Shown: one piece after another, positions 1-35,797 of the stretch
How the letters are laid out: every line of letters starts with the position of its first letter
How positions within the stretch are numbered: position 1 is the stretch's first letter
Virus record (IMG/VR): IMGVR_UViG_3300032069_000029
Span: 1-35,797 of that record
Reading direction: 5' to 3' (one strand)
From: a virus
DNA: 35,797 nucleotides
Notes under the pieces: generated by a model
Told to the model about the DNA's origin: nothing
What the model saw: only the letters and a program-made list of their open reading frames with translations
The model's database searches: none
Program-made: the position numbers and the translations under genes

Positions 1-123
1 CTGACCTGTTTAGGGCTAACCTGTCTGGGGCTAACCTGTCTGAGGCTAACCTGTCTAGGGCTGACCTGTCTAGGGCTGACCTGTTTAGGGCTAACCTGTC
101 TGGGGCTAACCTGTCTGAGGCTT
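1..123 (+). repeat. Left copy of the 123-bp terminal overlap
   Basis: Bases 1-123 match 35675-35797 at every position except one (C at 110, A at 35784). It lies inside the pentapeptide-repeat gene, and the local period is 75 bp (25 codons), so an overlap shifted by 75 bp is also possible. The 123-bp match is the longest. It indicates contig circularity or direct terminal redundancy. Confidence 0.85.
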
Positions 124-521
124 ACCTGTCTAGGGCTGACCTGTCTGGGGCTGACCTGTCTAGGGCTAAAAATTTTGACATATCAAAATGGGTTCCAGAT
201 TTATATATCCTCAAGAGTCAATCACCAAAGATAAAACTAATCGCATACAAATTACTCAATGCAGATTTAACTTCGCCATATCAGAACTTTCAATATCAAA
301 TTAGGAAAATCTACACCGCAGAAGATTGCGACATCGATGAAACCCACGAATGTGGCAAGGGGTTAAATGTAGCAACCTTGGCTTGGTGTAAGAGAGAAAA
401 AAACGATTCACAAATTATCGTTAAGGTATCCTTCTTGGTTCGGGATATTATTGCCATTCCTTATGCCACAGATGGTAAATTCAGGGTATGTAAATTTAAG
501 GTGGAGGAGAAACTAACATGA
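1..521 (+). CDS. Pentapeptide-repeat protein, C-terminal part (continues from the right end of the window)
   Basis: The frame is open from the left edge (first full codon at base 3) to TGA at 519-521. Residues 1 to about 58 are A(D/N)LSx pentapeptide repeats, which in this superfamily fold as a right-handed quadrilateral beta helix. About 115 non-repeat residues follow, with a [12 protein letters not shown] segment and an [11 protein letters not shown] segment near the C-terminus. The N-terminal part is the gene starting at 35455. Merging the 123-bp end overlap gives a single in-frame gene of 247 codons (246 residues). The stop overlaps the next gene's start (ATGA). Pentapeptide proteins can be DNA mimics, but nothing here proves that role. 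The family assignment is firm; the function is unknown. Confidence 0.85.
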
Positions 522-1174
522 CACAGGAAGTTTTACAAGTCAAACCTAAGGACATTATCATCGCACAGCCAGAAGTGGCTCTGGCAGAGTGGGTATCTTC
601 ACTGGTTGAGAAATACGCTGCACTAAAAGTAACAGATGAAACTGGCCAGATAGAAGCAACCACCGCTCATGCCGAGATTCACGGCTACTTGAAACAAATC
701 GAAATTGAAAAGTTAAAGGTTACTTCGCCAGCACGTGAGTGGGTGCAGGACATCAATAGCCGGGTACTAAACCTGGTTATCCCCCTAGAGCAACTACGTG
801 ATAAACTCTTATTTGAGCTACAGACATACAGAGATGGTGTTCGCACAGCTCAGGTAAAGGAACAAGCACGTTTGTTGAAATTAGCAGAAAATCGCAAAGA
901 GAGGGCAGAGGCAGCAGGGCGACCAGCACCACTACCAGAAGCTATAGCTCCACTTGTAACTGGCCCACCAAAGTCACTTAAAACTGATATGGGTAATACT
1001 TCATTCAGAACCGACTGGAAGGCCGAGATAATAGATGCTTATAAATTGCCTCGTGAATATCTTATACCCGATGAGACAAAAATCAACGCTATAGTCCGAG
1101 CTTCCAGGGGCTCTATTCAAATCCCAGGCGTAAGAATTTATAGCGTTGAAGTACCTGTAACGAGGGCAAGATGA
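518..1174 (+). CDS. Early recombination-associated coiled-coil protein
   Basis: This is a 218-residue, largely helical and charged protein. Residues about 45-135 are rich in K/E/R/L and probably form a long coiled coil. The last 60 residues hold a compact segment with an [10 protein letters not shown] motif and end in VPVTRAR. It starts with ATG after GTGGAGGAG, overlaps the upstream stop (ATGA), and overlaps the nuclease gene downstream by 4 bp, so all three should be translationally coupled. Similar proteins sit next to annealing-protein/exonuclease pairs in many phages, which suggests an accessory recombination role. I cannot assign a reaction. Confidence 0.8.
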
Positions 1175-1764
1175 AATTCCATGATGTACTGATAAACGGC
1201 GAGACCTTCAGCTTACCCTCTGCCACCAGCATTATAGGACTGGCAAGGGACAGGGGGATGCTGGTGGGCGACCAGTGGCTAACATGGTCAGAAGAGACAG
1301 TAGGTTTAGGCAGTCGTATTCATAAGTTGATTGCTTTTATCCTTCAAGGTGCGGTCATTAAACACGAGGAATGGTTTGACTTTGAAGAACCAGCCAGACA
1401 ATGCCTCCGAGCCTTCAGCCGTTGGTGGGATGCAACAAGTTTTAAGCCCAGAGAGGTAGAGTTTGAAGTCTACTCTGTAGCACATGGCTTCGTAGGGCAT
1501 CCCGACACCAGAGGCACAATCAAACAGCACATTGTGCTGGTAGACTGGACTACGGGGGCAATCAATACCGGCAAGAAGATTCAACTCGGCTCTTACTACC
1601 TAGCCTATAAGGAGATGTACCCGAAACGAACCATCTATGAGGGTAGGCTGGTTCACCTGGATAAGAGGACAGGAAATTTTGAGCAGGAGATTCTATCAGA
1701 GTCCGACCTGGTGGGCTATGCAAACGACTTTGTTGAGCTTAAACAGGCGATTGGAGTTATTTAA
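1171..1764 (+). CDS. PD-(D/E)XK exonuclease-like protein (Cas4/RecB/YqaJ type)
   Basis: A 197-residue protein with the ordered landmarks of a PD-(D/E)XK nuclease: GLGSRIHKLI near residue 46 (helical motif), EVEFEV near 95, a metal-binding Asp in GHPDTRG near 110, then LVDWTTG near 123 and QLGSYYLAYKEM near 138 (the usual Q-x3-Y helix). Family members degrade one strand of double-stranded DNA ends to give the annealing protein its substrate. One oddity is that the core strand reads DWTTG where most members read DWKT; nearby lysines in NTGKK could compensate. It lies two genes upstream of the annealing protein, as in lambda-Red-like cassettes. Confidence 0.72.
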   Translation: MKFHDVLINGETFSLPSATSIIGLARDRGMLVGDQWLTWSEETVGLGSRIHKLIAFILQGAVIKHEEWFDFEEPARQCLRAFSRWWDATSFKPREVEFEVYSVAHGFVGHPDTRGTIKQHIVLVDWTTGAINTGKKIQLGSYYLAYKEMYPKRTIYEGRLVHLDKRTGNFEQEILSESDLVGYANDFVELKQAIGVI

Positions 1765-2051
1765 TGCCAGTAAAAGCGCAAGTTCTCAAGGGTGCTTTAC
1801 TACCTGCTCATCGGGAAGCAGGGATTGAACTCCACGAACTAGACGACCATTTGCTGGTATTACTATGTAAAGGTAAAGTTATAGCCATCTATTCCGCCAC
1901 TGGTGCCAAAGTGAGTGAGATACAAAGAGATGCTACGGAATGGTTAAAGAAAAAATTAATAAACGAAGGAGGAAAACATGGCACAACAAAAACAGACAAA
2001 GGCAAAACCAAAGGCCGAAGCGGCTTCGGGCAAGGCGGTCACACCTTATAG
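1764..2051 (+). CDS. Small early protein of unknown function
   Basis: A 95-residue protein whose start overlaps the nuclease stop (TAATG). Residues 1-70 look like a small alpha/beta fold (beta-rich LLVLLCKGKVIAIYS, then a charged helix). The last 25 residues are Lys/Gly-rich and come from a 74-bp overlap with the next gene in another frame, so the tail composition may reflect the overlapping gene. The ribosome binding site of the next gene lies inside it. No family recognised. Confidence 0.65.
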   Translation: MPVKAQVLKGALLPAHREAGIELHELDDHLLVLLCKGKVIAIYSATGAKVSEIQRDATEWLKKKLINEGGKHGTTKTDKGKTKGRSGFGQGGHTL

Positions 2052-3069
2052 GGCGCAGGCATTACAGGCACTCCCCGAAAGGCTTGCTGAATTACAGGCA
2101 CAGAAACACTATATCGAGATGGTAGAGGGTATCTATGCTCTGCTGATGGTCGAAGGTATAGACTATATCAATCCCCTGGGAACAAGTGGCAAGCCGATTT
2201 TCCCTAAGCCGATGCTCACTAAAAATGGCGTGTCACTGCTTCGCCTTTATCTCGACTTACAATTTGCTTCCCCTAACGTTGAGGATGGATGTGATTTCTC
2301 TATCAGAGAACAACCTATCATCCGTTACAGGATAAGAACCGATATTTATGATAGGCAGGGACGGCTATTGGGAAGCGGTTTGGGTATGTGTTCATCCATG
2401 GAGGCTAAATATCGGTATCGCTGGCTCACCTCGCAACAGTTACCAGCCGATATGAAGGTTGGTTTTACCAAGCTCTTCAAGAAAACTGACCCGAAAACCG
2501 GGGAGGTCAGGGAAGTTGAATCCATCGACCAGGAGAAGTGGATTGCTGCACATGGTGTTGGCTCTGCCCGGTGGACGAAATTTGGCATACAGGTAAGGGT
2601 GGATAATCCAGATGTCTACGACCAGGAGAATACTATCCTCTCACAAGCTAAAAAGAGGTCTGAGGCTGATGGGACAAAGTTGGTTACTGGCGCCGGGCGT
2701 ATCTTCCTTATTGGCCGTGAGGCTGACCAGGCAGTCTCTAAAGTAACCGAGACCAGGGTCGATACAGAGGAAGTTGCGGAAGGTGAGTTCAAAGAAGTAG
2801 AGACTGCCGAGGAACAAGCCGAGGAACAAGCCGAGGAACAAGCCGAGGAGTATAATGTCTACCGTGAGACCTTGAAAGACATGATGGTAAAGGCTGGTTT
2901 TACTACACCAGATGGGCAACTTGACCTTATCCGTTTTAAGAAGTTGCTTCAAGAACAATACAAGGTCAATAACGTCAACTTGCTAGATGAAGCAGGTCGC
3001 AAGAAGCTCCTTAACCAAATGGCAGACTTTGTTGCGGTTGCTGGGGAAGGTAACCAGAAGCCCCTGTGA
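1978..3069 (+). CDS. Single-strand annealing protein-like recombinase (RecT/Erf-type role)
   Basis: A 363-residue protein starting at ATG after AACGAAGGAGGAAAAC. Landmarks shared with phage annealing proteins are GIDYINPLGTSGKPIFPKP (residues about 58-76), a strand-rich RTDIYDRQGRLLGSG, then CSSMEAKYRYRW near residue 140 and NTILSQAKKRSEADG near residue 220. A Glu-rich linker (EEQA three times, from a 12-bp DNA repeat near 2810-2850) separates this core from a small helical C-terminal domain. Family members pair complementary single strands and cooperate with the exonuclease encoded just upstream. The assignment rests on motif pattern and context; the exact SSAP family is uncertain. Confidence 0.65.
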   Translation: MAQQKQTKAKPKAEAASGKAVTPYRAQALQALPERLAELQAQKHYIEMVEGIYALLMVEGIDYINPLGTSGKPIFPKPMLTKNGVSLLRLYLDLQFASPNVEDGCDFSIREQPIIRYRIRTDIYDRQGRLLGSGLGMCSSMEAKYRYRWLTSQQLPADMKVGFTKLFKKTDPKTGEVREVESIDQEKWIAAHGVGSARWTKFGIQVRVDNPDVYDQENTILSQAKKRSEADGTKLVTGAGRIFLIGREADQAVSKVTETRVDTEEVAEGEFKEVETAEEQAEEQAEEQAEEYNVYRETLKDMMVKAGFTTPDGQLDLIRFKKLLQEQYKVNNVNLLDEAGRKKLLNQMADFVAVAGEGNQKPL

Positions 3070-3120
3070 GGCCCTGTGGCTTCGCTGAGAGGGCAGTAAA
3101 AAGAAAAGGAGGGGGATTAT

Positions 3121-3447
3121 ATGCCAGACAAGGCGGACAGGACAACGGATAGGAGCGATATGAAATCAGTTAAGGAAATCCTGAAATACCTTGATAAGAG
3201 TGAAGGGGAAGACCTTATCAGGCAGGTACTTCGTGAAGCTCCTATCCGTCTACCTAATAGCGACTGGGACGAGAATGACCCCCGTGAGATGATTGATTTC
3301 CCTGTAAGCGATGTTTGGTTGGATGACTTTCACCGCCGGGGTATGACGCCAAGACACTCATCCAATTACAGAGGCACACGACCTGATTATAAAGCGTTCT
3401 ATCTCAGGAACAGGAAAGGCCAGCAATCTCGTGGAGTTGAGATGTGA
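3121..3447 (+). CDS. Early protein of unknown function
   Basis: A 108-residue acidic/polar protein with a strong ribosome binding site (AAAAGGAGGGGG). The middle carries a DWDENDPREMIDFP stretch, and the C-terminus is basic (FYLRNRKGQQSRG). The 51-bp gap before it holds a GCCCT...AGGGC hairpin (about 3072-3096). It sits between the annealing protein and the RepA-like ATPase, so a role in DNA metabolism is plausible but not shown. No family recognised. Confidence 0.7.
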   Translation: MPDKADRTTDRSDMKSVKEILKYLDKSEGEDLIRQVLREAPIRLPNSDWDENDPREMIDFPVSDVWLDDFHRRGMTPRHSSNYRGTRPDYKAFYLRNRKGQQSRGVEM

Positions 3448-3507
3448 CACCTTACTTTCAGGACAAGTGGGCAAACGCTGTAGCCAGGAAGTCATGGAGT
3501 TGAAAAT

Positions 3508-4755
3508 TTGAGTATTCCTAAAGTGGAAACACGTGGCAACATTTTTCACCTGACATGGGCCGAGAAACAATTAACTTGCATTGTATCAAGATTAACGACC
3601 CACTCAGACCGTGTTACTTGTGAGCTTCTATTTAAGACTACTGACCCACTTTACCACGAATATATACTGCACACGGCATTTAACCTGGTTGCTGGTAGAA
3701 GCAGGCCGGTACTTGCCGACCAACTTGTCTCAGCCTATGATAAACTGGATAAAATCCAGGCCGATAACATCGTTGAACAGCTATGCTTCAAAGTGCTCGA
3801 ACTGTATCGGGCGGGAGAACCAGTCATCGAGCTTATGAACAGTGAGGAAGTGCATCCCACACAATATAAGGTTTACCCGCTTATCGCTGAGAACGAGATT
3901 AATGTCATCTACGGAGAGGGAGGAACTGGTAAGTCACTTCTCGCCATGGTGCTCTCCATTATAATTCAATTGCCGTGGAAGGAAAACACATTGGGATTCG
4001 AATCCCCCAGAATGGGTAGAATTCTCTGGTTAGATTGGGAAACCTCAGAAAACACAGCCAGGAGAAATCTCAAGCTACTCACTAAAGGTTTTGGCTTAGC
4101 TCCTAATTTTTTTATAGCGTACCGCCGTTGTAACCAACCATTACCGTCAGACTTGGAAGCGGTACAGAACCTTTGCCTTGAGCACAGCATAGACACAGTA
4201 ATTATAGATTCAGCCGGGCTGGCTTGCGGTGGTGATATGAACAAGGCGGAGTTTGCCAATACCTTCTTTGCTGCCCTTCGTTCCCTTAACGTTACCAGCA
4301 TTATAATTTCCCACTTGAGCAAAGAGGCTATGCAGCGCAATGTTAAGAGGAGAACCCCGATAGGTTCAATTTATTTTTTCAATCAGCCGAGGAATATATG
4401 GGAGTGTAAGACGGTACAAGAACCCGGCGCTAATACCTTGACTCTTGGGCTATTCCACACTAAGTGCAACATTGATAAGAAGGCGTCACCCATGGCTTTC
4501 ATTTTTACTTTTGCGAAGGATGAGATTATTGTTACCCCAGACAACCCCAAGACCATACCTGAGTTCTCAAGTGAGATGTCATTATCGTTGCAGATACTAG
4601 AGTGCCTAAAGACCGAGGCTTTAACTAGAGCCGAAATAGCCACTATGCTCAATGCTAAAGAGGACTCAATCAAAAGAACTTTAACTAGACTCCATCAACA
4701 AGAGAAGATTGTTCGTTTACCTGACCAGAAATGGGGATTAAGTTATCACAGTTGA
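3508..4755 (+). CDS. RepA/DnaB-like AAA ATPase (AAA_25 type) with C-terminal winged helix
   Basis: A 415-residue protein. The RecA-like core has Walker A GEGGTGKS at residues 136-143, an ILWLDWET strand near 171-178 and Walker B TVIIDS at 229-234. This is the layout of hexameric RepA/RadA-like helicases of plasmids and phages. Residues about 350-412 form a winged-helix domain (LTRAEIATMLNAKEDSIKRT) that could bind DNA. Residues 1-110 are family-specific. The start chosen is TTG at 3508, with GGAG at about 3495. It is the only replication-type protein seen and is followed by a TGTCCCC repeat cluster that could be its binding region. Role as replication initiator/helicase is inferred; a RadA-like recombination role is the alternative. 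Confidence 0.8.
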   Translation: MSIPKVETRGNIFHLTWAEKQLTCIVSRLTTHSDRVTCELLFKTTDPLYHEYILHTAFNLVAGRSRPVLADQLVSAYDKLDKIQADNIVEQLCFKVLELYRAGEPVIELMNSEEVHPTQYKVYPLIAENEINVIYGEGGTGKSLLAMVLSIIIQLPWKENTLGFESPRMGRILWLDWETSENTARRNLKLLTKGFGLAPNFFIAYRRCNQPLPSDLEAVQNLCLEHSIDTVIIDSAGLACGGDMNKAEFANTFFAALRSLNVTSIIISHLSKEAMQRNVKRRTPIGSIYFFNQPRNIWECKTVQEPGANTLTLGLFHTKCNIDKKASPMAFIFTFAKDEIIVTPDNPKTIPEFSSEMSLSLQILECLKTEALTRAEIATMLNAKEDSIKRTLTRLHQQEKIVRLPDQKWGLSYHS

Positions 4756-4771
4756 AACAGAGGGAATTAAC

Positions 4772-5011
4772 ATGAAGATTGATTTAAACGAGGTGTCCCC
4801 TTTGTCCCCTGAAATTAGCTACAAAAGGGACAAGGGGACAAAACAGAAGGGACTGTCCCCTCTGGAATTTAAGGGGACATTTTCAGCAGTAGGGGGGCAG
4901 GGGAGGGACATACAAGTTCTAAGTATGTCCCCTGTCCCCTGTGTCCCTTCTTGGCTCTTGCTCGGATTGTTCTTCTCCCTCTTTAATAACCTCATGGATA
5001 ATAGATACTAA
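4772..5011 (+). CDS. Possible small protein read through the TGTCCCC repeat cluster
   Basis: A 79-codon frame with an AGAGGGAATTAAC leader. Its sequence is biased (SPLSPE, KRDKGTKQKG, MSPVPCVPS) because it reads through the TGTCCCC/GGGGACA repeats, and it overlaps the convergent gene ending at 4919 by about 90 bp. The well-placed start argues for translation. The odd composition argues that the DNA is primarily a repeat/origin or terminator region. Treat as doubtful. Confidence 0.4.
   Translation: MKIDLNEVSPLSPEISYKRDKGTKQKGLSPLEFKGTFSAVGGQGRDIQVLSMSPVPCVPSWLLLGLFFSLFNNLMDNRY
4794..4947. repeat. Cluster of TGTCCCC motifs in both orientations (possible origin iterons)
   Basis: About ten copies of TGTCCCC or its complement occur in 154 bp. 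Full direct copies begin at 4794, 4803, 4854, 4926 and 4933, with a 6-base copy at 4942. Full inverted copies lie at 4834 and 4873, with 6-base copies at 4827 and 4905. The cluster sits just after the RepA-like gene and exactly where the two early units converge. Candidate roles are an initiator-binding origin or a hairpin-rich bidirectional terminator. Confidence 0.6.
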
Positions 5012-5533
5012 ATCAAAATCCTCTGTCGCCCTTGTTGCTGCCCATGCTGCCCCTGTTGCCCTTGCTGCTGCCCATGCTGCCCCTGTTGCTGCCCATGCTA
5101 CCCTTGCTGCTGCCCATGCTGCCTCTGCACTTCTATCCTGATTAGTTATCCACCTCATCGCCCAACTGTGTAATTGATTGACTTTCATGGCAGATAGAAT
5201 GGCGATTTTTATTCGTTGATTTGTGGACAGGACTGGAGTGGGAATTACCTTCACAGTAGTCAGGGTTTTACATCCCGACTTCGTGCTGTCATCAACTACA
5301 ATCCTGTTTGTTGTAGCCTCCCACAGTTGCATGGTTTCAGGGTCATAGTTACCATGTATAGGGTTCATAAGCACGGCTAAATAGGGATCAATGTAGCAAT
5401 GAAAAACTTCATCAGAGCAAAAAGCAATCCCCTTTTTCCTAATTCGATGGGTAACATTTTCCCCCCATTTGGTCTCGCCCTCCTCTCCCCTTCGTGTGTA
5501 ACCATCCTGATTTGTAATTTTATAGACTTTCAT
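4919..5533 (-). CDS. Phage accessory protein with Ala/Trp-rich repeat domain
   Basis: A 204-residue protein. Residues 1-125 form a globular domain with KWGENVTHRIRKKG, CYIDPYLAVLMNPIH and a C-x-TLTTV segment, a pattern I recognise from uncharacterised phage proteins. Residues about 134-170 are a low-complexity repeat alternating AAWAA with R/T (DNA repeat near 5035-5125), and an acidic tail follows. It has an AGGAGATTGAG leader and is the last gene of the leftward early unit. Its 3' end runs into the TGTCCCC cluster. The repeated (A)AWAA pattern would make an amphipathic helix with tryptophan on regular faces. Function unknown. Confidence 0.75.
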   Translation of the reverse strand: MKVYKITNQDGYTRRGEEGETKWGENVTHRIRKKGIAFCSDEVFHCYIDPYLAVLMNPIHGNYDPETMQLWEATTNRIVVDDSTKSGCKTLTTVKVIPTPVLSTNQRIKIAILSAMKVNQLHSWAMRWITNQDRSAEAAWAAARVAWAATGAAWAAARATGAAWAATRATEDFDLVSIIHEVIKEGEEQSEQEPRRDTGDRGHT

Positions 5534-5551
5534 CTCAATCTCCTCTCTATC

Positions 5552-5734
5552 TTATTTGAACTTCTTTTGTTGCTGCAGCATTTGTTCTATATGCCGCTCC
5601 CTATCAACCAACATCTGTAGGTTTTCAGTCAACCATTGAGCCATGGTTGCACCTTGATATATAGCGATGGAACGGCACTCTCTCCATAGCTGCCTCGGAA
5701 TTTTCTTCTTAACCTCCCGAATGTCAACATCCAT
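5552..5734 (-). CDS. Small ribbon-helix-helix-like DNA-binding protein
   Basis: A 60-residue protein. An N-terminal beta-like stretch (VDIREVKKKIPRQ) is followed by two helices, LWRECRSIAIYQG and TMAQWLTENLQMLVDRE. That is the strand-helix-helix pattern of Arc/MetJ-type repressors, which act as dimers on operator DNA. The C-terminus is basic and Gln-rich. It overlaps the upstream gene by 11 bp. It is a candidate regulator of the phage's own promoters. Family call is by pattern only. Confidence 0.6.
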   Translation of the reverse strand: MDVDIREVKKKIPRQLWRECRSIAIYQGATMAQWLTENLQMLVDRERHIEQMLQQQKKFK

Positions 5735-5975
5735 GTTTCACCTCCTCTGTTTTGTCAGGGATAATTAGATCAAGCAACTTGTGTAATCTCTCAAGCTCGA
5801 GCATTGCTTGAAGATGGATTACTTTACACTGCCAGTCCAAAGCAGAGAGCCTGGCATCCTCAATTACGGCTTCCTTGAATGCTCTCAGTGCCTTTTCATT
5901 CCTGGTAGCTGCTAGAGCTACAGTCCTGGCTTCTCGGCTATCAGGATATTGCAATACTAAGATTGGGTTTTTCAT
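5724..5975 (-). CDS. Small helical early protein
   Basis: An 83-residue, mostly helical protein starting at the ATG at 5975, preceded by GAAAGGAGAATAAG. A frame extending to 6008 lacks a ribosome binding site and reads through the previous gene. The start overlaps the previous stop (ATGA). It contains Ala/Leu/Glu-rich helices (ALRAFKEAVIEDARL, LQAMLELERLHKLLDL). No family recognised. Confidence 0.7.
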   Translation of the reverse strand: MKNPILVLQYPDSREARTVALAATRNEKALRAFKEAVIEDARLSALDWQCKVIHLQAMLELERLHKLLDLIIPDKTEEVKHGC

Positions 5976-6202
5976 CTTATTCTCCTTTCTATCTCTTTGA
6001 AAGCACAATCAACGCACTGATGTATAGGTTTTGGTGTGGTCTGCTTATAATAGAACAACATACCAGGTGCTAGTACCTTCCCACAATCAACACACTTTGT
6101 GCCTGACCACTCTTCCCGGTTGGCTTTACAATCTCTGTGTTCGCAAGCATTTTGGCAAACTACCTTTTCATCTTTGATGTCTGGTACTATGTAGTAACCC
6201 AT
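5972..6202 (-). CDS. Small zinc-binding protein
   Basis: A 76-residue protein with cysteines in CQNACEHRDC and CVDCGKVL, and a final CVDC. The last two pairs are spaced like a treble-clef or zinc-ribbon site. Its leader is ACAGGAGAGGAGATTGAG. It is the second gene of the leftward early unit, 39 bp after the first. Such proteins often bind nucleic acid or a host enzyme; no specific role can be assigned. Confidence 0.7.
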   Translation of the reverse strand: MGYYIVPDIKDEKVVCQNACEHRDCKANREEWSGTKCVDCGKVLAPGMLFYYKQTTPKPIHQCVDCAFKEIERRIR

Positions 6203-6220
6203 CTCAATCTCCTCTCCTGT

Positions 6221-6261
6221 TTAAAACAAAAACTCCACGGACTAGCATAATCCGTGGAGTT
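6221..6261 (-). terminator. Rho-independent terminator/attenuator after the first leftward gene
   Basis: On the minus strand an 11-bp perfect stem (AACTCCACGGA with its complement, 6251-6261 and 6231-6241) with a 9-base loop is followed directly by TTTGTTTTAA. The stem includes the last codons and the loop holds the TAG stop of the 6242-6487 gene. Four more genes follow in the same direction without a visible promoter, so it probably leaks or is antiterminated. Confidence 0.75.
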
Positions 6262-6487
6262 CATAAACCTCTACGCGGGTATCTCCAGCGTAGAAGTAGC
6301 GGTGCAATGAGCACCACCGCATGACTTCCGCCTCGGTGCGGAAGCCACCGATGCGTCGGGCTGCCAGCCCATGCAGCCCGACATGGAGGTTGTGCTCTGG
6401 CAAGCGCAACCTCTTAATCTCTTCGTGGCGTCCCACCACAAAGGCAGCACGCCCGTATGGGCGCGAAACCGATTTGACTACTGTCAT
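6242..6487 (-). CDS. First gene of the leftward early unit, unknown function
   Basis: An 81-residue basic protein. I chose the ATG at 6487 because AAAAGGAGGTAAAGGA precedes it; a longer frame to 6520 would start inside the promoter. The predicted transcript start (about 6502) leaves a leader of only about 15 bases. It is Arg/His-rich (SRPYGRAAFVVGRHEEIKRL, HGLAARRIGGFR), which would suit nucleic-acid or acidic-protein binding. No family recognised. As the promoter-proximal gene it should be the most abundant early product of this unit. Confidence 0.7.
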   Translation of the reverse strand: MTVVKSVSRPYGRAAFVVGRHEEIKRLRLPEHNLHVGLHGLAARRIGGFRTEAEVMRWCSLHRYFYAGDTRVEVYELHGLC

Positions 6488-6508
6488 TCCTTTACCTCCT
6501 TTTGCACT

Positions 6509-6537
6509 ACTATACACCACTATACACCACCTGTCAA
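6509..6537 (-). promoter_or_regulatory. Strong leftward sigma70-like early promoter
   Basis: On the minus strand the -35 box is TTGACA (6532-6537, perfect consensus), the spacer is 17 bp and the -10 box is TATAGT (6509-6514). The -35 box lies at the edge of the 77-bp inverted repeat, so the paired 22-bp-spaced boxes sit immediately upstream. Confidence 0.8.
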
Positions 6538-6607
6538 GCCCCCTGCTATATGATACCGTGTAAAAGAGTACAGGATACCGTGTAAAATCGTATCTGTAAA
6601 AAATAAA
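6531..6607 (+). repeat. Left copy of the 77-bp inverted repeat (control element)
   Basis: This segment equals the reverse complement of 34298-34374 except for one base (C at 6546). It contains a -35 hexamer, two GATACCGTGTAAAA boxes and an A-rich end. It separates the leftward early promoter from the rightward pyrE promoter. Confidence 0.9.
6552..6587 (+). promoter_or_regulatory. Paired GATACCGTGTAAAA boxes, 22-bp period
   Basis: Two identical 14-base boxes start at 6552 and 6574. The 22-bp period is close to two helical turns, so a bound protein would sit on one DNA face. The boxes lie just upstream of the leftward -35 box, an activator-like position, though repression is possible. Confidence 0.7.
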
Positions 6608-6653
6608 TTAGCTGGTTAGTATCAAAAATAGGCGAAAAAACAGTTAAAAATGG

Positions 6654-6682
6654 TTGATACCTGACAACTAGTAAGGTACAAT
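6654..6682 (+). promoter_or_regulatory. Rightward promoter for pyrE
   Basis: TTGATA (6654-6659), a 17-bp spacer and TACAAT (6677-6682) give a good sigma70-like promoter. The predicted start is close to the pyrE ribosome binding site, so the leader is very short. Confidence 0.65.
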
Positions 6683-6702
6683 ATAAACAGGTGAGTTGTA
6701 TA

Positions 6703-7341
6703 ATGACAACGTCTTTTTCCCTGGAGTTGGGAGTGAGAAACAAGTATACCGAGAGAATATTGGAGCTTGCATACGAGACAGGTGCACTGCTATTCGGAGA
6801 TTTTACTCTTTCCTCTGGGGAAAAAAGTGACCATTACTTCGAATGCAAAAAGTTAACCCTCTCACCAGAAGGAGCTTACATGATAGGAAAGGCAGTCCTT
6901 GAAGAACTGAAGGGAGTTGACATTGATGCCATCGGCGGGTTGGTAATAGGGGCTATCCCCATTATTACCGCTGTAGCCTTAGTTAGTTATCAAGAAGGTA
7001 GACCTATCCCCTCTTTTATAGTTAGAGAACAAGCAAAAGAGCATGGCACTAGAAGAAAAATTGAGGGGCACCTGAAAGAGGGTTCACGAGTGGCCATAGT
7101 TGACGACGTAATTACTCAAGGAAACTCAGTAATGAAAGCAATAGCAGCCGTAGAGGCAATAAACTGCAAGGTAGTGAAGGTTATAGCTATTGTTGACCGG
7201 CACGAGGGGGGAAGTGAGCTCCTGAGGAGCAAAGGATACGATTTTTCTGAATTAATAAATCTAGAGCCTTCTGGCAAGTTGAGTGTTAGTGGAATTTCAA
7301 CAGTAGAGATTAGAGAAAGAGACTCCGGCAAGCGGGTCTAA
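6703..7341 (+). CDS. pyrE: Orotate phosphoribosyltransferase
   Basis: A 212-residue enzyme that would join orotate to PRPP to form orotidine 5'-monophosphate in pyrimidine synthesis. The PRPP-binding motif VAIVDDVITQGNS is at residues about 130-142. The flexible catalytic loop reads VREQAKEHGT (about 107-116) and keeps the K..H pair of the family's RK-x2-K-x-H loop, but has Glu where many members have the first Lys. I chose ATG 6703 because AGGTGAG lies 7 bases before it; GTG at 6691 has no leader. Its own promoter stands directly upstream. Length fits a full enzyme (about 200-220 residues). As phage cargo it would boost nucleotide supply during infection. It reads as intact. Confidence 0.9.
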   Translation: MTTSFSLELGVRNKYTERILELAYETGALLFGDFTLSSGEKSDHYFECKKLTLSPEGAYMIGKAVLEELKGVDIDAIGGLVIGAIPIITAVALVSYQEGRPIPSFIVREQAKEHGTRRKIEGHLKEGSRVAIVDDVITQGNSVMKAIAAVEAINCKVVKVIAIVDRHEGGSELLRSKGYDFSELINLEPSGKLSVSGISTVEIRERDSGKRV

Positions 7342-7426
7342 TATAGTAGATTGGTGGCCCCCAGGGGGGTTAAGAGGAAACAGCGAACCAAATTACGCCG
7401 GCATTATCGTAGCCCACTTAATAAGG

Positions 7427-7447
7427 TGACAATAAGAGCGATTGTCA
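7427..7447. promoter_or_regulatory. Perfect 7-bp dyad upstream of the late promoter
   Basis: TGACAAT (7427-7433) and ATTGTCA (7441-7447) flank a 7-base centre. It ends 17 bp before the -35 box of the late promoter, a position suited to an activator or repressor dimer. It could instead be an RNA hairpin ending pyrE transcription, but no T-run follows. Confidence 0.5.
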
Positions 7448-7464
7448 TTATCAGTGCTAAACTC

Positions 7465-7493
7465 TTGACTATAAAAGACAAGAGATATATTAT
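7465..7493 (+). promoter_or_regulatory. Late-operon promoter
   Basis: TTGACT (7465-7470), a 17-bp spacer and TATTAT (7488-7493) give a near-consensus sigma70 promoter. The predicted start near 7500 coincides with the 5' edge of the structured leader and lies about 170 bases before the first late gene. Confidence 0.75.
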
Positions 7494-7502
7494 AGTATAA
7501 AA

Positions 7503-7577
7503 CCTCCTGGAGAACGGTTGGTCACCCGTTAAGGATGGCAGCATCTATATGAGGTGTGGGAAACTACCGCCGGGAGT
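7503..7577 (+). ncRNA. Putative three-way-junction leader RNA of the late operon
   Basis: A closing helix CTCCTGG/CCGGGAG (7504-7510 with 7570-7576, one G-U) encloses hairpin AACGG/CCGTT (7513-7517 with 7526-7530) and hairpin CATCT/AGGTG (7542-7546 with 7552-7556, one G-U). Purine-rich joining strands (AAGGATGGCAG and TGTGGGAAACTACCG) look like a riboswitch or ribozyme core, but I could not match a known class. It lies 5' of the late genes and directly after a promoter. Structure was found by eye. Confidence 0.5.
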
Positions 7578-7668
7578 ATATTATAAACCAGATATGAAGG
7601 GTTTTGTTGAGAAACCATTATCAGGAAACCTGAGAAAATTTTATTAACTTTAACCAGGAGGTGTAATT

Positions 7669-7956
7669 ATGCTGGAATCAGTGATAGCTGCTTTGGTTAC
7701 GGCGCTAATATCTGTTACAGGTGTTATTGGTTATTTACAGAAGACGAAGCGATATAATGGCAATTCTGGGAATGGCATTAAGTCTCTCGATAAGGAGTTC
7801 ACGGCCCACCAAATAAGATGCAATGAGCGGTTTATGGAGATAGCAGAAGACCGAGGCGAGATGAAGAATGCCCTGAAGAGTATTGATAATCGGCTTCAGC
7901 ATATAGAGTCGAGGTTAGCATGTCCCCAGGGGCGTGCAGCAGAGGCATCAGGCTGA
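7669..7956 (+). CDS. Small membrane-anchored coiled-coil protein
   Basis: A 95-residue protein led by CCAGGAGGTGTAATT. Residues 3-24 are one hydrophobic segment (SVIAALVTALISVTGVIGYL), followed by a basic KTKR stretch and a helical/coiled-coil part (MKNALKSIDNRLQHIESRL). A single N-terminal membrane segment plus a cytoplasmic coiled coil recalls small lysis accessory proteins (haemolysin XhlA-like or holin-partner types), although XhlA has its membrane segment at the other end. It is the first gene of the late operon. Function not assigned. Confidence 0.7.
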   Translation: MLESVIAALVTALISVTGVIGYLQKTKRYNGNSGNGIKSLDKEFTAHQIRCNERFMEIAEDRGEMKNALKSIDNRLQHIESRLACPQGRAAEASG

Positions 7957-7980
7957 AAATATGGGGAAAGATATACAAGG

Positions 7981-8199
7981 ATGATATTAACGACATTTCA
8001 GACGCATGCCGGCGAGGTGGTTTTGGGTATGGCCATGCCGTATGGGTTTATCCCGGTATTGGTTTGGCCAACATGGTCGGAATACGTAGCCTTCGTTGAA
8101 CGGATGAATCAGTTTATCGAAGAGTCATATCGGGCAGATCCAATGAAGCAAAGTTTTATCAAGTGTATCAATTCAATCGAGGCGATAGATGCATTATAG
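7981..8199 (+). CDS. Small late-operon protein of unknown function
   Basis: A 72-residue protein with a weak ribosome binding site (ACAAGG directly before ATG). It reads as a small alpha/beta protein (GFIPVLVWPTWSEYVAFVERM, then a helix). It lies 24 bp after the membrane protein gene. The weak leader lowers certainty about the exact start. No family recognised. Confidence 0.5.
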   Translation: MILTTFQTHAGEVVLGMAMPYGFIPVLVWPTWSEYVAFVERMNQFIEESYRADPMKQSFIKCINSIEAIDAL

Positions 8200-8214
8200 G
8201 TAATGTGAGGGAGA

Positions 8215-8343
8215 ATGAATCAAGGGTTGGCAAAGAAGATTCATAAGGAAACCAGGAGAGCATGGAGGGAGTTTTACAGAGATATTAGAGGCTTACCACT
8301 TACGAGACGGATAGGAATTGCATGGTACATTTTGTTTGGTTAA
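8215..8343 (+). CDS. 42-residue basic protein with a hydrophobic tail
   Basis: The ATG at 8215 follows GTGAGGGAGA. The product is strongly basic (KKIHKETRRAWREF, DIRGLPLTRRIG) and ends in a short hydrophobic stretch (IAWYILFG). Very similar small basic proteins with this ending occur in many phage structural operons. The last 22 bp overlap the next gene. Function unknown. Confidence 0.6.
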   Translation: MNQGLAKKIHKETRRAWREFYRDIRGLPLTRRIGIAWYILFG

Positions 8344-8606
8344 AGTCATTGGAAGAACCATTGGCTAAATGTTCCATCTGCGGAGCTGATACAGAGTGGG
8401 ACGATATATGGGGCGAGAAGCCACTGTGTGCTGTATGCTGGGATGCCCAGGCAGAAGAAGACCGGGAGGTGGATGTTCCGCGGTGCGTAGAGCGGGGGAG
8501 CAATCAGCCATTACCAGAAGAAAAGCTGCCTTGTAGTAAATCGCTAAGTAATTGTGCGAGCTGCCGGGATGTGTTCACTGAATGCTGTAGACTCAAGATG
8601 GCATAA
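8322..8606 (+). CDS. Small cysteine-rich zinc-finger-like protein
   Basis: A 94-residue protein with two cysteine clusters: CSICG plus CAVCW (residues about 17-39, C-x2-C...C-x2-C zinc ribbon) and C-x6-C-x2-C near the C-terminus, followed by a CC pair. AGGAAT precedes the ATG. It is just upstream of the packaging genes. HNH endonucleases often sit beside terminase, but no HNH residues are visible. Probably a zinc-binding accessory protein. Confidence 0.65.
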   Translation: MVHFVWLKSLEEPLAKCSICGADTEWDDIWGEKPLCAVCWDAQAEEDREVDVPRCVERGSNQPLPEEKLPCSKSLSNCASCRDVFTECCRLKMA

Positions 8607-8704
8607 TGTCAAACGATAAGATGAAACAGAAGAGGTTGAAGAGACGGAAGGCAGAGAAACTAGCAAAGCAAAGGAGGCAGTATGGAAGAAATAAGAGAAA
8701 ATAA
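8606..8704 (+). CDS. 32-residue extremely basic micro-protein
   Basis: The ATG overlaps the previous stop (TAATG), and the stop lies 22 bp inside the small terminase gene. About half of its residues are Lys or Arg (KQKRLKRRKAEKLAKQRRQ), which predicts RNA or DNA binding or a purely translational-coupling role. The terminase ribosome binding site (AAAGGAGGC) lies inside it. Confidence 0.5.
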   Translation: MSNDKMKQKRLKRRKAEKLAKQRRQYGRNKRK

Positions 8705-9170
8705 GCCTATTGGAGAAGATACTGAAATGGCGAAACCCTTTTTTGAAGGGGGGGGGACCCAAGGTGACCTCGCAAAAAACAATACCTCCCGGAGGTCATT
8801 AGTTAAAAGTGAAAAACTTTCGCTAGTTGACATAAAGCGAAGGGGAAATTTACATGAGCCGTGGAAGAAGGGGGAAAGTGGGAATCCCAGGGGGAGGCCG
8901 AAAAAGGCGCAGAGTATAACTGACCAGTTGACGCAGGAGGCGCAGAGGACAGTGACGGTAGTGGTTGGCGGGGTGAAATACAAGGGGCGGAACATGGAGA
9001 TATTGGCGAAGCGGATGTTTGAGCGAGGGATAAGGAAGGTAGAGCCGAGGATGTGTTGCGAGATAATAGACAGGGTAGACGGGAGGGCGGTATCCGCGCT
9101 GGAGTTGATAGGGCGGAATGGTGAGCCGATAAAGATAACGGTTGCGTATGATGGTAATAGCAAATCGTGA
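8682..9170 (+). CDS. Terminase small subunit-like protein (GNPRGRP motif, DUF5681-like)
   Basis: A 162-residue protein. The segment WKKGESGNPRGRPKK (about 61-75) is the signature of the DUF5681-type proteins that stand beside large terminases. The following helices (ITDQLTQEAQRT, EILAKRMFERGI) resemble a helix-rich DNA-recognition domain. Residues 1-55 look disordered. It starts at ATG after AAAGGAGGCAGT and overlaps the large subunit gene. A run of nine G at 8748-8756 encodes GGG near residue 24 and could be a slippage or sequencing-error site. The proposed role is recognition of the packaging start. Confidence 0.7.
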   Translation: MEEIRENKPIGEDTEMAKPFFEGGGTQGDLAKNNTSRRSLVKSEKLSLVDIKRRGNLHEPWKKGESGNPRGRPKKAQSITDQLTQEAQRTVTVVVGGVKYKGRNMEILAKRMFERGIRKVEPRMCCEIIDRVDGRAVSALELIGRNGEPIKITVAYDGNSKS

Positions 9171-10452
9171 GTATGTAGTTCATTTGAGGCTGCCGTACGA
9201 AGAGCAGAAGCAGTTTACCAAATCATCTGCGAAGAGGGTAATTGTAAGGGCTGGACGGCGAGGAGGTAAGACGGTGGGTGCAGCAATAAAGGCAGTAGAG
9301 AAGTTCTTAGAGGGGAGACGTGTGCTTTATGGTGTGCCTACTATCGAGCAGTTGGGAAAGTTCTGGTTTGAGGTGTGCAAAGCCCTGGAAGAGCCAATAA
9401 GAGCAGGTGTGTATAAAAAGAATGAGGTTGAACATACGATAGAGAGGGCGGGGACCGAGAATCGGATTAAAGGAAAGACTGTGTGGAACGCCGATAGTCT
9501 ACGTGGTGACTATGCCGACTTTTTGATATTAGATGAATTTCAATTGATGAATGAAGATGCGTGGGAAGATGTAGGCGCCCCGATGTTACTGGATACGGAT
9601 GGGGATGTTTTGTTTATTTATACGCCACCATCTTTGAAGTCGAGTGGCATATCAAAGGCCAGAGACCCCAGACATGCCTCAAAGCTGTTCAAGAAGGCAA
9701 TGACTGACGATACAGGGCGGTGGGCAGCCTTCACGTTTCCGAGTTTTGCGAATCCCTATTTAAGTCCAGAGGCTCTGGCTGAGATTGTCCAGGACATGAG
9801 TGATATGTCCTACAGGAAAGAGATTTTAGCGGAAGATGAGGATATTGAGGCATCCTGGCTGGTTTATAGTAAATTCAATGAAAAGGTGTGTAAAGTCAAA
9901 AGATTTCCGATTCCCAAACACTGGCCCGTCTTTGTAGGGCATGATTTTGGCGGAGCTAATCCAGCCGCGCTTTTTATATCGCAGGATACAAGTAATGGTT
10001 ATTTTTATGTTTTCCATGAATATTTACCAGGTGGTGGGAAATCCACAATAGAACATATTGAGGAATTTCAGAAGATTACCGAGGGTAGAACAATTCTCAG
10101 AAGGTTAGGCGGCAGCCATCAAGAAGAGGAGGTTAGGGAGGCTTATCGGGCGCATGGTTGGTATATCGAAGAGCCATCAATACATAAAATCATGCCACAG
10201 GTGGATAGGGTAATCAATTTGATGGAAACTAATAAGTGGTTTGTTTTCGAGGACTTATTTAATTACCTCGGTGAGCTTATGTCCTGCATGTGGAAGTTGG
10301 ATAACAATGGTAAAGTTACCGATAGGATTGACCATGAAGAGAGATTTCATCTCTGTGCCTGTGCCCGATATGTTGCAACAACATTTACACCTGAAACCGT
10401 AAAGAGTGATAAACCAATAACACGCTTTTCCAGGAGGCTTTGGGTGAAATAG
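9148..10452 (+). CDS. terL: Terminase large subunit (packaging ATPase/nuclease)
   Basis: A 434-residue motor protein that would pump DNA into the prohead. Walker A AGRRGGKT is at residues 35-42 and Walker B FLILDE at 125-130 (Glu130 catalytic). A YTPPS coupling-like segment follows. The C-terminal RNase H-like nuclease starts at GHDFGGANPAALF (about 264). I start at ATG 9148; a TTG two codons earlier is in frame but less likely. Length is near the usual 430-600. It overlaps the small subunit gene and is followed 10 bp later by the portal gene. Confidence 0.9.
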   Translation: MMVIANREYVVHLRLPYEEQKQFTKSSAKRVIVRAGRRGGKTVGAAIKAVEKFLEGRRVLYGVPTIEQLGKFWFEVCKALEEPIRAGVYKKNEVEHTIERAGTENRIKGKTVWNADSLRGDYADFLILDEFQLMNEDAWEDVGAPMLLDTDGDVLFIYTPPSLKSSGISKARDPRHASKLFKKAMTDDTGRWAAFTFPSFANPYLSPEALAEIVQDMSDMSYRKEILAEDEDIEASWLVYSKFNEKVCKVKRFPIPKHWPVFVGHDFGGANPAALFISQDTSNGYFYVFHEYLPGGGKSTIEHIEEFQKITEGRTILRRLGGSHQEEEVREAYRAHGWYIEEPSIHKIMPQVDRVINLMETNKWFVFEDLFNYLGELMSCMWKLDNNGKVTDRIDHEERFHLCACARYVATTFTPETVKSDKPITRFSRRLWVK

Positions 10453-10462
10453 GAGGACTCAT

Positions 10463-12136
10463 ATGGATTATTTGAATGCCGTAAAAGACAAGAAAAAAGA
10501 ACTAGGAGACCTTCATAAACGCATGGATGCTGACCGTGACCTTGTTAATCTGGATAAATATGTCCTGAAAGATGCAAGTAGCCGTAGAATACCCAATGCG
10601 GTGAGTATCACATTGAATGACCCTGCTGTATTTGCTTCGAATGTAGAGGCTTCCCTGAATAACTCCAGCGAACAAGTTGCAGTAGATAGTTCTACCCGCA
10701 AGATAAATGCTGCCGAAATAGAAGAATTTATCCGTATGGCTTTTCAAACTGCCGATAGCAGGCTCACAAGAAGAGGTCGCTTTCCGATAAACTCTTTTCT
10801 CGACCAGCAAATGTGCCGGCGTGGTAGAGGGATTCTCCGGATACTCTTCAGAATAGAGAATGATGAGCTTATCGCCGATATAACTCCCTGGGATTCCAGA
10901 TATGCATACTACGCCATGGGCCCCGATGGACTGTTGTGGGCTGCCTACGAAACCGCAAGACCAAAGGATGTAATAGAGGCTGAATATCCTGAGGCAAAAG
11001 TCAGTGGGCAAACAGGTACTATCCTTGACATCTGGGGTGAAGACGTGAATGAGGTTTACCTCGATAACCAGAAGATATTCGACCAAAAGAATCCCTATGG
11101 CGAAGTGCCTGTCTGCGTGCAGTTAGTTTCTCTCGGTTCTATGCTGGCCGATAAGGATAACCTCAAATTCGAGGGCGAATCAATCTTTTCCCTTATCAGG
11201 GATTTACAGCCAGAACTTAATAGGCTTGTTAGCATCATTCAAACACTTAACATCAAGGCTATTGATGATGCTTTGCAATATGCCAGCAAGCAAGGTGCTA
11301 TTGCTACACCGCCAGACCATGACGATGTTACGGCGTCACATGGGGTTACCCCTATTGATATAGGCGGTGGTTTAATACCTGTGCCTTATGGGGAACTCAA
11401 GCGGTCTGCTTACTTACTTCACCAGACAATTGAAGCCCGTATCCAACAGGGAAGTCTATCGAAATTTGAACTTGGGGCTTTCAGTCAGCCGATGTCGGCA
11501 GTTGCCCTGATAGAAATCGGCCAGGGTAGAGATGTGGTTTTTCTGCCACGTCTCAGTGCCAGGGGTATGCTTAAACAGCAAGCCTCGGAGAAGATTATAT
11601 CTCAGGTGTTATCCCTGGGCGTGAGCAAGGTCCAACTCGGAACCAGAGGACATCAGAGAGAGTTTAATGTTAGCAAACTGGAAGGTGAATATTCGATTGA
11701 GTACAAATACTTTGTCAAGTCGCCTACACTTGACCTATCAAGATTCTCAATGGCGGCTGCGGCAGGCGACCTGATACCCGAAAGCGCCAAGAGACGTGAG
11801 ATACTCCAGAGGGAAGATCCGGAAGAGGATGAGAGAAATTTGAGATGGGAAGAGGCTGAGAGGTTAAATCCTATAGTCAAACAGTACCGCATTATCAAGA
11901 GTTTGAGGGAGAGGGAGGAGGACGGTGACAAGGATGCTGGCTTTGAAGCAGATTTGATGGAGCAGCAGTTAGAAGCAACCCTAAGAACGATATCCAGCGG
12001 AGCGGTTAGCCAAGCACCACAACCTGAAAAAGACCAAAAGCCACAACAGATGATTCCGCTATTTCCCCCTGGCGGCGCTACCCAGAGACGACCAGGGCCG
12101 GGAGAGATAGCACCAGAAGGAGGAGGTGAAGAATAA
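10463..12136 (+). CDS. Portal protein
   Basis: A 557-residue protein directly after the large terminase, with an AGGAGGACTCAT leader. It has the overall pattern of large portals: a helical N-terminus, a stem-like ITPWDSRYAYYAMGPDG segment, then GESIFSLIRDLQPELNRLVS (about 240-260), a hallmark helix in podovirus-type portals. The C-terminus is a charged helix with a Pro/Gln-rich tail. The portal dodecamer forms the DNA entry channel at one capsid vertex. Position and pattern make the call secure; the subfamily is uncertain. Confidence 0.85.
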   Translation: MDYLNAVKDKKKELGDLHKRMDADRDLVNLDKYVLKDASSRRIPNAVSITLNDPAVFASNVEASLNNSSEQVAVDSSTRKINAAEIEEFIRMAFQTADSRLTRRGRFPINSFLDQQMCRRGRGILRILFRIENDELIADITPWDSRYAYYAMGPDGLLWAAYETARPKDVIEAEYPEAKVSGQTGTILDIWGEDVNEVYLDNQKIFDQKNPYGEVPVCVQLVSLGSMLADKDNLKFEGESIFSLIRDLQPELNRLVSIIQTLNIKAIDDALQYASKQGAIATPPDHDDVTASHGVTPIDIGGGLIPVPYGELKRSAYLLHQTIEARIQQGSLSKFELGAFSQPMSAVALIEIGQGRDVVFLPRLSARGMLKQQASEKIISQVLSLGVSKVQLGTRGHQREFNVSKLEGEYSIEYKYFVKSPTLDLSRFSMAAAAGDLIPESAKRREILQREDPEEDERNLRWEEAERLNPIVKQYRIIKSLREREEDGDKDAGFEADLMEQQLEATLRTISSGAVSQAPQPEKDQKPQQMIPLFPPGGATQRRPGPGEIAPEGGGEE

Positions 12137-12483
12137 TGAGCGATGGTTTAGATTTATTCAAAGAAAGAGTACGCAAGCTTCTTGAGGAGCAACGACGGCT
12201 TGCCGACCAAGTAGCAGGGGGTTTTGACCCACGGGTTACTTTGCAGAAGCTTTTGAATTCCGCAGAGAGTCCTGTAGTGCCACGGGGGAGAGAAATCGCT
12301 CCTGGAATAACGGAGTATGAAGGCGTTCAACCTCCTCCGATGCTCGTTCCTACGGTTTCCCCCGTGGAAAAATTAGAATTACCAGACTTACTAGAACGAG
12401 TTAAAGTAAAGTTAGAAGAGACACCCGAAGATGAAAGAGAGAAATTACGTAAGAAATATCCATTTATAGGATGGCAGAAATAA
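12136..12483 (+). CDS. Small virion-module protein of unknown function
   Basis: A 115-residue protein whose start overlaps the portal stop (TAATG). The N-terminal 40 residues are a charged helix (LFKERVRKLLEEQRRLADQV), the middle is Pro-rich (VQPPPMLVPTVSP), and the C-terminus is another charged helix ending in FIGWQK. Small helical proteins with Pro-rich linkers between portal and capsid genes are often adaptor or scaffold-like. No family recognised. Confidence 0.65.
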   Translation: MSDGLDLFKERVRKLLEEQRRLADQVAGGFDPRVTLQKLLNSAESPVVPRGREIAPGITEYEGVQPPPMLVPTVSPVEKLELPDLLERVKVKLEETPEDEREKLRKKYPFIGWQK

Positions 12484-12487
12484 GAAG

Positions 12488-15400
12488 ATGGCATTAACAA
12501 AAGGGTTAATTCCTTATCCTTCATCAAGGCAACTGCAGCAAGCTGGCTTTTACTTCGACACGGATACCGGGCGGTGGATAAAAGGCGGTAAGGCATGGGC
12601 CGGTGAACCGGTTGAGACTTATGGGCAGGCTGCTACTGAAGCAGAATATTTAGAACGCACCGAAGCCTTGAAAAAAGAATTCGGTGAGACATTATATCCT
12701 TCCAAACCAATTGAAGTTAGTCAAACGATAGCAGAACAACTGCAACCTCCAGCAACAAAGTTTACTGTTTATTCCAGTGATGAAGCAAAAGAAAAAGGGT
12801 GGAATATTCCCGATGATTGGATGATAAAGGTTTATCCATCTAAAGAAAAGGAATCCCCTCAAATAAGCCTTATAGCTCCAGACAAGATAGAAGTCGGCCC
12901 CCACAACATTCCAACACTTGCATCTACGGGTGAATGGCTTTCGCCGACGCAGGCTGAAGCCATTAGGGCGAAAAACAAGGAGATTGAAGCGGAAAACAAA
13001 GAGATAGAAGATGCCTTTAAGACTACATTCCCCAATTTAAGTATTGATGAAGTTCGTAATTATGCTAACACAAACCTAGAGGGATTTCTTAAAGAAATCA
13101 GGGAGATAGGCAAGACTCCCAAGACCGTTCTTTTGCTCAAAAGGATGTTCAATGACCCCCCTATTACTGAGGAACAAATAAATACAATTTTTGGAACACC
13201 CACTGCTATTCCAGAGGAAAGTAAAATAAAAGATATTTGGGATACGTTTAGGGTCGCTGCCACTAATATAGCCTACCAAACAAAACAGTATTTCGTTGGC
13301 ACTTTGCCCAATCTTTTATTCCCTGATGCAAAAGTTGGACAATCAGAAGTAAAAGGGATGAGTGATAAAGAGGTTGCTGTTGTTAATGAGCAATCTAAGG
13401 GCCTTCGGGATTTATTCCGTGCAACCTATGCCCAAAATAAAGAAGAACATGAGGATTGGTTAAAAAAACATCCCGAATTAGAAGCTCGTCCTGAATGGCA
13501 AGATAATATTATCGATACGATTAAGAATCGGCCTGAAGTAGCCAGGGATTGGGGTTATTGGGCAAATCAACTAGCGTCTGGAGCACCTGGCACACTAGCA
13601 GTATTAGCTGGAATAGTGGGCAGTATTTTTAGCGGTAATCCAGCCCCTTTAATAGCTTCAATCGTTCTTCTTACCCCATCTGAAATAGAAGAAGATAAAA
13701 ACCTTATGCTAGAGCATGGAGCGACAGAAGACCAGGCGGCAATACTTGGTACGGCGGTGGGTGTAGTTTCAAACGCTATAATGTTTTTGCCTTTTGGTAA
13801 AGTGCTGACTGGATTAAAGCCAGAGGCGGCGGCTTTATTAAAGCGAACTGTTACAGGGGAAGTAGCAAACCTCACTGCTAAAAGCGTTGCAAAGCAGGGA
13901 TTAAGACAGCTTGGCGAGTCTGAGGCAATGTTCCTTGCCTTTGGTGTAGCTCAACAGGGCATACAAAATGCTGCCATAAAACTCGTAGATAAAAAGCAAG
14001 ACATTTTTGCTGGAATGACTGATGCGGCAATTAGTTCTTTATTTCAAGGTTTGCCGTTGTCTGTCTTTGGTGCAGTTGGAAAGATGATAAGAGTTAGCAA
14101 GGAGAATGCTGCCCTTGTCCCCGATGCCCAGAAGCAATCAGAGGGTTGGATACGAGACCCTTCAACCAGGGATTGGTTGAAACCCGAAGCACCTGAAGTC
14201 GCTAAAGAATCATTAAAGCCTGAAGTGGGTAAGGAATTGCCTGAAGCCAAAACGCCACCAGTTGAGGCACGATCTTTTTGGAGTGCATGGTATAACGCAT
14301 ATACTGGCAAAGCCATCCCTAGAGGTATACCAAGACTAGAGGCAGGAGAGGTAGCGAAACCTACTGCCAAAGTTGGTATGCCTGAGATAACTAAAGAACC
14401 ATGGCAGATGACAAGGGCTGAGGCAGAAGCGAATTATGCTAAATTTTTTGTTGGTAAAGACATAATAGACCATAAAATCCGTGTTGCCAGGGCACTTCGT
14501 GAAGGTAAACCTGTCCCTCCTGAGGTCCTTGCTGAATATCCTGATTTGGCTAAACAGTTTCCTAAAGCCCAAGCTGGTATGCCTGAGATAACTAAAGAAC
14601 CATGGCAGATGACAGGAAAGCAATGGGTAGGGACAAAATTTGATGAGTATCCTTTCGTCAAAGAAGGAAGTCTAATACGTCATAAAAAGTTAGTTAAACA
14701 AGCCCTCTCTGAAGGCAAACCTGTCCCCCCTGAAGTCCTTGCTGAATATCCTGATTTGGCTAAACAGTTTCCAAAAGCCGAAGCTGGTATGCCTGAAAAA
14801 GGTAAGGAGATATTCCCAGGTATCATGGCTACAGAGGAAGTTCCACCCAGTCCTCCCGAAGTTGGTGGGACTGTACCACCTACTCCGCCCAAACAACCAC
14901 CGCAGACGGTAGAAATTCCACCTCCATCTGCAAGTCCTGCTGCTAGAACTAGAATTGTCGCTCAATCTAATGAGGTAGTAAGGCAAAGCCTACCAGGGGC
15001 TGTAAATAAATTACTCCAAAAGATACCAGGCATTAAAAATATAATGCAATGGGAGCGTCCAGCTTTAAGGGCTTTTGCTGAGGGCAATCCACATCTCGTT
15101 GCTGCTCAAGTTGCTGAGGAAGCTGCTAGAAGCGATGTTGCTGCCCGACAGGTAGCTACACGATTGCCTCTATTCAAACAACTACACGATGTTTTTGGCG
15201 AAGAAGCTTTGCGTGGTGAGAAAACAAAGATTCAATTTTTAGGCACGCAAGAGCAAGCTAAAAGCCCTCTTACTGGAACACTTTTAGATATTGCACAGAA
15301 TCCAGAATTGTATAAATTAACTAAGAGACAACTAACCATGTTAGAGGCAATCAATACTCATAATGATGCTTCACTTGATTATGTGGTGAATAACTATGGT

Positions 15401-18400
15401 GCTGAAATAGGAAGATTCGCACCTAAGCCCAATGGTGCTTTCCTTTCCAATGTGGATATTAATGAAAACATAATTGATTGGCTTGGTAGTGAAGAGAGGG
15501 CAATAGCTACGGGTAGAGGTAAGACACGTTTCTGGCAAACTGCCAGAGATAGGATGGCTGCTGATAAGACCTTCAAACCAGAACTTGACATCAAAAAGTT
15601 AATTGAGGGTATGGATAGTTTTAAGGCTTCCGCAGCAGCGGGGGTGACATTCAAAGAAGTTGTTGGTGGCAAGACAAGGCTGGAGGCTATGCAAGAAACC
15701 CATCCCAAACTTTACGATAAGATGATGGGATTAAGGAAAGAACTGCAATCCTTACAGGGTAGTTTAGCCAGACTTGAAACTAAACTTTCCGATAGGGTGA
15801 ATGAATTTTTGGCATCATCTGTTGAGGATATAGACATTTTAACCCTTCAGGATAATTTAGATGTCAAATTAGAGCGTGGTAAAAGAGTTGGATTAAATAT
15901 TGAGACGATTCAAGAGCAGATTGATAAAGTAAGAGCGGAATTAAAAGAACTCCGCCCAGCTTGGAAAGTCGCCAATCTTAAACCCTATGTTTTCGTTCAG
16001 CAAGGGCTTTACCAGTACTTCAAATCAGACCAGGCTAAATATATCATACAATCTCGCAAGACGACCAATAATCCCGCTTTGACATTCATAGAGCGGTGGC
16101 GAGGGCAAGCCTTTTCTGGAGATTTCTCGCCTTTTGCCGTTCAGGGTTCGATTGGTGTTTTAGCTGACCCAATAGGCAGTTTAGAGGCTACTGCCAGGGG
16201 GGTTAAAACAGCCTTTGAGAAGAGGGATTTCTTACACTCTATCACAGTTGATGGGCTTATAGATGATATGAATTCTGATATTGGAGGATGGGCTGAATTC
16301 GCCTCTCTGATGGGACGTCAATTAACGGGTGTCCCTCGTGAATATTCTGCTGGTTTTCTTAGTTCAATCCCAGGCTTCGATAAATTCACTGAGACAACCT
16401 ATATCACCGTTACCAGAGGCACAAAAAACCTTTATGATAGGACATGGCAAGGTCTTGTTAAAAGTGGCGTTCCTACCTTAGAGGCAAAGGTGGCTGCGAT
16501 TGAGGCTGCTCAAAAGGTATATCCTTTAGTTAATCCTGCAAAGTTAGGGCAATCACAAGCCAGAGCTGCTGTTTTAAGAGCTATGCCAACTTCCTACTCA
16601 TTTATCCGGCAACCAGCCACTTTGATTGCTCAGGCTTCTATGGGCTTTGCTAAATTAGTCACGTTTCAAAAGCTAACACCACAAGAACGAATAGCAACCA
16701 GAACCATGGCAACGATGGCAGCCTCTGTTCTAATAACATCAGCGACCAGTGCTGCCATTTCGGCAAAAGCACGAGGTGAAAATGATGATGAGGTTTTACA
16801 AGCAATTCTGGATGCTATTAACCCTGACCCTTATAATGGCAAGTTCGCCAGTTTAATCTTCGGTGAGTTCCGTGTGCCCTTGGGAGGTCCCTATCGAGCT
16901 ATATTCAGGGCAATATACCCACAGGATGTGAAGGGTATTCCATTCCCAGTTCCATTTGCGGGGATACCTAATTTTGTTTTTAATCGTATTACACCTGCCG
17001 TCAAAACTCAGATAAGTTTGTTCCTCAATAAGGATTACTATAACAAACAAATACGTAAAGGGCAATTCCCTGAGAATATAATACGTGGTTTGCTTTATGA
17101 GATTGAAGGTGCATTACCGTTAAGTCTCAGTGAAATTATGGGCGGTATCCGTAGAGAGGAATTCCCCGAAGATATAGCTCAACAGGCTATTGCTCAGTTC
17201 GTTGGAGTGAATTTAATACAGTTAGATAATACATATTTCCATAAACTTATCAGAAATCTTGGGCTACCCACAGGAGAAACCCCGCCACTTTATTCTACAG
17301 AGAAACCAAAATTCACCACGAAGGATTTGTGGGGTGCGGTTGTTAGCGCCCTTTCAGATGAAACTTTAGATGAAGTTAACAAAAGAAAGGGATACCCCAA
17401 AGCAATACCGATAATAATCGGGGCAAGAGACTTAAAGCGAGATGTAGTTGATAAACTCATAAATAGTAAGCTCATTTCTCTAAATACCGATTATGCTAAA
17501 GGTGATACATATAAGGAACTCTATGACCAATGGCAGAAAAGACAAGCATTGGTAAATGAAGGTGGCGATGCTACATGGACTACTCAGATATTAGTGGGGG
17601 GCAAATACAAAGAGAAAACCTATAAGGGCGAAGAGGCTCTCAAGGCTTTTGATAAAGAATATCCGCAAGCGGAATCGGGCAATATGTCCCAAACACAATA
17701 TGTAACCTTAACCGAGTATTTTGGAATCCCAGAAAAGGATAGGGACCAATGGTTAAAAGATAATCCTGATAAGGCTAAGCTAATTAACTTTAATCCTAGA
17801 GAGGATTGGCTCAAATCCCACCCCAAAGAAAATGCCTTACTAGCAGTTTTCGGCCAAGCAAAGATACTGTCTATGGAAGCATATAATGAGACTCAAAGAT
17901 TAATGAAAGACTTCGATTTCCCTGATAGTGCTGCACCTGAGCACACCTTGCCACCCAAAACTTCAATCGAGACGCATTTTAAGTACGAGGACTTTGTTGC
18001 AAATAATCAAGAGAGAAGTTGGGAAGCTCAGTTGCTTTTGCTCCAGGATGCCAAGGCTGCTGAGGAGGCGGGAGTAGAATCTTATGCCCACTGGAGAGGG
18101 CTAACATTACCAGATACCAATATAAAAGCACTTGAAATATTAGTTAAATCGAGAGATAAATATACATCGTATGATGAGGAGATACCTAAAAAATATACCG
18201 ACATGTCGGATTATGAGGTAAATAAGATGCCACCCCCCAAGGGCGTTAATGCCGACTGGTGGGCAAGACAAGATGTCAAAACAAAGCGTGATAGGTTGAT
18301 AGCTGAGGAAAGGGAGAATATGCTTGCCAAGGACGAGGCCTTTCGTGATGATAGAAATAGAGTAGAGGCTTACCAAAAGGACTTCCCCGATGACCAAATA

Positions 18401-19249
18401 GAAAATTATGTAAATTACTATAAGGTAGAAGACAAGGGTTTCCGCCGAAAACGCATGTTAGTTGAGAATCCTGAATTTGCCAAGTTAATGCACGAAATTG
18501 TTGGTATAGATATTCCTAAACCAGAGGACGTGCCACCCGTTCAATACGATGACATCTACGACGCATTCAAAGGAGAGTTTGACAAGTTGGAGGGGTTAGG
18601 TGATTTCAAATCAGAGCACTATATTGAAAATACTGATGACCGAGATATAGCTAGATACAATATGAGATATAGTGAAGGTGGCGTTCCTACTGAGTTTGGA
18701 AAGGCGGAAAAACGTAGAGATGCTTACAAACTTAACTTCCCAACATCACAAATAGAATCTTATGTTTATTGGTTTACATCACCTGACGTTCATAAAGATA
18801 CCTGCTTTGATTCCTGGTGGAAAGAACATCCTGATGAGACCTTTTATGAAGAGGATTGGTGGCTACAAGAGCATCCTGAATTTGAGCAAACCATGGTAGA
18901 TTTGTACAAGAAGACTGATGGCGAGGAAGGTTGGAAGGAATTAAGAGACTATAGCAAGACACCCACTAAAGAAGTGCACATGAAATACAGATATTGGTTG
19001 ACTTTACTAGATGAAAAGGGTAATCCTGACAGGGTTGCAAGAAGAGCCCTTGAAGCTGCCAATCCTGACCTTGATATGTGGCTACATATAACAAAAGGCA
19101 CAAAGTTAGAGACAGAACAGAAGAAAAAACCGCCAACTAGGTCTGAGAAGGAAGCCTCAGCCGCAAAGGCAAAGGAAGAGAGTGCTGCTAGATTGTCGGA
19201 AGCCAAAAGGGAATTAGAAAAGATACAGCAAGAATTGAGGGGTAAATAA
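12488..19249 (+). CDS. Giant 2253-residue virion-module protein (large polyvalent/ejection-type)
   Basis: It fills 19% of the window. In order: an N-terminal region with FDTDTGRWIKGGKAW (about 20-34); hydrophobic segments near residues 362-385, 416-440 and 517-532; a tandem repeat near 629-767, whose units end in VPPEVLAEYPDLAKQFPKA (a motif frequent in phage polyvalent proteins); a Pro-rich linker near 780-815; a long helical middle with coiled coil (about 1075-1160); a hydrophobic stretch near 1405-1430 followed by FRVPLGGPYRAIFRAIYP; then a charged C-terminal third with recurrent W(L)-x3-(H/N)P motifs (DWLKSHPKE, WWLQEHPEFE); and a C-terminal coiled coil. Position between portal and scaffold suggests a packaged protein that is injected or lines the ejection path. 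No catalytic motif is visible. It is uninterrupted and follows the 12136-12483 gene by 4 bp. Confidence 0.75.
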   Translation: MALTKGLIPYPSSRQLQQAGFYFDTDTGRWIKGGKAWAGEPVETYGQAATEAEYLERTEALKKEFGETLYPSKPIEVSQTIAEQLQPPATKFTVYSSDEAKEKGWNIPDDWMIKVYPSKEKESPQISLIAPDKIEVGPHNIPTLASTGEWLSPTQAEAIRAKNKEIEAENKEIEDAFKTTFPNLSIDEVRNYANTNLEGFLKEIREIGKTPKTVLLLKRMFNDPPITEEQINTIFGTPTAIPEESKIKDIWDTFRVAATNIAYQTKQYFVGTLPNLLFPDAKVGQSEVKGMSDKEVAVVNEQSKGLRDLFRATYAQNKEEHEDWLKKHPELEARPEWQDNIIDTIKNRPEVARDWGYWANQLASGAPGTLAVLAGIVGSIFSGNPAPLIASIVLLTPSEIEEDKNLMLEHGATEDQAAILGTAVGVVSNAIMFLPFGKVLTGLKPEAAALLKRTVTGEVANLTAKSVAKQGLRQLGESEAMFLAFGVAQQGIQNAAIKLVDKKQDIFAGMTDAAISSLFQGLPLSVFGAVGKMIRVSKENAALVPDAQKQSEGWIRDPSTRDWLKPEAPEVAKESLKPEVGKELPEAKTPPVEARSFWSAWYNAYTGKAIPRGIPRLEAGEVAKPTAKVGMPEITKEPWQMTRAEAEANYAKFFVGKDIIDHKIRVARALREGKPVPPEVLAEYPDLAKQFPKAQAGMPEITKEPWQMTGKQWVGTKFDEYPFVKEGSLIRHKKLVKQALSEGKPVPPEVLAEYPDLAKQFPKAEAGMPEKGKEIFPGIMATEEVPPSPPEVGGTVPPTPPKQPPQTVEIPPPSASPAARTRIVAQSNEVVRQSLPGAVNKLLQKIPGIKNIMQWERPALRAFAEGNPHLVAAQVAEEAARSDVAARQVATRLPLFKQLHDVFGEEALRGEKTKIQFLGTQEQAKSPLTGTLLDIAQNPELYKLTKRQLTMLEAINTHNDASLDYVVNNYGAEIGRFAPKPNGAFLSNVDINENIIDWLGSEERAIATGRGKTRFWQTARDRMAADKTFKPELDIKKLIEGMDSFKASAAAGVTFKEVVGGKTRLEAMQETHPKLYDKMMGLRKELQSLQGSLARLETKLSDRVNEFLASSVEDIDILTLQDNLDVKLERGKRVGLNIETIQEQIDKVRAELKELRPAWKVANLKPYVFVQQGLYQYFKSDQAKYIIQSRKTTNNPALTFIERWRGQAFSGDFSPFAVQGSIGVLADPIGSLEATARGVKTAFEKRDFLHSITVDGLIDDMNSDIGGWAEFASLMGRQLTGVPREYSAGFLSSIPGFDKFTETTYITVTRGTKNLYDRTWQGLVKSGVPTLEAKVAAIEAAQKVYPLVNPAKLGQSQARAAVLRAMPTSYSFIRQPATLIAQASMGFAKLVTFQKLTPQERIATRTMATMAASVLITSATSAAISAKARGENDDEVLQAILDAINPDPYNGKFASLIFGEFRVPLGGPYRAIFRAIYPQDVKGIPFPVPFAGIPNFVFNRITPAVKTQISLFLNKDYYNKQIRKGQFPENIIRGLLYEIEGALPLSLSEIMGGIRREEFPEDIAQQAIAQFVGVNLIQLDNTYFHKLIRNLGLPTGETPPLYSTEKPKFTTKDLWGAVVSALSDETLDEVNKRKGYPKAIPIIIGARDLKRDVVDKLINSKLISLNTDYAKGDTYKELYDQWQKRQALVNEGGDATWTTQILVGGKYKEKTYKGEEALKAFDKEYPQAESGNMSQTQYVTLTEYFGIPEKDRDQWLKDNPDKAKLINFNPREDWLKSHPKENALLAVFGQAKILSMEAYNETQRLMKDFDFPDSAAPEHTLPPKTSIETHFKYEDFVANNQERSWEAQLLLLQDAKAAEEAGVESYAHWRGLTLPDTNIKALEILVKSRDKYTSYDEEIPKKYTDMSDYEVNKMPPPKGVNADWWARQDVKTKRDRLIAEERENMLAKDEAFRDDRNRVEAYQKDFPDDQIENYVNYYKVEDKGFRRKRMLVENPEFAKLMHEIVGIDIPKPEDVPPVQYDDIYDAFKGEFDKLEGLGDFKSEHYIENTDDRDIARYNMRYSEGGVPTEFGKAEKRRDAYKLNFPTSQIESYVYWFTSPDVHKDTCFDSWWKEHPDETFYEEDWWLQEHPEFEQTMVDLYKKTDGEEGWKELRDYSKTPTKEVHMKYRYWLTLLDEKGNPDRVARRALEAANPDLDMWLHITKGTKLETEQKKKPPTRSEKEASAAKAKEESAARLSEAKRELEKIQQELRGK
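14374..14788 (+). repeat. Two-copy in-frame tandem repeat inside the giant protein gene
   Basis: Units begin at about 14374 and 14575 with a shared stretch encoding GMPEITKEPWQMT. Each ends with a near-identical stretch encoding GKPVPPEVLAEYPDLAKQFP (about 14503-14562 and 14716-14775). The parts between have diverged and differ in length (units about 200 and 213 bp), showing duplication followed by drift. Confidence 0.75.
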
Positions 19250-19264
19250 AAAATAAATTTGTTC

Positions 19265-19293
19265 TTGACAATGTTTAGTGCATAATGTAAAAA
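19265..19293 (+). promoter_or_regulatory. Possible internal promoter before scaffold and capsid genes
   Basis: A perfect -35 TTGACA at 19265-19270 is followed after 17 bp by the weak -10 TAAAAA (19288-19293). It sits in the only gap between the giant gene and the scaffold gene. A separate promoter would let the capsid be made in excess over the giant protein. The weak -10 keeps this tentative. Confidence 0.4.
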
Positions 19294-19322
19294 TGAAGTT
19301 GTTAAAAGGAGGCTTTGCAATT

Positions 19323-20024
19323 ATGGATGAAACCAATAAAGTCACACAGGACTCTCTTCAGGCAACTGGACAGACTTCTGGTGACAACAAGGGGAGTACT
19401 TCAAAAAAGCAACCCCAAACTTACACGGAAGAGGAGGTAACGAAGCGGATCAGCGATGAACTGGCAAAGGTAGGCAGGGATGCCAAGTCTCTTGATGTAG
19501 AGAGAGTACACCTTAAAAAGTTGGCAGAATCCCTGGAAACCGAAAGGGCGAAGATTGCTAAGTGGCAAGAGGAGCAAGAGGAAGAGGAACTAAGGGCTGC
19601 GCAAGATAGCCCAGAAGCCCTCACTCTACTCCAAAGAAAGCAGGCACTTCGCAAGAAGGAAGCCGAGTTTGCCGAAAGGCAGGCAGCCTTTGACACAGCA
19701 AAGGTGGAGCATGAGGCAGAACTCCAAGAGGCTAGGGATGTAAAGAGAGAAGTCACCATCTGGCAAATAGCTGGTGATGACATCGACCCGGCAAAGCTCA
19801 AGGATGCGTGTGACAAACTTAATGCGCAGACCGAAGAGCAAATCAAAGCCATTGCTGATACTCTCCGACCTGAGAAAAGGGAGGATGAAAAACCTTTATC
19901 TCGGCTAGGTGTAAAAGCTCCGTTTTCCTTAAAAGCCGATTCTGGTGTGACTTCGGGGGTAGTGCCCGGTGATAGCCCTAGAGACAAAGTGATAAGGGGG
20001 CTAGAAAAGTTAAGAAAACAATAA
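19323..20024 (+). CDS. Capsid scaffolding protein
   Basis: A 233-residue, highly charged protein. I chose the ATG at 19323, preceded by AAAAGGAGGCTTTGCAATT; an in-frame extension to 19278 lacks a ribosome binding site. Residues about 50-165 form a long coiled coil (Glu/Lys/Ala/Gln heptads), with a Ser/Gly-rich linker near 205-220 and a short basic C-terminal helix (KVIRGLEKLRKQ) that in this class binds the coat protein. It lies 11 bp upstream of the major capsid gene, the classic order. Confidence 0.85.
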   Translation: MDETNKVTQDSLQATGQTSGDNKGSTSKKQPQTYTEEEVTKRISDELAKVGRDAKSLDVERVHLKKLAESLETERAKIAKWQEEQEEEELRAAQDSPEALTLLQRKQALRKKEAEFAERQAAFDTAKVEHEAELQEARDVKREVTIWQIAGDDIDPAKLKDACDKLNAQTEEQIKAIADTLRPEKREDEKPLSRLGVKAPFSLKADSGVTSGVVPGDSPRDKVIRGLEKLRKQ

Positions 20025-20035
20025 GGAGGTAAAAG

Positions 20036-21022
20036 ATGGAAAATCTTACACAATACCGTTATCTCGATAAAGACGAGCTACTGCAGGGTGTCTGCCAGTG
20101 GATAGTCAATGAAAGTCCACTGTTGCAGTATTTACCCTTTAAGGAAATCAAGGGCAATGCCTACAAGTATAATGTAGACTTGACCTTACCTGAACCCAAC
20201 TGGATGGACTTCGACCAGCAAGTAGTGACGACTGCTGGCACGATAGCCCAGAGGACAACCAACATCTATATGCTTTTGCAGGATAGCAACACTCCAAAGG
20301 CATCCATCGACACGAATGCTACTCAGGACCCAGAAACTGTTGACATTGAGCAGGCATCAAGGGCGATGGCACATGCTTTTGAGCAATGCTTTATCCGGGG
20401 GCAGACTTCAACACTCAGCACTACCAAGCAGTTCAAGGGCTTGATGAGGATGCTGGCAGAATTAGAGACGGAGTCCACGACCGACCTTGACGGCTTAAAT
20501 AACAGCCAAGTTATTGTCAATAGTGCAACTTCGGCAGTTCTGACTATGGCTAAGGTCGACGAGCTTCTTGATGCCGTAAAGCCCGGTAAGCCAGATATGC
20601 TACTGATGTCTCGTAGAATCCACCGCAAACTTACTGCCCTACAAAGGGCAAGTGGTTCGGGCGTTACCATGAGTGACCCCAATACGTTTGGTTTGAGGCT
20701 TCTGACTTATGATGGCATACCAATGCTCCGCTCTGACTATATGCCGGACAACCTACCAGATGGGTCATCTAGCGTTCTGACTATTGCAACATGGAACCCT
20801 GCTACGGCGTGGGCAGATGGCTACAATAACAGTGCAATCTTCGCCATACAATTCGGTGAGGATAAGGTTTCTGGTTTGCAGTCTGGCGCTATAACGCATG
20901 AGCGTGAGGACTTTGTTGAAGACTACCATGCAATCAAGAACAGGTTTGTATGGTTGTGTGGCGCTGCTACTTTCAAAAAGTACAGCCTTGCTGCACTAAT
21001 CAACATCGATACGTCAGCCTAA
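20036..21022 (+). CDS. Major capsid protein, HK97-fold type
   Basis: A 328-residue protein with an AATAAGGAGGTAAAAG leader. The start region with SPLLQYLPFKEIKGNAYKYN (about 27-46), a central PDMLLMSRRIHRKLTALQ helix (about 184-201), the following GLRLLTYDGIPML strand and a C-terminal FVWLCGAATFKKYSLAAL are typical of HK97-fold coats without a separate maturation protease. Its place after the scaffold and the strong ribosome binding site fit an abundant coat protein. Confidence 0.88.
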   Translation: MENLTQYRYLDKDELLQGVCQWIVNESPLLQYLPFKEIKGNAYKYNVDLTLPEPNWMDFDQQVVTTAGTIAQRTTNIYMLLQDSNTPKASIDTNATQDPETVDIEQASRAMAHAFEQCFIRGQTSTLSTTKQFKGLMRMLAELETESTTDLDGLNNSQVIVNSATSAVLTMAKVDELLDAVKPGKPDMLLMSRRIHRKLTALQRASGSGVTMSDPNTFGLRLLTYDGIPMLRSDYMPDNLPDGSSSVLTIATWNPATAWADGYNNSAIFAIQFGEDKVSGLQSGAITHEREDFVEDYHAIKNRFVWLCGAATFKKYSLAALINIDTSA

Positions 21023-21053
21023 ACGAAATAGGAGAAAAGGAGGTAAAAATAAT

Positions 21054-21473
21054 ATGGGATATGGCTCTGGAATTACCAGTGATGTACGCAAGGGTACGCT
21101 CAAGATAGCTTGTGCTGCTGGCTCCTTTAATTCTGCTGGCATCGCAGGTAGTGTTGAAAATCCGATGGCTGAAGAAATCCTAATCGACCGCATAGTGGTG
21201 GAAATTAAAACGGCGGCTGAGGCTGCTTCCGTTTTGATGGTTGGTGTAGGCGATAATGCTGCTGACAACGTGGAGAACGCTGCTTGTGATTTTATGGCTA
21301 TCAACGCCCTGAATGTCGGTGTCTATACAGGCATCAAGGCAGGTATCAACGCTAATTGTCGAGTTGCGAAAAAGGGTGCTGCTGCCAATGCTTTTATTCT
21401 GGTTGGTGCGGATGTTCCAGCCAATGCGGATAGCCTTGTGGCAGATGTTTATGTGGATTATATAATCCCATAA
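21054..21473 (+). CDS. Putative head decoration protein
   Basis: A 139-residue Ala/Val/Gly-rich, probably all-beta protein immediately after the major capsid gene, with its own AAAGGAGGTAAAAAT leader. It has alternating hydrophobic strands (IDRIVVEIKTA, SVLMVGVG, FILVGADVPA, LVADVYVDYII) and few charged residues. Position, size and composition suit a capsid-decorating or cement protein. No named family recognised. Confidence 0.6.
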   Translation: MGYGSGITSDVRKGTLKIACAAGSFNSAGIAGSVENPMAEEILIDRIVVEIKTAAEAASVLMVGVGDNAADNVENAACDFMAINALNVGVYTGIKAGINANCRVAKKGAAANAFILVGADVPANADSLVADVYVDYIIP

Positions 21474-21496
21474 ACTGAAAAGGTAAGTAGGTTGCT

Positions 21497-22789
21497 ATGC
21501 TAGACTTCGTCTTGTATACTTCATCTTATGGAGCGGTAACTACACATACAATATCCTGCGTAGAGGAACTTCATAAGACTAATTACCGATTTGAGTGGCG
21601 TTTTCAGACAGGGGATGCCCTCGTTGCAAGGTCAAGAAGCATAGCAACCTACCTATTCTTGAAGGATAATAATGCTCCCCACATGATATTCTTGGATGGG
21701 GATATTACCTTCACCCCTCAAGATATTGAGAAGCTCTTATCAGCTCTTAATGGTGGGTATGATGTGGTTGGTGGTCTCTACCCAGTAAGAGGTGCGGGTT
21801 TCTTGGCTCAACGAGGTTGGAATGGCCAGATGCCGATTACTGGCAATCTTGAGGAAGTACAGTTTGTTTCTACGGGTTTCCTTGGCATAAGCCGAAAGAT
21901 ATTGGAAGCCATCGTCAAGGATATGCCTATTCTGAGCAAGGGTAATTGGTCCGAATGTTATCCAACCTTTGAGAACGGCAAATTTGAGTCCATCTATATC
22001 TCAGAGGATTGGGACTTCTGTAATAAGGTTAGACAGGTCGGCGGTAAGGTCTATGCGCACACTGGCATACAGTTGGGTCATTTGAAGGAATATATCTATA
22101 CTGCTCAGGAGGCTATTGAGAAAACCAGTTGGAAGCCAGAAAAACCAGAAATCTGGAATGACCTTTCGGAATATCTCGGCAAACCCGTTAGAGAACTCAT
22201 CCCCCAGGCGATAGCGACAAAGGAATTAGCAGAGCGGTGGAAGAAATGGAATAGCAACACTGAGGACTTTTATAAAGACACTGATAATGGACTCCTCTAT
22301 CTTTCAGACTTGGCTGGTTTTAACTCGGCATCTTATTATGCTGAACAACGGCTTGCTGGTATAAAGAATGCCGAGCACTTGAACATTCTTGACATTGGTT
22401 GCGGGATAGGAACTGCTCTGCTAGAGCTTTGCTGGCGGAATAGGAACTTAGTAGGTTATGACCTGAATGAGACCTTGCTTGAATTTGCAAACTATAGAAA
22501 GAATAAGGTCGGGGCAAGAAATGTCAACTTTACCAGTCGATTCCCAGATAGGTTGGATGACTTTGACCTTGTATTGGCTATAGATGTGTTAGAGCACGTA
22601 GAGGACTTGCGAGGTTTTCTCTTGAAGCTGGGGAATGGGATGAAAAAAGGCGCAAGATTTTATCATTACGATGCTTTTAGGGAGCGAGAAGTAAGCCCAA
22701 TGCACTTTGACCATAATGAGAATATAAACCAGTGGCTTGAAGATGCAGGACTTATTGTCTTTGACCCCCATTGGGCAATTCGGAAATAG
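21497..22789 (+). CDS. Glycosyltransferase (GT-A) fused to a class I methyltransferase
   Basis: A 430-residue two-domain protein. Residues 1 to about 230 are a GT-A-like glycosyltransferase: a Rossmann-like start, HMIFLDGDITF with metal/nucleotide-sugar DxD at D67-D69, GGLYPVR near 92-98 and a SEDWDFCNKVRQVGG acceptor-site segment near 174-188. Residues about 290-430 are a SAM-dependent methyltransferase: motif I LDIGCGIGTAL (about 298-308), acidic loop VGYDLNE (near 318-324), and DLVLAIDVLEHVED (motif IV region). Both halves look intact. Lying between head and tail genes, it may modify virion proteins or the host surface. The sugar and target are unknown. Confidence 0.8.
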   Translation: MLDFVLYTSSYGAVTTHTISCVEELHKTNYRFEWRFQTGDALVARSRSIATYLFLKDNNAPHMIFLDGDITFTPQDIEKLLSALNGGYDVVGGLYPVRGAGFLAQRGWNGQMPITGNLEEVQFVSTGFLGISRKILEAIVKDMPILSKGNWSECYPTFENGKFESIYISEDWDFCNKVRQVGGKVYAHTGIQLGHLKEYIYTAQEAIEKTSWKPEKPEIWNDLSEYLGKPVRELIPQAIATKELAERWKKWNSNTEDFYKDTDNGLLYLSDLAGFNSASYYAEQRLAGIKNAEHLNILDIGCGIGTALLELCWRNRNLVGYDLNETLLEFANYRKNKVGARNVNFTSRFPDRLDDFDLVLAIDVLEHVEDLRGFLLKLGNGMKKGARFYHYDAFREREVSPMHFDHNENINQWLEDAGLIVFDPHWAIRK

Positions 22790-22800
22790 GAGGTAAAAGT

Positions 22801-23040
22801 GTGAGCACTCTCATACCCGAATACAATTTAAGCGACTTCAAGAAGCTGAATGCTGGGCAAATACGCAGACTTAAATCCTGTGAATTGGTGGCAGACGGAG
22901 AGTATGTCTGCACGATTGTTTGCCCACAGAGCGATTACATCCGTGCTCAAACTGAGTACAAGGCTCAATTGAGTAACTCCATAGGTGGAGAGGACCTGAC
23001 TGATATTCTAAAGGAGGTAAACCATGCCAGCAGTAAGTAA
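22801..23040 (+). CDS. Small structural-operon protein of unknown function
   Basis: A 79-residue protein with GTG start at 22801, chosen because TAGGAGGTAAAAGT stands just upstream; an ATG at 22771 lies inside the previous gene without a leader. It has a helical N-terminus and a compact Cys-containing middle (SCELVADGEYVCTIVCPQSD). Its end contains the ribosome binding site and start of the next gene (17-bp overlap). No family recognised. Confidence 0.6.
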   Translation: MSTLIPEYNLSDFKKLNAGQIRRLKSCELVADGEYVCTIVCPQSDYIRAQTEYKAQLSNSIGGEDLTDILKEVNHASSK

Positions 23041-23188
23041 AAATCAAAAAACCCTAGCATGTATAGCTTTGTCGATTAAACGTGGTAAGACAAAAGCCTC
23101 TTATAGCAAGCAAGCTGCTAAGATGGCTGAGAGTATGAGCGAGGCAGAGCTAATAAAATACTGTGAATCTCCAATCAAGAAGGAATAA
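23024..23188 (+). CDS. DUF3008-like small phage protein
   Basis: The ATG at 23024 follows AAAGGAGGTAAACC. The 54-residue product begins MPAVSKNQKTLACIAL and has a basic centre and a MSEAEL helix near the end. This start and layout are typical of the short DUF3008-type proteins found near phage structural genes. Function unknown. Confidence 0.65.
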   Translation: MPAVSKNQKTLACIALSIKRGKTKASYSKQAAKMAESMSEAELIKYCESPIKKE

Positions 23189-23190
23189 CT

Positions 23191-23655
23191 ATGTCCAAAA
23201 AGAGACATCTTCTATCATACTTGGCAGGAGTTTTCGATGGTGAGGGTTGCATTGGTATAACCAAGAAACGTCCCCAGGAAAAGTCCAACCAAAAAAATTT
23301 TACGTATGTTCTCTATATGCAAGTCTCAATGACAGATGAGATAGTTCCACGCCTTTTTCATATGACTTTCGGTGGTAATTTTTTTCCTAGGAGATACCCC
23401 ATAGAAGCAAGGCGTAAAACAGCCTATATATGGATTGTAAGTGGCAGTAAATGCGTCCCAATCATAAAGGACTTGATGCCCTATATTCTCTTAAAGAAAC
23501 CGCAGTTTGAATTGGGTTTGCACTTTTCCACATTAGCGAAGCCCTTAGGTTTTTATAATAGGTTGACCGAGCAAGAACTAGCATTAAGGGAGGTAGACTA
23601 CATTTTAAGCCGAAACTTTAACCACCGAGGAGAATCATTGGAGGCTAAGAAATAA
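23191..23655 (+). CDS. Free-standing LAGLIDADG homing endonuclease
   Basis: A 154-residue protein with a single LAGLIDADG-type motif, YLAGVFDGEGCIGI (about residues 10-23). One motif means it should work as a homodimer that cuts a long site and drives its own gene into uninterrupted relatives. An AAGAAGGAATAACT leader precedes it, 2 bp after the DUF3008-like gene. Its last codons supply the ribosome binding site (TTGGAGG) for the next gene, so it is neatly spliced into the operon. Endonuclease status is likely; the target is unknown. Confidence 0.85.
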   Translation: MSKKRHLLSYLAGVFDGEGCIGITKKRPQEKSNQKNFTYVLYMQVSMTDEIVPRLFHMTFGGNFFPRRYPIEARRKTAYIWIVSGSKCVPIIKDLMPYILLKKPQFELGLHFSTLAKPLGFYNRLTEQELALREVDYILSRNFNHRGESLEAKK

Positions 23656-24497
23656 TGGGTGAAGAGCTAAGCGGGATTAGAACTATAATACGAAGCATCC
23701 TTCGTGATGAGTTCTCTTCCGTTGATGTGGATATGGACTGGTCAGATGAGGAGTTGGATACCTGTATATTACAGTGCCTTAGAGGAATCTCCAGGCGTTC
23801 ACCCAAGAAGGTCATTGAGGTTAAGACAACTCTGGCAAACTCTAAGATACTGGACATCAGCGATATTGACGATCTGCTCTACATAGACAAGTTGGAATAC
23901 CCAGTAGGCAGCGACCCCAGAGACTTCTGCAATGCTATCGAGATTGATAGGGAAACGATTGAGATAGATACTGGTACAACTCCTAGTGCTGGTGGCTCCG
24001 GGACTCTTACTGGCACGGTTACTTTTGCTGCTAGTAGTGCTTCAGTTACTGGTGCGGGCACAAACTTTACTGGCGTGCTTAAGACAAATTACCACATTAA
24101 GCCGTCTGGTGGAACGAGATGGTATCGGATTTATTCAATAGAAGGCGATACAGCTTTAACATTGGCCGAACCATGCCGAAGTACCGATGCCGGTGCTGAT
24201 ACCATAAACCTGACGCAGTATTGTTATGAGGCAGTGTATCTCTATTGTGCCAAATTACATACCCTAACGGAGACCGAATCAACTTTAAGACCACAAGAAG
24301 AAGAGGTTTTAATTTATGGCTCAACTGGCCAAGCTGCCTTATCGAAGGTGCGGAGCTATATCAATAAAGTACCGACAGGTGGGGCTACAACAGTTAACCA
24401 TTTGAATGATTGGGGCATAACACAGTTGACTCTTTACCAGAATAAATTAAATGAGATTTCCATACCAAGAACAAAGAGGCGTTATTCAAAAGACTAA
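23655..24497 (+). CDS. Head-tail adaptor-like protein with inserted beta domain
   Basis: A 280-residue protein; ATG overlaps the previous stop (TAATG). Residues 1-100 are helical (IRTIIRSILRDEF, SDEELDTCILQCL), as in gp6/gp15-like adaptor proteins that dock below the portal. Residues about 112-185 are a Gly/Thr/Ser-rich beta domain (LTGTVTFAASSASVTGAGTN, then WYRIYSIEGDTALTLAEP), an insertion seen in many such proteins. The helical part resumes near 190. Position after the capsid block supports the adaptor role. Confidence 0.6.
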   Translation: MGEELSGIRTIIRSILRDEFSSVDVDMDWSDEELDTCILQCLRGISRRSPKKVIEVKTTLANSKILDISDIDDLLYIDKLEYPVGSDPRDFCNAIEIDRETIEIDTGTTPSAGGSGTLTGTVTFAASSASVTGAGTNFTGVLKTNYHIKPSGGTRWYRIYSIEGDTALTLAEPCRSTDAGADTINLTQYCYEAVYLYCAKLHTLTETESTLRPQEEEVLIYGSTGQAALSKVRSYINKVPTGGATTVNHLNDWGITQLTLYQNKLNEISIPRTKRRYSKD

Positions 24498-24514
24498 ATA
24501 AAAAGGAGGGCGAA

Positions 24515-24691
24515 ATGAAACTAAAGCTAAAGGACGACAGGGTATTCAAGAACACTGTTGACGGCGTATATGTCGAAATTGGCGGAGAACCCGTAGAGGT
24601 CGATAATAAAGTCGGACAATATCTGCTTGACAACTTCCCCGACAAGCTGGAATCGGTCTCTGTAAAAGAAAAGATGCGAAAGGAGGTATAA
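24515..24691 (+). CDS. Small beta-rich structural-operon protein
   Basis: A 58-residue protein starting at ATG 24515 after AAAAAGGAGGGCGAA. It alternates short strands with turns (KLKLKDDRVFKNTVDGVYVE) and ends in a charged helix. Its last codons contain the ribosome binding site (AAAGGAGGT) of the next gene. Function unknown. Confidence 0.6.
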   Translation: MKLKLKDDRVFKNTVDGVYVEIGGEPVEVDNKVGQYLLDNFPDKLESVSVKEKMRKEV

Positions 24692-24693
24692 AG

Positions 24694-25263
24694 ATGAATA
24701 TTGGAGGAACAATGGGAATGAAGTCCCTACTCACAGCAAGGCTGTTTGAGCCAATAGACAAGTCATTAAGCATTGACTTCCTGGAAGCTCATCCAGTTAC
24801 TACTCATCCTGAATTGTATAGAGAAGTCATGGAGAAACCATTTTGGGGGTTGTTCGGTAGACTAAGGCCAGTAGTAAGAACAAGCACAAGAGTGGTTACT
24901 ACTGCTTTTGCTGAGTTTCTGGCTGCCGCTCTCATCCCTACTGTACCTGGTTCATTTGATGACTTCAAATATCATGACTCAGGAACTGGCACAACTGCTG
25001 AAGCTAGTAGTGATGTTGGGTTGGGAACGCCTTGGGGTGGTGCTCGTTCTACTGGTACTCAGATACAAGGTTCAACTGCTGTAAAGTATAAGTCGGTAGC
25101 AACCACTACTTACACTGGTACTTTTGCCATTACCGAGCATGGCTTGTTTAACGCAGCTACTGGTGTTACCTTGATGGATAGGAGTGTGTTTGCAGCAATA
25201 AACGTGGTAAATGGAAACCAAATAGAATTCACTTATGAGCTAACCGTAGCTGCTGGCGGATAA
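24694..25263 (+). CDS. Virion structural protein, probably tail or neck
   Basis: A 189-residue protein led by AAAGGAGGTATAAAG. Residues 1-75 are mixed. Residues about 85-189 are a Thr/Gly/Ser-rich beta domain with the conserved run FAITEHGLFNAATGVTLMDR (about 147-166), which recurs in tail/neck structural proteins of many phages. It ends in TYELTVAAGG. Structural role is likely; exact position in the virion is not known. Confidence 0.65.
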   Translation: MNIGGTMGMKSLLTARLFEPIDKSLSIDFLEAHPVTTHPELYREVMEKPFWGLFGRLRPVVRTSTRVVTTAFAEFLAAALIPTVPGSFDDFKYHDSGTGTTAEASSDVGLGTPWGGARSTGTQIQGSTAVKYKSVATTTYTGTFAITEHGLFNAATGVTLMDRSVFAAINVVNGNQIEFTYELTVAAGG

Positions 25264-25289
25264 GGAGTAAAGGACTTCGAAATGTATTA

Positions 25290-25324
25290 AGTGGGCAGGC
25301 TGGAGTCTATCTGGTCTGCCCACT
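25290..25324 (+). terminator. 9-bp perfect hairpin between tail genes (possible attenuator)
   Basis: AGTGGGCAG (25290-25298) pairs perfectly with CTGCCCACT (25316-25324) around a 17-base loop. No T-run follows, so an mRNA-stability or translation-tuning hairpin is as likely as termination. The ribosome binding site of the next gene starts right after it. Confidence 0.45.
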
Positions 25325-25338
25325 GAGGTATTGTTGCA

Positions 25339-26397
25339 ATGTCTATTCTTTACGAATACTATAACACTGGTGACGATAACTATGCCCACTGTTACGGGGT
25401 ATACTGGGAAGCCCAGATTTTCTATCCAGTGGCGGCCCATACAATCACCAGTGTAAAGCTAAAACTCTATAAAGCGGGAAACCCAGGGACGGTAACTGTT
25501 GGTATTAGAGACGTGTATGTCGCAGGTAGTTACCCCATTGCTCCTGATTTATGTTCTGGCACCATAGATGGCAATACCCTTACAACTGACACGGCCGGAG
25601 CTTGGTATGAGATAACGCTAGGTGCTGGCTATAACCTAGCTGCTTCTACATCATACGCTATTGTGCTGAGGGCTACAGGTGGAGATGTTGATAACCATAT
25701 CCACTGGCGTCTCGATTCTACCAGCCCTACTTACACCAATGGTTGGCGGTTATATTCTGAAGATAGTGGCAGTACTTGGACGACTGTTGGAACCCAAGAC
25801 TATATGTTTGAAGAGTGGGGTGTTTATACGCAATACAAATCCTTAGGGGGCACTCTTAACTTATCAGGTGTTGTTGGTAGAAAATCAATCCTGACTCTTG
25901 CTGGCGTTTTAACTAGTTCAGGAGTAGTAACCACTATTTACCGCCAGTTTAAGTCTCTGGCAGGAACTCTTAACTTGTCGGGTATGGTATCAACCTTATT
26001 TAGATATACTAAGACTTTAGCTGGAACCCTGACATCATCTGGCACTTTAGGTATTAAAGTTAAGAAGGGCCTGGAAGGAACTTTAACCTCCAGTGGTACC
26101 TTGGGTAGAAAAGTAATGAAATCTCTGGCGGGCACGCTGTCATTAGCGGGCAGTTTAGGAATTAAGGTTAAGAAGGCTCTAGCTGGAACCCTTAACTTAT
26201 CAGGCATTCTTGGTAGGAAGATATACAAATCGCTATCTGGCGCGCTCAGCTTTATTGGCACTCTTATTGGGAAGTACTGGTCGAAGGAAGAGATGGTGCT
26301 ACATCTCAGCGATAGTAGTGGTAATATGACTCTTGTACTTGAAGATTCTGCTGGTAATATGACCATGATACTTTCCGAAGAAGGAGGTGGAGATTGA
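25339..26397 (+). CDS. Tail-associated beta protein with 18-residue tandem repeats
   Basis: A 352-residue protein. Residues 1-165 resemble a beta-sandwich/carbohydrate-binding-like module (ITSVKLKLYKAGNPGTVTVG, then AGAWYEITLGAGYNL and SYAIVLRATGG). Residues 167-314 contain eight repeats of the form KSLAGTLNLSGxLGRKxx, spaced 18 residues (two at 20). The C-terminus has a shorter repeat (DSSGNMTLVLEDSAGNMTMIL). Repeats like this suggest an extended beta-solenoid or fibre shaft. It starts after GAGGTATTGTTGCA. Likely part of tail or fibre; receptor binding is an inference. Confidence 0.65.
   Translation: MSILYEYYNTGDDNYAHCYGVYWEAQIFYPVAAHTITSVKLKLYKAGNPGTVTVGIRDVYVAGSYPIAPDLCSGTIDGNTLTTDTAGAWYEITLGAGYNLAASTSYAIVLRATGGDVDNHIHWRLDSTSPTYTNGWRLYSEDSGSTWTTVGTQDYMFEEWGVYTQYKSLGGTLNLSGVVGRKSILTLAGVLTSSGVVTTIYRQFKSLAGTLNLSGMVSTLFRYTKTLAGTLTSSGTLGIKVKKGLEGTLTSSGTLGRKVMKSLAGTLSLAGSLGIKVKKALAGTLNLSGILGRKIYKSLSGALSFIGTLIGKYWSKEEMVLHLSDSSGNMTLVLEDSAGNMTMILSEEGGGD
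25837..26280 (+). repeat. Eight-unit 54-bp protein-coding repeat array
   Basis: The units encode the KSLAGTLNLSG repeat. They begin at residues 167, 185, 205, 225, 243, 261, 279 and 297, i.e. spaced 54 bp with two 60-bp steps. DNA copies have drifted, but the protein pattern is tightly kept. Confidence 0.8.
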
Positions 26398-26675
26398 ACA
26401 AGTATCGTATCGGCGAAACTGTAACCTGTAAATCTGTTGTGCTGAGGTCTGGCGCTGTCTGTGACCCTGCAACCAGTGTGCTTATCTATGTCTACATCGA
26501 GGGGACTACTGCCCCCTTGGTGAATGGTGTGGCTATGACTAAAGAAGATGTTGGGGTATATACGTATGACTTTCAGACTGCTGCCCAGGCTGCTGGCAAG
26601 TATCGTTGGACTGTTAAAGCTACGGATGACGTAAAGATAGCAATTAAAGATAGAATGTTCCGGGTGGTTTCATAG
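26394..26675 (+). CDS. Small Ig-like/BppU-like tail protein
   Basis: A 93-residue all-beta protein. It starts at TTG 26394, overlapping the previous stop (TTGA), with GAAGGAGGTGGAGA immediately upstream. Strands alternate through TSVLIYVYIEG, VGVYTYDFQT, GKYRWTVKATDD and DRMFRVVS, an Ig-like/BppU-N-like pattern common in tail-tip and receptor-binding assemblies. It carries an unusual but well-supported TTG start. Confidence 0.65.
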   Translation: MNKYRIGETVTCKSVVLRSGAVCDPATSVLIYVYIEGTTAPLVNGVAMTKEDVGVYTYDFQTAAQAAGKYRWTVKATDDVKIAIKDRMFRVVS

Positions 26676-26685
26676 GAGTAGGCAA

Positions 26686-27765
26686 ATTAGAACTCTAACT
26701 TCAACATTATCCAATGCCCAAAAGCAAGGGCTTTTAACTCCAAGGCCCAAACTGGTGCTATCAAAAGCTGGCGAAAGCGATGTTACCTATACTGAAGACC
26801 GTATTTTATCCATTAACTACAAAGAACAACCCTATAAATTTAATGCTAAAGTAGTGTTAGATAACAGCGATGGAGCATTAACAACCCTTGATTTCAGGGG
26901 CTGGGCAGCAACTTTATACTGGGGTTTAGCCAGTAAAGTAGGAAATGAATACTCACAAGTTGCCCCGCTCAAAGTAACCTGGCAACAATTGGATTCTTCT
27001 CCTGGCAATCTTACCTGTGAGCTTACGCTTTTAGGTATTCCCGACTTATTGGACTTAGATGAGGCAAATGACGACTATCTTCCTGAAATTACCGATACCA
27101 AAACCGTTAAGACCCTAATTCGTGAGATTGCTGGCGATACTGGTGTAACCTTCCTGGCTTGTTATAACCACTGTCAGGCTTACGATGTAGTCTTTGACAG
27201 TGAAGACAGTTTAATTGGCACTTATACCCCCAGGAATGCCTTCAAAATTTTTAATGGCGGGTCGAGATTAGGAGCGATGCAACGGCTGCTTGGCTATACC
27301 AAATGTGGTATGTTCCCAAAGAGCGATGGGAAGCTACACATCATGCAACCTACTATCTCTGGAACTACTTATGATTATGAATACTCTTTGAAAGACCCTG
27401 ATATTAAACACGCTTTTTTCTCAAAAGCATATCGCAAAACCCTTGTTCTACCTAACCACGTTACAGTAAAAAGCCTGAAGGATGATGCCGTTCAATATTC
27501 TGGCACTGCCACCTCGGCAGCTTCTTACGCTTTATTGCCAAAGCATGCATACTATAGAACAAGCTTAACAAGCAACGCTCTGGCAACAAGCATAGCAGAG
27601 GCAATCATTGCTAACTTAGAGCTTAATGCCGAGATGGGTTCTTTTACTTGTCCTATGAATGTGGGGCAAGAGATTTATGACTTTGTAAAGGTAACCGATG
27701 AACGGAGTGGCGATTCTAAAACTGGCAATATTGGTAGTATAATACGTAAGTATTCATCGGATTAA
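26686..27765 (+). CDS. Tail structural/hub-like protein with a probable ATT start codon
   Basis: The frame is open far upstream, but the only canonical start (GTG 26755) lacks a ribosome binding site and would lose conserved residues. AGGAG at 26674-26678 lies 7 bases before ATT 26686, from which the product begins (M)RTLTSTLSNAQKQGLLTP, the typical opening of a family of phage tail proteins. Length is then 359 residues. The rest is beta-rich with PRNAFKIFNGGSRLGAMQRL near 180-200 and a C-terminal IYDFVKVTDERSGDSKTGNI segment, a pattern like baseplate-hub proteins. ATT starts are rare (infC is the known case). Confidence 0.6.
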   Translation: MRTLTSTLSNAQKQGLLTPRPKLVLSKAGESDVTYTEDRILSINYKEQPYKFNAKVVLDNSDGALTTLDFRGWAATLYWGLASKVGNEYSQVAPLKVTWQQLDSSPGNLTCELTLLGIPDLLDLDEANDDYLPEITDTKTVKTLIREIAGDTGVTFLACYNHCQAYDVVFDSEDSLIGTYTPRNAFKIFNGGSRLGAMQRLLGYTKCGMFPKSDGKLHIMQPTISGTTYDYEYSLKDPDIKHAFFSKAYRKTLVLPNHVTVKSLKDDAVQYSGTATSAASYALLPKHAYYRTSLTSNALATSIAEAIIANLELNAEMGSFTCPMNVGQEIYDFVKVTDERSGDSKTGNIGSIIRKYSSD

Positions 27766-27774
27766 AGGAGAGAA

Positions 27775-27813
27775 ATGCCAGAAACAGGGGAATTTGAGAG
27801 GATTAGAATATGA
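27775..27813 (+). CDS. 12-codon leader peptide ORF before the tail fibre gene
   Basis: ATG at 27775 follows a strong AAAGGAGAGAA leader and encodes MPETGEFERIRI. Its TGA overlaps the fibre start (ATGA), so ribosomes would be handed on. The strong site belongs to the leader, not to the fibre gene. A frameshift in the assembly could instead have split a longer fibre N-terminus. Confidence 0.4.
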   Translation: MPETGEFERIRI

Positions 27814-29012
27814 CAAAAAAATATGAGATGCAATGCAGCTTCGGTGACCCTCCCATAATCGAGTATGCAAAAGACCTTAATCAGGATATTGAATTAGTTA
27901 AACAACGTAGTGAGATACATATAGGAAGTATCGTTTTCACGCCTATTGACTATGATGATATTATAGATGGGAAACAGTATCACGGCGTCAAGGATGCTCA
28001 AATAGATGCCAGTGGTTTGATATTTCTTGATAGTATTCCTGATACGGGTGGGACTTATGGTAAGGTCAAGAAATCAATGTTAAACGCTGAAGGCTTGGTG
28101 CTGTACGATGAAACTGTTGATGGAACGTCATATAAGAAAGTAGCTGCTACTGACGTTAGTGCTGGGCACATTAAGCTTTATTCTGGAACCGTAAAAAGTG
28201 GTGAATGGTATAACGAGAGTGGCGTGGAGATAGATACTACACACGGCATAAATATCTACGGCGCTGACATGGCTTTGACTACCCGTGCTACTAAGACAGG
28301 GACGATTCAATGTTATGTGGGGGCGGATGGTCTGATTTATGCAGGTGCGGGTTATGTTAGTTTGGGGGCTGCTGGTGTTCTTGTGGATGCTTCTGGTGGT
28401 TCTTCTGGCAGATATGGGTTGAAATATGGAGCGACATATACTGGCAGGTATATTACTGTGACAAGTACGGGTGCTCTATATTTTTACAATGGGAGCAATT
28501 CTCTTTGGTTTGGCGGAGCCTTTGATTACCAATTTTATCCTGATAGTGCGGGCTATACAGATTTAGGTACATCTTCCCTTTATTTTGATAGAGTCTATTA
28601 TAAAACACTTTATGATCAAGGTTGTCCTGTCCCCACATTCAAAAATAGTATAGATATTATCAAAGGAATCAAAACCAAGAAACGTCAAGTTACTATAGAG
28701 GGTGCCATTAAAGAAGGTTTTGGTAAGACTGGTATTGAAAAAGTAAAAACCAAGAAGGGTGAAATAGAGGAAATAGACCTTACTTCTTTACCAGATGAAC
28801 TTCTACTAAAACCAACAACAAAAGATTTTGAGGATGCCGAAAGACATTATCAAGAGTCAAATCGGGTGACAAGGGAAAATAATGGAGACCTTTCTAAGGT
28901 AGAAAAAAGAGAACCGAAGGTGGGTATCAATATAACTGATTTAATCTGGACTTTGGTTAAAGCTAACCAAGAATTAACGGAAAGATTAGAGAAACTGGAG
29001 GCTAAGAAATGA
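27810..29012 (+). CDS. Tail fibre/receptor-binding protein with C-terminal chaperone-like domain
   Basis: A 400-residue protein. The N-terminus (1-50) is probably a virion-attachment segment. Residues about 55-260 are Gly/Ser/Thr/Tyr-rich beta repeats (GLIFLDSIPDTGGTYG, GLVLYDETVDGTSYKK). LGTSSLYFDRVYYKTLYD (about 252-269) resembles the knot before S74-type intramolecular chaperone domains. The C-terminus carries a long helix ending LVKANQELTERLEKLEAKK, as in trimeric fibre chaperones. Autocleavage residues cannot be confirmed. It is the last large gene of the late operon. Confidence 0.75.
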   Translation: MTKKYEMQCSFGDPPIIEYAKDLNQDIELVKQRSEIHIGSIVFTPIDYDDIIDGKQYHGVKDAQIDASGLIFLDSIPDTGGTYGKVKKSMLNAEGLVLYDETVDGTSYKKVAATDVSAGHIKLYSGTVKSGEWYNESGVEIDTTHGINIYGADMALTTRATKTGTIQCYVGADGLIYAGAGYVSLGAAGVLVDASGGSSGRYGLKYGATYTGRYITVTSTGALYFYNGSNSLWFGGAFDYQFYPDSAGYTDLGTSSLYFDRVYYKTLYDQGCPVPTFKNSIDIIKGIKTKKRQVTIEGAIKEGFGKTGIEKVKTKKGEIEEIDLTSLPDELLLKPTTKDFEDAERHYQESNRVTRENNGDLSKVEKREPKVGINITDLIWTLVKANQELTERLEKLEAKK

Positions 29013-29170
29013 CACTTCAAGAAGAACTCGAAAGGGCACAACAGGAACAACAAAAAATAGTTGCCAGAATAAACAGTCTCGATAGGGAGCGTCAGGAACT
29101 TCTCCAGGAAGCACTCAGGATAGATGGCGATATAAGAACACTAACTCGTCTGGCAAAAAAGAAGGAGTAA
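29009..29170 (+). CDS. Small coiled-coil protein at the end of the late operon
   Basis: A 53-residue protein starting at ATG 29009, overlapping the fibre stop, with CTGGAGGCTAAGAA upstream. Nearly the whole product is one coiled coil (EELERAQQEQQKIVARINSL, DRERQELLQEALRI). Its position after the fibre gene would suit a fibre-assembly helper, but nothing proves it. Confidence 0.65.
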   Translation: MTLQEELERAQQEQQKIVARINSLDRERQELLQEALRIDGDIRTLTRLAKKKE

Positions 29171-29175
29171 GTGCT

Positions 29176-29209
29176 CTATAATTCTTGTAAAATGCCCTCC
29201 TAATTATAG
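29176..29209. terminator. Inverted repeat at the convergence of the two late units
   Basis: CTATAATT (29176-29183) and AATTATAG (29202-29209) form a perfect 8-bp stem with an 18-base loop, 5 bp after the last rightward gene. There is no T-run, so termination here is a guess based on position. The rest of the 100-bp convergent gap shows no gene. Confidence 0.35.
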
Positions 29210-29270
29210 TCCCTGCCCAATCCCTCATAAAAATTGCTAGACCCCCTTAAAACAGGCTTGTAGGGCGAAA

Positions 29271-29492
29271 TTAGCCTATTCCTGCCGGGCAAAGTTCCCT
29301 AGCTCCTAAAGAAATGGGTTCGGTTTCATGGATAACCTCAATAATAAGTTTATCCTGATAGCGGGTTAGTTTGACTAGTTTGCCTTCGAAGTCTTCAATG
29401 CCGATAGAAACGCCATGACCTGTAGTAAGTCGGATTAGCCATAGAAAATCATCATTTTCCAGGATGCCAGTAATTTCAGTTCTATTTCTCAT
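29271..29492 (-). CDS. Small protein of unknown function
   Basis: A 73-residue protein with a strong TTAAGGAGGAGACA leader. Predicted as a compact beta-rich fold (WLIRLTTGHGVSIGIEDFEG, then KLIIEVIHETEP). It is the last gene of the leftward late unit, just downstream of the RusA gene. No family recognised. Confidence 0.65.
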   Translation of the reverse strand: MRNRTEITGILENDDFLWLIRLTTGHGVSIGIEDFEGKLVKLTRYQDKLIIEVIHETEPISLGARELCPAGIG

Positions 29493-29502
29493 TGTCTCCT
29501 CC

Positions 29503-29892
29503 TTAAACTTCTGTAATTGTTATATCTATATGCGGTGGATTGCCGTAATACTTATTTGCAGTCAACGTTATTATCTGGCTATCATCCTCAAAAGCAAACT
29601 TATTCAGCGCATCAAGACAGGTTTTGATTAAATTGTCAATATCGGGACGCCTGACTGGTTCAGTAATCTTCTTTGGTAATGACCCAGGGCGTTTTAAGTA
29701 AAAGTCTAACATTAACTGAACTGGCTTGCCCTTACCTATTGGCTTTATACCCTGTTCTATTAGACAGGTTCGTATGAATTGCTCCGCATTAACAGTTTTT
29801 GAAGGCGTAAAACTCATATACTTATCGCCACGCAAGAATGTTCTGGCTCTGGCTTTCGGTGTTGGCTCGTATGGTATTGTTAGCTTAAACAT
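29503..29892 (-). CDS. rusA: RusA-type Holliday junction resolvase
   Basis: A 129-residue protein with family-typical length. The signature is RRPDIDNLIKTCLDAL (81-96) followed by EDDSQI (102-107). The aspartates D84, D86 and D103/D104 match the metal-binding acidic residues of RusA. The enzyme cuts four-way DNA junctions as a dimer and would resolve recombination or replication intermediates before packaging. It overlaps the upstream zinc protein gene by 8 bp. No residue seems missing. Confidence 0.9.
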   Translation of the reverse strand: MFKLTIPYEPTPKARARTFLRGDKYMSFTPSKTVNAEQFIRTCLIEQGIKPIGKGKPVQLMLDFYLKRPGSLPKKITEPVRRPDIDNLIKTCLDALNKFAFEDDSQIITLTANKYYGNPPHIDITITEV

Positions 29893-30085
29893 TTCTCTTT
29901 ACCTCTCGGTTAATCTCCTCAGCCTCTTTCCTGGTGTGACCTAATATAACCAGATTTTTTATACCAATCTGACTATCACAGGACCCACAGACTGGTATCC
30001 ACTCTCCTGTCTTTGTTTTTCGGTCTAATTTTCTTATCTCGAATCTGGCGACCCGACCACAGTGACATTGCCTTATTTCACTCAT
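29885..30085 (-). CDS. Small zinc-ribbon-like protein
   Basis: A 66-residue basic protein with C-x-C (CHCG, residues 7-10) and C-x2-C (CGSC, 33-36) pairs that could hold one zinc. The C-terminal helix is charged (TRKEAEEINREVKRN). The leader is GAAGGATAACGA. It sits between the metallophosphoesterase and RusA, so a DNA-processing accessory role is plausible. Confidence 0.65.
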   Translation of the reverse strand: MSEIRQCHCGRVARFEIRKLDRKTKTGEWIPVCGSCDSQIGIKNLVILGHTRKEAEEINREVKRNV

Positions 30086-30088
30086 TCG

Positions 30089-32116
30089 TTATCCTTCTTC
30101 TCTCATCAAATCGATTCGGTGCCAGCCAGTAATACATTTCTCACCTACAAAAAAAGTCCACATTTCAGCAATTTCCTTTACACCTACCCATTGGGCAACA
30201 TACCGGGAATCACTGGAGAGAGTACCATTTATCATAATCGGGATACCTGACGGTTGTATGTAAGACAGAGAATGAAAATGCCCCATTACCAGTACATCCC
30301 AGGGTGGCAAACTTTGATTCCAGCGAAGTGAACGCCTATCAATTCCATAAAAGGGAAGTGAGTTGCCCGTGATAAATACCTTGCCATTACGCCTAGCGAT
30401 GAATGCCCCGTTTTTAACAGTGGGGCACCACACGATTCCCTTATGGTTTTCTCTAAATATTTGGTTTCTACCAGACCTCACTTCGGCGTGCCTGCTTCTC
30501 CGTGGCATAAAAATTGCATTATCGTGTCCCGCCGTGCGTGCTTTATGACTCCTAAACCCGCAGATAGTAGCAAGGTGTTGAAAGACATCATTACTCTCGT
30601 TATTTGATTGCCAAAAATATTCACCATTCTGAGCACCATCACCTTTCATAAGAGTATCAAACATGATTCTTAATTGCCTTGTGGGTAATTTAACTATCCA
30701 CTTGGGAAAAGGCTTTGATTGCGGGACAAGCCTTAATAACTCATTCCTAATGTTACCCCTAATGTAGAAGTCGGTGCGTCTTTGGTCTACCCTTTTCGTA
30801 TACTCAGCCCCCAAGTTGGCAAGTGATTGCTCTATCTCCGCAGTATACTGGCTGTGGACAATATGACTCTGTGTTATTTTGATTAGTTTATTTTGAATTG
30901 AGCCTTCTGTTAAAATCCAACCGCACAACCTGATAATGTCATCTGAATATATTTCAGGGTAACTATCTCTTAAAGTAGCGCTAAGTAGAGGATATGTTTG
31001 TGAATTAAGATTACTTGCTTTCACTATATCAGGGATAAATTTCTTGCTGCGTTTGCCATTTGATTGTCGGTAAGTCAAGCGGTCAACTATACATCTATGA
31101 TTGGGAGTTAAAAGCATATCTAGGCTTCGATGTTTTACATGAACCATTTCGCCGTCATAGTTATTGATTGTTATGTGTTCAAGTGCCTGTAATTCTAATG
31201 CATCCTCATTGATATTGTAACTTACAATTTTTTCGCCAATAATTAAATCTGAATATTTCTTAAAACCATCTTCCGTGAGGCATTCAGTTTTATCGTCGAC
31301 ACAAAGGTACATTGGAATTTTGTCTCCATGTAAAATTAAAAACTTGAGATTCTGGATTTTCTGGATTGCGTAAAAATCATCCCTAACCACACTTATTTTA
31401 ACTTGCGGATAATTAAGCAGTCCTACCTTCAACATATCATAAACAACGATATTCCAATTAGCAGCAAAGGAGAAATACTTTCCGAGTATTCCGTGGTTAC
31501 CTGTTACACAAATGATTTCTATTTCTGAATACCATTGACAAGCGTTAATAATAAAACTAGAAAGTTCACTATAGGCAAGCCACTTTTGCTCATCTAAGGT
31601 TAATTCCAATTCATCTAACATCACCTGCTTACCGATAAGCTCGCCGTGGCATATATCTCCAATAAGAAATATATTTAGCTTATTAACCGGGCAAAATTTG
31701 CGCTGAATATCTGCAAATCTACAAGTGGCACTGTAAAGTCTACCCATCCTTTTTAGAGCAACATTTTTATTGAAGGATTTTGTCTTTAGCCCGAACTGTG
31801 TGTCACTGAGGAGCAAAACCTGTTCTTCCTCTTTTTCTTTTTCTTCTTGAATGGGCGGAGGTCTAAGTTCTATCTTTGGTATGGGTAGAGTAATTGGTTC
31901 TGGTTTTGGTTGTGGTTCAGAAAATTGGGATGTGGGATTGGAGTTATGCGCCGATTCGGACAGATAAATTCCTCGCCTTGACATAGCGCATTGAAAGTTG
32001 CTCCGATTCTTAAAACCAAAAACCTTTGCATATTCATCCCTTTCGTGTCTCGTAGATGTCAAGTATTTTTTGACAAATTCTACCCATTGAGGGTCTTTTT
32101 CACTCGGTAATGACAT
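30089..32116 (-). CDS. Metallophosphoesterase interrupted by an intein
   Basis: A 675-residue precursor. Residues 1-50 look like a DNA-binding helix-turn-helix, followed by a Pro-rich linker. The calcineurin-like phosphoesterase shows motif I SDTQFG (104-109; Gln where D-x-H has His), GDICHG (153-158), GNHG (206-209), HGD (263-265) and GHFH (612-615). An intein occupies 272-585, between the HGD and GHFH motifs. Excision would leave a 361-residue enzyme. It overlaps the upstream gene by 17 bp and likely depends on coupled translation. Phage relatives are thought to act on nucleic acids or nucleotides; substrate unknown. Confidence 0.85.
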   Translation of the reverse strand: MSLPSEKDPQWVEFVKKYLTSTRHERDEYAKVFGFKNRSNFQCAMSRRGIYLSESAHNSNPTSQFSEPQPKPEPITLPIPKIELRPPPIQEEKEKEEEQVLLLSDTQFGLKTKSFNKNVALKRMGRLYSATCRFADIQRKFCPVNKLNIFLIGDICHGELIGKQVMLDELELTLDEQKWLAYSELSSFIINACQWYSEIEIICVTGNHGILGKYFSFAANWNIVVYDMLKVGLLNYPQVKISVVRDDFYAIQKIQNLKFLILHGDKIPMYLCVDDKTECLTEDGFKKYSDLIIGEKIVSYNINEDALELQALEHITINNYDGEMVHVKHRSLDMLLTPNHRCIVDRLTYRQSNGKRSKKFIPDIVKASNLNSQTYPLLSATLRDSYPEIYSDDIIRLCGWILTEGSIQNKLIKITQSHIVHSQYTAEIEQSLANLGAEYTKRVDQRRTDFYIRGNIRNELLRLVPQSKPFPKWIVKLPTRQLRIMFDTLMKGDGAQNGEYFWQSNNESNDVFQHLATICGFRSHKARTAGHDNAIFMPRRSRHAEVRSGRNQIFRENHKGIVWCPTVKNGAFIARRNGKVFITGNSLPFYGIDRRSLRWNQSLPPWDVLVMGHFHSLSYIQPSGIPIMINGTLSSDSRYVAQWVGVKEIAEMWTFFVGEKCITGWHRIDLMREEG
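30362..31303 (-). mobile_element. Intein with LAGLIDADG endonuclease domain
   Basis: A 314-residue protein intron. It begins at Cys272 (CVDDKTECLTEDGFKKYSDL, classical block A), has block B-like DMLLTPNHRCIV near 333-344, two LAGLIDADG-type motifs (LCGWILTEGSI near 397-407 and DTLMKGDGA near 487-495), and ends with GKVFITGN followed by Ser586 as the +1 nucleophile. Cys1, the terminal Asn and Ser+1 are the residues needed for splicing. The penultimate residue is Gly rather than the usual His, a known variation. Confidence 0.92.
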
Positions 32117-32285
32117 CAGCAGAAGCCGAAGCCTCAGTGTCCTCCTTTAATAATTTTTCTCCATAGAAACGACCACCGCTAAAAAGGTTCTTTTCTGCAG
32201 GGTCATCTAATGTGTCCAGGAAACATTGACCGCAGAGTTTTTCCCCACAGTCGCAAACGCAGCCACAATTCTCACACTTGCACAA
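32100..32285 (-). CDS. Small cysteine-rich protein
   Basis: A 61-residue protein starting at TTG 32285 with AAGGGGGG about 11 bases upstream. Cysteines at C2, C4, C7, C9, C11 and C13 are followed by C-x2-C at 18-21, enough for one or two zinc sites or a metallothionein-like cluster. The C-terminal half is acidic. Its end overlaps the phosphoesterase start. Start codon is unusual; no family recognised. Confidence 0.6.
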   Translation of the reverse strand: MCKCENCGCVCDCGEKLCGQCFLDTLDDPAEKNLFSGGRFYGEKLLKEDTEASASADVITE

Positions 32286-32343
32286 CTTGTTAATATACCC
32301 CCCTTATCTTTGTCGTGACGTCTTATATATCATCACTCTAGTT

Positions 32344-32817
32344 CTATTTCATTTGGATAGAAGCATCTGCATGATAGATTGTTTTGATTTTGTAACCAGG
32401 ATTAGTACCCGCAATCCAGATGTCGCCATTCTGAGGTTCAACCTCAAATAATCCTGATGGAGTTAGGATAACATTCCAGGCATGACCACCGAAGGATGCC
32501 TCTCCCCAAACCTCAAAACAACCATTGGCTAGATATTTAACCGCTACATGGTCGCACAGGTGTCTGGCGAACTTATCACAATCAAAGCCACGCTGGGTGG
32601 CCGTTATCGGTTGATAATTTGGTGCTGAGGCATGAGCTTCAAGTATCCAATCTACCCATGTACTCTCATCCACAAACCAGTAATAATCATCTCTCTCGCC
32701 AAGATTGCAGGATATTCCCGCCACACTAAAAGCGGATTCAACTTCTACGGCAGACATGACATACCACCCGCCTTGTATCGTTGGTGCAGAAAATAGAGAT
32801 TTAAGAAAATTGCACAC
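32344..32817 (-). CDS. Transglutaminase/papain-like cysteine hydrolase (candidate lysis enzyme)
   Basis: A 157-residue protein. The pattern GFDCDKFARHLCDH (Cys80), SFGGHAWNVI (His112) and FEVEPQNGD (acid/Asn near 126-130) is the spacing of a transglutaminase-like Cys-His-Asp/Asn catalytic site, as in several phage and bacterial cell-wall or protease enzymes. Its start shares one base with the lipoprotein stop (TAATG), and a holin-like gene is two genes upstream, so endolysin is an attractive guess. It has no signal peptide. Enzyme activity is inferred only. Confidence 0.55.
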   Translation of the reverse strand: MCNFLKSLFSAPTIQGGWYVMSAVEVESAFSVAGISCNLGERDDYYWFVDESTWVDWILEAHASAPNYQPITATQRGFDCDKFARHLCDHVAVKYLANGCFEVWGEASFGGHAWNVILTPSGLFEVEPQNGDIWIAGTNPGYKIKTIYHADASIQMK

Positions 32818-33389
32818 TACTTAATTACCTCAATCTCCTGGATATACAGAGACTCCGCCGAACAAGGATATGGCGTATCTACAAAATTCTGGTTATAGTC
32901 CATGCCCATCTTAACTGTAACGGGAATATCGTAGGCAGGTTCGACATAAATCTCTCCCCTATCTTTGGTATTGAAGAGCATGATTACATGACCATTGCCG
33001 TTGCTAAAACCCAGCAAGACAACCCAAGTATCCCATCCTGCTACTCTAGCACTATCAGCAAAGTCTCTGGCACGCTGCATACAGTTCTCATATTTACATC
33101 TCTTTGATGGGTCATCCCGTAGAAATTTCAATAGTTCCGCATAGGTAGGATTGTTAAGTTGGATGTCGCCTATTGCCCATCTTTTTGAGCAATCTGTAAG
33201 TCCTGCCTTATAGCCGACACCGTATGCTTTCTCCTGCATTACCTTAAGGTCTTCAACAGTCGTACAGACTTCAGCCTTGTCATCGCCTAAGTTGATAGGC
33301 GCTGTTACTGGCTGGACACTTTGTGTGTGTGTGCACCCAGCCAGCAACACGGCGAGGAGGAGAAATAGTGAAAGCCTAAACCTGGTCAA
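32817..33389 (-). CDS. Lipoprotein with transglutaminase-like fold
   Basis: A 190-residue protein. Residues 1-18 are a signal peptide with lipobox LLAGC (lipidated Cys19), so the mature protein should be anchored to the membrane outside the cytoplasm. The body contains YENCMQRARDFADSARVAGW (Cys103), GNGHVIMLF (His134) and IYVEPAYD (Asp154), again a Cys-His-Asp order. It overlaps the holin gene by 14 bp and the next gene by one base. A phage lipoprotein in a lysis cassette could be spanin-like or a superinfection-exclusion factor. Confidence 0.65.
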   Translation of the reverse strand: MTRFRLSLFLLLAVLLAGCTHTQSVQPVTAPINLGDDKAEVCTTVEDLKVMQEKAYGVGYKAGLTDCSKRWAIGDIQLNNPTYAELLKFLRDDPSKRCKYENCMQRARDFADSARVAGWDTWVVLLGFSNGNGHVIMLFNTKDRGEIYVEPAYDIPVTVKMGMDYNQNFVDTPYPCSAESLYIQEIEVIK

Positions 33390-34092
33390 GTTGTGACCTC
33401 TTAAGAATGAAGTCCTGCAACCTGATTAGGCTGATATAGTAACCTTCGCCTAACTGTCGAGCCTTGAACTCCAAATCTGGGTAAGTACAGCCTATGGTTT
33501 TGTTGCCACAAGTCATACAACCGAGGTTATCGTTCATGTGTTCGGTTGCATAGGTTATTGGGTCAACATTCGCTGGTAGTCCCCAAATTTCTCTGAAGGA
33601 CTCTTTAGCATAGCCTATCAAGGCATCCAGAGCGTCCTTATGAGCCTGTATGTTGTCGAAGTTCATGCCCCAATAGACATCATAAGCTGCACTGAATAGA
33701 CTTGACGGATTCTTTTTCTGCCACGATATGACAGAATCGCACAAGGTATTAACCCTCGCTTTAAAGTCTGCGGGGTCAAATACTGTGACTTGTTGTGGTG
33801 ATATAGTCACTGGTTCTGGTAATGTAGCGGAATCATCACCAGTAACCGTAGCCGTAGATGTTCCGCCATTAGCTTTTGGGGTTGTGCCATTGGACTTGCC
33901 ATTCCCCGTAAAGGTGAAGTTCTTGATGCCGGTGTAGCCAAACCAGAATAGGATAATGCCTACAACGACCTTGAATACATCACCCGAAGGGAATGCACCG
34001 CTTACTGACATCATAAACAGTAGAACGATTGCAACAAGTGTTAGCGCTGGCTGCATCAGCCCCTTGATAAAATCTATGATTTTCTGGTCCAT
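33376..34092 (-). CDS. Holin-like membrane protein with a large C-terminal domain
   Basis: A 238-residue protein led by AATAGGAGGTAAAACAAA. Two membrane segments (about 14-34, LTLVAIVLLFMMSVSG; and 39-58, VFKVVVGIILFWFGYTGI) with a short loop and a short charged N-terminus are holin-like. Typical holins end soon after; here a Thr/Gly-rich linker and a 140-residue globular domain with Cys-containing CMTCGNKTIGC follow. It is the first gene of the leftward late unit and is followed by the lipoprotein and hydrolase. Fusion to an unknown domain is unusual. Confidence 0.65.
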   Translation of the reverse strand: MDQKIIDFIKGLMQPALTLVAIVLLFMMSVSGAFPSGDVFKVVVGIILFWFGYTGIKNFTFTGNGKSNGTTPKANGGTSTATVTGDDSATLPEPVTISPQQVTVFDPADFKARVNTLCDSVISWQKKNPSSLFSAAYDVYWGMNFDNIQAHKDALDALIGYAKESFREIWGLPANVDPITYATEHMNDNLGCMTCGNKTIGCTYPDLEFKARQLGEGYYISLIRLQDFILKRSQLDQV

Positions 34093-34192
34093 TTTGTTTT
34101 ACCTCCTATTTTGAATTTGTACCGACCTGCTAAATCAGAAGTTGTGGGTTTTAATAAATTGTTATCATACACTTCCCCCCTTTTGCCTTTTT

Positions 34193-34230
34193 GTTTAATA
34201 AGCCTCTTTGTTATTAAACGTTTGTTTAAT
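34193..34230. promoter_or_regulatory. Three GTTTAAT half-sites downstream of the leftward late promoter
   Basis: GTTTAATAA (34193-34201) and TTATTAAAC (34211-34219) form a perfect 9-bp dyad with 9-bp spacer. ATTAAAC (34213-34219) and GTTTAAT (34224-34230) form a second dyad with a 4-bp spacer that shares the middle half-site. The sites lie just downstream of the predicted start, where a bound repressor would block transcription; alternating mRNA hairpins are the other option. Confidence 0.6.
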
Positions 34231-34246
34231 TGAGCACCTTCTCTCT

Positions 34247-34275
34247 ATTATTTCATTCTCTATCTGATTTGTCAA
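34247..34275 (-). promoter_or_regulatory. Leftward late (lysis) promoter
   Basis: On the minus strand TTGACA (34270-34275), a 17-bp spacer and AATAAT (34247-34252) give a near-consensus sigma70 promoter. The leader to the holin gene is about 150 bases and contains the GTTTAAT sites. Confidence 0.7.
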
Positions 34276-34297
34276 TACCTTTTAGTAAAATACTTGG

Positions 34298-34374
34298 TTT
34301 ATTTTTTACAGATACGATTTTACACGGTATCCTGTACTCTTTTACACGGTATCATATAACAGGGGGCTTGACAG
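34298..34374 (-). repeat. Right copy of the 77-bp inverted repeat (control element)
   Basis: Reverse complement of 6531-6607 with one difference. It lies between the leftward late promoter and the rightward early promoter, whose -35 box is at its edge, exactly mirroring the left copy. Confidence 0.9.
34318..34353 (-). promoter_or_regulatory. Paired GATACCGTGTAAAA boxes (right copy)
   Basis: On the minus strand two identical boxes occupy 34340-34353 and 34318-34331, again with a 22-bp period, just upstream of the rightward early -35 box. Confidence 0.7.
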
Positions 34375-34397
34375 ATTCAAAGGAAGTGTGTTATTTT
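34368..34397 (+). promoter_or_regulatory. Rightward early promoter
   Basis: TTGACA (34368-34373) with an 18-bp spacer and TATTTT (34392-34397). The -10 box is weaker than that of the mirrored leftward promoter, so it may depend more on an activator bound at the paired boxes. Confidence 0.65.
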
Positions 34398-34442
34398 ATT
34401 TACGTGGGCAGAAAAGCTCAAATAAAATAGAGAGGGGACGAG

Positions 34443-34622
34443 ATGAGTAAATTTTCTGTCTGGATTAGGCGAGAGGAACAAGGTAAGGACCCCGAACTTG
34501 TGCAACTACCGACACCAGAGGCAGGGTACACAATTATAGATTATGTGCGAGAGTGTGCCTACGTGAATGTCTTACCCCGGGAAATGACACAACAAAACCA
34601 TCCTGAGTACCTTAAAAATTAA
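34443..34622 (+). CDS. First gene of the rightward early unit, unknown function
   Basis: A 59-residue protein starting at ATG 34443 after AGAGAGGGGACGAG. The N-terminal half is charged (FSVWIRREEQGKDPELVQLP). The middle (TIIDYVRECAYVNVLPREM) could be a helix. It is promoter-proximal and stops two bases before the long helix of the structured RNA. No family recognised. Confidence 0.65.
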   Translation: MSKFSVWIRREEQGKDPELVQLPTPEAGYTIIDYVRECAYVNVLPREMTQQNHPEYLKN

Positions 34623-34623
34623 A

Positions 34624-34863
34624 TAGAGTTGTGCTTATGGCTGAATAAGCTGCTAAGCAGGGCTAAGGCACTAAGCGGGCTAGTGATGAACTAGCTTCCC
34701 AGGCTAACTCTGTGAGGGCAAACGCTTAGGTTGCGTGCCCACCCAATGTATTACTTATACAGTTGGACACTACTGCCGAGGGCACAAAACTTGAAAGAGA
34801 AGATGAACCTAGTAGGGGAGAAGTCCTCCAATGGTATCACGGTTCTTTCTAAGCATAATTCTA
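34624..34863 (+). ncRNA. Large putative structured RNA in the early operon
   Basis: A 14-bp terminal helix pairs TAGAGTTGTGCTTA (34624-34637) with TAAGCATAATTCTA (34850-34863; two G-U). Inside are: CTAAGCG/CGCTTAG (34671-34677 with 34723-34729); hairpin GCTAG-TGATGAA-CTAGC (34679-34695); GTGCCC/GGGCAC (34735-34740 with 34780-34785) enclosing a 9-bp hairpin CCAATGTAT/ATACAgTTGG with one bulged G (34743-34766); and GAACC/GGTTC (34805-34809 with 34841-34845) enclosing GGGGA-GAAG-TCCTC (34815-34828). No credible reading frame covers it. It lies between two early genes in a compact genome. I could not match it to a known RNA class; pairings were found by eye. Confidence 0.65.
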
Positions 34864-34893
34864 CTTAATTTTTAAGATAGAGAGAAAATAGAG

Positions 34894-35154
34894 ATGCCGA
34901 AACAAAATCAAGACCCTTTTCCGACTTCCAGTATTGGTCTTGCCAGTTATCTTCACGCTTTGGGTGGTAGAATTATTGACATAGACCGAAGCAATCCCCA
35001 GGAGCAAGTCTTTCTATTCAAATTGACAGACAAACTAGATGCAGAAATCCAGCATTACTACGATGGAACTGGCCTGGTAAGTGGCCTGGCTGTTGATAAT
35101 TCAAGAGGTGAACTTTTTAGATTACTCAGAAATAAGCAAGCAATAAATACATAG
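34894..35154 (+). CDS. DUF5659-like small phage protein
   Basis: An 86-residue protein led by AGAGAGAAAATAGAG. FPTSSIGLASYLHALGG (9-25) followed by a strand (IIDIDR), a FLFKL strand and a C-terminal LFRLLRNK helix resembles the short DUF5659-type domain found in many phages. Weak purine-rich ribosome binding site. It is the first gene after the structured RNA. Function unknown. Confidence 0.6.
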   Translation: MPKQNQDPFPTSSIGLASYLHALGGRIIDIDRSNPQEQVFLFKLTDKLDAEIQHYYDGTGLVSGLAVDNSRGELFRLLRNKQAINT

Positions 35155-35167
35155 AGAGGAGATGGAG

Positions 35168-35467
35168 ATGAGTACTTATCCAATGTGCAGCGAATGTAGC
35201 GAAATCCTTTGGGAATTAGCCGAAACAGAAGCCGGGATGTGTGAGAAATGCCAGAAGGAATTAATGGGATTTAATCTCAGCTACGCCTTAACCAAGTTCG
35301 AATCATCTATTCCCGACAGTAAACCGACGAGACGAAATGAGCCCGTAACCTGCCCTTTATGTAAAAAACAAGATGAAAATGCAGCTGGTCACCGAGGTGT
35401 TGTAAAGTGCCTGAATTGCGGGATGTTGTATTTCATTTTGAGGAGAGGAGAGAAATGGACAATCTAA
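35168..35467 (+). CDS. Double zinc-ribbon protein
   Basis: A 99-residue protein with two zinc-binding units: C-x2-C near residues 7-10 with C-x2-C at 25-28 (CSEC...CEKC), and CPLCK (62-66) with CLNCG (80-84). I favour ATG 35168, for which GAGAGGAG has better spacing than for the ATG two codons earlier. The end overlaps the pentapeptide gene by 13 bp. Tandem ribbons suggest nucleic-acid or RNA-polymerase binding, fitting an early regulator, but this is a guess. Confidence 0.65.
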
Positions 35468-35797
35468 TCGAAATCCTAGGGAAACACACAAAGTGGAGTA
35501 AGGGAGAAGATGGCGGAAAGCGGGCTGACCTGTCTGAGGCTAACCTGTCTGAGGCTGACCTGTCTGAGGCTGACCTGTCTGAGGCTGACCTGTCTAGGGC
35601 TGACCTGTCTAGGGCTAACCTGTCTGGGGCTAACCTGTCTGAGGCTAACCTGTCTAGGGCTGACCTGTCTAGGGCTGACCTGTTTAGGGCTAACCTGTCT
35701 GGGGCTAACCTGTCTGAGGCTAACCTGTCTAGGGCTGACCTGTCTAGGGCTGACCTGTTTAGGGCTAACCTGTCTGGGGCTAAACTGTCTGAGGCTT
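35455..35797 (+). CDS. Pentapeptide-repeat protein, N-terminal part (continues at base 1)
   Basis: ATG at 35455 follows GAGGAGAGGAGAGAA. About 22 residues of unique sequence ([20 protein letters not shown]) lead into A(D/N)LS(E/R/G) pentapeptides that run off the window. After removing the 123-bp overlap it joins in frame to the C-terminal part ending at 521. The repeat is very regular and highly similar at DNA level (75-bp higher-order unit), so the true repeat number may differ from the assembly. Confidence 0.88.
35675..35797 (+). repeat. Right copy of the 123-bp terminal overlap
   Basis: Same as bases 1-123 apart from A at 35784 (C at 110). The mismatch turns an AAC (Asn) codon into AAA (Lys) inside a repeat unit, which could be a sequencing error at the contig edge or real repeat variation. 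Confidence 0.85.

Follow-up and report, generated by a model that had tools for sequence, protein, structure and literature searches.

What occupies the interval between a 59-aa gene and a DUF5659 gene near the end of this phage record, and does it act as coding sequence, as DNA or as RNA? The window, i.e., the whole stretch of DNA analyzed here, is a virus record, linear and 35,797 bases long, that carries tailed-phage genes, and the original prediction had placed in this interval a large structured RNA of no assigned class, with a long helix closing it. The element and its surroundings are as follows.

9142-10452: terminase gene
20036-21022: major head protein gene
34368-34397, + strand: promoter-like site TTGACA-18-TATTTT, from a consensus scan only (10/12 matches)
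34443-34622, + strand: preceding 59-aa gene, no family match
34611-34876, + strand: entire RNA element with the complete closing helix, defined by the inverted repeat and by a homologue with covariation
34619-34637, + strand: 5' strand of closing helix P1, pairing with 34850-34868; extension to 34611 in the window phage only
34850-34868, + strand: 3' strand of P1; extension to 34876 in the window phage only
34619-34868: conserved core of the element, 250 nt
34894-35154, + strand: following gene, DUF5659 domain (PF18903, E 1.1e-8)

The early promoter from which the element was said to be transcribed corresponds to the promoter-like site at 34368-34397, which is a consensus match and nothing beyond it. 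Just upstream of this site (34310-34360), the direct repeat TTTTACACGGTATC is present in two copies about 22 bases apart and looks like a candidate operator. A leader, TAGAGAG...GAGATG, is common to the first three genes of the operon (34428, 34878, and 35152), the TAG of the third doubling as the stop codon of the gene before.

The 14-base complementary arms that first drew attention to the locus (34624-34637 and 34850-34863, with two G-U pairs) are present and lie innermost in a longer inverted repeat, 34611-34637/34850-34876, whose 27 positions comprise 24 Watson-Crick pairs, two G-U pairs, and one A-C pair. This inverted repeat is the best in the window, with a score of 18 versus a maximum of 15 in 60 dinucleotide shuffles of the whole window and a maximum of 16 in 1000 local shuffles. 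In keeping with the prediction, the 240-nt segment and the 250-nt segment both fold better than shuffles (z -2.79 and -3.27, respectively). The 212 nt inside the closing helix, folded alone, do no better than shuffles (z -0.67), and the inner helices are therefore unproven from one sequence. Because of this chance-level interior, and because BLAST found nothing, the reading favored at first was a MITE, a non-autonomous transposable element that ends in inverted repeats and duplicates a TA target. Bacterial MITEs such as RUP and Correia have long inverted-repeat ends and TA termini (PMC2229807), and both traits recur here, as the near-perfect 27-position inverted repeat has TA on both sides, at the ends of terminal inverted repeats 34608-34637/34850-34879. 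In addition, with the element cut out, the junction becomes gapless again and its spacing, 13 nt, equals that of the next gene pair.

Relatives of the phage were located through the capsid protein, and six contigs were taken for comparison. A covariance model of the interior, built on this one sequence and the fold predicted for it, matched IMGVR_UViG_3300031772_000271 (G003) over its full length at 92.6 bits, the next best match scoring 6.1.

L092 12291-12496 (G003), - strand: homologue, from the covariance model match

The capsid protein of G003 is 55% identical to that of the window phage, and the two RNA regions share a global identity of 61%. The homologue region also beats shuffles (z -4.58), and a 19-bp helix of its own, GTAAATATCGTGTTCTCTG/CAGGGGACATGGTGTTTAC, largely different in sequence from P1 of the window, encloses it. 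It is flanked by a 65-aa ORF and a 117-aa ORF, after which terminase and portal genes follow. No reading frame is conserved between the window copy and the G003 copy, which bears out the claim that the segment is non-coding, and a coding sequence was rejected on this ground. Directly upstream of the homologue in G003 lies a second well-folding segment (L092 12563-12750, - strand; z -3.1) with no gene call on its own strand; when modeled, it had no counterpart in the window and gave a weak partial match in G002 that overlaps an ORF.

In the structure proposed from the two members, P1 closes a five-way junction with the arms P2/3, P4-5-6, P7/8, and P9-10-11, for which the positions in the window and the numbers of compensatory pairs are:

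34640-34669, + strand: arm P2/P3, 3 compensatory pairs (P2 2, P3 1)
34640-34642/34667-34669, + strand: helix of arm P2/P3
34648-34651/34661-34664 and 34653-34654/34659-34660, + strand: further helices of arm P2/P3
34671-34729, + strand: arm P4, carrying P5 and P6 (compensatory pairs: P4 3, P5 2, P6 1)
34671-34677/34723-34729, + strand: helix P4
34678-34696, + strand: P5 hairpin, loop GAUGA, conserved
34698-34718, + strand: P6 hairpin, conserved CAGGCUAAYUCUGUGAG, then CAAACG
34735-34785, + strand: arm P7, enclosing P8 (compensatory pairs: P7 3, P8 1)
34735-34740/34780-34785, + strand: P7, enclosing P8 and a conserved ACUACUGC.GAGG segment
34743-34766, + strand: P8, bulged 9-bp hairpin inside P7
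34793-34849, + strand: arm P9-P10-P11 (compensatory pairs: P9 1, P10 5, P11 1)
34793-34799/34843-34849, + strand: helix P9
34802-34809/34833-34840, + strand: helix P10
34815-34828, + strand: P11, GAAG tetraloop, conserved

Covariation was scored over the 81 pairs of this structure on a MAFFT alignment of the two sequences, made from sequence only. Standard pairs account for 96.2% of cells, versus 33-46% with partners slid by 1-3 columns, and 24 of the 81 pairs are changed on both sides, versus 11.8 in shuffles (none of 500 shuffles was as high) and rising to 28 with structure-guided gap placement; the starting structure was drawn largely from folds of the same two sequences, so the percentage paired and, in part, the double-change count are favored, and a pair of sequences does not carry significance of the R-scape type. 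Compensatory changes above the control, the general mark of a structured non-coding RNA, are thus present in this two-sequence comparison. The covariation that had been sought in the helix of the 14-base arms was also found, since 8 of the 19 base pairs of P1 common to both phages are altered on both sides in the homologue. Identity is 79% in unpaired columns versus 52% in paired columns. Pairs of the G-U type outnumber A-C pairs 23:2, which points to an RNA on the sense strand of the operon rather than a DNA cruciform and disfavors the DNA-level structure offered earlier as one option. The ribozyme or intron remnant suggested along with it gained no support.

These comparisons also bear on details of the fold. 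The bulged 9-bp hairpin nested in a 6-bp helix, as described in the original prediction, is P8 inside P7; P7 is well supported by covariation yet missing from the minimum-energy fold, and therefore the true fold departs there from the single-sequence prediction. The idea of a switch between alternative CTAAGC pairings is not supported by the comparison, because the copy at 34653 is CTATGC in the homologue and the alternative pairing is not conserved; the other CTAAGC, at 34671, forms part of the conserved helix P4, with GCTTAG (34724) as its partner. Further conserved unpaired or loop elements are GAAUA, a GCUA.GCAGG segment, and GGUUG. In both members, the P6 loop (UAAY) could form four pairs with the GUUG that follows P4, although this possible contact hardly varies. 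The last four codons of the 59-aa gene run into the outer end of P1, the part found in the window phage only, so it may be guessed that ribosomes finishing this gene could delay P1 formation.

The MITE reading was ruled out as the favored one by covariation in every inner arm. The homologue keeps the inner sequence and helices, and the compensatory changes indicate selection on the RNA structure of the interior. This covariation across phages sets the element apart from RUP and Correia, as do its end sequences, which are mostly not conserved although the closing helix still fully pairs. Exact patterns for the inverted repeat and for one hairpin found no other copy in the viral and genome collections. 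A transposable element is, in our view, highly improbable. By contrast, an elaborate fold is retained in a relative although much of the sequence differs, and the element is, judging from this comparison, a functional RNA with its folded shape kept in a related phage; we put the probability that it is a genuine structured RNA on the + strand at about 95%.

We then consider what kind of RNA this is. With E values of up to 10 allowed, neither member matched an Rfam 15 family, the ROOL and GOLLD models included; ARAGORN detected no tRNA or tmRNA in the RNA and no tRNA in the window. BLASTN against phage and plasmid collections returned short chance matches only, including matches in cr50_1 and Subdoligranulum that failed when checked with covariance models. 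The element is thus invisible to BLAST and Rfam and was revealed only via a covariance model built from one sequence. When the capsid-related records and 11 further phage/plasmid records, many of them short fragments, were compared with the two-sequence model, no additional member came up, so that the members found are two, one in the window and one in G003. A pattern for finding further members is CAGGCTAAYTCTGTGAGRGCAAACG.

ROOL and GOLLD are nearest in kind to the element, being likewise phage-encoded, with extensive covarying structure, no conserved protein, and no assigned function (PMC12286853). They are much larger, with 659 nt in an example of ROOL and often >800 nt in GOLLD, often near tRNA islands (PMC12286853), whereas the core of the element, at 250 nt, falls below the >500 nt expected of these RNAs, in a window without tRNA and with no Rfam match. 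The element is a new RNA family within a known kind, the structured RNAs of phages, and it offers a defined 250-nt molecule whose structure is backed by covariation and whose core is conserved. RNAs that are large, covary, and have unpaired segments under conservation have time and again proved to be ribozymes, riboswitches, regulators of polymerase, or RNA assemblies.

The surroundings of the two copies bear on how such an RNA might work. A riboswitch or leader acting in cis on the next gene would account for the position of the element, as the DUF5659 start codon follows 26 nt after the end of its core, or 17 nt if the full P1 is counted, and the G003 copy also lies just before a gene. However, the next genes have no detectable relation, since the DUF5659 gene was not found in G003 and the 117-aa ORF next to the G003 copy has no Pfam match. 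As the next genes differ between the phages, with neither the alternative CTAAGC pairing conserved nor a terminator found at the element, a regulator specific to one gene is unlikely.

Instead, we tentatively favor a processed phage RNA acting in trans. The long P1, free to vary in sequence, would serve as a processing stem, e.g., for RNase III, and the released RNA may then work in trans through those of its single-stranded segments that are conserved, its probable binding partner being a protein of the host or the phage, or RNA polymerase. That the neighboring genes differ fits an RNA acting on its own, and excision out of a longer transcript agrees with the scan for intrinsic terminators, which detected none next to either copy on the strand of the RNA. 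Each copy is located close to the beginning of a co-directional gene run, which fits a cis element equally well. With the same reserve, the element could belong to a new phage RNA class, outside the catalogued families and in varied operons and phages, that engages the host transcription machinery, as an antiterminator of large size or by binding polymerase, or that is part of a stable ribonucleoprotein of the phage.

An RNA working in cis on transcription itself is a somewhat less likely alternative. Like the put RNA of HK022, it would bind the transcribing RNA polymerase near the start of the operon and suppress downstream termination, whichever genes follow, i.e., processive antitermination independent of the identity of the next gene. 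The window element lies about 215 nt after the promoter-like site, and the G003 copy about 230 nt after a weak one, ahead of the terminase-portal genes, while HK022 putR is found about 270 nt after its start site (PMC9378689). The likeness is that of a structured RNA a few hundred nucleotides after a phage operon promoter. However, both promoters are consensus matches only, the one in G003 at chance frequency, and a put RNA measures about 70 nt and consists of two stem-loops (PMC9378689), whereas the element has 250 nt and a five-way junction closed by P1.

The probability remaining after the trans-acting and put-like readings falls to packaging, decoy, or leader roles. The pRNA of phi29 is a phage RNA with paired ends, as is the element, and a virion or DNA-packaging RNA of this type might be suggested by the G003 copy, which sits one gene ahead of the terminase large subunit. 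In the window, by contrast, the copy belongs to the early region, with about 25 kb of contig between it and the terminase, and the terminase type of the phage is ordinary; no homology with pRNA was found. A packaging role is accordingly a rather remote prospect.

Several other features of the window were observed. Among deposited phages, Methanosarcina virus MetMV gives the best tblastn match of the terminase (9142-10452), at 49% across 58% of the protein, and for this reason an archaeal host for the window phage is possible; over the 18.8 kb of MetMV compared, the terminase was the only gene found in common. A 675-aa ORF (30089-32116, - strand), which as a whole has no Pfam match, is by eye an apparent phosphoesterase interrupted by an intein (CVDDKTECLTEDGF...VFITGNS). 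Within the structural gene region, an ORF at 23191-23655 (+ strand) resembles a LAGLIDADG endonuclease, below the curated cut-off. A pentapeptide-repeat gene with highly regular DNA repeats (35455-35797) is cut off by the contig end. Just after a pyrE-like gene, positions 7496-7587 (+ strand) match the Rfam DUF3800-VII RNA (RF02967) at 38.8 bits, with a cut-off of 36.2.
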